Below are positions 1-64,000 of a stretch of DNA of 64,000 nt, in pieces. Source of the DNA: Endomicrobium proavitum (GTDB lineage Bacteria > Elusimicrobiota > Endomicrobiia > Endomicrobiales > Endomicrobiaceae); NCBI RefSeq assembly GCF_001027545.1, contig NZ_CP009498.1, positions 1,178,001 through 1,242,000 on the forward strand. Direction: 5' to 3'. Under the pieces are notes generated by a model. The model searched no databases. It saw nothing but the letters and a program-made list of their open reading frames with translations, and was not told the DNA's origin. The first letter of the stretch is position 1; each line of letters opens with the position of its first letter. Both the position numbers and the translations under genes were made by a program.

Positions 1-375
1 ATAAAAAACGAAAGTTCTAAAAAAGACAAAATTGTTTTTGTTGGCGACGGAATAAACGACGCGCCGGTTTTGGCGGGCGCGGATATAGGCATAGCCATGG
101 GCGCATTGGGAAGCGACGCCGCAATTGAGGCGGCCGACATTGTTTTAATGACCGACGAACCGTCAAAAATAATAACGGCTCTTAAAATTGCCCGCAAAAC
201 ACAAAACGTAGTTTGGCAAAATATAATCTTTGCGCTGGGGATAAAAGTTGTAATAATGGCCTTGGGAATTACAGGTATTGCCAACATGGTAGAAGCCGTT
301 TTTGGCGATGTAGGCGTAACCGTAATAGCCGTTTTAAATTCCATGCGCGCCTTAAAACTAAATGACAAAAAATAA
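1..375 (+). CDS. Zn/Cd/Pb-type P1B ATPase, C-terminal part (5' end outside window)
   Basis: Only the last ~124 codons are present; the frame is open from base 1 and stops at 373-375. It contains the P-type ATPase hinge motif GDGINDAP near its start, followed by two C-terminal membrane helices. The last helix reads GDVGVTVIAVLNSMRAL, the pattern of Zn/Cd/Pb-exporting P1B pumps (ZntA/CadA type), where this Asp contributes to metal binding; copper pumps differ here. The likely role is ATP-driven export of a divalent metal across the inner membrane. The CPC motif and metal-binding N-terminus lie outside the window, so metal choice rests on one helix. No terminator is seen before the tRNA promoter that follows. 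Confidence 0.88.
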   Translation: MKNESSKKDKIVFVGDGINDAPVLAGADIGIAMGALGSDAAIEAADIVLMTDEPSKIITALKIARKTQNVVWQNIIFALGIKVVIMALGITGIANMVEAVFGDVGVTVIAVLNSMRALKLNDKK

Positions 376-395
376 ATTACCCCGCAAAAACATCC

Positions 396-424
396 TTGAA
401 CGCAACCGCAAATATTTGTATAAT
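396..424 (+). promoter_or_regulatory. Sigma70-type promoter for tRNA-Ser(UGA)
   Basis: TTGAAC at 396-401, a 17-nt spacer and a perfect TATAAT at 419-424 place the transcription start near 431, about 18 nt before the tRNA. Confidence 0.75.
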
Positions 425-448
425 TTGCAAACTTAACAGCTGTAACAT

Positions 449-535
449 GGAGAGGTGTCCGAGCGGTTTAAGGAGATAGTCTTGAAAACTATTGTAGCGG
501 AAACGTTACCGGGGGTTCGAATCCCTCCCTCTCCG
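449..535 (+). tRNA. tRNA-Ser (anticodon UGA)
   Basis: The acceptor arms GGAGAGG (449-455) and CCTCTCC (528-534) pair perfectly, with discriminator G at 535. The anticodon stem ATAGT/ACTAT encloses the loop CTTGAAA, giving anticodon TGA at 483-485. A long variable arm (GTAGCGGAAACGTTAC) and the GGTTCGAATCC T-arm are typical of a class II serine tRNA. The 3' CCA is not encoded. Confidence 0.96.
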
Positions 536-582
536 TCCCACAAGTTTTTCTTTACCTATTGTTGTTCCAAAGGAGAACAGTA

Positions 583-729
583 ATGCCTAAAGTAAAAAAA
601 GCTGCTCCTGTAAAACTCAAAAAAACTTCCAAGAAAAAAGTTTCGCAAAAAAAGAAACCATTAAAAGACAATGGTTTTATTTTTATCAACGATAACGACG
701 GCGAACCGATAGACGCTTTTCAAGAATAA
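583..729 (+). CDS. Small lysine-rich basic protein (48 aa)
   Basis: ATG at 583 follows a good Shine-Dalgarno (AGGAG at 571-575, 7-nt spacing) and the frame runs to TAA at 727-729. The first ~28 residues are about half lysine (KKTSKKKVSQKKK and similar). The last ~20 are acidic and end in a short hydrophobic/acidic motif, GFIFINDNDGEPIDAF. The protein is not recognised. The charge pattern suggests nucleic-acid or ribosome binding, but that is inference. It lies between the tRNA and the lipoprotein gene, 10 nt before the latter, and may be cotranscribed with both. Confidence 0.7.
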   Translation: MPKVKKAAPVKLKKTSKKKVSQKKKPLKDNGFIFINDNDGEPIDAFQE

Positions 730-739
730 GGATAATGAA

Positions 740-1090
740 ATGAAGAAATTATTTTTGTGCGCTGTGTGCGCAATATTTTTATTTGCATGTTCAAACGGAT
801 TCGGAGGTCAACCTAAAATTGACGCGTCAAGCATAGAATCTATTACAACATCTCTTAACGCTATACGCGCTTCTTTACCGGAAGAAAAAAAAGAAGCTTT
901 TGAAGGCGCGCTTATAGCAACTATATTTTATGCGGTAATGACAGATTTAGGAAATTCAACTGCGGGGCAAAAAGAGAAAACAGAAGAAGAAGTATTGCAA
1001 ATATATAAAAAATATTTGAACGGCAAAACAGCAGACCAAATAATAGTGCAAGCGGAAGAATTACAGGAAAAGCCGGGACTTAATAAATAA
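740..1090 (+). CDS. Small lipoprotein, DUF6694-like
   Basis: The 116-residue product begins MKKLFLCAVCAIFLFAC, a short signal peptide with a lipobox (LFAC), so Cys17 should be lipidated and the protein anchored in a membrane. The mature part has IDASSIESITTSLNAIRAS followed by LPEEKKEAFEGAL, a helical pattern like the small DUF6694 lipoproteins found in many Gram-negative bacteria; that assignment is from memory of the family. No enzymatic motif is visible. It follows the 48-aa basic protein by 10 nt and is closed by the strong terminator at 1103-1131. Confidence 0.8.
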   Translation: MKKLFLCAVCAIFLFACSNGFGGQPKIDASSIESITTSLNAIRASLPEEKKEAFEGALIATIFYAVMTDLGNSTAGQKEKTEEEVLQIYKKYLNGKTADQIIVQAEELQEKPGLNK

Positions 1091-1102
1091 TAAAATAAAA
1101 AA

Positions 1103-1131
1103 AGCCGGACGGTTAAATCAACCGTCCGGCT
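1103..1131. terminator. Bidirectional intrinsic terminator
   Basis: A perfect 12-bp stem (1103-1114 with 1120-1131, GCCGGACGG core) is flanked by A-runs and T-runs on both sides. It serves the lipoprotein (+) and the converging U32 gene (-). Confidence 0.9.
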
Positions 1132-1135
1132 TTTT

Positions 1136-2380
1136 TTATATTTTCAGCCTTAAAATAGTATTTTCCGGCAGCAGCTTTGCAATGTTTTCATCCACCGGAA
1201 TTCTTACCGACTGATGCGCTATGCCCGGGTTTACTTCTTCGGTCAAAAAATTATTTTTACAATCGTAAATTTTATCTAAAACTATTTTTACCGGTTCAAA
1301 CTTAAAAGGCGATAAAAATTCTATCTCGCCGCCTTTTTTCAATTTATGTTTAACTTCTATTTTTAAAAACCCGTCTTTATTTTCTTTTACCGCGCCGGCG
1401 TTGCGCCAAGCGCTTCTGCTTGTGGCGTCATTATAATCTTGCGCCGAATCATCGGGGATTCCGTCAAAAAAACCTAATGTATAACCGCGGTTTTGCAAAG
1501 TTGCAAGCTCCTGCATATATGCATCCGCCCGCCAGTTTTTTGGGTTTTCAAAATAATCGTCTATGGCCTTTCTGTAAACGCGCGCGGTTTGCGCAACGTA
1601 ATATTCGGTTTTATTTCTGCCTTCAATTTTGAAAGAATCAAAACCGGCTTCTAAAATTTCATTTAGTTTTGGCATTAAACATAAATCTTTGGAATTTAAA
1701 ATATATGTGCCTCTGTTGTCCTCGTGCATTTCAAGATACTCGCCCGGGCGAAGCTCCTCTTCCATAACAAGTTTTGTTTTATACCTCCACCTGCAGGAAT
1801 GCGCGCAGGCTCCGCTGTTTGCGCTGCGCTGCGCCATAAACGCAGACATTAAGCACCTTCCCGAATAGCTTACGCACATTGCGCCGTGCACAAAAATTTC
1901 AAGTTTAATGCCTTCGCATTTTTTTCTAATTTCCAGCGATTCTTTAAAACTTACTTCTCTGCCTAAAACGCAAAGAGCCGCGCCGGTGTTTTTCCAGAAA
2001 TTTACCGTAAGCCACGAGCACACATTAGCCTGCGTTGAAACATGCAGCGGCATATTCGGCATTTCTTTTCGCACGTATTGAAAAATACCGGGGTCTGAAA
2101 TTATTACGCCGTCGCAGGAAAGAGATTTAACAGTTTCAACAAAAGCCGGAAGTTTTTCAACATCTTTATTATGTGAAAATAAATTAAGCGTAAGATAAAC
2201 TTTTTTGCCCAACGCATGCGCAAAATTAATTCCCTCTTTTATATCTTCAAGCGGAAATTTTGATTTTGCGCGCAAAGACATATCCGGCGCGCCGGCATAT
2301 ACCGCGTCCGCGCCGTAAAGAAAAGCGGTTTTTAATTTTAAAAGAGAACCCGCCGGTAATAAAAGTTCCGGTTTTTTCAT
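1136..2380 (-). CDS. trhP: U32 family protein, TrhP (YegQ)-like tRNA hydroxylation protein
   Basis: The 414-residue protein carries the U32 signature FVHGAMCVSYSGRCLMS in the middle, followed by further cysteines (GACAHSCRWRY) and SFKIEGRNKTEYYVA, as in TrhP/YegQ. TrhP-type U32 proteins are needed for prephenate-dependent 5-hydroxyuridine formation at tRNA wobble position 34; the old 'collagenase/peptidase' label is misleading. The cysteines likely hold a cofactor or metal. The length is slightly below E. coli YegQ. The gene is monocistronic, converging on the terminator at 1103-1131. A TATACT box lies 11 nt before the ATG, so its leader is very short. Family assignment is strong; the exact modification is inferred. 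Confidence 0.85.
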   Translation of the reverse strand: MKKPELLLPAGSLLKLKTAFLYGADAVYAGAPDMSLRAKSKFPLEDIKEGINFAHALGKKVYLTLNLFSHNKDVEKLPAFVETVKSLSCDGVIISDPGIFQYVRKEMPNMPLHVSTQANVCSWLTVNFWKNTGAALCVLGREVSFKESLEIRKKCEGIKLEIFVHGAMCVSYSGRCLMSAFMAQRSANSGACAHSCRWRYKTKLVMEEELRPGEYLEMHEDNRGTYILNSKDLCLMPKLNEILEAGFDSFKIEGRNKTEYYVAQTARVYRKAIDDYFENPKNWRADAYMQELATLQNRGYTLGFFDGIPDDSAQDYNDATSRSAWRNAGAVKENKDGFLKIEVKHKLKKGGEIEFLSPFKFEPVKIVLDKIYDCKNNFLTEEVNPGIAHQSVRIPVDENIAKLLPENTILRLKI

Positions 2381-2391
2381 ATATTTATTTT

Positions 2392-2400
2392 AGTATAATA
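2392..2400. promoter_or_regulatory. Overlapping divergent -10 boxes for trhP-like gene and creD
   Basis: On the + strand TATAAT at 2394-2399 would start creD mRNA near 2406, leaving GGAG at 2424-2427 before the ATG. On the - strand TATACT (2397 to 2392) or TATTAT (2400 to 2395) lies 11-14 nt before the U32 gene's start codon. Confidence 0.55.
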
Positions 2401-2435
2401 ACACCATATTCACAAATTCAAACGGAGAATTTACA

Positions 2436-3776
2436 ATGAAAAAAATTAATTTTATGATTATCCTGAAAGCTGTGGTTATAGGCGCCTTAATTTTGCTTAT
2501 GCTTATACCCTTGGCGCTTGTAAGCAACACAATAAAAGGCAGGCTTGAATACAAAAACGAAGCCACCGCAAAAATTACAAAAGCGTGGGGCGACCAAATT
2601 TTAATTGCCGCTCCTATATTAAACCTTCCATATACCGTTGCCGTAAAAGATAAAGATGAAAAAATAGTAAGCTATAAAACAGAATACGCAAAATTTGCTC
2701 CGCAAGATTTAAACGTTGACGTAAATATTATATCGCAGACAAGATACATCGGCATTTTTGAAGTGCCGGTATTTGTTGCGGAAATAACGATGAAAGGCAA
2801 CTTTGAAAATATCCGCGATATCGCAAATTTCAAAACGGCGGAATCTTTTATATCGCTTGAAATTAACGACTTAAAAGGAATATCAACCCCTGAATTTTTA
2901 TGGAACGGCAAAAACGCAAACTTTGAACCTTCCGTGAAAGCGTCTCCTTTGGCGGTAAGAATTCCTTACACTCGCGAGTATTCGCCAAAATCTTCTTACA
3001 CAAGATATAACGATTACGAAGAAACTCAAATTTTAAAATCGCTCAGTTCAAAAATTTCTTTAAAAAACGGCTCAAACAATTTTGAAATAAAGTTTTCAAT
3101 AAAAGGCAGCCAAGCTATAAGCTTTATACCTTTGGCAAAAGACAACAATTTCCGCATACGTTCACAGTGGACAAACCCGAATTTCTCCGGCAATTTTTTG
3201 CCTGATACTAAAGAAATAAACGGCGAGGGCTTTGACGCGTCATGGCGCATAAATTATCTTGCAAGCGCAATACCGCATAGACTTGACGGCGCAAACCTTT
3301 CATCTGCTTTATTTACAACTTCGCTTTTAATTCCCGTTGACAGCTACAGAGCCGCCGAAAGAGCCACAAAATACGGAATACTTTTTATAATTCTTACATT
3401 CATTGCCTGCTTTGTTTTTGAAACTACGCGCAAGAAAAGCATACACCCTTTCCAATATCTTTTGGTTGGTTTTGCAATGTCGGTATTTTATATTTTGCTG
3501 CTTTCAATTTCGGAGTTTATACCGTTTGGCTTTGCCTATCTTATTGCGGCGGCTGCCATAATAAGCATGATTACGCTTTACGCAAAATTCGCAATAGCAA
3601 AAACTTCAACGCTAAAACAAACCGCGGCAATAGCCGGAGCGTTTGCGGTTTTATACGGATACCTATATATATTGTTGCAGCTACAGGACATGGCGCTTAT
3701 TTTCGGAGCCATCGGACTTTTTGCGGCGCTTGCGGTAATGATGTATGCAACAAGAAATATCAACTGGTATAAATAA
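2436..3776 (+). CDS. creD: CreD-like inner membrane protein
   Basis: The 446-residue protein starts with a membrane helix and the CreD-like stretch LIPLALVSNTIKGR. A long periplasmic domain begins KITKAWGDQILIAAPILNLP. A C-terminal block of about five or six helices includes YGILFIILTFIACFVFE and IHPFQYLLVGFAMSVFY, characteristic of CreD. CreD proteins are inner-membrane proteins linked in enterobacteria to the CreBC regulon and to tolerance of envelope stress; the biochemical activity is unknown. No creB or creC homologue is in the window, so regulation is probably different here. The start is set by GGAG at 2424-2427. The 93-aa membrane protein follows by 72 nt. Confidence 0.9.
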   Translation: MKKINFMIILKAVVIGALILLMLIPLALVSNTIKGRLEYKNEATAKITKAWGDQILIAAPILNLPYTVAVKDKDEKIVSYKTEYAKFAPQDLNVDVNIISQTRYIGIFEVPVFVAEITMKGNFENIRDIANFKTAESFISLEINDLKGISTPEFLWNGKNANFEPSVKASPLAVRIPYTREYSPKSSYTRYNDYEETQILKSLSSKISLKNGSNNFEIKFSIKGSQAISFIPLAKDNNFRIRSQWTNPNFSGNFLPDTKEINGEGFDASWRINYLASAIPHRLDGANLSSALFTTSLLIPVDSYRAAERATKYGILFIILTFIACFVFETTRKKSIHPFQYLLVGFAMSVFYILLLSISEFIPFGFAYLIAAAAIISMITLYAKFAIAKTSTLKQTAAIAGAFAVLYGYLYILLQLQDMALIFGAIGLFAALAVMMYATRNINWYK

Positions 3777-3848
3777 CAAAGGGTTTGCGCATATTAAAAC
3801 TTTTAGCTATACTTCTGTCGCAGTTAAGTTGTTTCAAGGAGACAAAAA

Positions 3849-4130
3849 ATGACTATAAACAACGTCAAAGACTGGAGAAACGTTTTTCTGAAAAGTTTTG
3901 TAATCGGTTTTATTTTGTTGTGGGCAAGCTTTATAACTTATTTATTGGTAAGAGACCCGCTTGTGGCTTGGACGCAGAGATTGTTTCCTATAGCGCCAAA
4001 GTATATTTATCTTTCATTTTTGGGAGCGTTTGCATTTTTCAAAATAGCCGTCGTTTCATTTTTTCTTGTTCCGGCAATTGCGTTTCACTGGAAGTATATA
4101 GTAAAACGCAACGCCTTGCATAAAGGCTAA
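3849..4130 (+). CDS. Small two-helix membrane protein (93 aa), unknown
   Basis: The ATG at 3849 is preceded by AAGGAG at 3836-3841 with 7-nt spacing, which decides this frame over an overlapping longer one. The product has a basic amphipathic start, one hydrophobic helix at about residues 16-34 (FVIGFILLWASFITYLLV), a second at about 55-75 (FLGAFAFFKIAVVSFFLV), and a basic C-terminus (WKYIVKRNALHKG). It is not recognised. It follows creD in the same direction and is closed by the terminator at 4147-4182, so it may belong to the creD transcript. Confidence 0.7.
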   Translation: MTINNVKDWRNVFLKSFVIGFILLWASFITYLLVRDPLVAWTQRLFPIAPKYIYLSFLGAFAFFKIAVVSFFLVPAIAFHWKYIVKRNALHKG

Positions 4131-4146
4131 AATTTTTCTTTTATAA

Positions 4147-4182
4147 AACCGGCTTTCGCTTGCAGTTTTGCGAAAGCCGGTT
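4147..4182 (+). terminator. Intrinsic terminator after the 93-aa gene
   Basis: A 13-bp perfect stem (4147-4159 with 4170-4182) containing CCGGCTTTCGC is followed by a T-run. Confidence 0.9.
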
Positions 4183-4216
4183 TTTTATTTTTAGTGAAAA
4201 TTTGCGGTTAATAAGA

Positions 4217-4222
4217 TATAAT
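4217..4222 (+). promoter_or_regulatory. -10 box of the RND gene, overlapping an upstream ATG
   Basis: A perfect TATAAT spans 4217-4222 and overlaps the in-frame ATG at 4221. Transcription would begin near 4229, which excludes that ATG. A TGAGG Shine-Dalgarno (4241-4245) then serves the ATG at 4251. No clear -35 is seen. Confidence 0.55.
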
Positions 4223-4250
4223 GAAAAAAACATTTTACCGTGAGGTTTTT

Positions 4251-7200
4251 ATGAATTTAGCAAGTCTTTCAATTAAACGACCTACTTTTATTTTTTCAAT
4301 TCTTGTAATGGTAATCATTATAGGTCTTATGTTTATGGACAGAATGCAGGTTAGAATGATGCCCGACGTGGAATTTCCGTATGTGCGCGTAAGCATAACC
4401 TACCCGGGCGCAGGACCCGAAGAAATAGAAAACAGAGTAAGCAACCGCGTGGAAAATGCGATGAGTTCTATTTCCGGATTAAAACATATCAGCTCCGTAA
4501 GCCAAGACGGAATTTCAAACACTTTTGCGGAGTTTGATCTTGCAAAAGACCCCGAAATAGCTCTTCAGGAAGTTAAAGATAAAATAGCGGAAATACGCAG
4601 AGCTTTTCCGGATGATATAGACGAGCCCGTTGTGCAAAAAATAGACCCCGAAGCGCGCCCCATTATGACAATAAGTTTAAAGGCCGATTTAGCGCCCAAA
4701 GAACTTTACGATTTTGCCGACGAATATTACAGGAAAGAACTTTTAAGAGTTGACGGTATTTCAAGCATATGGATGGCGGGCGGCACAAGAAGAGAAGTTC
4801 AAGTAGCCGTTGACCGCAACAAACTTAATCAATACGACACCACCCTGTCTGCCGTATCAAACAGCATAAAAAATAACAGCATGAATATTCCCATCGGCAG
4901 AATTTCAATTGGCGATAACGACGTGTCTTTCAGGTCTATGGGCGAATACAGAACCGTTGACGACATAAAACAAGTGGTAGTAAATTTTCACGGCAACGAA
5001 GTGCCGGTATCCGTGGGAGACGTAGCCACGGTGCAAGACACCATAATGGAAAGATATACTCTTGGGCGTATAGATTTAAAAGAAAACGGGAAAGTAATAC
5101 GCGAGCAAACTTTGCTTTTTAGAATTTTTAAACAATCAAAAGCTAACGAAGTAAACATTTCAAACGCCGTTTTGAAAAAAGTTAACGAGCTTAACGCGCG
5201 CTACAAAGGCGCCAAAGGAGACCCGCTTTTAACGGTAGTTACCGACAACGCTAAAGTTATCAGGGACAACATTGACGACGTCAAAGAAACAATTTATATA
5301 GGCATTCTTCTTGCGGTAATTGTGGTTTATTTTTTCCTCGGAAGCTGGCGTTCAACGCTTATAACCGCTCTTGCGCTGCCAAACAGTTTAATAGGCGCTT
5401 TTATTTTTATGTATCTGTTTGATTTCAGCATAAACGTTATTTCGCTTATGTCTTTATCTCTTGCCGTAGGGCTTTTAATTGACGACGCTATAGTTGTGCG
5501 CGAAAACATTTACAGACATTACGAGGAGGGCGAAGAGCCCGACGTTGCGGCGCAAAAAGGCACGGATGAAGTTTCTCTTGCCGTTATAGCCACTACAAGT
5601 TCCGTTATCGCGGTGTTTTTGCCAGTAGGTTTTTTAAGCGGAATTATCGGACAGTTTTTTAAAGAGTTCGGTTTAACCGTAGTTTTCGCAATGCTTATTT
5701 CAGTGCTTGACGCGCTTACAATTGCGCCTATGCTTTCAGCGTATATTATTCCTTCGCATAAAAAAGAGGCGCCGAAACTTAAAGGCAAAACTCTTACTTC
5801 TTTAACAAAAATTTCAGAAAGCATAAGCAAAGTTATCAGACTTCTTACGGTAGTATGGTTTGAAAAATTTTTGCAGAAAATTTTAAATTTTTACGAAAAA
5901 ATAATAAAAATTATTATCAACAACAAAATAAAAGTGTTGCTGACTACGGTTTTAATTTTTGCGCTTTCTCTGCCGCTGTTTTTCTTTATTCCCCGCAGCT
6001 TTATGCCGGAATCGGAATCGGGCGAATTTAGAATATCCGTAGAAACCGCGCCGGACGCATCTCTTGCAAAAACTAACGCCGTCTGCATACAGATTGAAGA
6101 CGCAATAATGGCAATGCCTGAAGTAGAGTTTGCCGTAGTTTCAATAGGCAACAACAGTAAAGAATTAAACATTGCGGATATTTATGTTCGCCTTGTAAAA
6201 GACAACAAAAGAAAACTTACTACGGAAGCGGTTAAAACAAATATTCGCGCGCAACTTGCGCAAACATTAGATAAATCCGTAATAATTTCCCTTAACGATT
6301 CCGGAACGAGTTTCGGCGGAAATCAAAAACCGTTCTCGCTTTTAATTTTCGGCAGGGATACAAAACAGCTTTCAGCTATTGCAGATTCTTTAATAGCGCA
6401 ATTTAAAAATATTCCGGGGCTTGTAGATTTAAGCACAAATTTCCGCTCTGGAAAACCGGAATATCAAATAGACATTAACCCGAAAAAAGCAAAAGATTTC
6501 GGAGTAAATTCCGTTGTTGCCGGCGCGGAACTTAGAGCCATGGTTGAAGGAAACCTTCCAGCCGTTTACAGAACAAACGGACTTGAGTACGACATAAGAG
6601 TTAACTTAAAAGCCGACCAGCGCGACATTACGGATTCTTTCAACAGCCTCTATGTTTTTAACATGAACAACAAGAGAATAAAACTTTCCAGAGTGGCAAC
6701 TTTAAAACAAGAAGCAGGCCCAACAAAAATTTACAGAAGGGACAGAATAAGATACATAGAAATTTCCGGAAACTTAAGCAAAGGCGCAACTTTGGGAGTT
6801 ATACAAAAAGCTACGGAAAAGATTTTACTTGAAAGCAAAACAAACCCGCAAAACGCGGCGCTTTGGAACAACATTACTTATCAATACGGCGGCAACGTTG
6901 AAGAAATGCAAAACTTAGGAAAAAATATTCAGACAGCCGTTATGTTATCCGTAATTTTTATTTTCATAGTTTTGGCAAGTTTATATGAATCCGTAATAAC
7001 GCCTTTGACAATAATGATTTCTCTCCCGCTTGCGGTAGTTGGCGGTTTAATAGCGCTGTTTGTAACTCACGGCGCGCTTGATATGTTTACCATGATAGGG
7101 CTTATAATGCTGTTAGGTATTGTCGCAAAAAATTCTATTATTTTAGTGGACTACATACAACAGCTTATGCGGCGCGGAAAATCCGTAAACGAAGCCGTAA

Positions 7201-7490
7201 TAGAAGCCGGAAAAGTAAGGCTTCGCCCTATACTTATGACGTCTTTTGCGCTTGCCGCGGGCATGCTTCCGACAGCGTTGGCTTTAAGCGAGGTAGGAAA
7301 ATTCAGACAAAGCATGGGCATAGTAATTATCGGAGGAATAATAAGTTCAACAATTCTTACGCTTTTAATAATCCCCGCAATTTTTGAATACATGAACTCT
7401 TTCAGACTCTGGACAAGAAAAAAATTAGGCCGCACCGAAGCCCGCAAAATTGACAAAGAATTAGACCAAGAAGCAAAAAACGATAATTAG
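4251..7490 (+). CDS. RND (HAE-1/AcrB-type) efflux transporter
   Basis: From the ATG at 4251 the product is ~1079 residues and begins MNLASLSIKRPTFIFSILVM, the usual start of HAE-1 pumps; a longer frame from 4221 is unlikely because TATAAT overlaps it. It has the expected two-fold layout: a first helix, a large periplasmic porter domain, six helices, a second porter domain, six helices. The helix-4 proton relay Asp pair is in AVGLLIDDAIVVREN and the conserved second-half stretch is GIVAKNSIILVDY. It should export hydrophobic drugs or lipid-like substrates by proton antiport. No membrane-fusion protein or TolC-like channel is adjacent, so partners must be encoded elsewhere. Confidence 0.93.
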   Translation: MNLASLSIKRPTFIFSILVMVIIIGLMFMDRMQVRMMPDVEFPYVRVSITYPGAGPEEIENRVSNRVENAMSSISGLKHISSVSQDGISNTFAEFDLAKDPEIALQEVKDKIAEIRRAFPDDIDEPVVQKIDPEARPIMTISLKADLAPKELYDFADEYYRKELLRVDGISSIWMAGGTRREVQVAVDRNKLNQYDTTLSAVSNSIKNNSMNIPIGRISIGDNDVSFRSMGEYRTVDDIKQVVVNFHGNEVPVSVGDVATVQDTIMERYTLGRIDLKENGKVIREQTLLFRIFKQSKANEVNISNAVLKKVNELNARYKGAKGDPLLTVVTDNAKVIRDNIDDVKETIYIGILLAVIVVYFFLGSWRSTLITALALPNSLIGAFIFMYLFDFSINVISLMSLSLAVGLLIDDAIVVRENIYRHYEEGEEPDVAAQKGTDEVSLAVIATTSSVIAVFLPVGFLSGIIGQFFKEFGLTVVFAMLISVLDALTIAPMLSAYIIPSHKKEAPKLKGKTLTSLTKISESISKVIRLLTVVWFEKFLQKILNFYEKIIKIIINNKIKVLLTTVLIFALSLPLFFFIPRSFMPESESGEFRISVETAPDASLAKTNAVCIQIEDAIMAMPEVEFAVVSIGNNSKELNIADIYVRLVKDNKRKLTTEAVKTNIRAQLAQTLDKSVIISLNDSGTSFGGNQKPFSLLIFGRDTKQLSAIADSLIAQFKNIPGLVDLSTNFRSGKPEYQIDINPKKAKDFGVNSVVAGAELRAMVEGNLPAVYRTNGLEYDIRVNLKADQRDITDSFNSLYVFNMNNKRIKLSRVATLKQEAGPTKIYRRDRIRYIEISGNLSKGATLGVIQKATEKILLESKTNPQNAALWNNITYQYGGNVEEMQNLGKNIQTAVMLSVIFIFIVLASLYESVITPLTIMISLPLAVVGGLIALFVTHGALDMFTMIGLIMLLGIVAKNSIILVDYIQQLMRRGKSVNEAVIEAGKVRLRPILMTSFALAAGMLPTALALSEVGKFRQSMGIVIIGGIISSTILTLLIIPAIFEYMNSFRLWTRKKLGRTEARKIDKELDQEAKNDN

Positions 7491-7543
7491 GAATCAGAAA
7501 AAATATTAAGTCTTGATATTTTAGAATTTCGTAACAAAAAAAA

Positions 7544-7570
7544 GAGAGCCGCGCAAAATGCGCGGCTCTC
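7544..7570. terminator. Intrinsic terminator after the RND gene
   Basis: An 11-bp perfect stem (7544-7554 with 7560-7570, GAGAGCCGCGC) is extended by A/T runs on both sides. Confidence 0.9.
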
Positions 7571-7585
7571 TTTTTTTTGTATTTA

Positions 7586-7636
7586 TTCCCTTTTTGTAAA
7601 AGGGGTGGCGCGTTAGCGACGGGGTATTTGCCGTTG
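7586..7636. repeat. Dispersed palindromic repeat (CCCCTTTT..AAAAGGGG / ACGGGGTATTTG family)
   Basis: This block has a CCC-T(5)..AAAAGGGG palindrome, a short inner inverted repeat (GCGTTAGCGAC) and GGGGTATTTGCCGTTG. Relatives occur at 48550-48594 plus 49678-49693 (split by an IS), 51528-51580 and 58068-58121. On the - strand it begins directly after the stop codon of the ABC-F gene, with AACGGCAAATACCCC. Confidence 0.75.
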
Positions 7637-9043
7637 TTACTTTACCTCATAAAAATAATCAACGCCAATATCCTCAAGAAACGCCGTATCGTGCGAAATA
7701 ATAATCATCGCGCCCGGATATTCTTTTAAAACTTCAGTAACGTGTTCTTTTGTTTCTAAATCTATATTATTTGTTATCTCGTCAATAAGTAAAAGTTTAG
7801 GCGTTTTAACTGCAATTTTTGCAAGACTTAAACGTGCTTTTTCCCCGCCCGATAAAACATCAACTTTTTTATTTACTTCCTCGTTTTTTCTAAACAAAAA
7901 ATCATTTAAAAAATCTCTTGTTTCAACATAAGTCTTTTGCGGCGACAAATTCGCAATAGTTTCAAAAACAGTTTTTTCAGTATCCAGCCCATCGTAATAT
8001 TGATCCAAATATCCAATATCATCTGCAGCAGGCGCGTCCCACGTTCCGGTTTTTACAATTTCATCAAAATTTAAAATAGCTTTAAACAAAGTTGTTTTAC
8101 CGCTGCCGTTATTTCCCGTTACGGCAAGATGTTGTCCTGCGGCAACGTTTATATTTATATTATGCAAAATTATTTTATTTTCATACCCTGCGCCTGCGCC
8201 GCTTATTGAAATTATTGTTTTTGAACCCATATCTTTTGCCGTCAAAGAAAATTTAGGTTTTATAATTTCAGGAATGCGTATAGAAGACAACTGTCGGTTT
8301 AAATATTCCCTTTTATTGTTAATCGCTTCTTTATTTTTGCCGGAAGATTTTTGCGCCGACGAAGCCTTTAAATCGCCAACTGCAGGCAGCCATCTTTTTT
8401 GTTCTACAAATTTCTCGCCGCGTTGTTTACTTTTTGCAGCGCGCTGCTGTTCTTTCATAAGAGCTTTGTGGTTTTCTTTTTTTTCCTTTGAAAGCGAGTG
8501 CAATTGGTTTTCAAGATTTGCGCGGTTTTGAAATACGGTATTTTTGTAATCGTCGTATTTACCGTTAAAAATATTTATTTGTCCGTTGTCTATGTGCCAA
8601 AAAGTATCTACTGAGTTTCTCAAAAGTTCTTCATCGTGAGAAACCACAATTAAAGTGCCTTTATAAAAATTAAGCATCTTCATTAAAGATTGTCTGTTTT
8701 TCAAATCCAAATGATTTGTAGGCTCGTCCAAAAGCAGCGCGTCCGGATGCTTGGCAAACGCGGCGCTTAACGCTTTGTTGAATTTTTCCCCGCCGCTTAA
8801 ACTTTCATACTCGCGCACAAGCTGCGCAACGTATCCGAAAACAATGTTTTTATTATTTACAATTTCACCTTCAGACGGAGAAATATCCCCCTTTATTATT
8901 TTCAAAAGAGAAGACTTCCCCGCGCCGTTATTTCCCATAACAGCTATGCGGCTGTTTGGCAAAATTTGCGCCGAAAAATTTTCAAAACAAATTTTCCCGC
9001 TAAAGTATAAACTTACATTATTTAAAAAAATAGGTTTTTGCAC
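7637..9043 (-). CDS. ABC-F family ATPase
   Basis: The 468-residue protein has two ABC ATPase domains in one chain and no membrane helices, the hallmark of ABC-F proteins, which act on the ribosome. NBD1 has MGNNGAGKSSLLK, LSGGEKFNKAL and LLLDEPTNHLDL. The linker (~170-250) is rich in Lys/Glu (LSKEKKENHKALMKEQQR). NBD2 has TGNNGSGKTTLF, LSGGEKARLSLA and LLIDEITNNIDL. It starts at a GTG preceded by CGGAGAG. Some short ABC-Fs protect ribosomes from antibiotics (Lsa/Vga-like) while others are housekeeping; sequence alone does not decide. The product is shorter than EttA or Uup. The stop codon runs into a dispersed repeat. Confidence 0.88.
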   Translation of the reverse strand: MQKPIFLNNVSLYFSGKICFENFSAQILPNSRIAVMGNNGAGKSSLLKIIKGDISPSEGEIVNNKNIVFGYVAQLVREYESLSGGEKFNKALSAAFAKHPDALLLDEPTNHLDLKNRQSLMKMLNFYKGTLIVVSHDEELLRNSVDTFWHIDNGQINIFNGKYDDYKNTVFQNRANLENQLHSLSKEKKENHKALMKEQQRAAKSKQRGEKFVEQKRWLPAVGDLKASSAQKSSGKNKEAINNKREYLNRQLSSIRIPEIIKPKFSLTAKDMGSKTIISISGAGAGYENKIILHNININVAAGQHLAVTGNNGSGKTTLFKAILNFDEIVKTGTWDAPAADDIGYLDQYYDGLDTEKTVFETIANLSPQKTYVETRDFLNDFLFRKNEEVNKKVDVLSGGEKARLSLAKIAVKTPKLLLIDEITNNIDLETKEHVTEVLKEYPGAMIIISHDTAFLEDIGVDYFYEVK

Positions 9044-9086
9044 ACGCTCTCCGTATTTACTAAAAAAATTATACTAAATAACCAAT

Positions 9087-9115
9087 TTGAAATGCCAAAC
9101 ATAATATAGTAAAAT
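9087..9115 (+). promoter_or_regulatory. Promoter of tRNA-Ser(GGA)
   Basis: TTGAAA at 9087-9092, a 17-nt spacer and TAAAAT at 9110-9115 give a start near 9122, just before the tRNA. Confidence 0.6.
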
Positions 9116-9129
9116 ACCTTTTGTTTAAC

Positions 9130-9216
9130 GGAGAGATGGCCGAGCGGTTGAAGGCGCAGTCCTGGAAAGACTGTTTATCCGAAAGGGTAACTAGGGTTCG
9201 AATCCCTATCTCTCCG
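9130..9216 (+). tRNA. tRNA-Ser (anticodon GGA)
   Basis: The acceptor GGAGAGA (9130-9136) pairs with TCTCTCC (9209-9215), with discriminator G at 9216. The anticodon stem CAGTC/GACTG holds the loop CTGGAAA, giving GGA at 9164-9166. A long variable arm and GGGTTCGAATCCC T-arm confirm a class II serine tRNA. CCA is not encoded. Confidence 0.96.
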
Positions 9217-9298
9217 TATGATTTTTGAAGTTAGTATCTAATATTTTCAGAAACCAAAATTACTTCTCTTAAAACACACCTTAAGTTAAAGGATTTCA

Positions 9299-9907
9299 AT
9301 GATTAAATTTATTGAATATCAACTCCACAAAGCCTCAATAGATATTTTATTAGATTATAAAAAAGCTCTTATTAGCAAAATTGGCGATAAGGGCGGCATA
9401 TATATACTTTATAAAAATAGTAATATTTACTATGTCGGCAAAGCCACAAGACTAAAACAGCGAATAAAACAACACTTCACCGATAAACATAAAAACAAAT
9501 GGAATTTCTTCTCATTATATGTAGTTGCCGATAACAAACTCATCCCTGAGCTGGAAAGAATATTTATTTCTTTAATGAAACCAAGCGGCAACTCGTTACT
9601 TTATCAAAAAGAAATCAAAAAATTCCAAACGGAGCTTCGGAAAGAAATAAGGACATTGCAAGATATACAGTTAAAACAACTTTTTTCCAATGAAGAAATA
9701 GAGAGCCGTTCTGAAAGCAAAACTTCTAAAAAATTTTCAAAAACATTAACAAAAATTTATAAAGGTAAAAAATACATTGCCACTTTACAAAATGACGGCA
9801 TTGTTATTTATGATAAGAAAAAATATACATCCCTAACTGCCGCTGCAAAAAAAGTTGTAGGTCACAATCGCTCCATAAGCGGTCCCCATTTCTGGGGATT
9901 GAGATAA
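9299..9907 (+). CDS. GIY-YIG nuclease-domain protein with DUF2924-like C-terminal domain
   Basis: The N-terminal half has a GIY-YIG fold: GGIYILYKNSNIYYVGKAT (about residues 33-51) gives both signature strands, followed by the conserved RLKQRIKQHF helix. A Glu at ELERIFISLMKPSGN fits the metal-binding position. A linker rich in Lys/Ser follows. The last ~50 residues (KGKKYIATLQNDGIVIYDKK, then YTSLTAAAKKVVG and SGPHFWGL) resemble the DUF2924-type domain often found near recombinases and phage genes. It lies 83 nt after tRNA-Ser(GGA), with an AT-rich flank, and could be an accessory gene. Domain calls are confident; the substrate is unknown. Confidence 0.78.
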   Translation: MIKFIEYQLHKASIDILLDYKKALISKIGDKGGIYILYKNSNIYYVGKATRLKQRIKQHFTDKHKNKWNFFSLYVVADNKLIPELERIFISLMKPSGNSLLYQKEIKKFQTELRKEIRTLQDIQLKQLFSNEEIESRSESKTSKKFSKTLTKIYKGKKYIATLQNDGIVIYDKKKYTSLTAAAKKVVGHNRSISGPHFWGLR

Positions 9908-10052
9908 GCTGCTAAATAGAATAAAATAGATAATTATATGTCTAATGGATTAAAAAAACCTTTAAGAAATCAAACCATAAGAAATAATAGACCCACACTC
10001 TAAATGACCGAACAACCTGGAAATTTTTACGATACAAGCAAAGAAAACCTAA

Positions 10053-10080
10053 TGTGGAGATTAGATGTTTAATCTCCGCA
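10053..10080 (+). terminator. Intrinsic terminator downstream of the GIY-YIG gene
   Basis: An 11-bp stem (10053-10063 with 10070-10080, TGTGGAGATTA/TAATCTCCGCA, one G-T pair) is followed by TTCTTTTTTTC. The interval 9908-10052 between gene and hairpin holds no convincing gene. Confidence 0.8.
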
Positions 10081-10156
10081 TTCTTTTTTTCTTTGCAGAA
10101 TATTTACACATTTAACAAAAACAAATCGCTATCAATTACTGCGGCTTCATAATGCA

Positions 10157-10483
10157 TCATCTCATCATCTTCTTATATTTCATTCCCCAGGCTGTCATTA
10201 AATCTAATATGGGTTTTAGTGTGGCGCCTAACTTGCTTAGGGTGTATTCTACTTTTGGCGGGACTTGGGCGTGCACTTTGCGGGTTATTATGCCAGATTT
10301 TTCTAACTCGCGTAAATTTTCAGTTAGCACTTTTTGACTGATTCCGGCTACGCTTTTTCTTAATTCTCCAAAACGTTTTGTGCCGTCAAGCAAATCCCGC
10401 AAAAGCAAAAGTTTCCATTTATTTCCTATCAAATGAATTGTCGTTGCTGTCGGGCACGGCGGTAAATCTGTTTTTTTAATCAT
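10157..10483 (-). CDS. HxlR-family winged-helix transcriptional regulator
   Basis: The 108-residue protein from the ATG at 10483 has the HxlR layout: PPCPTATTIHLIGNKWKLLL, then LRDLLDGTKRFGELRKS, the recognition helix region ISQKVLTENLRELEKSG, and a wing VPPKVEYTLSKLGATL. GGAGG lies 8 nt upstream of this ATG; a longer frame from a TTG at 10498 would bury that Shine-Dalgarno. The Cys in PPCP sits where redox- or aldehyde-sensing HxlR members (HypR, YodB types) carry their reactive Cys. It is transcribed divergently from the MBL-fold gene, and the shared 133-bp intergenic region holds a palindrome and a strong promoter, suggesting it controls that gene and itself. Confidence 0.9.
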   Translation of the reverse strand: MIKKTDLPPCPTATTIHLIGNKWKLLLLRDLLDGTKRFGELRKSVAGISQKVLTENLRELEKSGIITRKVHAQVPPKVEYTLSKLGATLKPILDLMTAWGMKYKKMMR

Positions 10484-10512
10484 TTTGTAAGCCTCCAATA
10501 GTTACTAAAAGG

Positions 10513-10526
10513 TTATTATATAATAA
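10513..10526. promoter_or_regulatory. Perfect 14-bp palindrome, candidate HxlR operator and -10 of hxlR-like gene
   Basis: TTATTATATAATAA is a perfect inverted repeat in the divergent intergenic region. Its TATAAT/TATTAT content also places it as the -10 of the - strand regulator gene (leader ~24 nt), so bound regulator would block its own promoter. Confidence 0.5.
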
Positions 10527-10538
10527 AAAGGTGCTTTC

Positions 10539-10567
10539 TTGACAAAATTACTGTATAGGTTTATTAT
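10539..10567 (+). promoter_or_regulatory. Strong sigma70 promoter of the MBL-fold gene
   Basis: A consensus TTGACA at 10539-10544, a 17-nt spacer and TATTAT at 10562-10567 are followed by a leader with AAGGAGG just before the ATG at 10617. Confidence 0.75.
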
Positions 10568-10616
10568 AGTACACAGGAACGCGAAAAAGCAATAAAGCGT
10601 TAACAAGGAGGGATTT

Positions 10617-11420
10617 ATGAAAAAAATAAATTTCAAAGAGTCGGTTTTAAAGAAAGGGGTTATGCAAGTTTATGATTTCGGAAAAGTAAAATTGCACGCT
10701 TACAAGACGAACGATCCGCTGGAAGACGAAGTGTTTATTTTGGAAAAAGACAAAAAAGGCGTAATAATTGAAGCTCCGCTTTTTGTTGACAACATTAAAG
10801 AACTGGAAGATTATGTTAATTCCTTAAACATCACGGTGGAAGGACTTCTATTATCTTACCATATGGCAAGCTCGGCAACTCTGCTGCCTTATGTAAAAAG
10901 ATATTCCACACAACAAGGCGATTATTTCGCTCATTACGGACACGGCAAAGAAATAACCGAAAATTTTAAAACGGTTTTTGGAGATAAAGTTGACGCCTCC
11001 GTAAACACGGTAACAAATTATATAGATACAAAAAGCACAAGCATTGCCGGAATTAAAATGATAATTAAAGAAACAAACGACGCTTTTGATATTAGAATTC
11101 CTGAGATAAATTCAATATATATGCATATGCTCGGGCTTGATTGCCACTCAATAGTTTTCGGGCCGGCAGGAGCCGACGCTCTTATTGCGCAATTAAAAAA
11201 TTGCTTACGCAAAGGTTATGATTTTATTTTAAGTTCGCACCACACTCCGGAAAATGCACAAGATGCCAATATAAAAATCAATTACCTGCAAGATATTAAA
11301 AAGTTTGCCGCAAGAGCTAAATCGGCAGAAAAATTTAAAACAATCGTCAAGCAAAAATATCCGGATTATAAATCTGCAAACTATCTTGATATGACGGCAG
11401 ATTTCTTCTTTCCAAAATAA
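10617..11420 (+). CDS. MBL-fold-like protein with degenerate metal site
   Basis: The 267-residue protein starts after AAGGAGGG. The order of strands and loops (VFILEKDKKGVIIEAPLFVD, then LLLSYHMASSATLLPYV, GLDCHSIVFGPAGADAL and DFILSSHHTPEN) resembles metallo-beta-lactamase-fold proteins. The usual HxHxDH motif is replaced by SYHMASSAT, so at most a few metal ligands remain (the late HH pair is kept). It may be an MBL-fold protein with altered or no metal catalysis. The divergent HxlR regulator suggests it is inducible, perhaps by electrophile or oxidative stress. The fold call is moderate; function is unknown. Confidence 0.6.
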   Translation: MKKINFKESVLKKGVMQVYDFGKVKLHAYKTNDPLEDEVFILEKDKKGVIIEAPLFVDNIKELEDYVNSLNITVEGLLLSYHMASSATLLPYVKRYSTQQGDYFAHYGHGKEITENFKTVFGDKVDASVNTVTNYIDTKSTSIAGIKMIIKETNDAFDIRIPEINSIYMHMLGLDCHSIVFGPAGADALIAQLKNCLRKGYDFILSSHHTPENAQDANIKINYLQDIKKFAARAKSAEKFKTIVKQKYPDYKSANYLDMTADFFFPK

Positions 11421-11427
11421 ACGTTGT

Positions 11428-11462
11428 AAAAACGCCCCGCGTTTAATTACGCGAGGCGTTTT
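11428..11462 (+). terminator. Intrinsic terminator after the MBL-fold gene
   Basis: A stem of about 14 bp (11428-11441 with 11449-11462, ACGCCCCGCGT with one C-A mismatch) is followed by a T-run. Confidence 0.8.
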
Positions 11463-11485
11463 TAGATATGTAACAGCGAAATTGA

Positions 11486-11491
11486 TATAAT
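11486..11491 (+). promoter_or_regulatory. -10 box for a leaderless GIY-YIG gene
   Basis: TATAAT ends 6 nt before the ATG at 11498, so transcription should start at or next to the A of the start codon. No Shine-Dalgarno is present and no strong -35 is seen. Confidence 0.6.
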
Positions 11492-11497
11492 GTTTTT

Positions 11498-11785
11498 ATG
11501 CCAAAAACAAAATCATCAAAACGCAAAAGAAAACCGCAAACAAATTACACCTATATTTTAAAATGCGCCGACGACACTTTATACACCGGCTGGACAAACA
11601 ATATTGATAAGCGGCTGCAAGCTCACAACAGCGGCAAAGGCTGTAAATATACGCGCACGCGCTGCCCCGTAGAATTAGCATATTGTGAAATTTTTAAAAC
11701 AAAGCAAGAAGCGCAAAGCCGCGAGTTTGCAATAAAAAAATTATCGCGAAAAGAAAAACAAACATTGATTAACAACTGTATTTAA
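11498..11785 (+). CDS. GIY-YIG domain protein, YhbQ/UPF0213-like
   Basis: The 95-residue protein has a Lys/Arg-rich start and then a minimal GIY-YIG domain: YTYILKCADDTLYTGWTNN, RLQAHNSGKGCKYTR, CPVELAYCEIF and a Glu in the SREFAIKKL helix. This matches the small stand-alone UPF0213/YhbQ group, proposed to act in DNA processing but poorly characterised. The gene appears leaderless, with TATAAT 6 nt before the ATG. It ends at the bidirectional terminator shared with the convergent LtaS-like gene. Confidence 0.88.
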   Translation: MPKTKSSKRKRKPQTNYTYILKCADDTLYTGWTNNIDKRLQAHNSGKGCKYTRTRCPVELAYCEIFKTKQEAQSREFAIKKLSRKEKQTLINNCI

Positions 11786-11803
11786 ACTTAAACGGACAAA
11801 AAT

Positions 11804-11837
11804 AAAAACCCCGAAAATTTTACCTTCCGGGGTTTTT
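11804..11837. terminator. Bidirectional intrinsic terminator
   Basis: AAAAACCCC (from 11804) pairs with GGGGTTTTT (to 11837), with T-runs on both strands. It is shared by the convergent GIY-YIG and LtaS-like genes. Confidence 0.8.
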
Positions 11838-11851
11838 ATTTACATTATTTT

Positions 11852-13864
11852 TTATTTCTTCATTTTCTCGCCAGTATTTTTGATTAAATAATCCGATATT
11901 GCGGTTGCCGACAAAAAGCGCTTTAACAGTTGTTTATGTTCTTTTTGCTCAGGCGCAAGAATCAGCTCTTTGCGGGCTCCAAGTTTATAATATGTTGCCT
12001 TATTTCCTGCTATGTCATATTGAACCGCAAAATTTTTACCGACGATAAAATTTTTATACATCAACGTATTATTTTCGGCTTTTGGCAACAACAAATTTGT
12101 GCCCGCGGACATATACTGCGCATTTGACAGAGAAATATTATAAAGCGTTGCAAATATATCCATATGAGAGCCCGCAACCTTTGTATTTATATTTTGCGGT
12201 TTTAATTTTTTAGGAATATACAAATATAAAGGAACGCGCATAGTGTTAACAAGACTTTCAGGACGGTATCTTAACGAACTATGATCTCCGGTAACAACTA
12301 TTATTGTATTGTCGCCATACGGAGAATTTTTTATTCTTGTAATAAAACGCCCTAACATTTCATTTGAATATTGATAAGTTGCAAAACTTAATTTTGCATT
12401 ATCAATATCCGATATTCTGTTTTGTAACTCTTGCGGAATTTCAAGCGGAAGAGTTTTGTAATTATCCGGAAGCAAAAACGGAGGATGATTTGTGGTAGTT
12501 AAAGCAAAAATAAATTTTTTGCCGGAATTTTTAGAAAGCGTTTCAAAAACAGAATTAAAAAGATATTCGTCAAAAACGCCCCACGGTCCTGCGGGAAAAT
12601 CTTTACTTCCCGCGCCTCTCATGCTTATAACATTATCGTAGTAAGAGCTTGCCGCAAACTCCCCGCAATTTCTCCACGCGACATTATCTCCGTATATAAA
12701 AAACGTCTCATAGCCGGATTTTTTATACGGCAGCGCCGATGCAAAAGGGTAGCGGTTATAAACATATTCGGACTGCGAAACGTTAAAAGAATTATCTCTT
12801 AAAAATGTGTTTAAAAATAAAGCTTCCAGAGCATATACGGTTACGCTGTCTTCCGAAGAAATATTACGGAAGACAATATCTTGATCAAAATGTTTTTTTA
12901 ATTCCCCAAGAACGTTAAACGTTTCGCTGTTATATTTAACTAAATCTTCGCCCAAACTTTCCATAAGAATAAAAATAACGTTCGGCTTAACATTTTCTAT
13001 ATTCGCGTTTTGTTTTGTTTTTGAAATAAGAGATTTTTCCGGAACTTTCTTGTCTATCTCGCTGATATTTTTACCAAGATAATCCGCAAAAGCCTGTCTT
13101 ATGTTATTTTCATAACCCGTTGCCGCAATATAATCTATGTTTCTGCTTTGCCTTGCTTTATTATCTATAGCTCTTTGTAAAGTAAACACATAATTAATTG
13201 CCGTTGTATTTAAAAATTCGTTTGAAGAAACGTTGGTATAAACTCCTATAGCGTGATAGCCAAAACTTCCTCTTACGCCTATGAAAACTACAAACGGCAG
13301 CACAACAGATATTGCAACTCTTATAAAAATATTCGGCAAAGCAAATTTTGTTTTTTGTTGCTTTAGCGCCAATTTTGATAAGTAAAAAATACCCGCAAAA
13401 ATTATCGCAACGCCCAAACCTATTAAAAATAAATTGTAATTTTCATAGAAAGTTTTTACAAGCGCCATGGTATCGTCTTCTATAAAACCGAAAACCATTA
13501 TATTTAAATGATCTTTAAAATAAGAGTAGAAATTGAAGTCTATGCAAAAAACGGTAAGCAGCAAACCTATAAACACCGTGTAATAATATTTAAGCCCCAA
13601 GAAGAAAGTTTTTAACCATGAAGATTTTCCTATAATAAAAAAGACAACAAAAAATAAAACTACCGGCGCGTTAACGGCGGATAAAACAGATAAATCAAGC
13701 CGCAAACCCATAAAAAACGCGCTTGCAATATCTTTTGAAAAACCCGTTAAGTCTATGCCTGTTTTGTAATACAAAAAAAATATCAGCCTATAAGCCGACA
13801 TTGCAAATAAAAAAATAAAATTAAGCGATAACAGTTTTATAATTTGTATGCCAAAGTTCCCCAC
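11852..13864 (-). CDS. LtaS/MdoB-type phosphoglycerol (or phosphoethanolamine) transferase
   Basis: The ~670-residue protein has five N-terminal membrane helices (to about residue 190) and a C-terminal sulfatase-fold domain. That domain contains NVIFILMESLGEDLV, SSEDSVTVYALEALF (candidate nucleophile Thr/Ser region), FIYGDNVAWRNCGEF, FIFALTTTNHPPF and NTIIVVTGDHSSLRY, the late metal-binding DH motif. Such enzymes move glycerol-phosphate or phosphoethanolamine from membrane lipid to an envelope acceptor; in a Gram-negative the acceptor is more likely a periplasmic glucan or LPS than teichoic acid. The GTG at 13864 has AAGGGG 6 nt upstream and is preferred to a TTG at 13882 that lacks one. Confidence 0.87.
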   Translation of the reverse strand: MGNFGIQIIKLLSLNFIFLFAMSAYRLIFFLYYKTGIDLTGFSKDIASAFFMGLRLDLSVLSAVNAPVVLFFVVFFIIGKSSWLKTFFLGLKYYYTVFIGLLLTVFCIDFNFYSYFKDHLNIMVFGFIEDDTMALVKTFYENYNLFLIGLGVAIIFAGIFYLSKLALKQQKTKFALPNIFIRVAISVVLPFVVFIGVRGSFGYHAIGVYTNVSSNEFLNTTAINYVFTLQRAIDNKARQSRNIDYIAATGYENNIRQAFADYLGKNISEIDKKVPEKSLISKTKQNANIENVKPNVIFILMESLGEDLVKYNSETFNVLGELKKHFDQDIVFRNISSEDSVTVYALEALFLNTFLRDNSFNVSQSEYVYNRYPFASALPYKKSGYETFFIYGDNVAWRNCGEFAASSYYDNVISMRGAGSKDFPAGPWGVFDEYLFNSVFETLSKNSGKKFIFALTTTNHPPFLLPDNYKTLPLEIPQELQNRISDIDNAKLSFATYQYSNEMLGRFITRIKNSPYGDNTIIVVTGDHSSLRYRPESLVNTMRVPLYLYIPKKLKPQNINTKVAGSHMDIFATLYNISLSNAQYMSAGTNLLLPKAENNTLMYKNFIVGKNFAVQYDIAGNKATYYKLGARKELILAPEQKEHKQLLKRFLSATAISDYLIKNTGEKMKK

Positions 13865-13887
13865 GAAAATCCCCTTTCTCAATTTGG

Positions 13888-13897
13888 TATAATTATA
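13888..13897. promoter_or_regulatory. Overlapping divergent -10 boxes, ygiQ and ltaS-like gene
   Basis: TATAATTATA contains TATAAT on the + strand (13888-13893), 8 nt before the ygiQ ATG, and TATAAT on the - strand (13897 to 13892), giving the ltaS-like gene a ~21-nt leader with a Shine-Dalgarno. Only one of the two transcripts is leaderless, and simultaneous use of both boxes seems sterically impossible. Confidence 0.6.
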
Positions 13898-13901
13898 TCA
13901 A

Positions 13902-15572
13902 ATGTTTTTACCAACAACCAAAGAAGAACTGTCAAAACTCGGCTGGAGCGTTCCTGATATTATTTTAATATCCGGCGATGCGTATATTGACAGCCCGTTT
14001 ATGGGAACCGCCGTCATAGGCAATTGGCTTAGCGCAAACGGTTTTAAAGTTGCGGTTATCGCCCAGCCTGACGTTAACACAAACGATATTGCCCGCCTTG
14101 GAGAGCCTAAATTTTTTTGGGGCGTATCTGCCGGCGCCATGGACTCTTTTGTTGCAAACTATACCGCTTTAAATAAATTCAGAAACAGCGACGACTTAAC
14201 GCCGGGCGGCATTAACAACCGCCGTCCCGACAGAGCGTGCATGGCATATGCAAACCTTATACGAAGACATTTCAAAAACACAAAACCTATAGTTCTTGGC
14301 GGCGTTGAAGCAAGTTTGCGAAGAATTACTCATTACGATTTTAAAGACAACGCGCTGCGGCGTTCCATACTTTTTGACGCGAAAGCGGACATAATATCTT
14401 ACGGCATGGGCGAAAAATCTACGCTTGCGTTAGCTCAAGCGCTGCGCGACCAAAAAGATTGGCGCGGCATTAACGGTTTATGTTACGCGTCAAAAGAAAA
14501 ATTGTCCGACGCTTACGAACTTCCTTCATATGAAGAATGCAAAGAAAATAAAGATAAATTTTTTGACGCGTTTAACTCTTTCTACAAAAACGAATGTTTG
14601 AAAGAACCTAAAATTTTAATTCAAAAACACGCCGACAGATATTTAGTGCAAAACCCGCATTCGCCCGCGCTTACAACGGAAGAATTAGACAAAATTTACG
14701 ATTTAGATTACACGCGCGAAGTGCATCCGTATTACGCCGCGCTTGGCAAAGTAAAAGCGCAGGAAACAATAAAATTTTCCATAACAACCCACAGAGGCTG
14801 CGTGGGCGAATGTAATTTTTGTTCTATAGCGGTTCATCAGGGAAAACAGGTAATTTCAAGAAGCGAAAAATCCATACTTGCCGAAGCAAAAAAAATAACG
14901 GAACTTAAAGATTTTAAAGGATACATTACCGATCTCGGCGGACCTACCGCTAATATGTTTGAACTAAAATGCAAAGCGCACAAAGTTGCAGGCTCCTGCG
15001 AAAACAAACGCTGCTTGTTTCCGGCGCAGTGTTCAAGTTTAATTTCGGGACATAACAAACAATTGGAACTATTAGAAAAAGTTGCGCAGCTGCCAAACGT
15101 TAAAAAAGTTTTTATTTCTTCAGGAATACGCTACGATTTAATTTGCAACGATAAAGAAAAAGGACAGCAATATCTCAACTCAATAGTTGCAAATAATATT
15201 TCCGGACAAATGAAAGTTGCCCCGGAGCACACAAGCGACAAAGTGCTTTCCCTTATGGGAAAACCCAACGCGGCATTGCTTAGAGAATTTGTAAAAATGT
15301 TTGAACAAAGCAAAGAAAATACGAAAATGTTTTTAACGTATTATTTTATAGCGGCATACCCCGGCTGCGGCGAAAGAGAAATGAAAGAACTGCAAACTTT
15401 TATAGGAAGAAATTTAAAAATACACCCAGAACAAATACAAATTTTTACGCCAACCCCTTCAACAAGCGCAACAACTATGTATTACTGTGAAAAAGATTTA
15501 ACCGGCAATAAAATTTTTGTAGAAAAAGACAGAAACAAAAAACAAAAACAGAAACAAATTATTTGCAGATAA
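13902..15572 (+). CDS. ygiQ: YgiQ-family radical SAM protein
   Basis: The 556-residue protein matches the YgiQ family (UPF0313). The N-terminal part reads LGWSVPDIILISGDAYIDS and FMGTAVIGNWLSANGFKVAV (a cobalamin-binding-like module). VLGGVEASLRRITHYDF is a family hallmark. The radical SAM cluster motif CVGECNFC is at C300/C304/C307. A cysteine-rich insert (CENKRCLFPAQC) and MKVAPEHTSDKVLSLMGKPN follow. It should cleave SAM through a [4Fe-4S] cluster; the substrate is unknown for the family. TATAAT 8 nt before the ATG and no Shine-Dalgarno indicate a leaderless transcript. It ends in a Lys/Gln-rich tail shorter than in long YgiQ proteins. Confidence 0.93.
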   Translation: MFLPTTKEELSKLGWSVPDIILISGDAYIDSPFMGTAVIGNWLSANGFKVAVIAQPDVNTNDIARLGEPKFFWGVSAGAMDSFVANYTALNKFRNSDDLTPGGINNRRPDRACMAYANLIRRHFKNTKPIVLGGVEASLRRITHYDFKDNALRRSILFDAKADIISYGMGEKSTLALAQALRDQKDWRGINGLCYASKEKLSDAYELPSYEECKENKDKFFDAFNSFYKNECLKEPKILIQKHADRYLVQNPHSPALTTEELDKIYDLDYTREVHPYYAALGKVKAQETIKFSITTHRGCVGECNFCSIAVHQGKQVISRSEKSILAEAKKITELKDFKGYITDLGGPTANMFELKCKAHKVAGSCENKRCLFPAQCSSLISGHNKQLELLEKVAQLPNVKKVFISSGIRYDLICNDKEKGQQYLNSIVANNISGQMKVAPEHTSDKVLSLMGKPNAALLREFVKMFEQSKENTKMFLTYYFIAAYPGCGEREMKELQTFIGRNLKIHPEQIQIFTPTPSTSATTMYYCEKDLTGNKIFVEKDRNKKQKQKQIICR

Positions 15573-15576
15573 AAAA

Positions 15577-15608
15577 AGCCCCGCCGGAGAAATTACTCCG
15601 GCGGGGCT
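15577..15608. terminator. Bidirectional intrinsic terminator
   Basis: A 13-bp GC-rich stem (15577-15589 with 15596-15608, AGCCCCGCCGGAG) is flanked by A- and T-runs. It is shared by convergent ygiQ and rsfS. Confidence 0.92.
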
Positions 15609-15617
15609 TTTTTATAT

Positions 15618-16301
15618 TTATTTCTTCTTCATTGTTTTTCTAAACGCTTGGACGCCTTTACCGACGGCTTTAATTGTTTTTTTAACTTTTTTTATTTTAG
15701 AGCCGGCAGCTTTCAAACTTTTTTTAACCGTCTTCTTTGCCGTCTTAACTTTACTATCTGCTTTTTTAACAGTCTTTTTTATAGTTTTAGCTTTTTTACC
15801 GTATTTAATTTTATTTTCCGCTTTCTTAACCGCTTTTTTTGCCTGTCTTATTTTTCTTTCAACTTTTTTCTTTTCTGCATTTACAGTTTTTGCGGCTTTT
15901 GCGGCAACTTTCTGAAACTGTTTAGAATCTTTTATTTTAACAATAAGTTTTTCCGGCAAGCCAACAACGCTTGCGTTTTTCCAGAGTTTTTCCAACTCAT
16001 AAGTTTCGCGCACGCCGGGCGACATAATATGAACCACAAGTCCGCCGTAATCTATAACTCTCCAAGATTGCGAAGAAATTCCCTCTCTGCGCACAACAGC
16101 CACGCCCTCTTCTTTAAAAGTTTTTTCTATTTCGGCGGCAATTGCGTTTATCTGCGGAGAAGATTCCGCCGTAGTAACTACAAAATAATCGGATATTGCC
16201 GTTAAACTGCGCACGTCTAAAATAACGGTATTTACGGCTTTTTTATCGTCTGCAATCTGCGCCGCTTTCACAGCCAAACCACGGAAATCAATTTTTTCCA
16301 T
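15618..16301 (-). CDS. rsfS: Ribosomal silencing factor RsfS with a long lysine-rich C-terminal tail
   Basis: Residues 1-~110 are a standard RsfS domain (AVNTVILDVRSLTAISDYFV, GISSQSWRVIDYGGLVVHIM). RsfS binds ribosomal protein uL14 and blocks 30S-50S joining in starvation. Normal RsfS is ~110-130 residues; here another ~115 follow, made of repeated Lys/Ala/Val heptad-like units (KKAVKKAENKIKYGKKAK, KTVKKSLKAAGSKIKKVKK), resembling histone-H1-type tails. The tail is likely to bind rRNA or DNA. GAGGG precedes the ATG, which overlaps the end of the LCP gene by 14 nt in a nadD-yqeK-LCP-rsfS run, a common arrangement. Confidence 0.9.
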   Translation of the reverse strand: MEKIDFRGLAVKAAQIADDKKAVNTVILDVRSLTAISDYFVVTTAESSPQINAIAAEIEKTFKEEGVAVVRREGISSQSWRVIDYGGLVVHIMSPGVRETYELEKLWKNASVVGLPEKLIVKIKDSKQFQKVAAKAAKTVNAEKKKVERKIRQAKKAVKKAENKIKYGKKAKTIKKTVKKADSKVKTAKKTVKKSLKAAGSKIKKVKKTIKAVGKGVQAFRKTMKKK

Positions 16302-17385
16302 TTTGCCCTCTTTTTAATGTTTTACTTTTATCAAATTTATCGTAAACTTCACAATCCGCGCCAACCAAAACGCCGGCGCCGTAATAACTGTTTTTATTAT
16401 ACGAAATTATTATGTTTTGACAACCTAAAATTTTTGCAAGTTTCAACGACAGCGCAAAATTTCCTTTGTAATCTTTAATTATTGTTTGCTCGTAATACTC
16501 GGGGTAGTTGCTCCAATCCGCAACGTCAAACTTTTTTTCTCTTAAAAACCATGAAACTTTCTCGCCCATTCGCTGTTTTTTTGACGCGTTTCTAACTTCT
16601 ATTGTTATGTTTGGGAAATCTTTTAAATTTGTTTGCGGAAAATAAACTTCTTCAAAAAAAGCGTCGGCATTTTGCGAATCCGTAATAGTTCTTGCATGCG
16701 AGTTTCTAACGGGCAAATCGCAAAACATTATGAGCGTTTTTTTGATATCAAAATACAAAACGCTCCAGCTTAAAGCTTTTTTTGAAATATTTGTGTTGAA
16801 ATTTTTATAACCGCTTCTTGCTTTAAAAAAATCAACCAGCGTTCCTGATTTTATTTTTTTTACAACGTTTTTAGCAACTTGCAGTTGTTGAAAAAGTTGA
16901 AATGTCCTTGAGCCGGAACTTATATCTACAATAATATTCTTTTGTTTTTTATCAACAAATTCCGAAAAAACATCATAATCCATAGCTATGTAATAATCGG
17001 CTTTAAAATTATCGTTTGTAATTTCCGCAAGCTCAGCAAGACAATTTTCAACGGCGCGATTAATATCTTTTTGAGCAAGTTTGTTAAAGTTAGCTTTAAG
17101 ACTTTCGGCTTTTACTCGCTTTTTTAAAACAACAACGTCCGTATTAACCGTAACAATTTTTAAAACTTTAGATTTTTTTTCATAAGAAATAAGAAAAGCG
17201 TTTAGCTCTTGAGGCAAAGTTTTTTCCGTTCCGTATAAAATTAACGTAAAACGCGTTGTATCCGAAGACATTAAATTTTTTATAAACGGGTCTGTTCTAA
17301 AAAAAGTAAAATATGCTGCGACAATAATAATTATTGCCGCGGCAAACGCTATAAGATATTTTTTTAATTTTTCATTTTGCGGCAT
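16288..17385 (-). CDS. LytR-CpsA-Psr (LCP)-like protein with LytR_C domain
   Basis: The 365-residue protein has one N-terminal membrane anchor (YLIAFAAAIIIIVAAYFTF), then a divergent LCP-like core (TRFTLILYGTEKTL, KVLKIVTVNTDVVVL, KADYYIAMDYDVFSEFV) and a C-terminal LytR_C-type domain (NITIEVRNASKKQRMGEKV, then KILGCQNIIISYN). LCP enzymes attach glycopolymers from lipid carriers to peptidoglycan or other envelope acceptors. The canonical arginine-rich catalytic pocket (GxDxR..DT pattern) is not obvious, so this member may be non-catalytic or use a different site. Position between yqeK and rsfS, with 14-nt overlaps on both sides, is conserved context for such proteins. Confidence 0.75.
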   Translation of the reverse strand: MPQNEKLKKYLIAFAAAIIIIVAAYFTFFRTDPFIKNLMSSDTTRFTLILYGTEKTLPQELNAFLISYEKKSKVLKIVTVNTDVVVLKKRVKAESLKANFNKLAQKDINRAVENCLAELAEITNDNFKADYYIAMDYDVFSEFVDKKQKNIIVDISSGSRTFQLFQQLQVAKNVVKKIKSGTLVDFFKARSGYKNFNTNISKKALSWSVLYFDIKKTLIMFCDLPVRNSHARTITDSQNADAFFEEVYFPQTNLKDFPNITIEVRNASKKQRMGEKVSWFLREKKFDVADWSNYPEYYEQTIIKDYKGNFALSLKLAKILGCQNIIISYNKNSYYGAGVLVGADCEVYDKFDKSKTLKRGQNGKN

Positions 17386-17944
17386 AAAAGTTCCATGTGT
17401 CTAACGTTTGGGCGCAAAACCACTTTTCGTTATTTATTACAAAATATATTTTATGTTTTAACACTTCTACAAAAGCTTTATCTAAATCTTTCTTCGCAAG
17501 CGCTCTTATTTTTGACGCGTTTTTATATTTTCTGTCTTCCGAAACGGAGTCCGCTATAAAAATTATTTTTTCAAGTTTTGACATATTTTCTCTGCCGAAA
17601 GTATGGTTGGCTATTGCGCTTAAAATATCTTTATTTTTTACGGCAAACTTTTCTTTTGCAATAAACGCCGCAGCGTTGCCGTGAAGAAGTTCCGGCGCGT
17701 ATTTTTTTATTTCGTTAAAGTATTTCGGTTTTGTTCTGTTTTTAAAAAACCCGAGAAAATCTTTACCCTGCATAAATTTTGCGCAGTCATGTAAAAGCCC
17801 CGCGGTTTGCGCGCTGTAAATATTTTCGCCGTTTTTTGCCGCAAGCTCTACCGCAAGTTTTGACACGGCAAAAGAATGCTCAAAACGTTTCGGGCTTAAA
17901 TGTTCGGATAGATATTTGAATATTTCTTCTTCAAGATTTTTCAT
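17372..17944 (-). CDS. yqeK: YqeK-type HD hydrolase (symmetrical Ap4A hydrolase)
   Basis: The 190-residue HD-domain protein has the YqeK pattern: RFEHSFAVSKLAVELA gives the first His, GLLHDCAKFM the HD pair, ELLHGNAAAFIAKE and AIANHTFGRENMSKLEKIIF the later His residues, and IADSVSEDRKY the final Asp. YqeK enzymes cleave diadenosine tetraphosphate to two ADP. The gene sits 92 nt after nadD and overlaps the LCP gene by 14 nt, the usual nadD-yqeK neighbourhood. Confidence 0.92.
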   Translation of the reverse strand: MKNLEEEIFKYLSEHLSPKRFEHSFAVSKLAVELAAKNGENIYSAQTAGLLHDCAKFMQGKDFLGFFKNRTKPKYFNEIKKYAPELLHGNAAAFIAKEKFAVKNKDILSAIANHTFGRENMSKLEKIIFIADSVSEDRKYKNASKIRALAKKDLDKAFVEVLKHKIYFVINNEKWFCAQTLDTWNFYAAK

Positions 17945-17977
17945 TTTATATGCTTTGCCGAAGCTGCCTTAAAAAAA

Positions 17978-18046
17978 CAACGGCATACCCCTCACACTGC
18001 CCTCTTCCGCAAGGGGCGAGGGAACAACGTCGCTTTTCACTTTGCC
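17978..18046. repeat. Repeat block at the nadD stop (GGCAAAGTGAAAAG plus CCCTCGCCCC palindrome)
   Basis: On the - strand GGCAAAGTGAAAAGCG (18046 to 18031) supplies the last codons and TGA stop of nadD. It is followed by CCCTCGCCCCTTGCGG and GAGGGGTATGCCGTTG. A relative of the second part lies at 63563-63694 (GCAAGGGGCGAGGG). Confidence 0.65.
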
Positions 18047-18624
18047 ATCATATATAAATTGTGTTCTTTTATATAGCCGTAAACTTTGTCATCTAAAAGT
18101 TCCGCGGCTTTTTTATCATTTTGCGAAATCATTTTTCTTATTTCTGTTGACGAAATATCTTTAGCCGGAGTTTCAATAAAAATGCATCTGTTGTAATAAG
18201 GCGTATCTTTTGAAATTTCGGTATTAGGACGTTTTGCGACTATAAATTTATATTTTTGGGCAAGATAGTTTATGTTTTTCCACGCGGGCAGTTCCAAAAG
18301 AGAGTCGGAACCTATTATCATAAATATTTCATCGTTCGGATAAAGATTTTGAAAATGGTCAAGCGTTTGATAAGAGTAAACGGTTGTTTTTTGCTCTGCT
18401 TCAAAAAAACTTATTTCTGTTTTAGGCAAACCGTTTACGGCAAGCTCCAGCATTTTGCTTCTGTCGGAAATATCCGCGTATTGTTTGGTTTTATGAGCAG
18501 GAGCGTAGGCGATAACAAATATAATTTTATCAAGCCCGAAAGATTGGACGGCAAGTTTTGCAATTTGGACATGCGCATTATGAACAGGATCAAACGAGCC
18601 GCCGAAAATTGCAATTTTTTTCAT
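18037..18624 (-). CDS. nadD: Nicotinate-nucleotide adenylyltransferase NadD
   Basis: The 195-residue protein begins with the nucleotidyltransferase motif GGSFDPVHNAHVQIAK (residues ~8-23) and has IIGSDSLLELPAWKNI and the C-terminal ISSTEIRKMI motif, all diagnostic for NadD. It adenylylates nicotinate mononucleotide to deamido-NAD. ACGGAA upstream may serve as a weak ribosome site. The last codons and stop lie inside a dispersed repeat, so the C-terminus (MMAK) is partly repeat-derived. NadA, the quinolinate synthase of the same pathway, is at 47612-48523. Confidence 0.95.
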   Translation of the reverse strand: MKKIAIFGGSFDPVHNAHVQIAKLAVQSFGLDKIIFVIAYAPAHKTKQYADISDRSKMLELAVNGLPKTEISFFEAEQKTTVYSYQTLDHFQNLYPNDEIFMIIGSDSLLELPAWKNINYLAQKYKFIVAKRPNTEISKDTPYYNRCIFIETPAKDISSTEIRKMISQNDKKAAELLDDKVYGYIKEHNLYMMAK

Positions 18625-18739
18625 ATGTTATTCCGTTCCATAAGCGTCTGATAGCCGTGTCGCTGCGGGTCAGTGGTAAAGGGGACGGGGCTATTGACCC
18701 CAACTGATGTGTAACTACCTCCGTCCACTTTACCAAAGC

Positions 18740-20005
18740 TTATTTTCTTATGTTGCCTTGACCTCTAACAATGTATTTTGTAGTAGTCAATTCTTTCAAA
18801 CCCATTGCTCCGCGGGCATGAAGTTTTTGTGTGGAAATGCCTATTTCGCAGCCAAGTCCAAAAACGCTGCCGTCGTGAAGTCTTGTGGACGCGTTGACAA
18901 AAACGCCTGCAGAATCGACCTGCGCCAAAAATTTATCGGCGGCAGATTTATCTTTTGTAACAATAGCGTCGGAATGCTGCGAACCGTATTTGTTTATATG
19001 CGCAATAGCTTCATCTAAAGAATTTACAACTTTTATTGAAATAATTTTATCGTGATATTCGGTGCTCCAATCCGCTTCTACAGCTTCTTTAGCTTCGGGA
19101 ATAATATTGCGCGCCAAAGGACATCCGCGAACTTCAACGCCTTCTTCGGAATAAAGTTTGCATATTGCAGGCAAAACTTCGGCGGCAACATCTTTATGCA
19201 CAAGCAAAGTTTCCATAGCATTGCAAACCGCAGGACGCTGACATTTTGCATTAACGGCAATTTCAAGCGCGGTTTTTAAATCCGCATCTTTATCTATATA
19301 TGTGTGACACAAACCTTTACCGTGCGACAAAACAGGTATTAAAGTATTTTTGCGGATAAAATTTACCAGCTCTTCGCTTCCGCGGGGAATAAGCAAATCT
19401 ACATATTTATCTAACGCCAAAAGTTCCGTTACGGCGCTTCTGTCGGTAGTGTCTATAAACTGTATTGCGCCCGCAGGCATGCCGGCGGCAACAGCAGAAT
19501 CATAAATTATCTTTGCCAAAATTCTGTTGGAATTCATGGCTTCCGAACCGCCTTTTAAAATTACGGCATTGCCGGCTTTAAGGCAAAGCGTAGCCGCATC
19601 AACGGTAACGTTAGGACGCGCTTCGTAAATCATAGCTATAACGCCAAGAGGAACTCTTATTTTTTTTACGTCAATATTTTGGGCAGGTTTTAAATCTTCA
19701 ACAATTTCGCCGACGGGGTCTTTAAGCGCGGCAACATCTCTAACGCCTTGTATCATTGCGTTAACGCGCGCTTCGTTAAGAGTGAGACGATCCGTTAAAA
19801 CCGCGGCAAGCCCCGCTTCTTTTGCGGCTTCAACGTCTATTTCATTATGAAAAAGTATATCTTTGGCGTTTTTAGATAAAGCGTCGGCCATAGCTAAAAG
19901 TATTTTACTTTTCTGCTGGGCAGTCATAACGGCAAGCGCGCGCGAAGCGTCTTTTGCGCTTGCGGCCTGCGACAACACTTTTTGTTTTAATTCATTGTTT
20001 TCCAT
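18740..20005 (-). CDS. proA: Gamma-glutamyl phosphate reductase ProA
   Basis: The 421-residue protein is full length. It has VPLGVIAMIYEARPNVTVDA, CLKAGNAVILKGGSEAMNSN, the catalytic Cys region NAKCQRPAVCNAMETLLVH, and DSAGVFVNASTRLHDGS followed by GLGCEIGISTQKLHARG. It reduces gamma-glutamyl phosphate to glutamate semialdehyde for proline synthesis. GGAG lies just before the ATG. proB is not adjacent, which is somewhat unusual. The sequence after its stop (18625-18739) is a repeat-like block with GGTAAAGTGGACGG and GGGGTCAATAGCCCC. Confidence 0.96.
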   Translation of the reverse strand: MENNELKQKVLSQAASAKDASRALAVMTAQQKSKILLAMADALSKNAKDILFHNEIDVEAAKEAGLAAVLTDRLTLNEARVNAMIQGVRDVAALKDPVGEIVEDLKPAQNIDVKKIRVPLGVIAMIYEARPNVTVDAATLCLKAGNAVILKGGSEAMNSNRILAKIIYDSAVAAGMPAGAIQFIDTTDRSAVTELLALDKYVDLLIPRGSEELVNFIRKNTLIPVLSHGKGLCHTYIDKDADLKTALEIAVNAKCQRPAVCNAMETLLVHKDVAAEVLPAICKLYSEEGVEVRGCPLARNIIPEAKEAVEADWSTEYHDKIISIKVVNSLDEAIAHINKYGSQHSDAIVTKDKSAADKFLAQVDSAGVFVNASTRLHDGSVFGLGCEIGISTQKLHARGAMGLKELTTTKYIVRGQGNIRK

Positions 20006-20048
20006 AAATTTTCTCCGGCAAAATTTCTGCCTGCAATGCTATATGCAC

Positions 20049-20054
20049 ATTATA
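20049..20054 (-). promoter_or_regulatory. -10 box of proA
   Basis: TATAAT on the - strand (20054 to 20049) gives a ~36-nt leader containing GGAG before proA. The -35 region is poor. Confidence 0.45.
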
Positions 20055-20119
20055 ACATAATGTTAACTGCTTTAATTTTATATCTTGAAACGCATTAAAA
20101 GATGCGAAAAGCCAATTTC

Positions 20120-20608
20120 TTATTGTGCGGATATCTCTTCAAAAATAAGGGTTTTATCGCCCGAGTATAAAATCAGCTGATGCTCTCCGTTTAATTTCCA
20201 AGCTGAAACATTTTTTAAGAGTTGAAAATAATCTTGTTCGCTAAGCCCTTTTGGAGTAGAAATTGCCGCCATAAGCGTTGACGCTGCGGGCTTAAATGTT
20301 ATTGAGAAATCTTTGCCGGCTTCGTAAGGCGCGCTATATCTGTTTGGAGCGGCTTTTCCGGAAGCTTTTTTATCGTCAAATTTAATTGTATAAACATCGC
20401 TGAATTTTTTACGGTCAATTTTTTCTCTGTCAAAAATTAAAGTTCCGCTTTTTTGCGCCGACTCTACTATTATTAACTGCCACGTTTTTCCTTCCACGTT
20501 TTCTTTAAAAACCGATAATCCCGAAGAAGCTTTAGAACAAGCCGCAAAAAACAAAGACAACACAACCGCAACCGCTAAAACGGATTTTAAAACATTTAAT
20601 TTTTTCAT
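20120..20608 (-). CDS. META-domain (HslJ-like) lipoprotein
   Basis: The 162-residue protein has a signal peptide with lipobox (FFAACSKAS, Cys at ~24). The mature part follows the META/HslJ pattern: GKTWQLIIVESAQ, PNRYSAPYEAGKDFSITF, AASTLMAAIS, SEQDYFQLLKNVSAWKLNG and LYSGDKTLIFEE. META-domain lipoproteins are envelope proteins; E. coli HslJ is linked to heat shock and novobiocin resistance, without known biochemistry. The upstream interval (20609-20687) is a heptamer repeat array shared with the acnA 3' end. Confidence 0.85.
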   Translation of the reverse strand: MKKLNVLKSVLAVAVVLSLFFAACSKASSGLSVFKENVEGKTWQLIIVESAQKSGTLIFDREKIDRKKFSDVYTIKFDDKKASGKAAPNRYSAPYEAGKDFSITFKPAASTLMAAISTPKGLSEQDYFQLLKNVSAWKLNGEHQLILYSGDKTLIFEEISAQ

Positions 20609-20645
20609 TTTACCCCTCTCATTTTTATGCTGTCAGCTGCCGTGC

Positions 20646-20698
20646 CGCCTTGATACCTATTACTTATTATCTGTTATCTATTACCTGTTATTTACTTG
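20646..20698 (-). repeat. Degenerate heptamer array at the acnA stop codon
   Basis: Seven-nt units (on the + strand TACCTAT, TACTTAT, TATCTGT, TATCTAT, TACCTGT, TATTTAC) run without a break. On the coding strand of acnA the array begins with GGCAAGTAAATAACAGG, so the last codons and TAA of acnA are part of it. Confidence 0.75.
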
Positions 20699-22613
20699 CC
20701 TTTTCTTTAATCCAATTTAACAATCCGCCGGCAAGCAGAATTCCTTTTTGTCTTTGCGTTAAGTTGTAGTTGGCTTTTATTTTTATGCCTTTACCGGCTA
20801 TTAAAATATTAAAATCTTCGCCGTTTTCTAAAATATCTTTTGCGCGTGAAAATGAAAAATTATCGCCCTGATTTATTTTATCGTAATCTGCCGGATTGTC
20901 AAAAGTTAACGGAATTATTCCGAAATTTATTAAGTTTGCCAAATGTATTCTTGCGAAAGATTTTGTAAGAACTATTTTTATATTTAAAAATCTCGGAGCA
21001 AGCGCGGCATGTTCTCTTGATGAACCCTGTCCGTAATTTTCGCCGCCTACAATAACTCCGTTGGGAATTTTTGAAGCTCTTTTTGCAAAATCGGCGTCAA
21101 CGGCGCCGAAAGTAAATTCCGAAATTTTCGGCAGGTTTGAACGGTAAGGCAAAATTTTTGCGCCCGCCGGTAAAATATGATCGGTGGAAATATTATCGCC
21201 AACTTTTAAAGCCACCACGACGTCCGTAGTTAAATCAAAAGCAAACTGTTTTAACGAAACGATATTTGGACCTTTTACAACTTCAACTTTAGAACCGTCC
21301 GCTTCCGGCTGCTGAAATTGCGCGTCGTCAACAAGAAATTTTTCCGGCGTTTTTATTTTAGGTTTTGCTCCGAAATATTCGCTTGGGTCGGCGGCCTCGC
21401 CCGAGAGAGCCGCGGCAAGCGCAACTTCGGGGCTGCACAAATAAACTTTAGCGTCTTTGGTGCCGCTGCGGCCTTCAAAATTTCTGTTAAACGTTCTAAA
21501 AGAAACAGCTCCGCTTTTTGGCGCCTGCCCCATGCCTATGCACGGGCCGCACGCGCTTTCTAAAACTCTTGCGCCGCTTTCAATAATATTAAACAGCGCT
21601 CCGCTTTGCGAAAGCATAGCCAAAACCTGACGAGACCCGGGAGAAACAACAAAGCTTACGTTTTTATTTATTTTTTTGCCCTTTAAAACTTCCGCGGTTA
21701 AAAGCATATCGCTAAGAGAAGAGTTGGTGCAAGAACCTATTCCAACCTGATCTACTTTTATACCTTTAATATCTTTAACTTTTACAACTTTGTCCGGCAT
21801 GTGAGGCTGGGCAATAAGCGGCTCTAAAGTTGAAAGATCTATAACAATTTCGCCGTCGTAATCTTTTTGATCGTCGGCAATAATTTCCGTCCACGCAGAG
21901 ATTCTGCCTTGACGGGCAAGAAAATCTTTCGTTATTTCATCCGACGGAAAAATGCTTGTTGTTGCGCCAAGCTCCGTGCCCATGTTTGTTATTGTGGCTC
22001 TTTCCGGAACCGTTAACGTTTTCACGCCGGCGCCTGCAAACTCGTAAATTTTCCCGCGGCCGCCTTTAACGGTTTCAAGTCTTAAAAGTTCAAGAATAAT
22101 ATCTTTTGCGCTGACCCAGTCTCTTAATTTTCCGGTAAGATTAACTTTAATAATTTTCGGCATTGTAATATAAAACGGCTGCCCCGCCATTGCGCAGGCA
22201 ACGTCTAAACCGCCGGCGCCGAAAGCAAGCATGCCTATTCCGCCGCCCGTGGGAGTGTGCGAGTCCGAACCTATTAAAGTTTTTCCGGGAACGCCAAACC
22301 TTTCCAAATGAACCTGATGGCAAATGCCGTTGCCCGCGGGAGAAAAAACTATTCCGTATTTTGAAGCTATAGTCTGCAAAAATTTATGGTCGTCGGCGTT
22401 TTCAAAACCGCTTTGCAAAGTGTTGTGATCAACATAGCTTACGGAAAGTTCGGTTTTTACTTTCGCAACTCCCATAGCTTCAAACTGCAAATACGCCATT
22501 GTGCCCGTAGCGTCTTGCGTAAGCGTTTGATCTATTTTAAGCGCAATTTCCGCGCCGGCTTCCATTTTGCCGCTGACCAAATGTTTAGAAATAATTTTTT
22601 TTGCAACGTTCAC
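20688..22613 (-). CDS. acnA: Aconitate hydratase
   Basis: The 641-residue protein is the shorter aconitase type. The [4Fe-4S] cysteines are in GIGSCTNSS and SACGPCIGMG; other motifs are GSDSHTPTGGGIGMLAFGAG, VVSPGSRQVL and GGENYGQGSSREHAAL. It isomerises citrate and isocitrate; the related homoaconitase/isopropylmalate isomerase activities are less likely for a single-chain enzyme of this type. It starts at GTG after AAGGGGAAG. No other TCA gene is adjacent, so it probably serves a partial pathway to glutamate. The last residues are encoded by the heptamer array. Confidence 0.94.
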   Translation of the reverse strand: MNVAKKIISKHLVSGKMEAGAEIALKIDQTLTQDATGTMAYLQFEAMGVAKVKTELSVSYVDHNTLQSGFENADDHKFLQTIASKYGIVFSPAGNGICHQVHLERFGVPGKTLIGSDSHTPTGGGIGMLAFGAGGLDVACAMAGQPFYITMPKIIKVNLTGKLRDWVSAKDIILELLRLETVKGGRGKIYEFAGAGVKTLTVPERATITNMGTELGATTSIFPSDEITKDFLARQGRISAWTEIIADDQKDYDGEIVIDLSTLEPLIAQPHMPDKVVKVKDIKGIKVDQVGIGSCTNSSLSDMLLTAEVLKGKKINKNVSFVVSPGSRQVLAMLSQSGALFNIIESGARVLESACGPCIGMGQAPKSGAVSFRTFNRNFEGRSGTKDAKVYLCSPEVALAAALSGEAADPSEYFGAKPKIKTPEKFLVDDAQFQQPEADGSKVEVVKGPNIVSLKQFAFDLTTDVVVALKVGDNISTDHILPAGAKILPYRSNLPKISEFTFGAVDADFAKRASKIPNGVIVGGENYGQGSSREHAALAPRFLNIKIVLTKSFARIHLANLINFGIIPLTFDNPADYDKINQGDNFSFSRAKDILENGEDFNILIAGKGIKIKANYNLTQRQKGILLAGGLLNWIKEKASK

Positions 22614-22645
22614 TTTTGCTTCCCCTTTTAAAAAATTTTTATGTT

Positions 22646-23716
22646 TTACAATCTTGATGCAAACGCGCCCGAAAGCATCGGACAGTTTTTGCAGTATTTA
22701 TGAACTTCGCAATTGTCGCTTAATAATTTTTTGCGAATATCTACAAGCTCCGGAGTATTGCCCGCGTTAGCGTCAAAAATATTTCCGCGCATTGCAGGGT
22801 CTTCGTTGCGGCCGTAAAAGTCGCAGCACATTGTGTAAGCTCCGGCGGCGTTTACTAAAAGCTGCTGCCACGGAATTAAACATTTTTTATCTTTTTTATT
22901 TTTTATTTCTCTTTTTACCGCCGCAGGATAAAAAACGTCTATGCCGAAATTTTTCTTCTTATTTTTAGAAACAAAATCAGCATACGCAGTAAAATCGTCA
23001 AAAATTGTTTCGGACGTTTCGCCTTTGTAAGGCTGGCAAATATTAAACTTTACGGAGTTGCAGCCTATGTTTTTACAAAAATTTATTATTTCTAACGGAC
23101 GGTTAGGATTTTGTTCTAAAACGCTTTTTAATAAAACATAAGAAGCGTTTACCGTAATTTTTTTTGAAATTCCAGGAATAACTTCCTTGAGTTTTTCTAT
23201 GGTATTATCATAAACCGACAATTGAATTTCGTCAACTCCGGCTTTTAAAAGCGCGAACACATTTTCAATATTTAGCAACGTTCCGTTTGTAATCATTCCG
23301 CATCTTAGTTTGCGTTTTTTTATTGTTTTTATAATTTCAAAAATTTCTTTATTAAGCAGCGGCTCGCCGCCGGTAAGCCCCGCAATAAGAAGCCCTTTTG
23401 ATATTTTTAAATTCAGAAGTTTGTTTACAAACTCCGCGGACATATCCGTATTTACGCCTTCTATAGATTTATCGCCCACACAAAAAGAGCAATTTAAATT
23501 GCAGCGCGTTGTAACAGACAGCGACAGCAAAACAGGCAAACAGGAAGACGCTTTAACAGTTGAGCTGCGCGGTAAAATAAAACCTTTCGCATAATTTACA
23601 AGCCCAAGCTTTGGCAAAGCAAATCCAAATTTAGAACCTGTAAGCGTTTTTAAATATCTCTTTATTTTAGCGTTTATCATAATTTTATTTCTTGTCATTG
23701 AAATGAAAAAAGGCAT
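22646..23716 (-). CDS. Radical SAM/SPASM-type protein
   Basis: The 356-residue protein has the radical SAM motif CNLNCSFC (C72, C76, C79), then GLTGGEPLLNKEI and GMITNGTLLN. The C-terminal part has cysteines in MCCDFYGRNED and CEVHKYCKNCPML, a SPASM-like auxiliary cluster region. Such enzymes modify peptides or small molecules, or act on cell-surface precursors; the substrate is not recognisable. Start alternatives at in-frame ATGs ~6 and ~12 codons later cannot be decided because no Shine-Dalgarno is clear. It follows the GT9 gene on the same strand, so a glycan or surface link is plausible. Confidence 0.85.
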   Translation of the reverse strand: MPFFISMTRNKIMINAKIKRYLKTLTGSKFGFALPKLGLVNYAKGFILPRSSTVKASSCLPVLLSLSVTTRCNLNCSFCVGDKSIEGVNTDMSAEFVNKLLNLKISKGLLIAGLTGGEPLLNKEIFEIIKTIKKRKLRCGMITNGTLLNIENVFALLKAGVDEIQLSVYDNTIEKLKEVIPGISKKITVNASYVLLKSVLEQNPNRPLEIINFCKNIGCNSVKFNICQPYKGETSETIFDDFTAYADFVSKNKKKNFGIDVFYPAAVKREIKNKKDKKCLIPWQQLLVNAAGAYTMCCDFYGRNEDPAMRGNIFDANAGNTPELVDIRKKLLSDNCEVHKYCKNCPMLSGAFASRL

Positions 23717-23719
23717 TGC

Positions 23720-23768
23720 CGTTGCTTACCGCCTTCGCATCTCAACTTCCTACCCTCTGCCTTTACAA
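23720..23768 (-). repeat. Purine-rich array at the GT9 stop codon
   Basis: On the coding strand of the GT9 gene the stop is followed by AAAGGCAGAGGGTAGGAAG, then GCGGTAAGCAACGGCAATG. This is the family described for acnA, metW and dnaQ. Confidence 0.65.
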
Positions 23769-25034
23769 TTATTTTATTTTGAGCGTGCCCATAACATAAT
23801 TTAATTCTTTATTTACCACTATGCATTCCCGGCTTGTCGGTTTTATTTTCGCAGCGGGAGTTTGTAAAACTTTTGAAACCGCGCTGATGACATTGTTAAC
23901 CGTTATATTTTTCATGCATACAACATCCGTTGCGCACGGGCTGTCGTCAAAAATATATAAACACGGGCTGCAAAAACTTTTTTTATAAACGGCTTCGTTT
24001 ACGCCGTTGTCAATGTGCACAAATTGCGGAGAATTTGCGCCGTAAAGCGCAACAACTTTTGCGTTTTGCGCATAAGCCAAATTCATAAGTCCGGAATCGT
24101 TTGTTAAAAACGCATCGCAAATAGGAAGCAGCGCCAAAACTTCCGGCAGCGGAAATTTGCCGGCAATATTATAAATATTTTCCGACGGTTTGCTTAAAAA
24201 ATCAAACAACTGTTGTGCGTAATATTTTTCCTGCGCAGAGCCGAACAAAAGCACGCCGTAACCGTTATCTGCAAAATAAGACGCTACTTTTGCAAAATTT
24301 TCCAAACTCCAGCGTCTGGCAAAAGAAAGTTCGGAAGCGTTAACGTTTATTCCTATTATTTTTTTGCCTTTGTTTTTGATAATTTTATTTAGGCGTTTTT
24401 TACAAGATTTTAAAACCGCGGAGTTTAAATTAAAAGGTTCTAAATCTATAGACGCTTGGGGCGACGCCCCCCCCAAACGCGCAAGCTGCATGTAAGAAAG
24501 CCTCAAAGGCATTTGAAAATTAAAATACATTAAATGCGTATGCAGCCACGTTTTAAAATTTGTTGAATGCGCAAAGAAAAAGCCAAGCCTGTTGCGCGCC
24601 AAAGAAAGCAAACTTATTAAAACTCCATATGCCGAAAAAACTTCCAAATCAAAAAATAAATCTACTTTTTCGCGCTGTAATTTAAAAATAAGTAAAACGC
24701 TGCTTGCCGCAAGAGCAATAAGAGATTTATCTTTTATGTAAAACGCTTTGTCTATATAGGAAATTAAATCTATTATCTGCTTATTATTTTTTCTGGTTAT
24801 AAAAATAAGTTTTGCTTTAGGATATCTACTTTTTAAAGCGCGAAGCATAGGCACTGCATGCGTAATGCTGCCCATGCCAAAATATTTTGCAACCGCTATA
24901 ACCCGCACATTTTCTTGTTTTACGCTGTGGTCGCGTTTTAAAATTTTACCTAAACACCACGCGCTTACGCCAAGAAAGAAGCACGCGATATGACCTATAA
25001 ATCTGTCTAAAAAAATCTCTGTTTTAAATTTCAT
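23769..25034 (-). CDS. Glycosyltransferase family 9 (heptosyltransferase-like)
   Basis: The 421-residue protein has the two-Rossmann-fold pattern of GT9: VIAVAKYFGMGSITHAVPML (with G in place of the usual D after the K..G loop), YPKAKLIFITRKNN, VDLFFDLEVFSAY, then GKKIIGINVNASELSFARRW, YGVLLFGSAQEKYYA, and the acceptor/donor site LPICDAFLTNDSGLMNLAYA followed by VVALYGANSP. GT9 enzymes add heptose or related sugars to lipopolysaccharide core on the cytoplasmic face. It starts 9 nt after the polytopic protein gene and is probably cotranscribed with it and the radical SAM gene. Confidence 0.88.
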   Translation of the reverse strand: MKFKTEIFLDRFIGHIACFFLGVSAWCLGKILKRDHSVKQENVRVIAVAKYFGMGSITHAVPMLRALKSRYPKAKLIFITRKNNKQIIDLISYIDKAFYIKDKSLIALAASSVLLIFKLQREKVDLFFDLEVFSAYGVLISLLSLARNRLGFFFAHSTNFKTWLHTHLMYFNFQMPLRLSYMQLARLGGASPQASIDLEPFNLNSAVLKSCKKRLNKIIKNKGKKIIGINVNASELSFARRWSLENFAKVASYFADNGYGVLLFGSAQEKYYAQQLFDFLSKPSENIYNIAGKFPLPEVLALLPICDAFLTNDSGLMNLAYAQNAKVVALYGANSPQFVHIDNGVNEAVYKKSFCSPCLYIFDDSPCATDVVCMKNITVNNVISAVSKVLQTPAAKIKPTSRECIVVNKELNYVMGTLKIK

Positions 25035-25043
25035 ATTTTAATT

Positions 25044-27143
25044 TTAAATAAACAAGTTAAACAATTTTGCATAAATTTCCGGAGAATTATTTTTCACAAG
25101 GTTCCACATTTCCCAGTTACCGCCGAAAGTAAGACAGAACCCGAAGAAAACGCTCAATGCGCAAGCCGCCGCAAATATTTTAAAAATAAGAGATTTTGCC
25201 GCGTCGCCTTCAATATTATTATAACAGTTAAGCATAAAAACGCCCGCCAGCAAAAACAAGCAAAGCCTGACATCGCAGGAGTATCTTGTAACAACGCCGC
25301 TGAGTCCGTATAAAACTATAAGGCTTACGGCTGTCCCCGCGAAAGCCGCCCAAGCCGTAGTTTTCAGCAAAGAATCATTCTTTGAATATTCGGGATTTTT
25401 CTTCCACCATAAAAACAAGCCCCACGTCAAAGGAATTAACATAATGCCCGCGTTAACGTCGCCGTAAAACGCCGAGCCGCTTACGTTATACGTGTGTATA
25501 GCGGAACGTATCCACGGAAAAACCGGCGAGAATTCCGGCATGTCAAAAAAATAATAAAATATTGCCCGCGGAAGTCTTAAAATCATTTCCGGATTAAATT
25601 CTCTTATAACAATGCCCGACAAATTGTGCGTTGTTCCAAAATCTGAAATTGAACCGAAACGCGCAAAATTGTAATAAAAAATTAAAGCAAGACCAGCAAT
25701 GCAAGGCGCAACAAACGCGGCGGATATTTTCTTTTTATAGTTTAAACTTATATTTTTATTTGACAAAATTTTCAGCGCAGCAGGCAGAAGAAATGCAAAA
25801 CCCACAAGCAGCACGTTAGGTCTTGTAAAACCTATGCATATAAAAGTTATGCCTGCAAGCAAAAGAAACAGCGCGCCTTTTGATTTTTCGCCTAAAGTTT
25901 CAATACGGTTATAAGCTTTGAAAGCAAAATATATGCTTGCCGATAAAAATAAATATCCGCCCAAATGCGCAATTTCATAACGATAAGCAAACAGCTGCAG
26001 CATAAAAATAAGCGAACCGAAAAGTATAGCAAGATACGTCGCAAGCAGCAGCATTAAATTTACTTTCTTGCAAAACGTTTTAACAACCTGCATATATGCG
26101 CCAAAAATAAAAACTATACACAACAGCGATAAAATAAAAGTTGTCTTTTCGGCAGACGGCAAAGAACCCGTAAGCATGTAATACGGATAATAAATTAAAA
26201 TTACCGGAGCCGCGCCGAAATAAACGTAATACTTTCCTTTAAAAAAAGCGTAATCATGAAGAGCGTAAGCCTGCGCATTTTCGCGTGCGCCCTGAGAATA
26301 TGCGTTTTGCCCTAATGCTATCAGTTTAGGGTCTGGCGTTATATCAAGATGGGTTTGTCCTTTTTTAAACGCGTCAAAAACCAAAAGATACGGGTCGGCA
26401 GTATTTTGCGCCGCATTAAACGGATAAGAAACGCTTGTAGGTTTGCCCAAACCGGTTGAAGCTTTGTATATAAAAAATGAAAACAGAACGGCTAAACACA
26501 AAGCCGCCGCAGAAGCTTTTTTATATGTTTTATCATTCAAATCAGTAACGGTTTTATGCCAGCCGTAAGAGCGCGAAAAAATAATAAATAAAACAGGCAG
26601 AAGAATTACAAAGAAACGCAGCCATGAAAAATTAAACGGAGGCGTAACGTTTAGCTTTATTTGCGAAACGGCGAAATCCGCATTTGCGTTTTTAGAAATT
26701 TCAAAAATAACGTCTTGAAGATTTCCGCGGCTTTTAACTTTAAGAAAAACTTCGCTTCCGGAAGTTTTGACGGCAAAAAGTTTATTATAAACAAGGCTTG
26801 GTTTAAATTTTTCATCGCTGTCGCGGGCGAAAACTCTAACGTTTGCAATCTGCGGCGCGCCGCTGACCGTTAAAGAAATATTTTTAACGGGGACATTAGC
26901 GCCAAGAGCAAACGAAGCCGTTTGCAGCTGAGGGTTTAAATGAAGTTTTTTGTCCGCGCCGTATTGCATTTCTGCGGGGTTTGCGGAAACAAAAGACGGG
27001 TCTATTGCATATTGCCGCAAGCCCGTATTAAAAAATGACTGCATGTTAAACCCGAATATTTCCACAAAAAGCACAGCTGCAACGATAATTGCGCATTTCA
27101 TTAAAACTTGATTAGATTTTTTATTATCCGAAACTTCAGGCAT
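25044..27143 (-). CDS. Polytopic membrane protein, GT-C glycosyltransferase-like
   Basis: The 699-residue protein has an N-terminal helix, a ~150-residue extracytoplasmic beta-rich domain (about 40-190) and then ten or more helices. The conserved-looking loop AYALHDYAFFKGKYYVYFG and a following PSAEKTTFI resemble loops in GT-C enzymes (PMT/ArnT-type), which use polyprenyl-phosphate sugars on the periplasmic side. No exact family is recognised. AAGGGG precedes the ATG. The gene is transcribed divergently from another polytopic GT-C-like gene and 9 nt before the GT9 gene, so a role in surface glycan assembly is likely. Confidence 0.7.
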   Translation of the reverse strand: MPEVSDNKKSNQVLMKCAIIVAAVLFVEIFGFNMQSFFNTGLRQYAIDPSFVSANPAEMQYGADKKLHLNPQLQTASFALGANVPVKNISLTVSGAPQIANVRVFARDSDEKFKPSLVYNKLFAVKTSGSEVFLKVKSRGNLQDVIFEISKNANADFAVSQIKLNVTPPFNFSWLRFFVILLPVLFIIFSRSYGWHKTVTDLNDKTYKKASAAALCLAVLFSFFIYKASTGLGKPTSVSYPFNAAQNTADPYLLVFDAFKKGQTHLDITPDPKLIALGQNAYSQGARENAQAYALHDYAFFKGKYYVYFGAAPVILIYYPYYMLTGSLPSAEKTTFILSLLCIVFIFGAYMQVVKTFCKKVNLMLLLATYLAILFGSLIFMLQLFAYRYEIAHLGGYLFLSASIYFAFKAYNRIETLGEKSKGALFLLLAGITFICIGFTRPNVLLVGFAFLLPAALKILSNKNISLNYKKKISAAFVAPCIAGLALIFYYNFARFGSISDFGTTHNLSGIVIREFNPEMILRLPRAIFYYFFDMPEFSPVFPWIRSAIHTYNVSGSAFYGDVNAGIMLIPLTWGLFLWWKKNPEYSKNDSLLKTTAWAAFAGTAVSLIVLYGLSGVVTRYSCDVRLCLFLLAGVFMLNCYNNIEGDAAKSLIFKIFAAACALSVFFGFCLTFGGNWEMWNLVKNNSPEIYAKLFNLFI

Positions 27144-27234
27144 TTAAACCCCTTGTGCGATAGTTTTAAATTGTCTTTATTCTCTTTATTTTATATTATT
27201 TTTACAGCTTTTAAAAATGAAAACAGGGGCTGCA

Positions 27235-28848
27235 ATGGAAAACACGAATTCAGGCGTATCGTTTTTAAAAAAATATCAAACTATTTTGCTGGCAGCGTTA
27301 GTTTTTGCCGTTGCATTTTTAGTTTACGCAAACACCATAAACTATAAACTTACAGATTTGGACGACGAAAATTTTATACATAATTACGCTTACAAGTATC
27401 AGCCTGCGTCGGCTTTTAGCGAAGCTTTTAAACAAAACGTTTTGTTTGGCGGTCCCACGCCTTATTACAGACCGGTTTTATCTTTGTCTTTTGTAACAAG
27501 CTATAAAATTGCGGGGCAGTCTGAAAGTTTTGCGCATTTTGTAAACGTATTGCTTCACGCCTTATGCGCGCTTTTGCTGTTTGTATTTTTAAGGCATTAT
27601 CTTTTTGACGATAAAATATCTTTTTTGGCTGCAGCGTTATTTGCGCTGCATCCTCTTACAATTTACACCGCGGCGTGGATTCCCGGGCGAAACGATTCTT
27701 TATTTTTTATAAATTTTATTTTGGCGTTTACGTTTTTCATAGAATATCTTAATACGAAAAAGTTTGGTTTTATACTGCTTAACGCTTTATTTACTTTGCT
27801 TTGCTTTTTCACAAAAGAGTCGGGGCTTGCGGTTGCGTTTATATTTATTTTCTACTACATAACTCATTTTAAAAAATACGGAAAATTAGATTTAAAGAAA
27901 TCGGCAATCTGCATAGCATTGTGGATTATTACAATGTCAATTTTTTGGATTGCGCGAAAAGCGGCAATGGGCCCGGCCGGCGTGCAGGGGCTTAACTTAA
28001 GGCCCGACAATATAAGAATGTTTTTTGATTATTACGCGTCCGCAATTTTTATGACTACGCCTTTCAGGGCGTTATACGGCACAATTGAACCGTATTTTTA
28101 TCCGCTTGGAATTTTTGCCGCGGGGCTTACCGTTTTCTTTGCGTTTTTCAAAAAAAACAAAGAACAAAAATACGAAAATTTCTTTTGGCTGACGCTTCCG
28201 TTAATAATGCTTGCGCCGAATTTAATTGGCGAAAGATTGTGGTTTCAGGGAAACAGAATGTATGTTCCGCTGTTTGCGATAATAATTTTGTTTTTCTCTT
28301 TTTTGCAGCCTTATTTAAAAACAAAGAAAACTGCCGCTCAAACCGTTATTGCAGTTATATTCGTTATAGCGGTTATTGGAACTCTCAACGGCAGCGCCGG
28401 CTTTAAAAACAGCTTAACTTTCTGGAATAAAATGATTAATGAAAGCGCTTACGAACATATAACCGCAAAAAAATTCCGCGTTACCGCTTACATAAAAAAC
28501 GGCGATACGCAAACTGCGGCAAAAGAAGCGTTGTATATTGCTCAAATCAGCCGTTTTAGCGACCCTGAAATTATGTATTTATTAGGTTTGGCATTTTTGC
28601 AAAACGGAAATTATAAAGAAGCCATTCAAGTTTATGAAATGCTTATTTCAAACGGACAAATGCTTATACCGCCGACATACGCAAGCCTTGTTTTGGCGTA
28701 TTCTTATGAAAACAACAAACAAAAGGCGGAATATTATTTCGGCGAACTTGTAAAAACATTAAACGCTTCGCCCAATGACGCGCTTGGATATTTGCAATCT
28801 TACAAGGCTTATCTGCAATCGCAAAAGGGACAGGCGTTAAGAAAATAA
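27235..28848 (+). CDS. TMTC/GT-C-like polytopic protein with C-terminal TPR
   Basis: From the ATG at 27235 (AGGGG at 27225-27229; an upstream ATG at 27217 lacks a Shine-Dalgarno) the product is 537 residues. It has ~10 helices with the early loop LTDLDDENFIHNY, an acidic pair typical of GT-C catalytic loops, and PYYRPVLSLSF, ALHPLTIYTAAWIPGRND, as in TMTC-type proteins. The C-terminus (~430-537) has TPR-like helices (PEIMYLLGLAFLQNGNYKEA). TMTC relatives are O-mannosyltransferases in animals; bacterial ones are uncharacterised. It is divergent from the other GT-C-like gene and ends at a bidirectional terminator. Confidence 0.75.
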   Translation: MENTNSGVSFLKKYQTILLAALVFAVAFLVYANTINYKLTDLDDENFIHNYAYKYQPASAFSEAFKQNVLFGGPTPYYRPVLSLSFVTSYKIAGQSESFAHFVNVLLHALCALLLFVFLRHYLFDDKISFLAAALFALHPLTIYTAAWIPGRNDSLFFINFILAFTFFIEYLNTKKFGFILLNALFTLLCFFTKESGLAVAFIFIFYYITHFKKYGKLDLKKSAICIALWIITMSIFWIARKAAMGPAGVQGLNLRPDNIRMFFDYYASAIFMTTPFRALYGTIEPYFYPLGIFAAGLTVFFAFFKKNKEQKYENFFWLTLPLIMLAPNLIGERLWFQGNRMYVPLFAIIILFFSFLQPYLKTKKTAAQTVIAVIFVIAVIGTLNGSAGFKNSLTFWNKMINESAYEHITAKKFRVTAYIKNGDTQTAAKEALYIAQISRFSDPEIMYLLGLAFLQNGNYKEAIQVYEMLISNGQMLIPPTYASLVLAYSYENNKQKAEYYFGELVKTLNASPNDALGYLQSYKAYLQSQKGQALRK

Positions 28849-28853
28849 ATAAA

Positions 28854-28882
28854 AATTCCCGAGCTAAATTAGCTCGGGAATT
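28854..28882. terminator. Bidirectional intrinsic terminator
   Basis: AATTCCCGAGCT and AGCTCGGGAATT form a 12-bp stem around AAATT, with A- and T-runs outside. It is shared by the TMTC-like gene and clpB. Confidence 0.9.
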
Positions 28883-28889
28883 TTTTTGT

Positions 28890-31499
28890 TTAATTTATAA
28901 GACTTTTCTCAAACTCTAATTCTTGACTGCCCTTCTTGGGAACATCTATTTTTATTGTGTCTCCGTCCTTAAACTCGCCCGCAATCATTTTTGCCGAAAG
29001 AGGGTTTAGCAAATAAGTTTGTATGGCTCTTTTTAAAGGACGCGCGCCAAACGCCGGATTATAACCTTTTGAAGAAATAAAATCTTTTGCTTTTTCCGTA
29101 AGTTCAACGTGAATTTTTCTTTGCTGCAAACGTTTTTCAAAAGATTTAAGCTGTATATCTATAATTTTGTTAAGCTCTTTTTCTGCGAGTTTGTCAAAAA
29201 TTATTGTTTCGTCTATACGGTTTAAAAATTCCGGACGAAAACTTCTGTGCAATTCTCCCAAGACTTTATCTTTCACCTCTTTACTGTCGTCAGACTCCTG
29301 AATATACTGCGAACCGATGTTAGACGTCATGATAATAACCGTATTTTTAAAATCTACCGTTCTTCCCTGCCCGTCGGTAAGTCTGCCGTCGTCAAAAATT
29401 TGAAGCATTACGTTAAAAACTTCGGGGCTTGCTTTTTCTATTTCGTCAAAAAGAACTACGCAATACGGCCTGCGGCGAACGGATTCCGTAAGCTGTCCGC
29501 CTTCTTCAAAACCAACGTATCCCGGAGGCGCGCCTATTAAACGAGACACGCTGTGTTTTTCCATATACTCGCTCATATCTATGCGCACAATATTTTTTTC
29601 ATCGTCAAACATAAGTTCCGCCAAAGCTTTTGCAAGTTCCGTTTTACCGACTCCCGTAGGGCCTAAAAATAAAAACGTCCCTATCGGTTTATTGGGGTCG
29701 GAAAGCCCGGAACGGCTGCGGCGCACGGCGTTTGCAATTGCCGTTATGGCTTCCTCCTGACCTACAACGCGCTCGTGCAGCGCGCTTTCCATTTTAAGAA
29801 GTTTTTGCGTTTCGCCTTCCATCATTTTGTTAACGGGAATGCCCGTCCACTTGCCGACAACTTCGGCTATATCTTCCTCGTCAACTTCTTCTTTCAGGAA
29901 TTTCGTTCCTTTTTGAAGAGTTTGCAAAACTTTATTTTCTTTTTCCAGCTCCTGCTGCGCCTGCGGAATTTTTCCGTAGCGAATTTCCGCCACGGCGTTA
30001 AGGTCGCCGGTGCGCTCGGCCTTTTGTTCTAAAATTTTAAAATCTTCAATTGAGGCTTTAAGTTTCCTTATTTTTGAAATTGAAGATTTTTCTTTTTCCC
30101 ACTGTTTTTTCATTTGAGCGGATTGCGTTTTAAGAGTTTCAATTTCTTTTTCCATTTTTGCCAAACGCTCTTTTGAAGCCGCGTCGGTTTCTTTTTTAAC
30201 CGCCTGCCGCTCAATTTCAAGCTGGCGAATTTTTCGTTCAACGCCGTCAAGTTCGGCGGGCATGGAATCTATTTCTATTCTTAATTTGCTTGCCGATTCG
30301 TCAACCAAATCTATAGCTTTGTCCGGCAAAAATCTGTCGGTAATATAGCGCGCGGAAAGAGTTGCCGCCGCAACCAAAGCGGAATCTTTTATTTTTACGC
30401 CGTGATGAACTTCGTATTTTTCTTTTATTCCGCGAAGTATTGCAATTGTATCTTCCACCGACGGCTCGCCGGCAAAAACCGGCTGAAAGCGGCGCTCTAA
30501 CGCCGCGTCTTTTTCTATGTATTTTCTGTATTCGTCAAGCGTTGTGGCGCCCACAAGTTTTAACTCGCCGCGCGCCAGCATAGGCTTTAACATATTTGCC
30601 GCGTCAACCGCGCCTTCGGACGCGCCCGCGCCGACTATAGTGTGAAGCTCGTCTATAAACAAAATAACGTTTCCCTGCGCAGACTGAATTTCTTTCAGCA
30701 CGGCTTTAAGGCGGTCTTCAAACTCGCCCCTGTATTTTGCGCCCGCAATAAGCGCGCCCATATCTAAAGCTATAACTTTTTTATCTTTTAAAGATTCCGG
30801 CACGTCGCCCGAAACTATGCGCTGCGCCAAACCCTCTACAATTGCAGTTTTGCCCACGCCCGGCTCTCCTATTATTACAGGATTATTTTTTGTTCTGCGC
30901 GATAACACCTGCACGCAGCGGCGAATTTCCTCGTCGCGCCCTATAACAGGGTCAAGCTTTCCGCGTTTTGCAAGCTCGGTTAAATCTCTTCCGTATTTTT
31001 CCAGCGCCTGATATTTATCTTCCGGATTTTGGTCTGTAACGCGCTGGTCTCCGCGAATGGCTACAAGCGTTTTTAAAATTGCGTCTTTTGTAAGCGAATA
31101 TTTTTTAAGAATTTTTGCGGCATCCGCCAAACCGTCGTCAACAAGAGCAATAAGAATGTGTTCGGTGGAAACAAATTCGTCTTTTAAATCTTTTGCGATT
31201 TTTTCGGAATTATTTAAAATTTTATTTAGCGTTTGCGAAACGTAAAGATTGCCGCCGTGCACTTTAGGTTTTTTTTCAATTGCGTCAAGCAAATCTTTTT
31301 CTATGTTTGCCGTAATCATGCTTTCCTGACCGGCAGCGGAAGATTTTTTTATTATTTCGCCGACAGTGCCGGCGTCTTGTTTTACCAATGCGTATAATAG
31401 ATGTTCCGCAGAAAGCTCCTGATTGCCGTAATCCTGCGCAACACTTTGCGCCGCCGCAAGCGCTTCCTGAGACTTAATAGTAAATTTATTTAAATTCAT
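28890..31499 (-). CDS. clpB: ClpB protein disaggregase
   Basis: The 869-residue protein from the ATG at 31499 (GGAGG 5-6 nt upstream; the frame extends 13 codons further) has all ClpB parts. These are the double Clp_N repeat starting [21 protein letters not shown]1 Walker [19 protein letters not shown], the coiled-coil M domain (about 400-520, marking ClpB rather than ClpA/C), NBD2 Walker [15 protein letters not shown] and the Clp C-terminal domain. It lacks an IGF/L ClpP loop as expected. With DnaK it dissolves aggregates after heat stress. Its promoter carries a CIRCE-like operator, so control by HrcA is likely. Confidence 0.97.
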
Positions 31500-31554
31500 T
31501 TTTCCTCCATATCTTTTGTATCTTTGCAGCTCGCGCACTCATAAGGGAAATTAA

Positions 31555-31660
31555 CGACCCTGCTATTTATTACCTTTTACCTATTACTTATTCTTTATTA
31601 CTTACCGTTACTTACCCTCCTACCTTCTTATCATCTTACTTATTATTTATTACCCGCCGT
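31555..31660 (-). repeat. Heptamer array inside the clpB 5' leader
   Basis: On the + strand units such as TATTACC, TTTTACC, TATTACT, TATTCTT and TATTACT run with 7-nt phase from about 31567, then change to CTCCTAC, CTTCTTA. Given the promoter at 31688-31716 this array would be transcribed as ~100 nt of purine-rich leader between the operator and the clpB start. Confidence 0.7.
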
Positions 31661-31662
31661 TA

Positions 31663-31689
31663 TTAGCACTCTAATAATTTGATTGCTAT
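31663..31689 (-). promoter_or_regulatory. CIRCE-like HrcA operator
   Basis: TTAGCACTC at 31663-31671, a 9-nt spacer and GATTGCTAT at 31681-31689 match CIRCE (TTAGCACTC-N9-GAGTGCTAA): the first half is perfect, the second has seven of nine bases. It overlaps the predicted clpB start site, the right position for repression. Confidence 0.8.
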
Positions 31690-31716
31690 TTTAGCGCAAA
31701 AAGCAAAACTTGTCAA
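31688..31716 (-). promoter_or_regulatory. Sigma70 promoter of clpB
   Basis: On the - strand a consensus TTGACA (31716 to 31711), a 17-nt spacer and TAAAAT (31693 to 31688) predict a start near 31681, within the CIRCE-like site. Confidence 0.75.
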
Positions 31717-31727
31717 CGGGAAAATTT

Positions 31728-32402
31728 TTAATTTTTATCGGAATTTTTTTTGAGCTGGGTTTGAAAATCTTCTATGATTTGATTGAGTTTCTTTTCAGAC
31801 TTGATTTGCTCTTCTAAAACAAAACGCATAACGTCTGTAATAGGGTCGGGCAGCTTTGCGTGCTCAAGTTTTTCAACTTCCTGTTCAGAATATCCAAGAC
31901 TTATTCTTGCAGGCACGCCGACAGCGGTAGCGTTTGCGGGGACATCGTGCGTAACAACGGACGCCGCGCCTACTCGCGCGTTGTCGCCTACGGTAATTGC
32001 GCCAAGAACTATTGCGTTTGAGCCGAGAACAACGTTGTTGCCTATGGTAGGATGTCTTTTTTCTTTTTTAAGCGAAGTGCCGCCAAGAAGCACTCCTTTA
32101 TATATAAGCACGTCGTCGCCGATTTCCGCAGTTTCTCCTATAACAACGCCCATGCCGTGATCTATAAAAAGGCGTCTGCCTATCTGCGCGCCCGGATGAA
32201 TTTCTATGCCTGTTAAAAATCTGCCTATGTGCGACGCAAAACGCGCCAAAAAATAAAATTTAAACTTCCAAATTTTATGCGCAAAACGATGAATTATTAC
32301 GGCGTGCAGCCCGGGATAGCAAAACAAAACCTCAAGCCAGGAACGAGCCGCCGGGTCTTCGTTAAAAATATTTTTTACGTCTTCTTTAAGCATTCCAAAC
32401 AT
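31728..32402 (-). CDS. cysE: Serine O-acetyltransferase CysE
   Basis: The ~224-residue protein has the CysE pattern: a helical N-terminus ([20 protein letters not shown]), then left-handed beta-helix hexapeptides with [40 protein letters not shown] and [20 protein letters not shown]. It acetylates serine for O-acetylserine sulfhydrylase. The start is taken as the ATG at 32402, six nt after a TATAAT, so the mRNA is probably leaderless; an upstream ATG at 32417 lies before that promoter. A charged C-terminal tail (~45 residues) ends the protein. No cysK is adjacent. Confidence 0.94.
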
Positions 32403-32408
32403 ACGCAA

Positions 32409-32414
32409 ATTATA
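32409..32414 (-). promoter_or_regulatory. -10 box for leaderless cysE
   Basis: TATAAT on the - strand ends 6 nt before the ATG at 32402, with a TTGTTT at -35 spacing. No Shine-Dalgarno lies between. Confidence 0.6.
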
Positions 32415-32439
32415 CAAAATATTTATTTAACAAACAAAA

Positions 32440-32469
32440 AACCGGCAACGCTTTAAAGCGCCGCCGGTT
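32440..32469 (-). terminator. Intrinsic terminator of the 107-aa gene
   Basis: A 13-bp stem (32440-32452 with 32457-32469, two G-U pairs) around TTAA is followed on the - strand by TTTTTTG. Confidence 0.85.
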
Positions 32470-32488
32470 TTATAAAATATTTTAATGC

Positions 32489-32812
32489 TTATTTCTTTTT
32501 GCCTTTTTTTGCAACTTTCTTTTTTGCAGCTTTTTTAACAACTTTTTTTGCAACTTTTTTAACGGCTTTTTTTGCCGCTTTTTTCTTTTTTCCGCCTGAT
32601 ACCATTTTAGCTCTGGCTATGTCGCCGGCTTTATCAATAAAATACAAGTAGCCTTTTTCTTTCTTAAGACCAACTTTAGCAACTTTTGCTGTTTTTCCGC
32701 CCTTCTTTCCGCCTCTTGCCATTACAGATCTTGAAACATCGCCCTGCTTGTCAATGAAATAAAGATATCCTGATTCTCTTTTTACTCCAACCTTCTGGAC
32801 TTTTTCTGCCAT
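32489..32812 (-). CDS. Tandem-repeat basic protein (107 aa), unknown
   Basis: The protein has two copies of a ~35-residue unit: KVGVKRESGYLYFIDKQGDV..RSVMARGGKK near the start and KVGLKKEKGYLYFIDKAGDI..AKMVSGGKK after it. A tail almost wholly of Lys, Ala and Val follows (AKKAVKKVAKKVVKKAAKK). AGGAGG lies just before the ATG. The core YLYFIDKxGDxxR unit recurs in small uncharacterised proteins of several phyla; I know no assigned function. The tail suggests nucleic-acid binding, similar to the RsfS tail and the 48-aa protein here. It lies 33 nt after the excisionase-like HTH gene and has its own terminator. Confidence 0.8.
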   Translation of the reverse strand: MAEKVQKVGVKRESGYLYFIDKQGDVSRSVMARGGKKGGKTAKVAKVGLKKEKGYLYFIDKAGDIARAKMVSGGKKKKAAKKAVKKVAKKVVKKAAKKKVAKKGKKK

Positions 32813-32845
32813 TTTAGGCCTCCTGTTTGGTAGTGCTGCTTTTTT

Positions 32846-33085
32846 TTATTTTTTATTTCCGGTATTTGCCGGAAGTTCAAGTTGTAAGTCGTCTTTTTTT
32901 GTAACAATTCTTTCTTTAAGCCAGTTGTCTATAATATCTTTTGAAAATCTATACTGCCTGCCTATTTTTGACGCCGGAATTTTTTTCAACTTTATAAGGC
33001 TATAAATTTTGGACTTACCGATACCTAAATATTCGGAAAGTTCTTTTATATCCATTATTTGTTTATTTGCACTTTTATTTTCCAT
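32846..33085 (-). CDS. Excisionase-type helix-turn-helix protein (79 aa)
   Basis: The sequence MDIKELSEYLGIGKSKIYSL (about residues 11-30) followed by IKLKKIPASKIGRQYRFSKD and IDNWL is the standard HTH_17/excisionase (MerR-superfamily) domain with wing. Such proteins bind DNA as small regulators or recombination directionality factors. No integrase is nearby, so a regulatory role is more likely. A consensus promoter (TTGACA-N17-TATGAT) lies upstream. Confidence 0.87.
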   Translation of the reverse strand: MENKSANKQIMDIKELSEYLGIGKSKIYSLIKLKKIPASKIGRQYRFSKDIIDNWLKERIVTKKDDLQLELPANTGNKK

Positions 33086-33126
33086 ATTTTATTGTTCTTT
33101 GCTGTTTATTCTTATCTTATGCCATA

Positions 33127-33155
33127 ATCATATATATTCTATTATATATTGTCAA
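33127..33155 (-). promoter_or_regulatory. Sigma70 promoter of the HTH gene
   Basis: On the - strand TTGACA (33155 to 33150), a 17-nt spacer and TATGAT (33132 to 33127) predict a ~35-nt leader. The adjacent 33160-33235 is AT-rich without recognisable features. Confidence 0.7.
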
Positions 33156-33234
33156 GCGTTATTTTTTACTTATGTTTGATGTTGAATTTTTGTGTTTGTT
33201 GTTATCTATTGTTATATTTTAGCGAATAAATAAT

Positions 33235-33351
33235 AAATAAGAAGATAAGTAACACCTATATATAATATAAATAGGAGGATAAACAACGGCTTTTTTGCCG
33301 GCGCTTATCCTCCTATCCTCTTACCTTCTTATCTTCTAATTTATCTTCTTA
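33235..33351. repeat. Inverted octamer arrays forming a long hairpin, 3' of dnaQ-like gene
   Basis: On the - strand the dnaQ-like stop is followed by GAAGATAAATTAGAAGATAAG and further ~8-nt units to about 33305. AGGAGGATAA (33273-33282) pairs with TTATCCTCCT (33305-33314) around an inner CGGC/GCCG stem. Purine-rich units then continue on the opposite strand to 33235. This is the only array in the window that is inverted on itself. Confidence 0.7.
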
Positions 33352-33936
33352 TTTGCATTCAAAAACCGACGGTTCTATTAAATCTATTCCTTTTCTATAC
33401 ATATTTTTAAATATATATTTTGCTACCGAATGCATTGTGAGAACGTCCGCCATGGCTCTGTGTTTTATATCAACCTCAACGCCAATAGCTGCGGCAATAT
33501 TTCCCAACACGTTTGAATCAAAAGAAAAATATTGTCTGGCAAGTTTCAGAGTATCTATAAAATACATCTTTTGCGCGGGAACTCCGCTTTCAATTAACTC
33601 TTTGTTAACGAAAGATAAATCAAACTGCGCGTTATGGCACACAACTATACTTGAACCTATAAATGCCGCAACATCTTTTGCAACCGCGCTAAAAAGCGGA
33701 GCGTCTTTTACCATATCGTCGTAAATAGTGTGAATTTTTGAACTTTCTAAAGAAATAGCGCAGCCGGGATTTATAAGAGTTTCAAATTTTTCTTCGGAGG
33801 CGTTTTTTACCTTGAGCATTGCTATCTCAACAATTTTTGCGCCGCGCGCATGGTCAAGGCCGGTTGTTTCAATATCTAAAAAAACCAAATCGTCCGGAGA
33901 GTTAGTGTAAAGAGTTTTTATTTTTTCTGTGTTCAA
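33349..33936 (-). CDS. DnaQ-type 3'-5' exonuclease (DEDDh)
   Basis: The 195-residue protein has the DEDDh exonuclease motifs: FLDIETTGLDHARGAKIVEI (Exo I, D and E), VVCHNAQFDLSFVNKEL (Exo II, D) and IKHRAMADVLTMHSV (Exo III, H and D). It is a stand-alone domain, so it may be the polymerase III epsilon proofreader or an accessory exonuclease. It lies last in a - strand run with the small membrane protein, TPR protein and beta-CASP gene, 16 nt after the first of these. The final codons (ECK, TAA) merge into the octamer array. Confidence 0.9.
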   Translation of the reverse strand: MNTEKIKTLYTNSPDDLVFLDIETTGLDHARGAKIVEIAMLKVKNASEEKFETLINPGCAISLESSKIHTIYDDMVKDAPLFSAVAKDVAAFIGSSIVVCHNAQFDLSFVNKELIESGVPAQKMYFIDTLKLARQYFSFDSNVLGNIAAAIGVEVDIKHRAMADVLTMHSVAKYIFKNMYRKGIDLIEPSVFECK

Positions 33937-33952
33937 AATTTCTTCCCTAATT

Positions 33953-34279
33953 TTAATACCAAATAATTTTTATATACGCGGCAAAAACCGCCAAATACCC
34001 GAGAGCCGTAAAAATTATCCAGAATATTTTCGGCAGATTTGCTTTCTGCTCTTTTTTTAATATCTCGCATCCCGCTATATAGGCAAACTTTAACAAAAGC
34101 GCAATTGCAACCGTTATTAAAAAACACGCCAGCAGCAAAAATGCGTATAAAATAACCGCGCCGAAAATTGCGTTTGCCATTACTCCGCCAAAAAGAGACT
34201 GGTCGCGAATTATAAAATAAATTCCGCAGCTCATCAAAAACAAAATTAAAAAATACATCCGTTTTTTATTGTAGAACAT
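33953..34279 (-). CDS. Small polytopic membrane protein (108 aa), unknown
   Basis: The protein has about three hydrophobic helices (YFLILFLMSCGIYFII, AIFGAVILYAFLLLACFLI and FWIIFTALGYLAVFAAYI) separated by short basic loops (LKKEQKANLPK). It is not recognised. It starts 2 nt after the end of the TPR gene and lies 16 nt before dnaQ, so it is probably part of the beta-CASP/TPR operon. Confidence 0.65.
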   Translation of the reverse strand: MFYNKKRMYFLILFLMSCGIYFIIRDQSLFGGVMANAIFGAVILYAFLLLACFLITVAIALLLKFAYIAGCEILKKEQKANLPKIFWIIFTALGYLAVFAAYIKIIWY

Positions 34280-34281
34280 GC

Positions 34282-35322
34282 TTACCTCAAATCTACGCCG
34301 GAGCGGCGAAGTTCAACCACGGCCTCGTCGTTGCCGTAATAGGCCGCTTTTTCCAAATATGCAAACGCGTCCGCGTCTCTTCCCCAAACTTTATAAACCA
34401 TTCCCGCAAGGTAGTTTGCTTTTGCGTCGTCAGGGTTAACGGCAAGCGCTTTCGCGCACATATTTAAAACTTCGTCATACTCAACATTATTGTAATAAAT
34501 TTCCGCAATTTTCACGTAACCTATGGCAAGCTCGTCGTTTATTTCAATAACTTTCTTATATTTTTCAAGGGCGGCTTGCGTATCTCCCATGAGAACATAC
34601 ATGTCTCCCAAATTGCAATACGCTGCAATAAAAGCGTAATCGTTTGCAATTGCTCTTTCATAATAAGCGGCGGCTTCTTTATATCTTTTTTCTTCAAAAA
34701 AAGTATGCCCTATTAAATTATAGAAACCTGCTTTGCTGAAATTGCCCTCAAGAAGCGCTTTCCTGTACCAAGCTCTTGCTTTGTCCATTTTTGCATTTGC
34801 GCGAAAACAAACTCCTATTAAAAGATAGGCTTTTTCCAAATTAGGATTTAACTCTATGGCTTTTGCAAGCGTATTTTCGGCTTTCGCAAACAGTTCCGAA
34901 TTATTTAGAAGCGAAGCCTGCTGATAGTAAGCGTTGCCGAGATAGTAATATATTTCCGCGTTACCGGGGTCAATGTTTACGGCTTTCTTAAAATTTCTTA
35001 TCGCGCCGTTAAAATTGCCGAGTTTTGTAAGCGCCACAGCGTAACTGAAATAAGCCTGCGGATTGCCGCGGTCAAGTTCCGCGACTTTTGAAAAATATTT
35101 AGCGGCTAAAAAAAACCGCTCCTGCATATAGTAAGCGTTTGCTTTTTGCCATAAAACTTCTTTTGAATATCCGATATTTTTTACGCCGTAAATTAACGCG
35201 CCCGCTAAAATTAAACCGAGCGTTATAATAACGCTTATTCTTAAATTCGGGTCGCGTATATCTTCAAAAATAGCGTAAAATTTTTTTGAGATAATTTTTA
35301 TTTTTTCTAAAACTAATCGCAT
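34282..35322 (-). CDS. Membrane-anchored TPR protein
   Basis: The 346-residue protein has one N-terminal helix (SVIITLGLILAGALIYGV, about 31-48) and then about seven TPR units, such as PQAYFSYAVALTKLGNFNGA, AEIYYYLGNAYYQQ and AAYCNLGDMYVLMGDTQAAL. It should be anchored in the inner membrane with the repeats in the periplasm or cytoplasm and act as a scaffold. The start overlaps the end of the exported beta-CASP gene by 10 nt, so the two are translationally linked and may work together in the envelope. Confidence 0.85.
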   Translation of the reverse strand: MRLVLEKIKIISKKFYAIFEDIRDPNLRISVIITLGLILAGALIYGVKNIGYSKEVLWQKANAYYMQERFFLAAKYFSKVAELDRGNPQAYFSYAVALTKLGNFNGAIRNFKKAVNIDPGNAEIYYYLGNAYYQQASLLNNSELFAKAENTLAKAIELNPNLEKAYLLIGVCFRANAKMDKARAWYRKALLEGNFSKAGFYNLIGHTFFEEKRYKEAAAYYERAIANDYAFIAAYCNLGDMYVLMGDTQAALEKYKKVIEINDELAIGYVKIAEIYYNNVEYDEVLNMCAKALAVNPDDAKANYLAGMVYKVWGRDADAFAYLEKAAYYGNDEAVVELRRSGVDLR

Positions 35323-36830
35323 ATTATTTTTTGTCCTTGCTCCGGTATAAAAATATTTGTTCTTCCTTCTTTTTCAAGAAGAGTTTTCATATTTTGCGCG
35401 GTAGATTTTTCGCAATGTATCAAATAAACGCCGGCGCTTTTACTTTGATTTGAAAGCCAGTATTTAACCGCTTCAAAACCCGGATGATCTGAAAAAATAT
35501 CGTATTTTTTAATTTCGGCTTTGCTTTTAATTCCGTCTTGCAGCGGTTTGCCTGCAAGAAGCCTACCCGCGTTGCTGTCGGGGCGGACGTAATTTACAAT
35601 CATTATAAAAACGTCTTTTTTAGGAATTAATTTATTTACAATTCCGGCGGACATTCCCAAAGACATATCGCCGCTTGCGGATATTAAAACCATTTGTTTG
35701 TCATAATTTCTTACCGGCTGAAGTTTTGCGCCCGCGGGAAGCAGTCCGTTTTCGTAAACTTCCGGCAAAAACCAATTGCCTGTTTTATTTTCAATTTCTT
35801 TTTTATACAAATTTGTCGCGGCGTTTGCGCTTGGCGAAACGGAGTATATGGGCACATCTTTTGAAAGCGTTCCGTTTTTTTGCATAAGATTTAATTCGTA
35901 TAAAATTTTTTGCGTTCTGTTAAGGGCAAGCGCGGGAATCCAGACGATTTTATTTTTAGAAATTGCTTTAGCTAAATCTTTTTGAAATTTTTCGTAACTC
36001 TCAAAATTTAATTCCTGCGAATCGTTCGCGTAGGTGGACTCCATAAAAATTACGTCGGCTTCAGACGGCGGATTAAACGTTCCTGTAAGCCTTGAGAAAC
36101 CGCTGCCGAGATCTCCGGAAAATAAAACTTTTTTATTTTCAGCCGAAATCAAAACAGACGCCGAACCCGGAATATGCGCCGCGTTTAAAAGTTCAAAAGT
36201 TATGTTTTCAAAAATTGCAACGGGAGAGCTGTATTCTACGGTTACAAAACGTTTTGCTATTTTATCGGCTTCAATTTTAGAGCAGTCTTTGCAAAGAACA
36301 AATTTGATATTTTCTTTTGCGCAAATATCAGCCGACAGCATTTCGCTTTCCGAATACTCAATATTTTTTATGCCGCTTGCGCAGCCGTCAGTCCAATGTA
36401 TAACAACGGTATTTCCGAAATCTTTAGCTTTTTGCGCTTGGTTTGCCGACCAGTACCAGCGCCTTGAAATTAAATCAAGCCCCGAGCGGTTGGCGATAAG
36501 ATTTAAAACAATTTCTTTAGTTGCCGGCGTAGAATATATATTTCCTTTAAAACCTTTATCCAAAAGCAAAGGCGTTCTTCCCGCGTGATCTAAATGCGCG
36601 TGAGTTAAAATTAACGCGTCGGCATTTAAAACTTCCGGCGGAAAAAATAAGTTGTCGCCTTCGCCGGCCATAAATATTCCGCAGTCTATTAATATTTTTT
36701 TATCAGCGGCTTCATACAAAAAATTACTTCCCGAAACCACTCCCGCCGCCCCGTAAGGCGTAACGGAAACTTCAGCGAAAGAAAATGATGCGAAAATTAA
36801 AAAGATATAAATTAAAATAAATTTTTTCAT
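35313..36830 (-). CDS. Exported metallo-beta-lactamase/beta-CASP-domain hydrolase
   Basis: The 505-residue protein starts with a clear signal peptide (KKFILIYIFLIFASFSFA, cleavage after FAE or SFA). The MBL core follows: ILIDCGIFM, the metal motif LTHAHLDHAGRTPLLL, LLNAAHIPGSASVLI and VLFSGDLGSG. Then comes a beta-CASP domain (ADVIFMESTYANDSQ, IVWIPALALNRTQKILYEL, MVLISASGDMSLG) and the late His motif KKYDIFSDHPGF. This is the CPSF73/RNase-J-like architecture, normally cytoplasmic RNA or DNA nuclease. Export to the periplasm is unusual. It heads an operon with the TPR, membrane and DnaQ genes. Confidence 0.85.
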   Translation of the reverse strand: MKKFILIYIFLIFASFSFAEVSVTPYGAAGVVSGSNFLYEAADKKILIDCGIFMAGEGDNLFFPPEVLNADALILTHAHLDHAGRTPLLLDKGFKGNIYSTPATKEIVLNLIANRSGLDLISRRWYWSANQAQKAKDFGNTVVIHWTDGCASGIKNIEYSESEMLSADICAKENIKFVLCKDCSKIEADKIAKRFVTVEYSSPVAIFENITFELLNAAHIPGSASVLISAENKKVLFSGDLGSGFSRLTGTFNPPSEADVIFMESTYANDSQELNFESYEKFQKDLAKAISKNKIVWIPALALNRTQKILYELNLMQKNGTLSKDVPIYSVSPSANAATNLYKKEIENKTGNWFLPEVYENGLLPAGAKLQPVRNYDKQMVLISASGDMSLGMSAGIVNKLIPKKDVFIMIVNYVRPDSNAGRLLAGKPLQDGIKSKAEIKKYDIFSDHPGFEAVKYWLSNQSKSAGVYLIHCEKSTAQNMKTLLEKEGRTNIFIPEQGQKIICD

Positions 36831-36901
36831 TATCTAAATATGCCGTTTATAGTTAATTGAACTTTAAAAGATATAAAGAGAACAGCCAATATGCAGCAAG
36901 C

Positions 36902-36977
36902 ATGGATCCCAGATACAGACGCTCGGGAATGACACTTTGTGTCACTTTTCACTTTTAACTTTCCACTTTGCCGTTAA
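36902..36977 (-). repeat. Composite repeat at the argS stop: AACGGCAAAGTGGAAAG array plus ATGGATCC..ATGACA palindrome
   Basis: On the - strand argS TAG is followed by TTAACGGCAAAGTGGAAAG, further AAAGTG units and GTGACACAAAGTGTCATTCCC. The + strand block ATGGATCCC..CGGGAATGACA (36902-36934) matches the palindrome at 59437-59467 and those inside the gene at 59498-63232. The rest of 36831-36901 shows nothing recognisable. Confidence 0.75.
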
Positions 36978-38624
36978 CTACATTTTTTCAGGAGATGATA
37001 CGCCTAATATATCCAATCCGTTTTTAATTATTATCACTACGGCTTCAAGAAGTTTAAGCCTTGCGGACGTCAATGCGCTGTCGTCGCTAAGCACGCGGCA
37101 TTTCTCGTAAAATTTATGGTAGTTGTCCGCAAGTTCTATTAGATATTGCGTAAAGTGATGCGGGCTGAAAGTTTTTTCGCAAAGAGCCAAAGTATCGCCG
37201 AAAGCGGAAAGTTTTTTTATCAAATCGCGCTCTTGTTTTTCTTTAAGCAAAGACAGATCCGGGTTTAAATTTATATCGGCGCGTTTTTTGCTTTCGGTAA
37301 AAATAGAGTTGCAGCGCGCGTTAACATATTGCACATAAAAAACAGGGTTTTCGCTGGACTGTTTTTTTGCAAGTTCCAAATCAAAATCTAACTGCGAGTC
37401 CGGAGCGCGAAGCAAAAAGAAAAATCTGCACGCGTCTTTGCCTACCTCGTCAACAACCTCTTTTAAAGTTATAAATTCGCCGGTGCGGGTGGACATTGTC
37501 ACAGGCTGACCGCCGCGAACAAGAGAAACAAGCTGATACAAAATAACTTTTAACGCGGATTGCGCAAAACCAAGCATTTGCACGGACGCGTTAATTCTTG
37601 CAACGTATCCGTGATGGTCTGCGCCCCATAAATTTACAAGTTTTGTAAAACCGCGTTCAAATTTATTTTTATGATACGCAACGTCGGACGCCAAATAAGT
37701 ATATCTTCCGTCGGAGCGTTTTAAAACCCTGTCTTTATCGTCGCCGAATTTTGCGGAAGCAAGCCACAGCGCTTCGTCTTTAACGTAAGCGTCGTCTTTA
37801 GAAAGCAAAAATTCGCAAGCTTTATCAACTTCGGTTTTGCCGTCTTTATCTTTTTTTGCCGCTATAAGACCTTCGGAAAACCAGTTGTCAAAAGTTACTG
37901 CAAAATCTTTTAAATCGTCTTCAATAGTTTTTAAAATATCTTTAACGGCTTCTTCTTTAAAATTTATTTCGCTTTCAGGCTTGCCTTCTTTAATAAGACG
38001 CGCGGCGATGTCTTTTATGTAATCGCCCTGATAATGATCAGGCGGAAAGGGGATATCATTGCCTTTTAATTGTTGATATCTGATTTGCGTTGACTCGGCT
38101 AAAACAAGCATTTGGTTGCCTACGTCGTTTAAGTAATACTCTTTTTTTACGTCGTAGCCCAAACGTTTTAAAACTTTTGCCAAAGAGTCGCCTATTGCCG
38201 CGCCGCGCCCGTGACCTATGTGCAGCGGCCCCGTAGGATTTGCGGAAACAAATTCAACCATAACTTTTTCTTTATTTTTTGCGGGCTGGCTTGCGTAATT
38301 ATCTTTTTCATTCAATATTTTTGTAAGTTCTTTATACAACACTTCATTTTTTAAAGTTAAATTTATAAAACCGGCGCCGGCAATTTCGCTTTTTTCAATT
38401 TCCGGCATTTCTTTTGAAATAATATCTATCAGCTCCTGCGCCACAACGCGGGGATTTGTTTTAATTTTTTTTGCTATAACCATAGCCGCGTTAACCGCAA
38501 AATCAGCGTCAATATTTTTCGGCGGAACTTCAACGCTGAAATTTATTTTTTCCCGCAAACCTTTTGCAGCGGCAAAACTTGCTGTGATATTTTCAAGTTT
38601 TTGAGTAGTTTGTTGTTTAATCAT
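36978..38624 (-). CDS. argS: Arginyl-tRNA synthetase
   Basis: The 548-residue class I synthetase has the N-terminal Add-1 domain, the HIGH motif in ANPTGPLHIGHGRGAAIGD, the KMSK-like loop VTMSTRTGEFITL, and the C-terminal DALR anticodon domain. It charges tRNA-Arg. The length is normal for bacterial ArgS. No strong Shine-Dalgarno is seen before the ATG (ACGGAA is possible). The stop codon leads straight into a repeat module. Confidence 0.97.
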   Translation of the reverse strand: MIKQQTTQKLENITASFAAAKGLREKINFSVEVPPKNIDADFAVNAAMVIAKKIKTNPRVVAQELIDIISKEMPEIEKSEIAGAGFINLTLKNEVLYKELTKILNEKDNYASQPAKNKEKVMVEFVSANPTGPLHIGHGRGAAIGDSLAKVLKRLGYDVKKEYYLNDVGNQMLVLAESTQIRYQQLKGNDIPFPPDHYQGDYIKDIAARLIKEGKPESEINFKEEAVKDILKTIEDDLKDFAVTFDNWFSEGLIAAKKDKDGKTEVDKACEFLLSKDDAYVKDEALWLASAKFGDDKDRVLKRSDGRYTYLASDVAYHKNKFERGFTKLVNLWGADHHGYVARINASVQMLGFAQSALKVILYQLVSLVRGGQPVTMSTRTGEFITLKEVVDEVGKDACRFFFLLRAPDSQLDFDLELAKKQSSENPVFYVQYVNARCNSIFTESKKRADINLNPDLSLLKEKQERDLIKKLSAFGDTLALCEKTFSPHHFTQYLIELADNYHKFYEKCRVLSDDSALTSARLKLLEAVVIIIKNGLDILGVSSPEKM

Positions 38625-38664
38625 TTAATTATTCCGTATCGTTAATTTATTTTTAATGCTATTT

Positions 38665-39165
38665 CTACTGCCATTTTTCGTATTTAATTTTTTCGGGCTG
38701 CCAGCCGTTTTTCGGCGGATTGTTATCTGCGGATTTTCCTATAACTATAAGTGAAAACGGTTTTATATTTTTCGGCAAATTAAAAAGTTTTTTGAAAGCG
38801 TCCATTCTTTTGTCGTTGCCGTAAATTCCGCACCACACGCTGCCGTAACCTTTTGCCGTAGCGGCAAGCAAAGCGTTTTGCGTTACCGCGGCGCAATCTT
38901 GAGGAAGATAATTTTCATAAACTTTATCGGCATCGCCAACAACTATAACGGCCGCGGGAGCGCCCAATATCATTTGAGCGGCTTCATGAATTTGCGCTAT
39001 TTTTTTATGCGTTTCTTTGTCTTTAACGACTATAAATTCAAAAGGTCTTCGGTTGCATGCCGTAGGCGCAGACATTGCCGCGCGCAATATATATTGCAAA
39101 TCTTCGTCTTTAACAGGGTCGTCCGTGTATTTTCTAACGCTTTTTCTTTCAAGCAAAATATCCAT
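38665..39165 (-). CDS. Nitroreductase-family flavoprotein
   Basis: From the ATG at 39165, with CGGAGGG directly upstream, the product is 166 residues; the frame extends upstream past the promoter. It begins MDILLERKSVRKYTDDPV, the FMN-binding start of nitroreductases, and has AAMSAPTACNRRPFEFIVVK, CAAVTQNALLAATAKGYGSV and KNIKPFSLIVIGKSA. It should be a dimeric FMN oxidoreductase using NAD(P)H; the substrate is unknown. It is transcribed divergently from pcrA with its own TATAAT at 39205-39200. Confidence 0.9.
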   Translation of the reverse strand: MDILLERKSVRKYTDDPVKDEDLQYILRAAMSAPTACNRRPFEFIVVKDKETHKKIAQIHEAAQMILGAPAAVIVVGDADKVYENYLPQDCAAVTQNALLAATAKGYGSVWCGIYGNDKRMDAFKKLFNLPKNIKPFSLIVIGKSADNNPPKNGWQPEKIKYEKWQ

Positions 39166-39199
39166 TTTTCCCTCCGATATAATTATTAAATATATGTCT

Positions 39200-39221
39200 A
39201 TTATATCATTTTTGCTATAAT
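39200..39221. promoter_or_regulatory. Divergent -10 boxes, nitroreductase (-) and leaderless pcrA (+)
   Basis: TATAAT on the - strand (39205 to 39200) gives the nitroreductase a ~28-nt leader with a Shine-Dalgarno. TATAAT on the + strand (39216-39221) lies 8 nt before the pcrA ATG with no Shine-Dalgarno. Confidence 0.6.
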
Positions 39222-39229
39222 ACTTCACT

Positions 39230-41488
39230 ATGGACAATTCCCTGTTTGACAATCTAAATCAGTCGCAAAAAGACGCGGTTTTGTGCACCGAAGGGCCCCT
39301 CATAATTTTTGCGGGCGCGGGCACGGGCAAAACGCGCGTTATAACGCACCGCATAGCGCATTTGCTTTCTAAAGGCGTTAAACCCTGGCAAATTCTTGCG
39401 GTAACTTTTACCAACAAAGCCGCCGGAGAAATGAAAAAACGCGTTAACGATTTAGCGCCGGGCGCAGGCGCAAACGTTTCAGTTTCTACGTTTCACTCTT
39501 TCTGCGCGTATTTTTTGCGCGTTGAAGCGTCAAAAATAAATTTGAACCCGGATTTTTTAATATACGATTTTGCCGACCAAAAAAACGTGGTTAAAGACTG
39601 TTTAAAAGAATTAAATATTGACGAAAAAAAATACAAACCTTCCACCGTTGTGGACAGAATCAGCCGAGCAAAAGACGATTTAAAATTTCCCTCCGATATG
39701 GCTGCCGATGCGCAAGCCAACGGCGATTTTTTCGGCACAACAATTGCAAAAGCTTACGCGCTATATCAAAAAAAATTAGAGCTCGCTTCCGCGTTAGATT
39801 TTGGCGATTTAATTATGCGCGTAGTTGTAGCTTTGCGGCAATATCCCGCGCTTCTTGAACATTACCAGCAAAAATACAAATACATTTTGGTTGACGAATA
39901 TCAAGACACAAATCACGCGCAATACGTTTTAACAAAACTCCTTGCGCAAAAACATCAAAACATATGCGTAGTCGGAGATGACGATCAAAGCGTTTACAGC
40001 TGGCGCGGCGCGGATATTACAAATATTTTAGATTTTGAGAAAGATTATCCTTCGGCAAAATCCGTTAAGCTTGAACAGAATTACCGCTCAACGCCGAAGA
40101 TTTTAGAAACGGCTTATAAAGTTGTTAAAAATAATCAGGGACGCATAGAGAAAAAACTTTGGACGCAAAATGCGGATGACGGCGGCGTATCGGTTGTAAA
40201 ATCCGCAAATGAAAACGAAGAGGCGGCGAGGGTTGTGGATTTAATAACAATTAATTCGCAAAACGAAAAATATAATTTATCGGACTTTGCGGTTTTTTAC
40301 CGCACCAATGCGCAAAGCCGCGTGTTTGAAGACGCGTTCAGAAGAGCCGGAATGTCTTACGCTGTTATAGGTACTCTGCGATTTTACGACCGCGCGGAAA
40401 TTAAAGACATTATGGCTTACTTAAAATTAATTCATAACCCCAACGACAACGTAAGTTTTAAAAGAGTTATAAACGTTCCGCGACGCGGGATAGGCAAAAC
40501 TTCAATGGAAAATTTAGAAAAATTTGCCGGCGGACAAGGCTTATCAATTTGGCAGACGTTAGACCGCGCAAACGAAGCGGGCATCAACAAAGGCGCAATA
40601 AACGCGCTCAACGCTTTTGCGGAATTTATAAAAGCTTTCATGCATTTAAAAGAAACGGAAAGCGTAAAAGAAATTGCGCAAAAAATTATAACGCATTCCG
40701 GCTATCTCAAAGAACTTGAAGACGAAAACACTCCGGAATCTAAAACAAAAATAGAAAATATTCAGGAATTAATTTCCGCAATAGAAGATTTTGAGCAGCG
40801 CTCCCCCGACAACAAAACTCTTTCGGATTATTTAACGCAAATAGCTTTGATAAGCGACACTGATTCTTTGGACGATTCCAACGGCAAAGTAACTCTTATG
40901 ACGCTGCACCTTGCAAAAGGTTTGGAGTTTGACAATGTGTTTATATGCGGGCTTGAAGAAGGACTTTTTCCTATCGGGGAATCCGCATTTAACCCCGAAG
41001 AACTTGAAGAAGAAAGAAGATTAATGTATGTAGGCATGACAAGAGCCAGAAAACATTTATATTTATGCTGGGCGTCCGAAAGAACGGTTTACGGAAAAAC
41101 CAGATGGAATATGGCGTCGCGCTTTATTACCGAAGCAGGCTTTAAAGACGAGTTTACGCAAAGTCCGGAACCAAAACCGTTTTTTAACCGCGGTTTTAAC
41201 AGAGCAAAATGGAACGCTACTTCAAAAACAGAGCCGAAATATCAAAAAGACGATACTTACGATTACATTCCTTCCGACGACGATATCATAAAAGACGAAC
41301 CGCTTTATACGCCGGTTTCCGACAACAGCCCTTATAAAATAGGCGCGCTTGTGCGCCACCCTGTTTTTGGAAACGGAAAAATTATAGAAAAAACCGGCGC
41401 CGGCAACGACGTAAAACTTGTCGTTTTATTTGAAAACGGCCAGTGGAAAAAACTTCTTGCAAGAGTTGCAAATTTAACTTTGGTTTAA
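39230..41488 (+). CDS. pcrA: PcrA/UvrD-type superfamily 1 DNA helicase
   Basis: The 752-residue protein has the UvrD-family motifs: LNQSQKDAV (Q motif), FAGAGTGKTRVI (Walker A), VDEYQDTNHAQY (motif II), GDDDQSVYSWRGAD (III), LEQNYRSTPKIL (IV), VTLMTLHLAKGLEFDNVF (V) and MYVGMTRARKHLYL (VI). The C-terminus (KIGALVRHPVFGNGKIIEKT) is the Tudor-like domain that binds RNA polymerase in PcrA/UvrD. It unwinds DNA 3'-5' in repair. The transcript appears leaderless. The SPL-like radical SAM gene follows by 34 nt. Confidence 0.96.
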   Translation: MDNSLFDNLNQSQKDAVLCTEGPLIIFAGAGTGKTRVITHRIAHLLSKGVKPWQILAVTFTNKAAGEMKKRVNDLAPGAGANVSVSTFHSFCAYFLRVEASKINLNPDFLIYDFADQKNVVKDCLKELNIDEKKYKPSTVVDRISRAKDDLKFPSDMAADAQANGDFFGTTIAKAYALYQKKLELASALDFGDLIMRVVVALRQYPALLEHYQQKYKYILVDEYQDTNHAQYVLTKLLAQKHQNICVVGDDDQSVYSWRGADITNILDFEKDYPSAKSVKLEQNYRSTPKILETAYKVVKNNQGRIEKKLWTQNADDGGVSVVKSANENEEAARVVDLITINSQNEKYNLSDFAVFYRTNAQSRVFEDAFRRAGMSYAVIGTLRFYDRAEIKDIMAYLKLIHNPNDNVSFKRVINVPRRGIGKTSMENLEKFAGGQGLSIWQTLDRANEAGINKGAINALNAFAEFIKAFMHLKETESVKEIAQKIITHSGYLKELEDENTPESKTKIENIQELISAIEDFEQRSPDNKTLSDYLTQIALISDTDSLDDSNGKVTLMTLHLAKGLEFDNVFICGLEEGLFPIGESAFNPEELEEERRLMYVGMTRARKHLYLCWASERTVYGKTRWNMASRFITEAGFKDEFTQSPEPKPFFNRGFNRAKWNATSKTEPKYQKDDTYDYIPSDDDIIKDEPLYTPVSDNSPYKIGALVRHPVFGNGKIIEKTGAGNDVKLVVLFENGQWKKLLARVANLTLV

Positions 41489-41522
41489 CAAAAAAATAAT
41501 ACGGTTAAGTTGGATTTTATAA

Positions 41523-42830
41523 ATGGCAGATAATTTTGAAACTCTTTTTGAAAAACGTTTCCCGAAATTCGGCGTAAATAAATCGCGCGAAATATTCAGG
41601 CTTATCAAAGAAATTTCTAAAATATCGCAATTAAGCGACGTTCAAGTTTTAAATTCTATAACGGAAAACAATTACGAAGCCGTAAAAAACAATCTTCTGC
41701 AAAAAAGATATCCTAAAACTTTTCACTTTGCAAAAAAAGATTCTTTTTATCTTCCAAAATACGCCGTTAACCCTGATTTTGCCGTTGATATAAAAAAACC
41801 CGAAGGGTTCGGGTTTAAAACTGTTTTTTACGAACCGTCGGCAAAAAATACAACGGTATTTGAAAACGTTAAAAAACTTTTTCCTGCCGCGGCTTTTACC
41901 GAAATAGAATCGTTAAAATCTTATACTGCCGGTAAAGATTTTACGTTAAAAGATTATAATTCCAGAGGCGAACGCTTATTTTTAGTTAAAGAAAAATACG
42001 ATTTCTTTAAAAAATGCCCCTGCACAAAAAACGTTGTAAACTGCGGCTACTCAATAATGAACTTGGGCATGGGCTGCATTTACGACTGCACTTATTGTTT
42101 TCTGCAAGCTTACCAAAATATCGGCGCAATTGTTTTGCCTTGCAACATAGAAGATTATTTAAAAGAAGAAAAACTTGTTTGGCAAACCTCGGAAATTTTT
42201 AATTACAAACGCATAGGCAGCGGCGAATTTACAGATTCGTTAATTTTTGACCATATCACTAACTTTTCAAAAGATATCATCGCCTTTTTTAAAAAACGCC
42301 ATGATATCTTTTTTGAATTTAAAACAAAAAGCGTAAATATTAAAAATCTGCTTAATTGCGGCGGACAAAAAAATATAGTTGCCGCGTGGAGCGTAAACTC
42401 TCAAAAAATGTGCGAAGAAAACGAGCTAAAAACCCCGCCGCTTGCCGCAAGGCTTTCCGCCGCGCGCGAATGCGCAAAAGCAGGTTTCAGCACAGCGTTT
42501 CATTTTGATCCGATAATTTTTTACGACGGCTGGAAAGAAGGCTACAAAGAAACTATAGACATGATTTTTGATACGGTAGCGCCTGAAAGCATAAAATGGA
42601 TAAGTCTTGGCACGCTTAGAATGCCCGCCGCTCAAAAACAGGTTATGGAAAACCGTTTTCCAAAAACAAATATTTTAAACGGAGAGTTTCTTTTAGGACA
42701 AGATTACAAACTGAGATACGCCAAAAGTTTAAGAGTAGAAATTTATAAATATATTGCAGAATTAATAAAAGCAAAAAAATCCAAAGCGGTTGTTTACTTA
42801 TGCATGGAAGACGAGAACTGCAGCCGCTAA
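41523..42830 (+). CDS. SPL-like radical SAM protein
   Basis: The 435-residue protein has CIYDCTYCFLQAYQN with cluster cysteines C185, C189 and C192, preceded by CGYSIMNLGMG and followed by FEFKTKSVNIKNLL and AWSVNSQKMCEENELKTPPL. This matches the spore photoproduct lyase-like family, also found in non-spore-formers. A true SPL also has a conserved extra Cys near the C-terminus; CMEDENCSR at the end may or may not be equivalent. DNA repair is possible, supported weakly by the pcrA neighbour, but the substrate is unproven. The Shine-Dalgarno is weak (TTGGA). Confidence 0.85.
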   Translation: MADNFETLFEKRFPKFGVNKSREIFRLIKEISKISQLSDVQVLNSITENNYEAVKNNLLQKRYPKTFHFAKKDSFYLPKYAVNPDFAVDIKKPEGFGFKTVFYEPSAKNTTVFENVKKLFPAAAFTEIESLKSYTAGKDFTLKDYNSRGERLFLVKEKYDFFKKCPCTKNVVNCGYSIMNLGMGCIYDCTYCFLQAYQNIGAIVLPCNIEDYLKEEKLVWQTSEIFNYKRIGSGEFTDSLIFDHITNFSKDIIAFFKKRHDIFFEFKTKSVNIKNLLNCGGQKNIVAAWSVNSQKMCEENELKTPPLAARLSAARECAKAGFSTAFHFDPIIFYDGWKEGYKETIDMIFDTVAPESIKWISLGTLRMPAAQKQVMENRFPKTNILNGEFLLGQDYKLRYAKSLRVEIYKYIAELIKAKKSKAVVYLCMEDENCSR

Positions 42831-42889
42831 TTACTTTATTGTAACAATTTATATCTAACGACACTCTATTAAATTGTCATGCAATATAG

Positions 42890-42895
42890 TATAAT
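42890..42895 (+). promoter_or_regulatory. -10 box of the Pmp-like gene
   Basis: TATAAT at 42890-42895 predicts a ~45-nt leader carrying GAGAGGT before the ATG at 42948. The -35 is weak. Confidence 0.5.
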
Positions 42896-42947
42896 AACGA
42901 CTTCAATAACAAAATAACTATAAATTAAATAGCGAGAGGTAACAAAA

Positions 42948-45900
42948 ATGTGTTCTCAAAAGCAGTTTTTAAGTTTTTGTAAATGTTTGGCTGTAGCGGC
43001 GGTATTTTTGTTTTTTGCAGTTTTTGGCATTAAACCGGCAAATGCCGATGCATTCACTTTTGAAAGCTTGAAAAATTTTTTGGAGAGCGCTTCAAATACA
43101 AACATCAGTTTTAGCAGCGCAAACTACGCCGTAGCCGGAGCCCCCTATAGTATTACCGCTTCAAGCGTGGCGGGCTCTATTAAAACGCTTACATTCGGTT
43201 ACGGCAACTATACTCTTGACGCTGAATTATATATAGGAAGAATTACAAACGATAAAAATCTTACGTTAAATTTTTACGCTCCAAACACTGATACGGTTTT
43301 AACGTTTACTAACTTTAAAACTATAGATACCGTAGGCGGAGGAGTATTTAGACAAAACGCAGACGCGGCAACAACTTCAAACATTAGTTTTGACGGAGCT
43401 TTGGGCGTAAAATTTATTGATAATATCACAATGAATTTCTTTGACAACTTTGGCGGAGGCGGAGCTATTTATAACAGCGCGCAAGGCGGCAACGGCGCAG
43501 CTTCTTTCAATTTTGGCGGCTTGGCTCAGTTTTTGGGCAACTCCGTAAATTTTGACGGCTCTTTGGTTGATAATACTACATCAAACAATCTAAACTACGG
43601 CGGAGGCGGAGCAATACTAAACACCGTTTCAGGCAGCAATAGCAACGCATCTTTTACCTTTGGCGGTTTGACGGAATTTACCGGCAACTCTTCAAATTTT
43701 AACGGAACTTGGCGTATCAATTTTCTTAATGCAGGACACTCCGTAGCAGCCTATGCCCCGGGCGGAGCGGCAATTTACAACAGCGTTTCAGGCGGTAGCA
43801 ATATTTCTTCATTTACCTTTGGCGGTTTGACAAAGTTTACCGGCAACTCCGCGAATTTTGACGGAGAGTGGCACATCAATTTTATAGGCAGCAACAACAC
43901 TCTGTCCATATACGGCGGAGGCGGAGCGGCAATTTACAACACTATACAAGGCGGAAAAGCCTCTTTTGCCTTTAACGATGCCGCTGAGTTTACCGGCAAC
44001 TCTACAAGTTTTAACGGAATTTTGGATATTGATTATACTTCCACAATGAACACCGTGCACAAAAACGGAAGAGGCGGAGCGGCAATTTACAACACCATAA
44101 ACAACAATGGCGTCGCTTCTTTTACCTTTGGCGGTTTGGCAAAATTTAACAGCAATTTCGCGCAAGGCACAGGCATAGACGCTTATGGCGGAGCGATATA
44201 CAACAACGCGCAAAGCGGCAATACATCCTTTGCATTTGCCGGTTTTGCGGAATTTTCCGACAACTATACGCATGCCACAAACAGCAACGCCCAAGGCGGA
44301 GCTATTTACAGCTACCTTAACAACAACGCCAATATCTCTTTTGCATTTAACAATTCGGCAAGTTTTATCCGCAACTCGGCAAAAGGTATAGGCAGCGGTT
44401 ATTCCGGCGGCTATGGCGGAGCTATTTATAACACTCTCTTTAACGGCGCCAAATCTTCTTTCACTTTCAACAGCTTGGCTAGTTTTGAGGGAAATTCAAT
44501 TAACAAAGGAATAACTGCCGGCGGTTTTGGTTATGGCGGAGCTATTTACAACAATCCTTTCTTTAGCTCCAATGCTTCTTTCACTTTTGGCGACAGAGCA
44601 AAATTTATTGGCAACTATGGGTTAGGCAGCGTTAGAGGCGGAGCGATATACAGTTCTTCCATTGACCAATCAACCTCAACATTTACTTTTGAAAGTCCTG
44701 CGGAGTTTACCGGCAACTATGTGCAAGGCGGCAATGTATTCGCAGGGGCAATCTACAGCGAAGGGTCATTCTCCAACTATGGACCCAGCTATTACTCCTC
44801 CGACATTTTTGTTTTTGAAGATTCTGCGGAATTTACCGGCAACTATGCTATAGGCAACTATATGTCTTATGGCGGAGCAATTGCCGCTGTCAGTAACGGT
44901 TCAATAATTTTTAACGGGACAACGCGGTTTGCAAATAATTACGTTGCTGCCGGCGGTTTGTTAGAAGGCGTTAATGCCTTTGGCGGAGCTATTTATGTGG
45001 GAAGCGCAAAAATAACATTTAATATCGCTGCAGGCGATAGCGTTCTCTTTAGCGGAAATTTGGCAAGCGGAGCGCCTAACGACATATATCTTGATTTGGG
45101 CGCCTCATTAATTATAAATTCCACAGGTTCTGTAGTTATGGAAGGCGGTATCTTAAGCCATGAAATGACCGGCGCCGATAACTCTATAAAAGTAGAAAAA
45201 AATGGTTCCGGATTATGGGTGTTAGGCGGAAGAAACGAAATATACGGCGATGTATATCTTAACGGCGGAGCGTTAAGTTTTTTAAAAACGTATGCCGATA
45301 AAAACACAGTTAAGACAGTATATAAAGGCGACAAGTTGTCTGTAGGCGTTAATGCCGCGTTAGATTTAAGCAGGAACGGGTTGAGTGAATTTGTAATTTC
45401 AAATGAAACGGCAAGCGGTTGGTTAGATAAAGTAGAAGTTTCCAGTTTTGCCATTAACGGCGGCAGCGTATATGTTGACATTAAAAATGACGGCAAGAGC
45501 GACCAAATTATTACCGTCGGCGCCGTTTTAGACGATATGCAGCTATATTATCGCCCGCGTTACGGCGTTTATGAAAGCGGAACAATATATGATATTGTAA
45601 TATCTACACTGCAAATAAACACAAACGGCAATTATAACGTAATTATAGACAGCCGAGCATTGGTATTTCAAAACGGAAGTTTATCTGCGCAAGGTATGTT
45701 TTCTAACGACGATAAAAAATTCCAAATTAAATTAATGAATGATGCAACAGTGCGGACAACGGTAGTGTCTTCCGATTTTTTAAGCGTTGACAGCGTTAGA
45801 AGTTTTAACCAAAAAAGCGTGGCTAACGCGTTAGATGTATGGACGCACAGATATATTGCAGGCGGCGGGCAAGACAATGCGTTTACAGATATGTTGCAAG

Positions 45901-46979
45901 ACGTAAGTTTTAGCGCCGGCGCGGTTATAGATCAATTTACAAAAGAAGCAACGGCATATTTCTTATCAAATATTTTGAGACAACCCGGTTTGGACGAATC
46001 TTCTCGGGAAATATACGGGGCAATAGAACAGGCAGGCGCATGGGCTAACTTTTTTGGCGAAATAAACAGCATAGGCGACAACGATAACTCAGGCAAATAT
46101 GAAAACAGCGCAGCCGGCGCAACAGTTGGATATAATATTGCTTTAAATAATAACTTGGTTGTAGGAGCTTTTGGCAAATATCGCGCAGACAGCGCTAAGC
46201 AGGCGGCAAGTAAGGCTAACATTAACAGCTTTGGCGGCGGTTTATACGCCCAAACAAAAACTGAAGTTTGGGATTTAAAACTTTTAGTTAACGCAATGCA
46301 AAATAAATATGACATTAGCCGCAATATAGATGTTGCAATTTACGGCGGGGTGGCAAAGTCAAGTTTTGACGGATTGACTATCGGCGGAGATTTAGAATTC
46401 GGCTTAAAAGTAAACATAGCAAAATACGAAGGCTTGACATTTAGACCGTTTGCAGGCTTGCAAGTTGCGCAGGTATCTTATGAAGATATAAAAGAAACCG
46501 GCAGTTCGCAATTAAATTCAGTTATTGGCGGCGGCAGTTATTCAAGGACAGTTGCAAGAATAGGCGCCGGCTTAGAACGGAACCTGCAAAAATATAAATG
46601 GTATGCTCGCGCGGATTTGCGAGCTTTGGTAAGCGCTAACGACGGCAAAATAGAACAGAAACTTCTTGATGCCGGCGCGGCATTTGATGCTTTTGAAGTA
46701 AAAGGGTATAAAGAATCTATACTAAAAGCCGGTATTGCCGTAGGCGGCAGCGTTGAGCTTTCGCAAATTTTTAGTTTATTTGGCGGATTACAAGGGTTGC
46801 TTGGCGATGAATATGTTGAAGGGCAGGTTAACGCCGGCTTAAAAATTGAATTTGGCGGCAATGCTGCGGCAGAAATTGCCAAACACACGGAACTGTCCCC
46901 TATAAGCGCGCAAAGCTTTAACAAGATAGATGATGATATGAATGATATGCCGGATGATTTACAAAATGCCCTTAGATAA
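42948..46979 (+). CDS. Pmp-like autotransporter (1343 aa)
   Basis: A signal peptide (about 1-33, ending KPANA) precedes a ~900-residue passenger with ~13 repeats of 30-40 residues. Each has GGAIYN-type motifs (also GGAAIYN, GGAILN) and FTFGGLxxFxGNS, the GGAI and FxxN motifs that define polymorphic membrane proteins of chlamydiae and predict a beta-helix. Residues ~1010-1310 form an autotransporter beta-barrel (ATVGYNIALNNNLVVGAFG to QVNAGLKIEF). Unlike classical autotransporters, which end at the last strand, ~37 polar residues follow (ending DDLQNALR). It should be displayed at the cell surface, perhaps as an adhesin. Confidence 0.88.
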   Translation: MCSQKQFLSFCKCLAVAAVFLFFAVFGIKPANADAFTFESLKNFLESASNTNISFSSANYAVAGAPYSITASSVAGSIKTLTFGYGNYTLDAELYIGRITNDKNLTLNFYAPNTDTVLTFTNFKTIDTVGGGVFRQNADAATTSNISFDGALGVKFIDNITMNFFDNFGGGGAIYNSAQGGNGAASFNFGGLAQFLGNSVNFDGSLVDNTTSNNLNYGGGGAILNTVSGSNSNASFTFGGLTEFTGNSSNFNGTWRINFLNAGHSVAAYAPGGAAIYNSVSGGSNISSFTFGGLTKFTGNSANFDGEWHINFIGSNNTLSIYGGGGAAIYNTIQGGKASFAFNDAAEFTGNSTSFNGILDIDYTSTMNTVHKNGRGGAAIYNTINNNGVASFTFGGLAKFNSNFAQGTGIDAYGGAIYNNAQSGNTSFAFAGFAEFSDNYTHATNSNAQGGAIYSYLNNNANISFAFNNSASFIRNSAKGIGSGYSGGYGGAIYNTLFNGAKSSFTFNSLASFEGNSINKGITAGGFGYGGAIYNNPFFSSNASFTFGDRAKFIGNYGLGSVRGGAIYSSSIDQSTSTFTFESPAEFTGNYVQGGNVFAGAIYSEGSFSNYGPSYYSSDIFVFEDSAEFTGNYAIGNYMSYGGAIAAVSNGSIIFNGTTRFANNYVAAGGLLEGVNAFGGAIYVGSAKITFNIAAGDSVLFSGNLASGAPNDIYLDLGASLIINSTGSVVMEGGILSHEMTGADNSIKVEKNGSGLWVLGGRNEIYGDVYLNGGALSFLKTYADKNTVKTVYKGDKLSVGVNAALDLSRNGLSEFVISNETASGWLDKVEVSSFAINGGSVYVDIKNDGKSDQIITVGAVLDDMQLYYRPRYGVYESGTIYDIVISTLQINTNGNYNVIIDSRALVFQNGSLSAQGMFSNDDKKFQIKLMNDATVRTTVVSSDFLSVDSVRSFNQKSVANALDVWTHRYIAGGGQDNAFTDMLQDVSFSAGAVIDQFTKEATAYFLSNILRQPGLDESSREIYGAIEQAGAWANFFGEINSIGDNDNSGKYENSAAGATVGYNIALNNNLVVGAFGKYRADSAKQAASKANINSFGGGLYAQTKTEVWDLKLLVNAMQNKYDISRNIDVAIYGGVAKSSFDGLTIGGDLEFGLKVNIAKYEGLTFRPFAGLQVAQVSYEDIKETGSSQLNSVIGGGSYSRTVARIGAGLERNLQKYKWYARADLRALVSANDGKIEQKLLDAGAAFDAFEVKGYKESILKAGIAVGGSVELSQIFSLFGGLQGLLGDEYVEGQVNAGLKIEFGGNAAAEIAKHTELSPISAQSFNKIDDDMNDMPDDLQNALR

Positions 46980-47044
46980 GAAACGGTAAATATAGAAATA
47001 CTTTCTTCTAATATAATAGTAATTATGTTTAGTTCACAAAAAAA

Positions 47045-47080
47045 AAGAAGAGCCAAAGAAATTAATCTTTGGCTCTTCTT
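47045..47080. terminator. Intrinsic terminator after the Pmp-like gene
   Basis: A perfect 15-bp stem (47045-47059 with 47066-47080, AAGAAGAGCCAAAGA) around AATTAA is flanked by A- and T-runs. It also serves the convergent lipoprotein gene. Confidence 0.92.
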
Positions 47081-47109
47081 TTTTGTCTATTAAACCGATA
47101 GTTTAAAGT

Positions 47110-47475
47110 TTATTTTGACGGCGTTGCTGCAGATCCGCTTCCCTGCTGTAAAACTGTGCCTTCTACTTCATATCCTTGTTGACCAAATATAATAACGCTC
47201 CATCCTGACCAACTTACAACACCGTCGGCAAGAGCTACGGCGTCGTTATCTTGTTCTATCGTAGTATCAATTGCCGTTTTCAAATTTGGAGTTGCTAAAG
47301 GAATTCCAAGAATATAAAAAGGTTTATGTTTGCCTTTCACTCTTTTACCTTTCTGAAAACTTTGAGACAAGCTAACATTTTTTGTTGAAATTACGGTAAA
47401 ATCCGTAACTCTGTGATGACAACCTGCAAGAGCAATAACTCCAAAGAAAAATACTGCCAAAAACACGCCTTTCAT
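47110..47475 (-). CDS. Small lipoprotein (121 aa), TRL-like
   Basis: The signal peptide ends in the lipobox ALAGC (Cys ~19). The mature part, HHRVTDFTVISTKNV, then KGKRVKGKHKPFYILGIPLA, NLKTAIDTTIEQDNDAVALA and QQGYEVEGTVL, resembles small envelope lipoproteins related to TRL-type proteins of Gram-negative bacteria; I cannot name the family with certainty. AGGAGA precedes the ATG and a TATAAT lies at 47524-47519. It is convergent with the Pmp-like gene and downstream of nadA on the same strand. Confidence 0.8.
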   Translation of the reverse strand: MKGVFLAVFFFGVIALAGCHHRVTDFTVISTKNVSLSQSFQKGKRVKGKHKPFYILGIPLATPNLKTAIDTTIEQDNDAVALADGVVSWSGWSVIIFGQQGYEVEGTVLQQGSGSAATPSK

Positions 47476-47566
47476 AAACTCTCCTTTTTTGTGTAGTCAT
47501 TTACTAAACATAACTACTATTATAGGACAGATTATAAAACCAACGGTGTCAAGGTGCCATCGGGGT

Positions 47567-47587
47567 GTTGACCCAAATCGGGTCAAC
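47567..47587 (-). repeat. Hairpin repeat 3' of nadA
   Basis: GTTGACCC (47567-47574) and GGGTCAAC (47580-47587) form an 8-bp stem, 24 nt after the nadA stop, with AACGACAATGGG between. No U-run follows, so it is not a classical terminator. A related GGGGTCAATAGCCCC lies downstream of proA. Confidence 0.5.
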
Positions 47588-47611
47588 TTGATTTACTGAC
47601 CCATTGTCGTT

Positions 47612-48523
47612 TTAAGCGCTTTGAATTTTTAACATTCTTTCAATGGGGAGGTAAGCTTTTTTTCGGATTTCTTCGGGGACGGTTACAATGTTTGTTTCGT
47701 TGAATAGAACGTCTAAAACTTTTGCGAGCGTGATTTTTTTCATATTGGGACACACTGCAAGAGAGGAAACGGGATAGAATTTTTTATCAGGATTTTCTTT
47801 TTGGAGTTTATATAAAATACCGGTTTCGGTTCCTATTATAAATTCTTTTTTAGAGCTTGTGGGCACGTATCTGCACATTACGCCCGTGGACATTGCATGG
47901 TCTGCAAGCGCCGCAACTTCAGGACGGCATTCCGGGTGAACTAAAATTTCCGCATTCGGGTGTTCCGCTTTTGCTTTTAAAATATGTTCGGGCAGCATTA
48001 AATTATTGTGCGTAGGGCAAAAGCCGTTCCAAATAAACATTTCTTTCCCCGAATTTTTTTGAACGTAACTTCCCAAATTTCTGTCGGGAACAAAAATTAT
48101 ATCGCCGCTTTCAACGCTTTTAACAACGTTTAACGCGTTTGAGGACGTGCAGCATATATCACTTTCGGCTTTAACCGCCGCCGAAGTATTTACGTAAGCA
48201 ACAACCACGGGATTTTTATATTTTGATTTTAATTCTTTTAAAGCGGAAGCGGTTATCATGTCCGCCATGGGGCAGCCGGCGTTAACGTCCGGAATTAAAA
48301 CTTTTTTTTGCGGACTTAAAATTGCCGCCGTTTCAGCCATAAAATGAACGCCGCAAAAAACTATAATATCGGCCTTGGTTTGGGCGGCTTTGCGGCTTAA
48401 ATCTAAAGAGTCTCCCACAAAATCAGCAACATCCTGAATTTCAGGCAGCTGATAAATATGCGCTAAAATAACGGCGTTTTTTTCTTTCTTAAGTTTATTT
48501 AACTTTTCAGTTATTTCGTTCAT
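47612..48523 (-). CDS. nadA: Quinolinate synthase NadA
   Basis: The 303-residue protein has the three [4Fe-4S] cysteines of NadA in VFCGVHFMAETAAIL, GFCPTHNNLMLPEH and LAVCPNMKKITL, plus VVAYVNTSAAVKAESDICCT, HPECRPEVAALAD and the start KKEKNAVILAHIYQLPEIQD (His that binds substrate). It condenses iminoaspartate with dihydroxyacetone phosphate to quinolinate. nadB and nadC are not adjacent. The sequence upstream holds the IS-split palindromic repeat. Confidence 0.96.
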   Translation of the reverse strand: MNEITEKLNKLKKEKNAVILAHIYQLPEIQDVADFVGDSLDLSRKAAQTKADIIVFCGVHFMAETAAILSPQKKVLIPDVNAGCPMADMITASALKELKSKYKNPVVVAYVNTSAAVKAESDICCTSSNALNVVKSVESGDIIFVPDRNLGSYVQKNSGKEMFIWNGFCPTHNNLMLPEHILKAKAEHPNAEILVHPECRPEVAALADHAMSTGVMCRYVPTSSKKEFIIGTETGILYKLQKENPDKKFYPVSSLAVCPNMKKITLAKVLDVLFNETNIVTVPEEIRKKAYLPIERMLKIQSA

Positions 48524-48549
48524 ATAAGTTTATTTTTAATGTTATGCCA

Positions 48550-48594
48550 AAGCAACAACAAATACCCCGCCCTATCGGGCACCCCTTTTTATAA
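48550..48594. repeat. Palindromic repeat, left part, split by the IS
   Basis: AACAACAAATACCCCGCC, CGGGCACCCCTTTTTATAA resembles the block at 51528-51580. Its other half (TTTATAAAAGGGGAATTGAC) continues at 49678 after the IS. Confidence 0.75.
48588..48594 (+). repeat. 7-bp target-site duplication, left copy
   Basis: TTTATAA at 48588-48594 is repeated at 49678-49684, immediately outside the two terminal inverted repeats. Confidence 0.8.
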
Positions 48595-49677
48595 GGGTTA
48601 ATGTTCAAAAAGTGTGGTTAAAAGAGGTATTTTTCTAACCAGATTACGACGACAAAAAGAAATATTGATACAATGATTATCAAAAGGGTTTAATAAACGT
48701 GTTAAAAACGCTGTAAGTATTGTAAAAGCAATGCCGTAAGAATTCATGGAAAAACAAAGCAAAACAAAACAAGATTTAAGTGTCTTAAATGCTTAAGAAC
48801 ATTTATTTGGAAGAACCGTAGCAACAAACTCAAGAAACAGAAAGTTTGGTTTAAATTGTGGATTACACAAGGCTACACTGTAAAACAATTATCAAAATTG
48901 TCAGAGCATTCGCAATCTACAATTAGAAGGACACTTAAATACTGGCTTTCAAAAGAGCCTAATCTTTGTGATGAAAAAGAGCTGTCAAAAATCACACATG
49001 TTCTTTATGATGCAACATATTTTCACAGAGGCAATTGCTTTTTGGTTTTGGCTGATAACAAAACAAAAAAGATATTTTTCTGCGAATTTGTTAGAAGCGA
49101 AAACTATCAGCAAGCAAGAAACTATTTTGATAGATTAAAAGCATTTGGATTAAGACCAAAAGTTTTAATTTCCGACGCGAATCAAACAATATTGAAAGTC
49201 TTTCAAGATGTTTGGGCTAATGCCATAATGCAAAGATGTTTGATCCATGCCAGTTTCCAAACAATCAGGTTTTTGCATAAAAACTCTAAGACAAAAGCGG
49301 CGCAAGACTTAAAAAGCATTGCCATTGCCTGCTCAAGAATTAAAAGCCAAAAGAATAAAGAAGAATTTGAAAATGCTTATACAAGCTGGCGTTTGAAATA
49401 TGAACCTTTTATAAAATCTTTGCCAAATGAAAGCTATGAATACAAAGAAATAAACAAAGCAAATACTTTTTTAAAAGACTCGTTAAAAGATATTTTCTAT
49501 TTTTTAAAAGATCGTCAAATAGCAAGCAATACGAATTATTTAGAAAATCTATTTAAGACATTAAAAGAAAATATACGCCGTCATAATGGGCTTACTAAAA
49601 AACATAAAATCGCTTTTGTTAAATGGTTTTTTTTCTTTAAAAACCCAAAAAAAACCACACTTTTTGAACATTAACCC
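48595..49677 (+). mobile_element. Complete insertion sequence (1083 bp), IS256/MULE-like
   Basis: Perfect 25-bp terminal inverted repeats (48595-48619 and 49653-49677, starting GGGTTAATGTTC) bound one transposase frame and are flanked by a 7-bp duplication TTTATAA. The target is the centre of a dispersed CCCCTTTT/AAAAGGGG palindrome. The flanking halves join into an intact repeat if the IS is removed, indicating a recent insertion. The family call comes from the DDE pattern and the Cys-His motif QRCLIH; an IS1249-type relationship is possible because of the zinc ribbon encoded upstream. Confidence 0.9.
48856..49674 (+). CDS. DDE transposase, IS256/MULE-like; N-terminal zinc ribbon lies upstream without a normal start
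   Basis: The 272-residue frame from TTG 48856 has an HTH region (YTVKQLSKLSEHSQSTIRR), a first Asp in HVLYDATYFHRGN, a second in KVLISDANQTIL, the MULE/IS256 Cys-His motif MQRCLIHASFQTI and a Glu in TNYLENLFKTLKENI. The same frame is open from 48706 and encodes a CKYC..CLKC zinc ribbon, but stops at 48691-48705 lie just before it and no in-frame ATG or GTG exists. The transposase may therefore be truncated, use a rare start, or need frameshifting. The gene end overlaps the right inverted repeat. Codon use is AT-richer than neighbours. Confidence 0.85.
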   Translation: MWITQGYTVKQLSKLSEHSQSTIRRTLKYWLSKEPNLCDEKELSKITHVLYDATYFHRGNCFLVLADNKTKKIFFCEFVRSENYQQARNYFDRLKAFGLRPKVLISDANQTILKVFQDVWANAIMQRCLIHASFQTIRFLHKNSKTKAAQDLKSIAIACSRIKSQKNKEEFENAYTSWRLKYEPFIKSLPNESYEYKEINKANTFLKDSLKDIFYFLKDRQIASNTNYLENLFKTLKENIRRHNGLTKKHKIAFVKWFFFFKNPKKTTLFEH

Positions 49678-49704
49678 TTTATAAAAGGGGAATTGACAAC
49701 ACTT

Positions 49705-49784
49705 GCTCCTTCCTACTTTCTACTTTAACAACTTGCCGTTACCTATCTTCCTACCATCTCACCCTCTTACCATCTACTTCCCCG
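49705..49784 (-). repeat. Octamer purine-rich array at the metW stop codon
   Basis: On the coding strand AAATAG (metW end) is followed by CGGGGAAGTAGATGG and units TAAGAGGG, TGAGATGG, TAGGAAGA, then TAGGTAACGGCAAG. The block TAGGAAGATARGTAACGGCAAG recurs downstream of the kinase-like gene at 51698. Confidence 0.75.
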
Positions 49785-50378
49785 CTATTTAGAAATTACA
49801 AAAACGGCGGTTTGGGCAAAAAAGTTTGGTAAAAAGTTTACCGATTTGTTTGACGTAAAAAAGAACTCGTTTAAAATTTTATAATTTTTACTTTCGCAAA
49901 ATCTTTTAAAATCCTGTATGCTTAAAAATCTTAAATTCGGCGTGTTATACCACTGATACGGAAGATTTTTTGTTACCGGAGAACGCCCTAAAAACAAATC
50001 TCTTCTGGCGGAATAATACGCGAAATTTGGGAAACCTAAAATAATTTTATCCGCAAGTCTGAAACATTCTTCTATAAACGTATCGGCTTTTTGTATTTGC
50101 TGTATGCTGTTATACAAAATTACATAATCAAAACTTTTGTCCGGATAGGCTTCTATGGCTCCTTCCATATCGGAATGAAACACCGTAAGACCTTTTTCAA
50201 CGCAGGAATAAATTGCGTTTTCGTCTATTTCAACGCCTTGCGCGTTAACGTTTTTGGTTTTAATTAAATAGTTCATAAGCTCGCCGCCGCCGCAGCCCAA
50301 ATCTAAAATTTTGGAATCCGGCTTTATTACGGAAGCTATTTTTGTATATTCAATATGTTCGCTTATTGTTTCAGACAT
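49785..50378 (-). CDS. metW: MetW methyltransferase-like protein
   Basis: The 197-residue class I methyltransferase-fold protein has the SAM motif KILDLGCGGGELMNYL, GVEIDENAIYSCVEKGL and DYVILYNSIQQIQKAD, then FPNFAYYSARRDLFLGRSPV and LPYQWYNTPNLRFLSIQDFK, all typical of MetW. MetW works with MetX in methionine synthesis, reported in some bacteria to be required for MetX activity. It directly abuts metX, so the two are cotranscribed and translationally coupled. The stop codon leads into a purine array. Confidence 0.94.
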   Translation of the reverse strand: MSETISEHIEYTKIASVIKPDSKILDLGCGGGELMNYLIKTKNVNAQGVEIDENAIYSCVEKGLTVFHSDMEGAIEAYPDKSFDYVILYNSIQQIQKADTFIEECFRLADKIILGFPNFAYYSARRDLFLGRSPVTKNLPYQWYNTPNLRFLSIQDFKRFCESKNYKILNEFFFTSNKSVNFLPNFFAQTAVFVISK

Positions 50379-51488
50379 TTATATTTCCTTGCTAACTTTG
50401 TTTAAAAAATGTTTTATAAGTTTTGTTTCGCCTTCAACTTCAAGCAAAAACGCGTCGTGACCGTACGTTGATTTTATTTCTATATACGTTGTATTATAGC
50501 CTTTAAGCTTTAACTGTTTTACGGTATTTTCAGACTGGTACGACGGATAGAGCCAGTCGGAAGCAAACGATATAACCAAAAATTTTAAATCTTTATTTTT
50601 GGCGACGTGTTTATAACCGGAAACGTCAAACAAATCCATGGCTTTTGTTATGTAAAGATACGAGTTGGCGTCAAAACGTTTCGTGAAAGAATCGCCTCTG
50701 TATTGCAAATATCCTTCCACTTCAAAATCTGCGGCAAAATCTGCGCCGGAAGAATTGCTTGCGGTTTTTCTGTTGCGCGAAAATTTTTCTTCCATGGATT
50801 TATCGCTCATGTAAGTTATGTGTCCAATCATTCTTGCAACCGCAAGACCTCTGTAGGGCTGATGTTTTGCGCCGTAGTAGTCGCCTTTATTCCACTCAAC
50901 GTCCGCCATAATGGATTGCCTTGCAACTTCATTGAAAGCTATTTGCTGCGGCGAATGTTTCATTGTTGTAGCAATAGGAATTACCGAGTAAAGAGATTCG
51001 GGATACGCTACCGCCCACTGCAAAACCTGCATACCGCCCATAGAACCGCCGGCAACAGAAAGCAATTTTTTTATACCGAGAAAATCTATAAGTTTTTTTT
51101 GCGCAGACACCATATCTGCAACCGTAATAACGGGAAAATCCAAAGCGTAAGGTTTGTTTGTGTCGGGGTTTATTGAAGAGGGTCCCGTGCTTCCGGCGCA
51201 CCCGCCTAAAACGTTGGAACATATAACAAAATATTTATCGGTATCAAAAGCTTTTGCGGAACCTATCATGCTGTCCCACCAGCCGGGTTTGTCGTCGCCC
51301 GCGTGAAAACCGGCGGCGTGCGCATCGCCGGAGAAAGCGTGCGCAATTAAAATTGCGTTTGTTTTTGCGGCGTTAAGATTGCCGTAAGTTTCATACGCAA
51401 CAGTAACATTTTTAAGCTCTTGTTTAGATTCTAAAACAAGCTTATCAAACGTAAAGTATTGAGTTTGCGCAGTTAGAATTTTAGCCAT
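50379..51488 (-). CDS. metX: Homoserine O-acetyltransferase MetX
   Basis: The 369-residue alpha/beta-hydrolase has VTVAYETYGNLNAAKTNAIL, the nucleophile elbow GGSMGGMQVLQW (Ser ~148), FASDWLYPSYQSE (Asp) and STYGHDAFLLE (His). It acetylates homoserine from acetyl-CoA, feeding MetY at 53881-55170. The TATAAT at 51500-51495 lies 6 nt before the ATG and there is no Shine-Dalgarno, so the transcript seems leaderless. metW follows without a gap. Confidence 0.96.
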   Translation of the reverse strand: MAKILTAQTQYFTFDKLVLESKQELKNVTVAYETYGNLNAAKTNAILIAHAFSGDAHAAGFHAGDDKPGWWDSMIGSAKAFDTDKYFVICSNVLGGCAGSTGPSSINPDTNKPYALDFPVITVADMVSAQKKLIDFLGIKKLLSVAGGSMGGMQVLQWAVAYPESLYSVIPIATTMKHSPQQIAFNEVARQSIMADVEWNKGDYYGAKHQPYRGLAVARMIGHITYMSDKSMEEKFSRNRKTASNSSGADFAADFEVEGYLQYRGDSFTKRFDANSYLYITKAMDLFDVSGYKHVAKNKDLKFLVISFASDWLYPSYQSENTVKQLKLKGYNTTYIEIKSTYGHDAFLLEVEGETKLIKHFLNKVSKEI

Positions 51489-51494
51489 AGTTTA

Positions 51495-51500
51495 ATTATA
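51495..51500 (-). promoter_or_regulatory. -10 box for leaderless metX
   Basis: TATAAT on the - strand ends 6 nt before the metX ATG at 51488, with no room for a Shine-Dalgarno. Confidence 0.6.
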
Positions 51501-51527
51501 CCATAATACAAGCAATTACGAATAAAC

Positions 51528-51580
51528 AACAAATACCCCGCCGGACTTTGTCCGTCACCCCTTTTACAAAAGGGGAATTA
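51528..51580. repeat. Dispersed palindromic repeat copy
   Basis: AACAAATACCCCGCC, GGACTTTGTCC and CACCCCTTTTACAAAAGGGG are in the same order as at 7586-7636 (opposite strand) and 58068-58121 (opposite strand). Confidence 0.8.
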
Positions 51581-51599
51581 ACGACACAGAAAGCGGAGG

Positions 51600-51728
51600 G
51601 TGAGTAAAGACTCAAAAAGACGTTGCTTGCCCTCTTGCCCTCCTACCTTCTTATCATCTGCAGTTTATTACTTGCCGTTACTTATCTTCCTACCATCCTA
51701 ACTTCTTACCCCTCTGCCGTTACCTATT
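51600..51728 (-). repeat. Long purine-rich array overlapping the 3' end of the kinase-like gene
   Basis: On the - strand it reads CAGCAAGTAATAGGTAACGG, then AGGATGGTAGGAAGATAAG, TAACGGCAAGTAATAAAC and GATGATAAGAAGGTAGGAGG. The first ~30 nt are still coding, so the last ~10 residues of the upstream protein come from the array. The 3' part contains an AGGAGG Shine-Dalgarno-like core. Confidence 0.75.
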
Positions 51729-52333
51729 ACTTGCTGTATAAATTTTTTTATAAGCTCCGCGGTTTTGCTTATTCCCAAGACGGACGAGTTAACGCATAAA
51801 TCGTAATAAGCGGCGTTGCCTCTTTCCATGTTTGTGTAATACTCATAATATTTATTTCTTTGCTTATCAATTTTTTCAATTTCTTTTAACGCTTTATCTT
51901 CGCCAACGCCAAGCTGCGCGGAGATATTTTTTACCCTGTCTTTTACGTTGGCGCTTATGAAAATACTTATTTTGTTCGGGCAGTCTCTTAAAACATAATC
52001 GGCGCAGCGGCCTACAAAAACTGCGGAATCTTTTCTTGCCAAAGCGCGTATAATATCGCTTTGAATTTTAAATATTGAATCTTTTATGCTTGGGCTGTAA
52101 TCCGCCCCAAGACCGTTAGCCAAAAAATCCGAAATTCCTCCAAGAAACCACAGCGACGTTTTCTCGTCGGATTTTTCTATAAAATCCTGCATAAGCCCGC
52201 TTTTTTTGGCGGCAATTTCTATTAAAGCTTTATCGTAAAAAGCTATTCCAAAATCTTCGCTTAACTTTTTTCCTATAACAAGTCCCCCGCTTCCGTATTG
52301 TCTTGCTATGGTAATAACAAATTTTTTGCTCAC
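51698..52333 (-). CDS. Cytidylate kinase-like (AAA_33/Cytidylate_kin2) protein
   Basis: The 211-residue protein has a P-loop-like start ITIARQYGSGGLVIGKKL, AFYDKALIEIAAKKSG, AVFVGRCADYVLRD and VKDRVKNISAQLGV, as in the cytidylate kinase-like family that accompanies many anaerobes' transport or regulatory genes; the substrate is unknown. It starts at GTG after GGAGG, overlapping the MATE stop by 4 nt, so it is coupled to that gene. The C-terminus (QVIGNGRGVRS) is encoded by a repeat array and is probably not an ancestral part of the protein. Confidence 0.82.
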   Translation of the reverse strand: MSKKFVITIARQYGSGGLVIGKKLSEDFGIAFYDKALIEIAAKKSGLMQDFIEKSDEKTSLWFLGGISDFLANGLGADYSPSIKDSIFKIQSDIIRALARKDSAVFVGRCADYVLRDCPNKISIFISANVKDRVKNISAQLGVGEDKALKEIEKIDKQRNKYYEYYTNMERGNAAYYDLCVNSSVLGISKTAELIKKFIQQVIGNGRGVRS

Positions 52334-53688
52334 GAAGAAACCTCCAAAGTTTTAAATTTCTTCAATTGCGCAATAAGCATCCACGCGCAAAACGAGAAAG
52401 ATAAAATATCCGCTATCGGCATGCTAAGCCAAACGCCCGTAATATCTAAATATTTCGGCAAAATTAAAATAAGCGGAATTAAAAAAATCACCTGCCTTGT
52501 AATTGACAAAAAAATGCTTATATAAGCTTTGCCTACACTTTGAAAAAATGCCGACGTAACTATTTGCACCGCGGCAAAAGAGTAAAACATAAACACTAAA
52601 CGAAGACCGGGAACGGTCATATCAACAAGTTCTTTTTGCGTTGAAAATATAGATGCCACCGCGTGCGGAAAAAGTTCCACCAAAGCAAAACCAAACGTCA
52701 TAACTATAACGCCCGCGGCAATAGATTTTTTCAAAGCTTCTTTTACTCTGCCGTAAAGAGCGGCGCCGTAATTGTAGCCTACTATCGGCTGCATTCCCTG
52801 ATTTATTCCGAAAACCACCATTACAAAAAGAAACGCCACGCGGTTTACAATGCCGTAAGCGCCTACCGCCAAATCTCCGCCGTAATGAACAAACTGTCTG
52901 TTTAAAAGTATAACCACCGCGCAAGACGCCGCATTTAAAAGAAAAGGAGCAAGCCCTATGGAAATTATACCCTTGGTAATTTGTCCTTTTAATTTATAAA
53001 TTCCGCTTTTAAAATGCAAAAAGTTGCTTTTGTTTGAAAAGAAATAAATTTCCCAAAGTAAAACCAAAAACTGCGATATTATTGTGGCAAACGCGCTGCC
53101 TTTTATTCCCCAGCCTAAAACAAAAATAAACAGCGGATTTAAAATAAGATTAATAACCACCGTAGCAATAGTGGCATACATGGATTTTCGCGGGTGCCCC
53201 GACGAGCGTATTAAAGCGTTAAGACCCATGTACATGTGTATAATAACGTTGCCCGCAACTATTATAAACATAAAATCTTTTGCGTAAGGCAAAATTACGT
53301 CGCTTGCTCCGAAAAATTTAAGTATGGGAGTAAGCCAAATAAGCACGGGTATAGTAAGCCCTATGCCCATTATAAGATTTAAAGTTATAACGTTGCCGAG
53401 AATATAGTTTGCGCTGTCGTAATCTTTTTGACCAAGCCTTATGGACAAAAGCGCGGAGGAACCCACGCCCACAAGCGCGCCAAACGCCGCGCCTAAATTC
53501 ATTATCGGAAATGTTATCGCAAGCCCCGCCAGCGCCAAATGCCCTACGCCGTGCCCTATGAAAATGCTGTCTGTAATATTGTAAATAGACATTGCAACCA
53601 TGCCTATTATGGCAGGAATTGCGTATTGGGCAAGAAGCTTTCCCACGCTTGTAGTGCCAAGAGCAAGAGGAGCAGATCCAATCTTCAT
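52330..53688 (-). CDS. MATE-family multidrug/cation efflux protein
   Basis: The 452-residue protein has ~12 helices and MATE hallmarks: AIPAIIGMVAMSIYNITDSI, GHLALAGLAITFPIMNL, GVGSSALLSIRLGQKDYDSA in the first half and NRVAFLFVMVVFGINQGMQP and VGYNYGAALYGRVKEALKK in the second. It should export cationic compounds with Na+ or H+ antiport. The kinase-like gene overlaps its end by 4 nt. The 192-nt region upstream (53689-53880) has only the hairpin downstream of metY and AT-rich sequence. Confidence 0.93.
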   Translation of the reverse strand: MKIGSAPLALGTTSVGKLLAQYAIPAIIGMVAMSIYNITDSIFIGHGVGHLALAGLAITFPIMNLGAAFGALVGVGSSALLSIRLGQKDYDSANYILGNVITLNLIMGIGLTIPVLIWLTPILKFFGASDVILPYAKDFMFIIVAGNVIIHMYMGLNALIRSSGHPRKSMYATIATVVINLILNPLFIFVLGWGIKGSAFATIISQFLVLLWEIYFFSNKSNFLHFKSGIYKLKGQITKGIISIGLAPFLLNAASCAVVILLNRQFVHYGGDLAVGAYGIVNRVAFLFVMVVFGINQGMQPIVGYNYGAALYGRVKEALKKSIAAGVIVMTFGFALVELFPHAVASIFSTQKELVDMTVPGLRLVFMFYSFAAVQIVTSAFFQSVGKAYISIFLSITRQVIFLIPLILILPKYLDITGVWLSMPIADILSFSFCAWMLIAQLKKFKTLEVSS

Positions 53689-53808
53689 TTATTTTTTACC
53701 GCCTGAAAAAATATTACAACGACTATGCAACAGCGAATTTGTCATTTTTAGAACAACATCTTATAATTAAGCACAAGATGGCAACCTTGCCGTCCGCCTG
53801 AAAATACC

Positions 53809-53843
53809 TGACAGCGGGACTTATTAAAAAGCTCCCGCTGTCA
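53809..53843. other. Strong hairpin downstream of metY
   Basis: TGACAGCGGGA (53809-53819) pairs perfectly with TCCCGCTGTCA (53833-53843). There is no U-run beyond the stem on either strand, so it may protect or end the metY mRNA by another route. Confidence 0.6.
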
Positions 53844-53880
53844 AATTTAATATCTATTATATTGTATCAAAAAATATTGC

Positions 53881-55170
53881 TTATTTTTGCGAGTTTTGCA
53901 AAGCCTGGTCAATATCCGCAATAATATCGTCAACGTTTTCTATACCGACGGACAATCTTATGTAGTCCGGCGTTACGCCCGTTGCAAGCAACTCTTTTTC
54001 CTCAAGCTGCGAGTGAGTTGTTGTCGCAGGGTGAATTACCAGCGTTTTTGCGTCGCCGACGTTTGCCAAATGTATGGCAAGCTGCGAAGCTTCTATAAAT
54101 TTCTTGCCGGCTTCTTTGCCGCCTTTTATGCCGAAGCCTACTATAAAGCCGCCTCTGCCGTTAAGATATTTTTTTGTTTTTGCGTATTCGGGGTTGTTTG
54201 GAAGTCCGGGATAATTTACCCAGGAAACAAGCGGATGTTTTTCCAAAAATTGCGCAACTTTCAAAGCGTTTTCTACATGTCTTTCCGCTCTCACATGGAG
54301 AGATTCCAACCCTTGCAAAATAATGAAAGCGTTGAAAGGCGAAAGCGTAGGGCCTGTATCTCTTAAAAGCCCCGCTCTTGCTTTAAGAATGAAAGCCAAG
54401 TTTCCGAAAGCTTCGGTAAATTTTAATCCGTGATAGGCGTTGTCGGGCTCTGAAAGGGTCGGAAATTTTCCGGTTGTCCAATCAAATTTTCCGCCGTCAA
54501 CAATTAATCCGCCAAGCGTTGTTCCGTGTCCGCCGAGAAGTTTTGTTGCGGAATATACAACAATGTCCGCGCCGAATTTCAAAGGCTGGAAAAGATACGG
54601 CGAAACGGTGTTATCTATTACCAAAGGTATTCCCGCTTCGTGCGCAATTTTTGCCAAAGCTTCAACGTCGGCTATGTCAAGTTTCGGGTTTCCTATGCTT
54701 TCTGCGTAAAGAGCTTTCGTTTTAGAATTAATCGCTTTTTTAATTGCGCTTAAATCTTCGGAAGGAACAAAATTTACTTTTATATTGTACTTTTTAAACG
54801 TGTTGGCAAAAAGCGAATAAGTTCCGCCGTAGAGGTTGTCTGCGGAAACTATTTCGTCGCCGGCATTTGTAATTGTAAGAAGCGCGTTTGCTATTGCCGC
54901 CGACCCGCTTGAGAAAGCCAAAGCCGCCGCGCCGCCGTCAACCAACGCTATTCTTTTTTCAAGAACGTCGTTTGTAGGGTTTGTAAGTCTTGAATAAATG
55001 TTGCCGAACTCTTTTAAGCCGAAAAGTTTTGCCGCGTGGTCTGCGCTGTTAAACTTAAACGACGTTGTTTGATAAATAGGAACCGCCACCGAACCGGTTG
55101 TTGGATCCGGCTCTTGTCCGCCGTGAACTAAAAGACTCTCTGTTTTAAGTTTGCTATCAATTTTAGACAT
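53881..55170 (-). CDS. metY: O-acetylhomoserine sulfhydrylase MetY
   Basis: The 429-residue PLP enzyme has [60 protein letters not shown], the PLP Asp region [17 protein letters not shown] and the PLP Lys in [12 protein letters not shown]. It is full length and typical of MetY, which converts O-acetylhomoserine plus sulfide to homocysteine; cystathionine gamma-synthase is less likely at this length. AGGAG lies just before the ATG. A ~330-nt leader with a small Cys/Met ORF and a hairpin suggests feedback by attenuation. Confidence 0.95.
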
Positions 55171-55184
55171 TTTATTTCTCCTAT

Positions 55185-55200
55185 TGGGGGACTTCGTCCC
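55185..55200. other. Small hairpin directly before the metY ribosome site
   Basis: GGGAC/GTCCC with a three-base loop sits ~14 nt before the metY Shine-Dalgarno. It could influence ribosome access, or be a remnant of the palindromic repeat family (which contains GGACTTTGTCC). Confidence 0.35.
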
Positions 55201-55370
55201 GTTTTTTATTTTTTGTTTTTGTTGTTGCAGTTAATTCTCAATTTTAAATTGTCAATTGCCGCCACATTCGCATTCGCTGAAAAATAAAACAAGCGTTATT
55301 TATCATAAAAATACCCGTCCTTACTTTGTTTGAATTTATTTAGTTGTTGTGCTGCAAGATTAATTTTTAG

Positions 55371-55409
55371 AAAAAGAAAAATGTAATTAGTTTTGAGAAA
55401 CAATTACAT
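55371..55409 (-). terminator. Candidate attenuator hairpin in the metY leader
   Basis: On the - strand ATGTAATT (55409 to 55402) pairs with AATTACAT (55388 to 55381), with an inner GTTT/AAAC stem, followed by TTTTCTTTTTCT. The 5' arm contains the last codon and the stop of the upstream small ORF. The stem is AT-rich, so strength is uncertain. Confidence 0.55.
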
Positions 55410-55499
55410 TCGCGAAGAGAAAATAGACATGCACATGCATCCGTAAGACGCATGTTCGTAAACTTTGTTGAAGTTGGCAGTTGTAAGTATGTGTTTCAT
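55404..55499 (-). CDS. Candidate Cys/Met leader peptide of metY (31 aa)
   Basis: An ATG at 55499 lies 9 nt after the TAATAT -10 box, so the ORF is read from a leaderless or nearly leaderless mRNA; no Shine-Dalgarno fits. It encodes 31 residues with TGC ATG TGC ATG in a row (SYGCMCMS) at codons 21-24 and ends at TAA inside the 5' arm of a hairpin with a U-rich tail. These features match transcription-attenuation leader peptides, with cysteine and methionine as the plausible sensed amino acids given the downstream gene. Mycobacteria are known to have leaderless polycysteine ORFs before cysteine genes. No homologue of this peptide is known to me. Confidence 0.55.
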   Translation of the reverse strand: MKHILTTANFNKVYEHASYGCMCMSIFSSRM

Positions 55500-55508
55500 T
55501 AGAGCGAA

Positions 55509-55537
55509 ATATTAGCACATACTAAAAATTTTGTCAA
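55509..55537 (-). promoter_or_regulatory. Sigma70 promoter of the metY leader
   Basis: On the - strand a consensus TTGACA (55537 to 55532), a 17-nt spacer and TAATAT (55514 to 55509) predict a start at 55500-55503, next to the small ORF's ATG. Confidence 0.8.
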
Positions 55538-55666
55538 TACTTGTTTTCCGAATATGCAAATAAACAGAGTTTGTGTTTTTTTGACGCGCAATATTTAATA
55601 AAGCACAAAACAGACGCTCGGAAACAAAATCTATAAGGGCAAAATAATTTTTATAAAAACAAAAAA

Positions 55667-55690
55667 CCGGCGGGAATTGGTTCCCGCCGG
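55667..55690 (-). terminator. Intrinsic terminator of ldh
   Basis: CCGGCGGGAA (55667-55676) pairs with TTCCCGCCGG (55681-55690) around TTGG, followed on the - strand by TTTTTTG. The interval 55541-55660 to the metY promoter shows nothing recognisable. Confidence 0.9.
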
Positions 55691-55718
55691 CTTTTGTTTT
55701 TTGCCGTAAAATTAAGAG

Positions 55719-56681
55719 TTAAAACCCCGATGCTTTAATTACTTTTTTTACCTGTTCTGCGGAGTTTATAAAAGAGTCAAGCTCCACCATGTCAAAATCT
55801 ACCTGCAGCGTCTGCCTTATTCCGCCTTTATTAACTACCGCCGGCACGCTTAAATATATTCCGCTTACGCCGTGATAATTATCCAGCAGCGAAGAAACCG
55901 GAAGAACCGAGTTTTCATCTTTCAAAATAGCTTTTGAAATTTTTGTAAGCGCAAGACCTATGCCGTAAGAAGTTTCGCCCTTTTTTGCGATAATTTCATA
56001 AGCCGAGTCGCGCACGTCTTCAAATATTTCGTTAAGTTTTGCGTCTTCCTGTTTTGCGCAATTTTCTTTATTGCAAACTTTGCAATAATCTTTAAACAAA
56101 ACGCCGCCGATCATGGCTTTGCTCCACATAGGAAATTCCGTGTCGCCGTGTTCGCCGAAAATGGAAGCGTGAATGCTTCTTGAGTCCACATTGCAATGCT
56201 TGCCTATTAAAAATCTGAAACGCGCCGAATCTAAAACGGTGCCCGAACCGATAACTTCATTAGCGGGTTTTCCGGAAATTTTATAAGTTATGTAAGACAA
56301 AATATCCACGGGGTTAGACGCAACAAGAATTATGGCTTTGGGCGAATATTTAACAACCTGCGGAACTACCGATTTTAAAATTTCCGCGTTGCCTTTAATT
56401 AAATCTATGCGCGTTTCGCCGGGCTTTTGTCCGCGACCGGCGGTGATAACAACCAAATCCGAATTTGCAGTGTCGGGATAATCTCCCGCGTAAATATTTA
56501 TCGGCGACACAAACGGCGCGCCGTGCGATAAATCCATAGCTTCGCCTTCGGCTTTTTGACGGTTATAGTCCACCAACACAAGCTCTCTTGCCGCGCCTTT
56601 TATTATCATGGAATACGCGTAACGCATACCCACATTGCCGCAGCCTATAATTGAAACTTTCGGCGATAATTTATCTGCCAT
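55719..56681 (-). CDS. ldh: L-lactate dehydrogenase
   Basis: From the ATG at 56681 (GGAGGAG just upstream) the product is 320 residues. It has the NAD fold SIIGCGNVGMRYAYSM, VLVDYNRQKAEGEAMDL, then VVITAGRGQKPGETRIDL, where Gln after AGRG marks lactate rather than malate specificity (MDH has Arg). It also has the catalytic His in IFGEHGDTEFPMWS. An extra cysteine-rich insert (CKVCNKENCAKQED) in the C-terminal half is unusual and could bind a metal. It reduces pyruvate to L-lactate. A TATAAT at 56718-56713 gives a ~25-nt leader. Confidence 0.94.
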   Translation of the reverse strand: MADKLSPKVSIIGCGNVGMRYAYSMIIKGAARELVLVDYNRQKAEGEAMDLSHGAPFVSPINIYAGDYPDTANSDLVVITAGRGQKPGETRIDLIKGNAEILKSVVPQVVKYSPKAIILVASNPVDILSYITYKISGKPANEVIGSGTVLDSARFRFLIGKHCNVDSRSIHASIFGEHGDTEFPMWSKAMIGGVLFKDYCKVCNKENCAKQEDAKLNEIFEDVRDSAYEIIAKKGETSYGIGLALTKISKAILKDENSVLPVSSLLDNYHGVSGIYLSVPAVVNKGGIRQTLQVDFDMVELDSFINSAEQVKKVIKASGF

Positions 56682-56712
56682 AAACTCCTCCGTTACTAAA
56701 TAAATTTTTACC

Positions 56713-56718
56713 ATTATA
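56713..56718 (-). promoter_or_regulatory. -10 box of ldh
   Basis: TATAAT on the - strand (56718 to 56713) predicts a ~25-nt leader carrying GGAGGAG before the ldh ATG. Confidence 0.55.
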
Positions 56719-56821
56719 CCAAATTAGCGTTACTCTTTCACAGGCAATGCGCGCGCCCTTTTAAAACGCGGCAAAAAAAGTTAAAATATAAAAAAACAAA
56801 TAACCGCAAGGAGCTTTCTCA

Positions 56822-57988
56822 ATGCCAGCCGAAGCTTATTTATCAAGAGGCGTATCGCCAACTAAAGACGATGTGCACGAGGCCATTAAAAAGCAGGATA
56901 AAGGTTTGTTTCCCGGAGCTTTTTGCAAAGTTATAGAAGATATCGCCGGCGATAAAAATTGGTGCTCGGTTATACATGCCGACGGCGCGGGCACAAAATC
57001 TATAATTGCTTATTTGTATTATAAAGAAACCGGCGACGCGTCCGTTTTTAAAGGCATTGCGCAAGACTCGCTTGTTATGAATATTGACGATATGGCTTGC
57101 GTGGGCATTGTTGATAATATTATTCTTTCAAACACCATCGGCAGAAACGCGCACAGAATTGACAAACAAATTTTAAAAGAAATAATTGAAGGTTACGGCA
57201 GCGTAATTGACGATTTAAAAAAATACGAAATAAATATTGCCGCCGCCGGCGGCGAAACTGCCGACATAGGCGATTTGGTTTCTACGGTTGTAGTAGATTC
57301 AACCGCCGTGGCAAGAATTGAAAGAAATAAAATTATTGACTGCGACAACATTGAAGCGGGCAACGTAATTATAGGGCTTGCTTCTTTTGGGCAGGCTGTT
57401 TACGAAACAAGTTTTAATTCCGGAATTGCTTCAAACGGAATTACGGCGGCAAGGCACAGTTTGTTATCTTCCCATTACAGAAAATACAGCGAAGCGTATT
57501 CTCCTACGATAAAAGAAAATCTTGTTTACGGCGGAAAATATAAGCTTACCGACAAACTTCCAAACTCAAACCAAACGGTTGGGCAAGCGCTGCTTTCCCC
57601 CACGCGCACGTATCTTCCGGTTATAAAAAATTTGTTGGAAACCAAAGACAACGGCATTTGCGCTTTAATTCACTGCACGGGCGGCGCAATAAGCAAAAGT
57701 AAAAATTTCGGCAAGAGCATAACGTATATTAAAGACAACCTTTTTGAACCGCCCGCAATTTTTGCCGCCATACAAGAGTGCGGAAATATTCCGCGCAAAG
57801 AGATGTTTCAAATTTTTAACATGGGTCAAAGACTTGAAATTTACTGCAAACCTGAAAAAGCGGACGCGATAATAAACGCAATTAAAAAATTTAATATTGA
57901 CGCAAAAATTATAGGCAGAACGGAAAAAAGCCCCGACGGAAAAAATAAGGTTATCGTGAAGTTTAAAGGCGAAGAATTTATTTACTAA
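56822..57988 (+). CDS. purM: Phosphoribosylformylglycinamidine cyclo-ligase (PurM, AIR synthetase)
   Basis: The 388-residue PurM-fold protein has YLSRGVSPTKDD at the start, the ATP/substrate motif VIHADGAGTKSIIAY, DMACVGIVDNIILSN, AAAGGETADIGDL and the C-terminal HCTGGAISKSKNFG, then FNMGQRLEIYCKPE. It belongs to the longer (~390-residue) PurM variant common in Bacteroidetes-like lineages and closes the imidazole ring in purine synthesis. AAGGAG lies 8 nt before the ATG. No other pur gene is adjacent. The TAA stop overlaps the AACGGC of a repeat module. Confidence 0.93.
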   Translation: MPAEAYLSRGVSPTKDDVHEAIKKQDKGLFPGAFCKVIEDIAGDKNWCSVIHADGAGTKSIIAYLYYKETGDASVFKGIAQDSLVMNIDDMACVGIVDNIILSNTIGRNAHRIDKQILKEIIEGYGSVIDDLKKYEINIAAAGGETADIGDLVSTVVVDSTAVARIERNKIIDCDNIEAGNVIIGLASFGQAVYETSFNSGIASNGITAARHSLLSSHYRKYSEAYSPTIKENLVYGGKYKLTDKLPNSNQTVGQALLSPTRTYLPVIKNLLETKDNGICALIHCTGGAISKSKNFGKSITYIKDNLFEPPAIFAAIQECGNIPRKEMFQIFNMGQRLEIYCKPEKADAIINAIKKFNIDAKIIGRTEKSPDGKNKVIVKFKGEEFIY

Positions 57989-58125
57989 CGGCAATGGAAA
58001 AGTGAAAAGTGAAAAGTGGAAAGTGAGAAGTGGAATTAATATGTCGGCTTCGCCGACCTGACATGTAGTTACTTCCCCTTTTGCAAAAGGGGTGTCAGGC
58101 GTAGCCTGACGGGGTATTTGGCTTA
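57986..58125 (+). repeat. Composite repeat after purM: AACGGC-AAAAGTG array plus CCCC palindrome
   Basis: TAACGGCAATGGAAAAGTG starts on the purM stop and continues as GAAAAGTG, GAAAAGTG, GAAAGTG units to ~58034. After a spacer with TCGGCTTCGCCGA, the CCCCTTTTGCAAAAGGGG and TGACGGGGTATTTG block follows (58068-58121). Confidence 0.8.
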
Positions 58126-58179
58126 AAGTTGTCATTTCGGACTTGTTTTAGAGTCTGTCGTAAAAAGGGGAGGCGGCAA

Positions 58180-59256
58180 ATGGATAGAAAAATAAAAGTT
58201 GCTCAATATGGTTGCGGGAAGATGTCTGTTTACTCCATGAGATATGTTTATGAAAAAGGCGGCGAGATAGTTTCTGCATTTGATATAAACTCTGAAGTTA
58301 TCGGCAAAGATATCGGCGATATTATCGGCGGCGGCAAAAAAGGCGTTATTGTTCAAAACGTTAAAGACGCGCAAGCGGTTTTTAAAAAAGATAAACCGGA
58401 CGTTTGCATAATTACAACTATGAGCCTTTTGCAAGACGTAAAAGACGCGTTTTTAGTTTGCGCAAAAACCGGCGTTAACGCTATTTCAACCTGCGAAGAA
58501 GCTTTCTATCCGCAAAATTCCAATCCTGTTTTAACAAAAGAAATTGACGAGCTTGCAAAGAAAAACAACTGCACAATTTGCGGCTCCGGATACCAGGACG
58601 TTTTTTGGGGAAATTTAATAACGGTTCTTTCGGGCGCAACGCAAAGCATAAAAAAAATCAAAGGCAAATCCAGCTATAACGTGGAAGATTACGGCATAGC
58701 GCTTGCAAAAGCTCACGGTGCGGGTTTGGATTTAGCGACATTTGACAAAGAAATTGCGTCCGCCGATAAAGTATCCGACGAAGAAAGAAAAAAAGTTATA
58801 GATTCCGGAAAATATCTGCCCTCTTACATGTGGAATGTTAACGGCTGGCTTTGCGATAAGTTAGGTCTTACAATTACAAGACAAACTCAAAAAACCGTTG
58901 CGCAAACTTACGCGAAAGATTTAAAAAGTTCAACGCTTAAAATGACGGTGCCCGCAGGGCACGCAACGGGAATGTCGGCTGTTGTTACAACCGAAACCAA
59001 AGAAGGAATAATTATAGAAGCGGAATGCATAGGTAAAGTTTACGCGCCCGAAGAATTTGATCAAAACGATTGGAAAATTTTAGGCGAACCCAACACCGAA
59101 GTGGTTATCAACAGACCCGCAACCGTAGAACTTACATGCGCCACGGTAGTAGCGAGAATTCCGGACGTAATAAATGCGCCCGCAGGATATATTTCAACAG
59201 ACAAAATGCCTACACCTATATATAGAACAAAAGCGTTAAATGAATACGTTAAATAG
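58180..59256 (+). CDS. DapB-fold dehydrogenase, 2,4-diaminopentanoate dehydrogenase-like
   Basis: From the ATG at 58180 (GGGGAGG upstream; the frame runs 17 codons further) the product is ~358 residues. The N-terminal Rossmann domain has VAQYGCGKMSVYSMRYVYEK, VSAFDINSEVIGKDIG, DVCIITTMSLLQDV and GVNAISTCEEAFYP. The rest (GSGYQDVFWGNLITVLSG, VTVEL-type strands, AGYISTDKMPTPIY at the end) resembles the dihydrodipicolinate-reductase-fold dehydrogenases, notably 2,4-diaminopentanoate dehydrogenase (Ord) of ornithine fermentation. No ornithine-mutase genes are visible, so the physiological substrate is open. Confidence 0.75.
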   Translation: MDRKIKVAQYGCGKMSVYSMRYVYEKGGEIVSAFDINSEVIGKDIGDIIGGGKKGVIVQNVKDAQAVFKKDKPDVCIITTMSLLQDVKDAFLVCAKTGVNAISTCEEAFYPQNSNPVLTKEIDELAKKNNCTICGSGYQDVFWGNLITVLSGATQSIKKIKGKSSYNVEDYGIALAKAHGAGLDLATFDKEIASADKVSDEERKKVIDSGKYLPSYMWNVNGWLCDKLGLTITRQTQKTVAQTYAKDLKSSTLKMTVPAGHATGMSAVVTTETKEGIIIEAECIGKVYAPEEFDQNDWKILGEPNTEVVINRPATVELTCATVVARIPDVINAPAGYISTDKMPTPIYRTKALNEYVK

Positions 59257-59497
59257 AGGGTAAGAAGTTTGGAAGGTAGGAAGATAAGAAACGGCAGATT
59301 CCGGATTTAATTCGGGATCTGCCGTTTTATCTTTGTCGTTATTTGCTAATTTGCAATTGCCGTTTCGTCTTTGTTGTTATTTTCACTTTTCACTTTACCG
59401 TTAAATAATGAACACGTATAATATTTAGCAAACATGGATCCCGGATTAAGACATTCCGGGATGACACTTCGTGTCACTTTTCACTTTGCCGTTTTTG
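59257..59497. repeat. Convergent repeat arrays between the Ord-like and Pmp-OmpA genes
   Basis: The + strand array (AGGGTAAGAAG, GGAAGGTAGGAAGATAAG, AAACGGCAG) follows the Ord-like stop, with an inverted AACGGCAGATYCCGGA.. pair at 59289-59325. From the other side, the - strand array AACGGCAAAGTGAAAAGTG follows the Pmp-OmpA stop. The ATGGATCCCGG..CCGGGATGACA palindrome (59437-59467) and a second AACGGTAAAGTGAAAAGTG (59385-59405) lie between. No gene is present. Confidence 0.75.
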
Positions 59498-62400
59498 TTA
59501 TTCTACAAATATTTCTACTCTTCTGTTGTTGGCTCTTCCGGCGGCTGTTTCGTTTGTGTCCACTGACATTCTGTGTCCAAATCCTATTATTCTCACTTTG
59601 CTTTCTTCTATTCCTTCTTTTACAAACTCTTCTCTCACGCTCTTTGCTCTTTTCTCAGACAACTCTTGATTTATTTCCGCTTTTCCGCTTGCGTCTGTGT
59701 GCCCTTCTATTGTTACCGACGTGTACTCATACTTCTTTATTTCTTGCGCCATCTCTTTTATATCTTCCTTCGCTTTCGGCGTTAACTCTGATTTACCTAC
59801 TCCAAAACTTGCCGCCTTAATACTAAACGCTTTTATTGACGCTTTCCTTCTTGCTTTGGCTTCTTCTATATCTTTATCTTCTTTTTCTACCGCTGCCGTT
59901 GCCGTTGATTCAACAACCGCCGGCTTTGCTTTTGTTTCTACTACTGCTGCTTCCTTTCCCTTTTCCCCTATTCCTATTCTTACTCCTACGTTTGCTCCTA
60001 TTGCGCTAAACTTTTCCCCGCTCTCTATATTTCCTTGTCCGTATATGTATATATTTTCGCTCACCTTTACATCTATTCCCAACGCTCCTTCAAATCCGCC
60101 TCCGCTTATGTTGCTTTCATACCCTACCCCGCTATAACTCATTTTCCCTTTCCCTGCCAGCTCATGGTTATACCCTATTTCTATATACGGCTCATACTTC
60201 ACTTCCCCGTTTTTCATTACTGCGTAACCTATCAATATATTCGCTTTTCCTTTCACATAATTCGCTTTTCCATACTCCAAACTCCCTACGCCGTTGGTTA
60301 CCGTTGTTTTATCGTCGCCTGCCATTAGATACTGCACTTCTAACTTCGGTTCTATTCTTATATATTTATTCTCGTCTTCCTCTACCTTGAACGTTTTTCC
60401 CGCTTCTATTCCCGTTGCCCATATGTCCCTTTCAGGTTTATACTCCAACTTATCGCCTATTGAACTGTAATTTGCCATATCAAAACTTGTTATGAAATAT
60501 CTGCTTGCCAAATCTACAAACCAGCCGCTTTCTTCTATCCAGCTTCCATACAATCCTACGCTTACTCCCCTTCCGTTTCCGTTGCTGTTTTCTACACCTA
60601 ACTTTGTTTTGGCTTCCAATGCTCCCGTATATCCAAACATTCCTCCAACATATATTTTATTCTTTTCCTCTCTATTTACCAAAACGTCAAAACCCGCTTC
60701 TATTCCCATTAAACTTAAATTTGTGTCCACCATATCTTTTACTTTCTCGTTTACTCCATATACCCTGCTCCACACGCCCGCTATTCCAACGCCAAAACCT
60801 CTTAAGTCACCTAAGCGTTTTTCTAAACTGTTCATTCCCGCTCGCGCCAACAGCACGTTCAATATTGGCATGTTTGCCATTGTTTTATATACGTCCGTCA
60901 GCACCGGGTTTCCTCCGGCTCCGCTTACTGCTGTTCTTAGATAATAATCCCTTGGGTCTGCCGACGCGCTCCAATCGCTAAACGTTGCGTCGTCGCCTTT
61001 ATACATTCTTATTTCATATGCTCCGTTATCTATTTTTCCGCCTTCTAAACTAAAATTTCCGTTTATTACTGCGTTCTCCCCGAATTCTACCGCTTTCATT
61101 CCGTCCCCTGCTGTCAGCGCTCCCATTGTTCCCACTTGTTTGCCGGCTATTTCTATATTCCCTTCATATTTATCTATTATTCTTATTTTATCAGACTCGT
61201 CGTCTATTTGTCCGTTTATTTTTACATTCATATATATCTTTTGATTGCCGCTTGCGCTTGCGTCTAACTCGTTTATTGTCAACTGCCTGCCTACGCTATT
61301 GCTTCCTGCGCTGTGCAAACTTATGCTTCCTTCTTTAAATTCTAAATTGCTTAAATACGGGTTACTATAATCTAGATATACTACCCCGCTTCCCTCTTTT
61401 GTTACTTTTATATTCATGCTGCTTGTTGTCGTATTAAACCCTATTCCGCTTTTAAAATATATATCTTTTGCTCCCCCTAAATTCAACACGCCCCAATCAG
61501 CTATGTATATGTCGTTGGGGCTTCCGTTCATTTTATTATTGTCAAACGCTATGTCCCCGTTGTTTGCTATTATGCTTACGCTTGCGCTGCTTGACACGTA
61601 TATTGCTCCTCCGTAACTTCCCGCTTCGTTTCCTATAAAATTCCCTGACCCTTCTAATGTTATGCTGCTTCCTGCTTGCGCAAATACTCCCCCTCCGGCT
61701 CCCGCTATTGCTTTGTTGTTTATAAAATTTATGACGCTGCCGGCTATTTCTACTACCTTATTGCTCCATATTGCTCCGCCGTTGCCGGTATTTGAGGTGT
61801 TGTTTGTAAAACTTATACTGGAAGCGTTTACTAAAAATTTACTGTTTGCCCCTTGGGTGTTTACCGCTCCGCCGTTTGCTCCTGCTTGGTTGTCAATAAA
61901 ACTTATTTCTGCGTTGGTAAAATCTATAAAGCCTGTGCTATTTAACATTGCACCGCCCATAGACAAAAGCGTTTTGTTGTTTTCAAATTTTATAGTTCCG
62001 CTAAATGTCGCCGTTGACGTATTATACAATGCGCCGCCATAACTGCTTGTGGAATAGTTATTTATAAATTGCGTATTTTTTATGTCTAAAAACGATCCGT
62101 ATAAATTCACAATTGCTCCGCCGGAAAGTCCTGAATAGTTGCCTTCAAAAATATAATTTTCAATAAAAACCATTCCGTAAGTTGTGCTTTGCCAACCCGC
62201 TGTAGTATTGCGTTGATAAGTATTGTATATAACTCCGGCGGAACCGTTGAAAGCGTAATTATTTATGAAACTTCCGCCTTTTAAGGTTACCTTGCCGCCA
62301 CTATTATGAATTACCCCTGAATTTACCAAAGCATTATTACCGTCAAATAAAGCCCCTTCATCAACAACTAAATTTCCATTAACTAAATACGCTACTGCGC

Positions 62401-63232
62401 CGTTTGCGGAGGCAGCATTTCCACCCGTTGCAAAAGCTTTGTTATTTTCAAAAATTGCGCCCTTGCCAATACTTATTAATGACAACGCGTCCGGTACAGA
62501 CCCGCTACCAGTATTAGCAGAACCTATTCTCATCACACCGCCTTGCACAGCAAGGTTTGAAGTAAATCTGGCATCATTGCCTATAAAAATATATGCCCCG
62601 CTACTGGCTATAGAGCTTGGACTTCCCCCATTTACACTCGCTGAAAAAGCGCCGCCAATAAAACCGGAATTATACTCAAAAGTAGCATTATTGCCTATTA
62701 CAATCTCGCTTTTAGAATTAACAGACGTAAAAGCGCCAACACCGGTAGCAGAAGTATTAGAACTAAAAAGAACTCTCTCGCCAACAGTTAACACAGCGCC
62801 GCTATAATGCCTAATAAAACCATCAACAGAGCTTCCATGATTATCTATAAAAGAAACATCATCGCCAATGCTATCATAATCATACTGTCCGGTTTGACCG
62901 CTAATAATGGTTCCGTTGGGTATGGTTTGGGCATTGGTTTTTGGCGCTGCCAAAAACAAGGAAAAAGTAGCAAGGAGTAAGGAGAAAGTAACGGCTTTCT
63001 TATTTCCGCTATGCTTCAACGCGGCAAGCTTCCCCGCAATGACGGCAAACAATAACAGCATATCCTGAAGGGCAATTGCCCTCAGGATGACAGAGCTTTT
63101 TGATGATAGACTTTTTTTGTCATTCCGATGAAAATCGGAATCCATTTTTTTATTTAACATGGATACCGTGTCAAGCACGGTATGACAGACGCATACAAAA
63201 AATGCAATAACAGCGCTCAAAAGTTTTTTCAT
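59498..63232 (-). CDS. Pmp-like autotransporter fused to a C-terminal OmpA domain (1244 aa)
   Basis: Three parts are seen. Residues ~95-640 are a beta-helix passenger with about a dozen GGA(I/L/V/F)-type and FxxN motifs (SYGGALYNTSTATF, NGGAVNTQGA, SFINNYAFN), as in chlamydial Pmp proteins. Residues ~790-1080 form an autotransporter-like beta-barrel (ANILIGYAVMKNGEVKYEPY to NVGVRIGIG). Residues ~1120-1244 are an OmpA-like domain (SVTIEGHTDASGKAEINQEL, AAGRANNRRVEIFVE) with the Asp and Arg that bind diaminopimelate in peptidoglycan. A surface passenger, outer-membrane barrel and periplasmic wall anchor in one chain is unusual. The N-terminus (1-95) is built from repeats; GAGG precedes the ATG. 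Confidence 0.87.
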   Translation of the reverse strand: MKKLLSAVIAFFVCVCHTVLDTVSMLNKKMDSDFHRNDKKSLSSKSSVILRAIALQDMLLLFAVIAGKLAALKHSGNKKAVTFSLLLATFSLFLAAPKTNAQTIPNGTIISGQTGQYDYDSIGDDVSFIDNHGSSVDGFIRHYSGAVLTVGERVLFSSNTSATGVGAFTSVNSKSEIVIGNNATFEYNSGFIGGAFSASVNGGSPSSIASSGAYIFIGNDARFTSNLAVQGGVMRIGSANTGSGSVPDALSLISIGKGAIFENNKAFATGGNAASANGAVAYLVNGNLVVDEGALFDGNNALVNSGVIHNSGGKVTLKGGSFINNYAFNGSAGVIYNTYQRNTTAGWQSTTYGMVFIENYIFEGNYSGLSGGAIVNLYGSFLDIKNTQFINNYSTSSYGGALYNTSTATFSGTIKFENNKTLLSMGGAMLNSTGFIDFTNAEISFIDNQAGANGGAVNTQGANSKFLVNASSISFTNNTSNTGNGGAIWSNKVVEIAGSVINFINNKAIAGAGGGVFAQAGSSITLEGSGNFIGNEAGSYGGAIYVSSSASVSIIANNGDIAFDNNKMNGSPNDIYIADWGVLNLGGAKDIYFKSGIGFNTTTSSMNIKVTKEGSGVVYLDYSNPYLSNLEFKEGSISLHSAGSNSVGRQLTINELDASASGNQKIYMNVKINGQIDDESDKIRIIDKYEGNIEIAGKQVGTMGALTAGDGMKAVEFGENAVINGNFSLEGGKIDNGAYEIRMYKGDDATFSDWSASADPRDYYLRTAVSGAGGNPVLTDVYKTMANMPILNVLLARAGMNSLEKRLGDLRGFGVGIAGVWSRVYGVNEKVKDMVDTNLSLMGIEAGFDVLVNREEKNKIYVGGMFGYTGALEAKTKLGVENSNGNGRGVSVGLYGSWIEESGWFVDLASRYFITSFDMANYSSIGDKLEYKPERDIWATGIEAGKTFKVEEDENKYIRIEPKLEVQYLMAGDDKTTVTNGVGSLEYGKANYVKGKANILIGYAVMKNGEVKYEPYIEIGYNHELAGKGKMSYSGVGYESNISGGGFEGALGIDVKVSENIYIYGQGNIESGEKFSAIGANVGVRIGIGEKGKEAAVVETKAKPAVVESTATAAVEKEDKDIEEAKARRKASIKAFSIKAASFGVGKSELTPKAKEDIKEMAQEIKKYEYTSVTIEGHTDASGKAEINQELSEKRAKSVREEFVKEGIEESKVRIIGFGHRMSVDTNETAAGRANNRRVEIFVE
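62951..63187 (-). repeat. Nested dispersed repeats inside the signal-peptide region of the Pmp-OmpA gene
   Basis: In coding order: palindrome ATACCGTG..CACGGTAT (63183-63163), palindrome ATTCCGAT..ATCGGAAT (63141-63122), palindrome ATCCTGAGGG..CCCTTCAGGAT (63088-63062), a TTTGCCGTCATTGCGGGGA block (63049-63031), and GCCGTTACTTTCTCCTTACT followed by more TTRCTCC-like heptamers (~63000-62955). All are in frame. Confidence 0.8.
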
Positions 63233-63333
63233 TTTTTTCCTCTTTCAAATTGTATTTTTATTTCTTGTTTTATAAATGAAAAAGCCGGATACATTAAAAA
63301 TGCAATCAGCTTTTTAGTGTTGTATAAGAAGAG

Positions 63334-63339
63334 ATTATA
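63334..63339 (-). promoter_or_regulatory. Extended -10 promoter of the Pmp-OmpA gene
   Basis: On the - strand TGCTATAAT provides an extended -10 (hexamer 63339 to 63334) with no -35 match. The pentamer repeat lies directly upstream at the -35 position. The leader is ~95 nt. Confidence 0.6.
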
Positions 63340-63358
63340 GCAGTATTTAAGGGAGTAC

Positions 63359-63396
63359 TGTTGTGTTGTGTTGTGTTGTGTTGTGTTGTGTTGTGT
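63359..63396. repeat. Pentanucleotide microsatellite (TTGTG, 7.6 units)
   Basis: Thirty-eight nt of uninterrupted TTGTG repeat lie immediately upstream of the extended -10 of the Pmp-OmpA gene, where strand slippage could change promoter output. Confidence 0.95.
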
Positions 63397-63440
63397 AAAT
63401 TTTTGATGTCATTTTATTAACTCTCTATTAAGAACACTAT

Positions 63441-63456
63441 TATACAATATTGTATA
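63441..63456. promoter_or_regulatory. Perfect 16-bp palindrome, possible operator
   Basis: TATACAATATTGTATA is a perfect inverted repeat, ~100 nt upstream of the Pmp-OmpA -10. Its half-site (TATACAAT) also contains near -10 sequences, so chance in AT-rich DNA cannot be excluded. Confidence 0.4.
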
Positions 63457-63469
63457 AAAATTACAACAA

Positions 63470-63505
63470 GGAGGGTAGGAAGATAGGTTAATAAGAAACG
63501 TCTTT
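63470..63505 (+). repeat. Short purine-rich array
   Basis: GGAGGGTAGGAAGATAGG followed by TTAATAAGAAACGTC matches the octamer units seen after metW and the Ord-like gene. It follows no stop codon here. Confidence 0.6.
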
Positions 63506-63562
63506 TTAGCTTTTATTTATATTCTTACCATATATTTTTTAATAATTATATTTGGTGAACTA

Positions 63563-63694
63563 CATACCCCTCACCTTGCCCAAGTAGTCGCAGTTTTGTA
63601 ATGCAACTGGCTACTTCCGGGGCGCTCACATCTCGCGCCCGTTGCAGACTCGTGCTCCTTATTCGTCGCACTGCAACCCCGCAAGGGGCGAGGG
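63563..63694. repeat. Dispersed repeat with nested inverted repeats
   Basis: TACCCCTCACC..GCAAGGGGCGAGGG bounds a region with inner pairs AAGTAG/CTACTT and GTTGCAG/CTGCAAC. The outer part matches the block at 17978-18030 next to nadD. Confidence 0.65.
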
Positions 63695-63714
63695 AAAAAA
63701 GACAGTTCATAATA

Positions 63715-63805
63715 TTTTGTTCCTTACTCCTTACTCCTTGCTCCTTACTCCTTGCCCCTTCTTACTTATTTACCTTTTACCTATTACTTATTATTTGTTA
63801 TTTGC
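63715..63805 (-). repeat. Heptamer array at the phoU stop codon
   Basis: On the + strand CTTACTC, CTTACTC, CTTGCTC, CTTACTC, CTTGCCC units, then TTACCTT, TTACCTA, TTACTTA, TTATTTG run to 63805. On the - strand the array begins in the last codons of phoU (GCAAATAACAAATAA). Confidence 0.8.
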
Positions 63806-64000
63806 TTCCCGCCTTTTATGTCTGTATATCTTTCCGGATTCCATATAAATTACGTCTTCGCATATGTTTGTTGCAAGGTCGGCAATGCGTTCCAAATTAT
63901 TTACGGCGTTTAAAATTTCAAAGATACACTGCAAAACCCACTCTTGCGACGTTATGTGTTTTTCCAAATCTTTTTTTATTTCTTTTTTATAGTTGTCAAC
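63791..64000 (-). CDS. phoU: PhoU, C-terminal part (5' end outside window)
   Basis: The last 69 codons are present, ending at TAA (63793-63791). The frame reads EWVLQCIFEILNAVNNLERI, then ADLATNICEDVIYMESGKIY and RHKR, the conserved C-terminal helix pattern of PhoU (LERIADxATNIxEDVIYM). PhoU links the Pst phosphate transporter to the PhoR/PhoB two-component system; pstB and phoB would be expected beyond the window edge. The final residues REANNK are encoded by the heptamer array. Confidence 0.93.
   Translation of the reverse strand, partial: VDNYKKEIKKDLEKHITSQEWVLQCIFEILNAVNNLERIADLATNICEDVIYMESGKIYRHKRREANNK

Follow-up and report, generated by a model that had tools for sequence, protein, structure and literature searches.

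The metY leader of Endomicrobium proavitum

The gene metY of Endomicrobium proavitum, a member of a genus of termite-gut bacteria, encodes the enzyme that incorporates sulfide into homocysteine and is preceded on the minus strand by a leader of about 330 nt that separates it from a malate/lactate-dehydrogenase-like gene. The window analysed here is the whole 64,000-nt stretch around this leader (NZ_CP009498.1, positions 1,178,001 to 1,242,000; locus L001 in the comparisons), and positions are counted from its first letter. The leader and its borders contain the following features:

55695-55662: strong terminator of the malate/lactate-dehydrogenase-like gene (terminator scan)
55509..55537, minus strand: sigma-70-type promoter TTGACA-N17-TAATAT with an extended -10; TTGACA-N17 is kept in relatives
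55404..55499, minus strand: leader ORF 1, near-leaderless, encoding MKHILTTANFNKVYEHASYGCMCMSIFSSRM and a stop; homologous ORFs in L008, L025, L026 and L028
55433..55455, minus strand: hairpin 1 (ACAUGCGUCU/GGAUGCAUGU), 10 bp, with a Cys-Met codon pair in the 3' arm
55407..55412, minus strand: CGA ATG (Arg-Met) of ORF 1, with the stop codon directly after
55371..55411, minus strand: hairpin 2, a putative weak terminator with an A-U stem and a U-rich tail, overlapping the stop codon and the Arg-Met pair
55367..55453, minus strand: overlapping +1-frame ORF MRLTDACACLFSLRECNCFSKLITFFFF with four Cys, open in 5/5 group members; rival sensor
55244..55306, minus strand: leader ORF 2, encoding MINNACFIFQRMRMWRQLTI and a stop, with two CGA ATG pairs and a possible Shine-Dalgarno (SD) sequence AAGGACGGG, between ORF 1 and metY
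53881..55170, minus strand: metY, O-acetylhomoserine sulfhydrylase (TIGR01326, E 1.7e-194), with the SD AGGAG at 55182-55178

The promoter is composed of TTGACA (55537-55532), a 17-nt spacer and TAATAT (55514-55509) preceded by TG, matching the consensus at 10 of 12 positions, and the ATG of ORF 1 follows the -10 element by 9 nt, at 55499. The first-pass annotation of this site had described such a promoter and start, a 31-codon ORF with the codons TGC ATG TGC ATG, a stop codon within the 5' arm of a U-tailed hairpin, and a location ahead of a gene for homocysteine synthesis. All of these were recovered: the ORF is present with its near-leaderless start (55499-55404), its stop lies in hairpin 2, and the downstream gene encodes O-acetylhomoserine sulfhydrylase. 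The metY leader did not match a SAM or other known riboswitch or a T-box at the Rfam gathering score, and the nine leader loci searched against Rfam gave weak off-target matches only; an explanation by a riboswitch, a T-box or any other family in Rfam was rejected.

Hairpin 1 has a folding energy of -12.9 kcal/mol (z -3.3) and hairpin 2 one of -6.1 kcal/mol (z -5.6), with no equally stable structure among 200 shuffles in either case. ORF 1 ends, with its final sense codon and its stop, inside the 5' arm of hairpin 2, and together with its flanks this hairpin reaches -8.2 kcal/mol and is followed by TTCTTTTT. Since its stem is nearly all A-U and the consensus terminator scan of the window does not list it, hairpin 2 would be a weak terminator at best. 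A U-tailed hairpin at the Arg-Met codons was found in none of the other Elusimicrobiota leaders tested (L025 has a distant, weak-tailed one), so that intrinsic termination would be at most specific to E. proavitum; a conserved intrinsic terminator was rejected, the U-tailed hairpin being confined to the window. The alternative pairing proposed earlier, between ACATGC and two copies of GCATGT, does exist in the window; relatives lack the second GCATGT, and a conserved antiterminator was not found in the aligned leaders, where hairpin 1 is kept. What survives of the complete attenuator first read at this site is therefore the leader ORF with its Cys and Met codons and a conserved hairpin 1, but not a conserved terminator, and the original model, a single Cys/Met attenuator ending in a terminator, is right only in part. 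That first reading did not include ORF 2, the +1-frame ORF or the CGA ATG pair, which recurs before other sulfur genes.

Recurrence of the leader and the CGA ATG signature

Upstream DNA of metY and its paralogues was extracted from relatives for comparison. A leader ORF was present at nine Endomicrobiaceae metY loci, including the window, so that a lack of conservation in relatives, named beforehand as an outcome that would speak against the element, was not what the genomes show: a short or near-leaderless ORF recurs before metY, and hairpin 1 is retained. By prediction from sequence, the ATG lies 6-10 nt past the -10 element in six genomes (L001, L004, L025, L026, L028 and, from another family, L009) and 23-32 nt past it in three (L002, L003, L005); L008 has a leader ORF without a recognisable promoter, and metY of L006, L007, L016 and L027 has no such leader. 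ORF 1 of the window can be aligned to those of L008, L025, L026 and L028 if a single in-frame gap of 6 nt is allowed. In these four nearest relatives the outer stem of hairpin 1 (CAUGY/GCAUG) is near-invariant and the inner stem differs, which provides structural support with little base-pair covariation. The TGC ATG TGC ATG run, among the leaders compared, occurs in the window only, and purifying selection on ORF 1 as a peptide was not found overall (pN/pS ~0.76 in every frame).

Comparison of these leaders shows that neither the TGC ATG TGC ATG run nor the terminator is what they conserve; the constant element is a CGA ATG pair, which the leader ORFs nearly always carry in frame and mostly close to their end. 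In 68 metY-family upstream regions, CGAATG was the fifth most enriched hexamer, behind four promoter and SD words (TTGACA, CTTGAC, AGGAGA and AAGGAG), and was found at 28 loci where 8.4 were expected (for the reverse complement, 5 where 6.2 were expected). This count was made without choosing ORFs and is for that reason a fair test, since the filter applied to paralogue leaders itself picked Arg-Met or Cys. The Arg-Met frame of an ATG-opened frame accommodated 31 of the 39 CGAATG occurrences, compared with 19/78 for the other two frames. Across 34 leader ORFs, CGA was the Arg codon in 38 of 39 Arg-Met pairs; in the genes of the window it makes up 20 of 521 Arg codons (3.8%). Because the loci share ancestry, none of these counts are independent, but the leaders fall into about ten groups with peptides alike in nothing else. 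Cys and Met account for 5.5% and 6.1% of leader residues (n = 848), with Cys at about 1% of codons in window genes, and the leaders of L004 and L009 contain no Cys at all.

Several genome scans (promoter plus CGAATG, R-M-C-x-F-C, and CGAATG before SD sequences) were run, and the matches checked outside metY and metY-operon leaders were tRNA genes, coding sequence or chance; a genome-wide scan for near-leaderless promoters was too unspecific to use. In E. proavitum, the sense intergenic in-frame cases found were limited to metY and the operon of a metY paralogue, and the other in-frame ATG..CGAATG among those checked were antisense to genes or in otherwise unlikely frames. These distributions bear on the simplest alternative, that the leaders are leftover short ORFs with chance occurrences of CGAATG. 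Such a reading would fit the fast divergence of the short ORF 1 peptides and the in-frame ATG..CGAATG that also arise antisense to genes elsewhere in the genome, but the enrichment, strand and frame statistics, the CGA codon bias and the restriction of sense intergenic cases to sulfur loci in E. proavitum make it highly improbable.

A second alternative, in which CGAAUGYR acts as RNA by binding a trans-acting RNA or protein and the reading frame is incidental, draws on the nucleotide string being steadier than the peptide. The codon after Arg-Met starts with pyrimidine-purine in 38 of 39 cases, for which a pause model gives no explanation, and L025 and L026 also carry CGAATG outside the Arg-Met frame. 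However, the predominance of the Arg-Met frame (31/39) argues against this reading, as do the coding-strand CGAATG of sulfur-operon spacers, all in frame and found without choosing a frame, and the lack of a match to any Rfam family; we consider a purely RNA-level element distinctly unlikely.

The tRNA complement of E. proavitum fits a pause in decoding. Its tRNA-Arg anticodons are ACG, TCT, CCG and CCT; since there is no TCG tRNA gene, tRNA-Arg(ACG) in its inosine form is the only tRNA expected to decode CGA. A CGA codon placed in the his leader of Salmonella is slowly read (PMC4046918). We take the CGA ATG pair to be a probable site of ribosome pausing through which the supply of sulfur amino acids is sensed.

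Leader ORF 2, candidate peptides and the proposed mechanism

Counterparts of ORF 2, each with CGA ATG, were found in L002, L003, L005, L025, L026 and L028. Between L003 and L005 they differ at 15 sites, of which 11 are third positions (pN/pS 0.09), and this third-position excess is good evidence for the translation of ORF 2 in these two genomes. The spacer between ORF 1 and ORF 2 is G-poor relative to C (14 C and 4 G of 80 in the window), a composition that would also allow Rho-dependent control. Right after ORF 2, upstream of metY, L025, L026 and L028 share a conserved promoter-like site, TTGCAG-N17-TATCAT, which would yield a leader-free metY transcript.

For the group of the window, the working leader peptide might alternatively be the overlapping Cys-rich ORF of the +1 frame (MRLTDACACLFSLRECNC...), making the element a plain Cys attenuator. 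All five members keep this frame open and share two constant Cys in it (DACACLFSLREC, DACAFLFPQHEC, NACVFHLPQYEC, NACVFLFPQYEC and DACVVQFPQHEC), and its pN/pS of 0.52 is below the 0.79 and 1.00 of the other two frames. Its ATG is, however, without an SD sequence, nearly all other groups have no ATG-opened counterpart, and the position bias (33/20/24) is weak in sequences that are few and related, leaving this ORF a very unlikely sensor.

The reading that we prefer, with somewhat better than even confidence, is that the metY leader is a ribosome-mediated attenuator of two short leader ORFs in which ribosomes would pause at CGA-AUG under sulfur-amino-acid shortage; in broader terms, the leader system is real and conserved, and its most likely role is ribosome-mediated sulfur-amino-acid control. 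A ribosome translating the leader would be slowed at CGA by the inosine-adenine wobble expected of tRNA-Arg(ACG) and, when Met or Cys is short, would be held with the Met (or a nearby Cys) codon in its A site. The paused ribosome would keep the RNA beyond it from the OFF fold, with the outcome that metY would be made when sulfur amino acids are scarce. In E. proavitum, a ribosome paused with its P site on CGA and its A site on AUG would occupy the 5' arm of hairpin 2. Termination would thereby be prevented, so that shortage would favor read-through (metY ON). The direction of control had seemed puzzling, because a ribosome at the ORF stop would cover the terminator arm; with sensing placed at the final codon pair, this difficulty is mostly removed, but the solution hinges on the weak and species-specific hairpin 2.

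The readout is predicted to differ elsewhere. In L002, L003 and L005, the SD of ORF 2 is paired with the final third of ORF 1 at an opening cost of 8-11 kcal/mol, which a ribosome footprint at Arg-Met cuts by 4.4-6.7 kcal/mol; a paused ribosome would here open the hairpin that buries the SD. In L160 and L161, the SD opening cost is lowered by a footprint some codons before Arg-Met, and not by one at Arg-Met. No SD unmasking was found in the group of the window; in the window itself, a footprint at Arg-Met either hardly alters how accessible the SD is or alters it in the direction opposite to that required. SD sequestration relieved by an Arg-Met footprint was thus rejected as a general mechanism, being true in one group and not in the window. 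Given these differences and the species-specific hairpin 2, the pause signature would be shared and its readout lineage-variable.

Arrest peptides such as TnaC and SpeFL stall ribosomes in response to their metabolites. A nascent chain ending in Arg-Met could likewise stall the ribosome on a metabolite (Met, SAM, Cys or sulfide) and not on a hungry codon. Arg-Met is the sole residue pair common to otherwise unrelated leaders and is mostly near the C-terminus; ORF 2 of L003 and L005, in contrast to ORF 1, keeps its peptide (DFFKTIPFSFVNGRMRVC) at the low pN/pS given above, and the sequence TYLxHSLAxKAVSTERM is kept between two leaders. Any Arg codon would serve an arrest peptide, yet all but one of the 39 pairs have CGA, and the residues preceding Arg-Met vary across groups. 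Stalling by the peptide is accordingly unlikely in our judgement, and codon-dependent pausing at CGA-AUG remains our preferred reading.

Other sulfur loci and comparison with known leaders

The leaders of metY paralogues carry Arg-Met in diverse peptides (WRMCIFCCC, WRMCLFCCSC, WRMCLFCRS, MRMCNFN, ECDLFYERMCR and SCRRMRG), and a leader from another family (L010) contains KRMCCC. Arg-Met ORFs are also present in operon spacers downstream of the third metY paralogue, before genes for NMT1/THI5-type ABC binding proteins or neighbouring genes (MKFFRMRMCRQN in E. proavitum; MHKIEFNKTGIFRMRRSF, MHKIKFNKIKVFRM, MRNFKDYSVLRM and FNIENIRMR types in relatives). In one genome (G017), metY (L004) and an ABC binding-protein gene (L310) have the near-identical leader peptides TYLxHSLAxKAVSTERM, which suggests leader duplication. 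In three genomes (L160, L161 and L176), a conserved small ORF of about 55-60 codons (MENIKTTY.EVLRNYA...) lies between the leader ORF and the metY paralogue. A dyad-like CATATATG-N-ATATG, possibly an Rrf2/CymR-type operator, occurs just past the -10 of the sulfur promoters of L160, L162, L163 and L165, and L009 and L021 have a AATGTCTA-N-TAGACATT dyad instead.

The loci L162 and L292 belong to an operon-like cluster (G000, contig 1:837,601-848,000) with a metY paralogue, an NMT1-type ABC binding protein and a permease, together with two nitrogenase component 1-like proteins, a FeMo-Co-binding-like protein, a further Cys/Met-metabolism PLP enzyme and a CysK-like PLP enzyme. By analogy with isethionate reductase (PMC11423573) and methylthio-alkane reductase, this looks like a sulfur-scavenging nitrogenase-like cluster, and it could be relevant to what has been called the 'group IV nitrogenase' in E. 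proavitum.

Outside the Elusimicrobiota, two of about 77 metY loci have a short ORF with clustered Cys/Met and CGA ATG CGC. In an Acidobacteria bin (L102:44-169), the metY leader encodes MAMCMCMACGPVRAALEKRMR and a stop, with a terminator of about -18 kcal/mol 38 nt past Arg-Met; in Slackia (L096), the leader MCMDTRMRA, also followed by a stop, lies about 205-175 nt before metY, with a terminator of about -22 kcal/mol 31 nt past Arg-Met. Two in 77 might be luck, and we regard these loci as a lead and not as a result; searches for further leaders in Acidobacteria, Slackia and other genomes returned coding or chance matches only. We raise tentatively, as a rather doubtful generalization, that CGA-AUG leaders could form an undescribed and possibly cross-phylum class of sulfur-amino-acid sensors, in which an inosine-decoded rare Arg codon would pause the ribosome before Met (then often Cys) with varied readouts.

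Judged by the open-access literature searched, no translation-coupled control by sulfur amino acids has been described in Elusimicrobiota before, so that the E. proavitum system would be the first, and in a cultured species. Sulfur regulons of uncultured relatives could be sought simply by scanning short leader ORFs for CGA ATG in frame, and a synonymous codon fixed in dozens of leaders would be a natural test of inosine-adenine wobble as a regulatory pause.

Leaders of the erm/TnaC arrest type pause the ribosome near the end of the leader ORF, where it controls a downstream SD or hairpin. The SD control by a paused ribosome predicted for L002, L003 and L005 resembles these systems, whereas the leaders described here have a constant codon pair in place of a constant peptide, and no known ligand. 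As in classical ribosome-mediated attenuators (trp, his and ilv; Mycobacterium tuberculosis ilvB1, PMC13236596), the leader includes codons for the pathway product and, in the window, a U-tailed hairpin. Unlike in trp, his and ilv, the putative regulatory codons of the window lie partly within the 3' arm of hairpin 1 and partly at the ORF stop, no conserved antiterminator was found, and hairpin 2 is weak and not conserved. The candidate cys leader peptides predicted in Actinobacteria (BMC Microbiol 2005, PMC1262725) similarly have Cys codons, near the stop, with the other attenuator parts missing, but are described for cys and cbs genes only and with no Arg-Met signature. A further related kind is that of the leaderless short ORFs with polycysteine in mycobacteria (Canestrari et al. 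2020, doi 10.1111/mmi.14498), which, as far as they are presented in citing papers (PMC9031893, PMC13236596), contain Cys codons and precede sulfur amino-acid genes; they are leaderless or nearly so, as is predicted for the six genomes here with an ATG 6-10 nt past the -10 element. Their contiguous Cys run is replaced in the window by C-M-C-M, and CCC was found only in some metY-paralogue leaders and L010. Relative to that partial description, the Elusimicrobiota leaders, known here from sequence, differ in that CGA-AUG is constant and Cys runs are optional, and in that two leader ORFs stand in tandem and copies occur inside operons.
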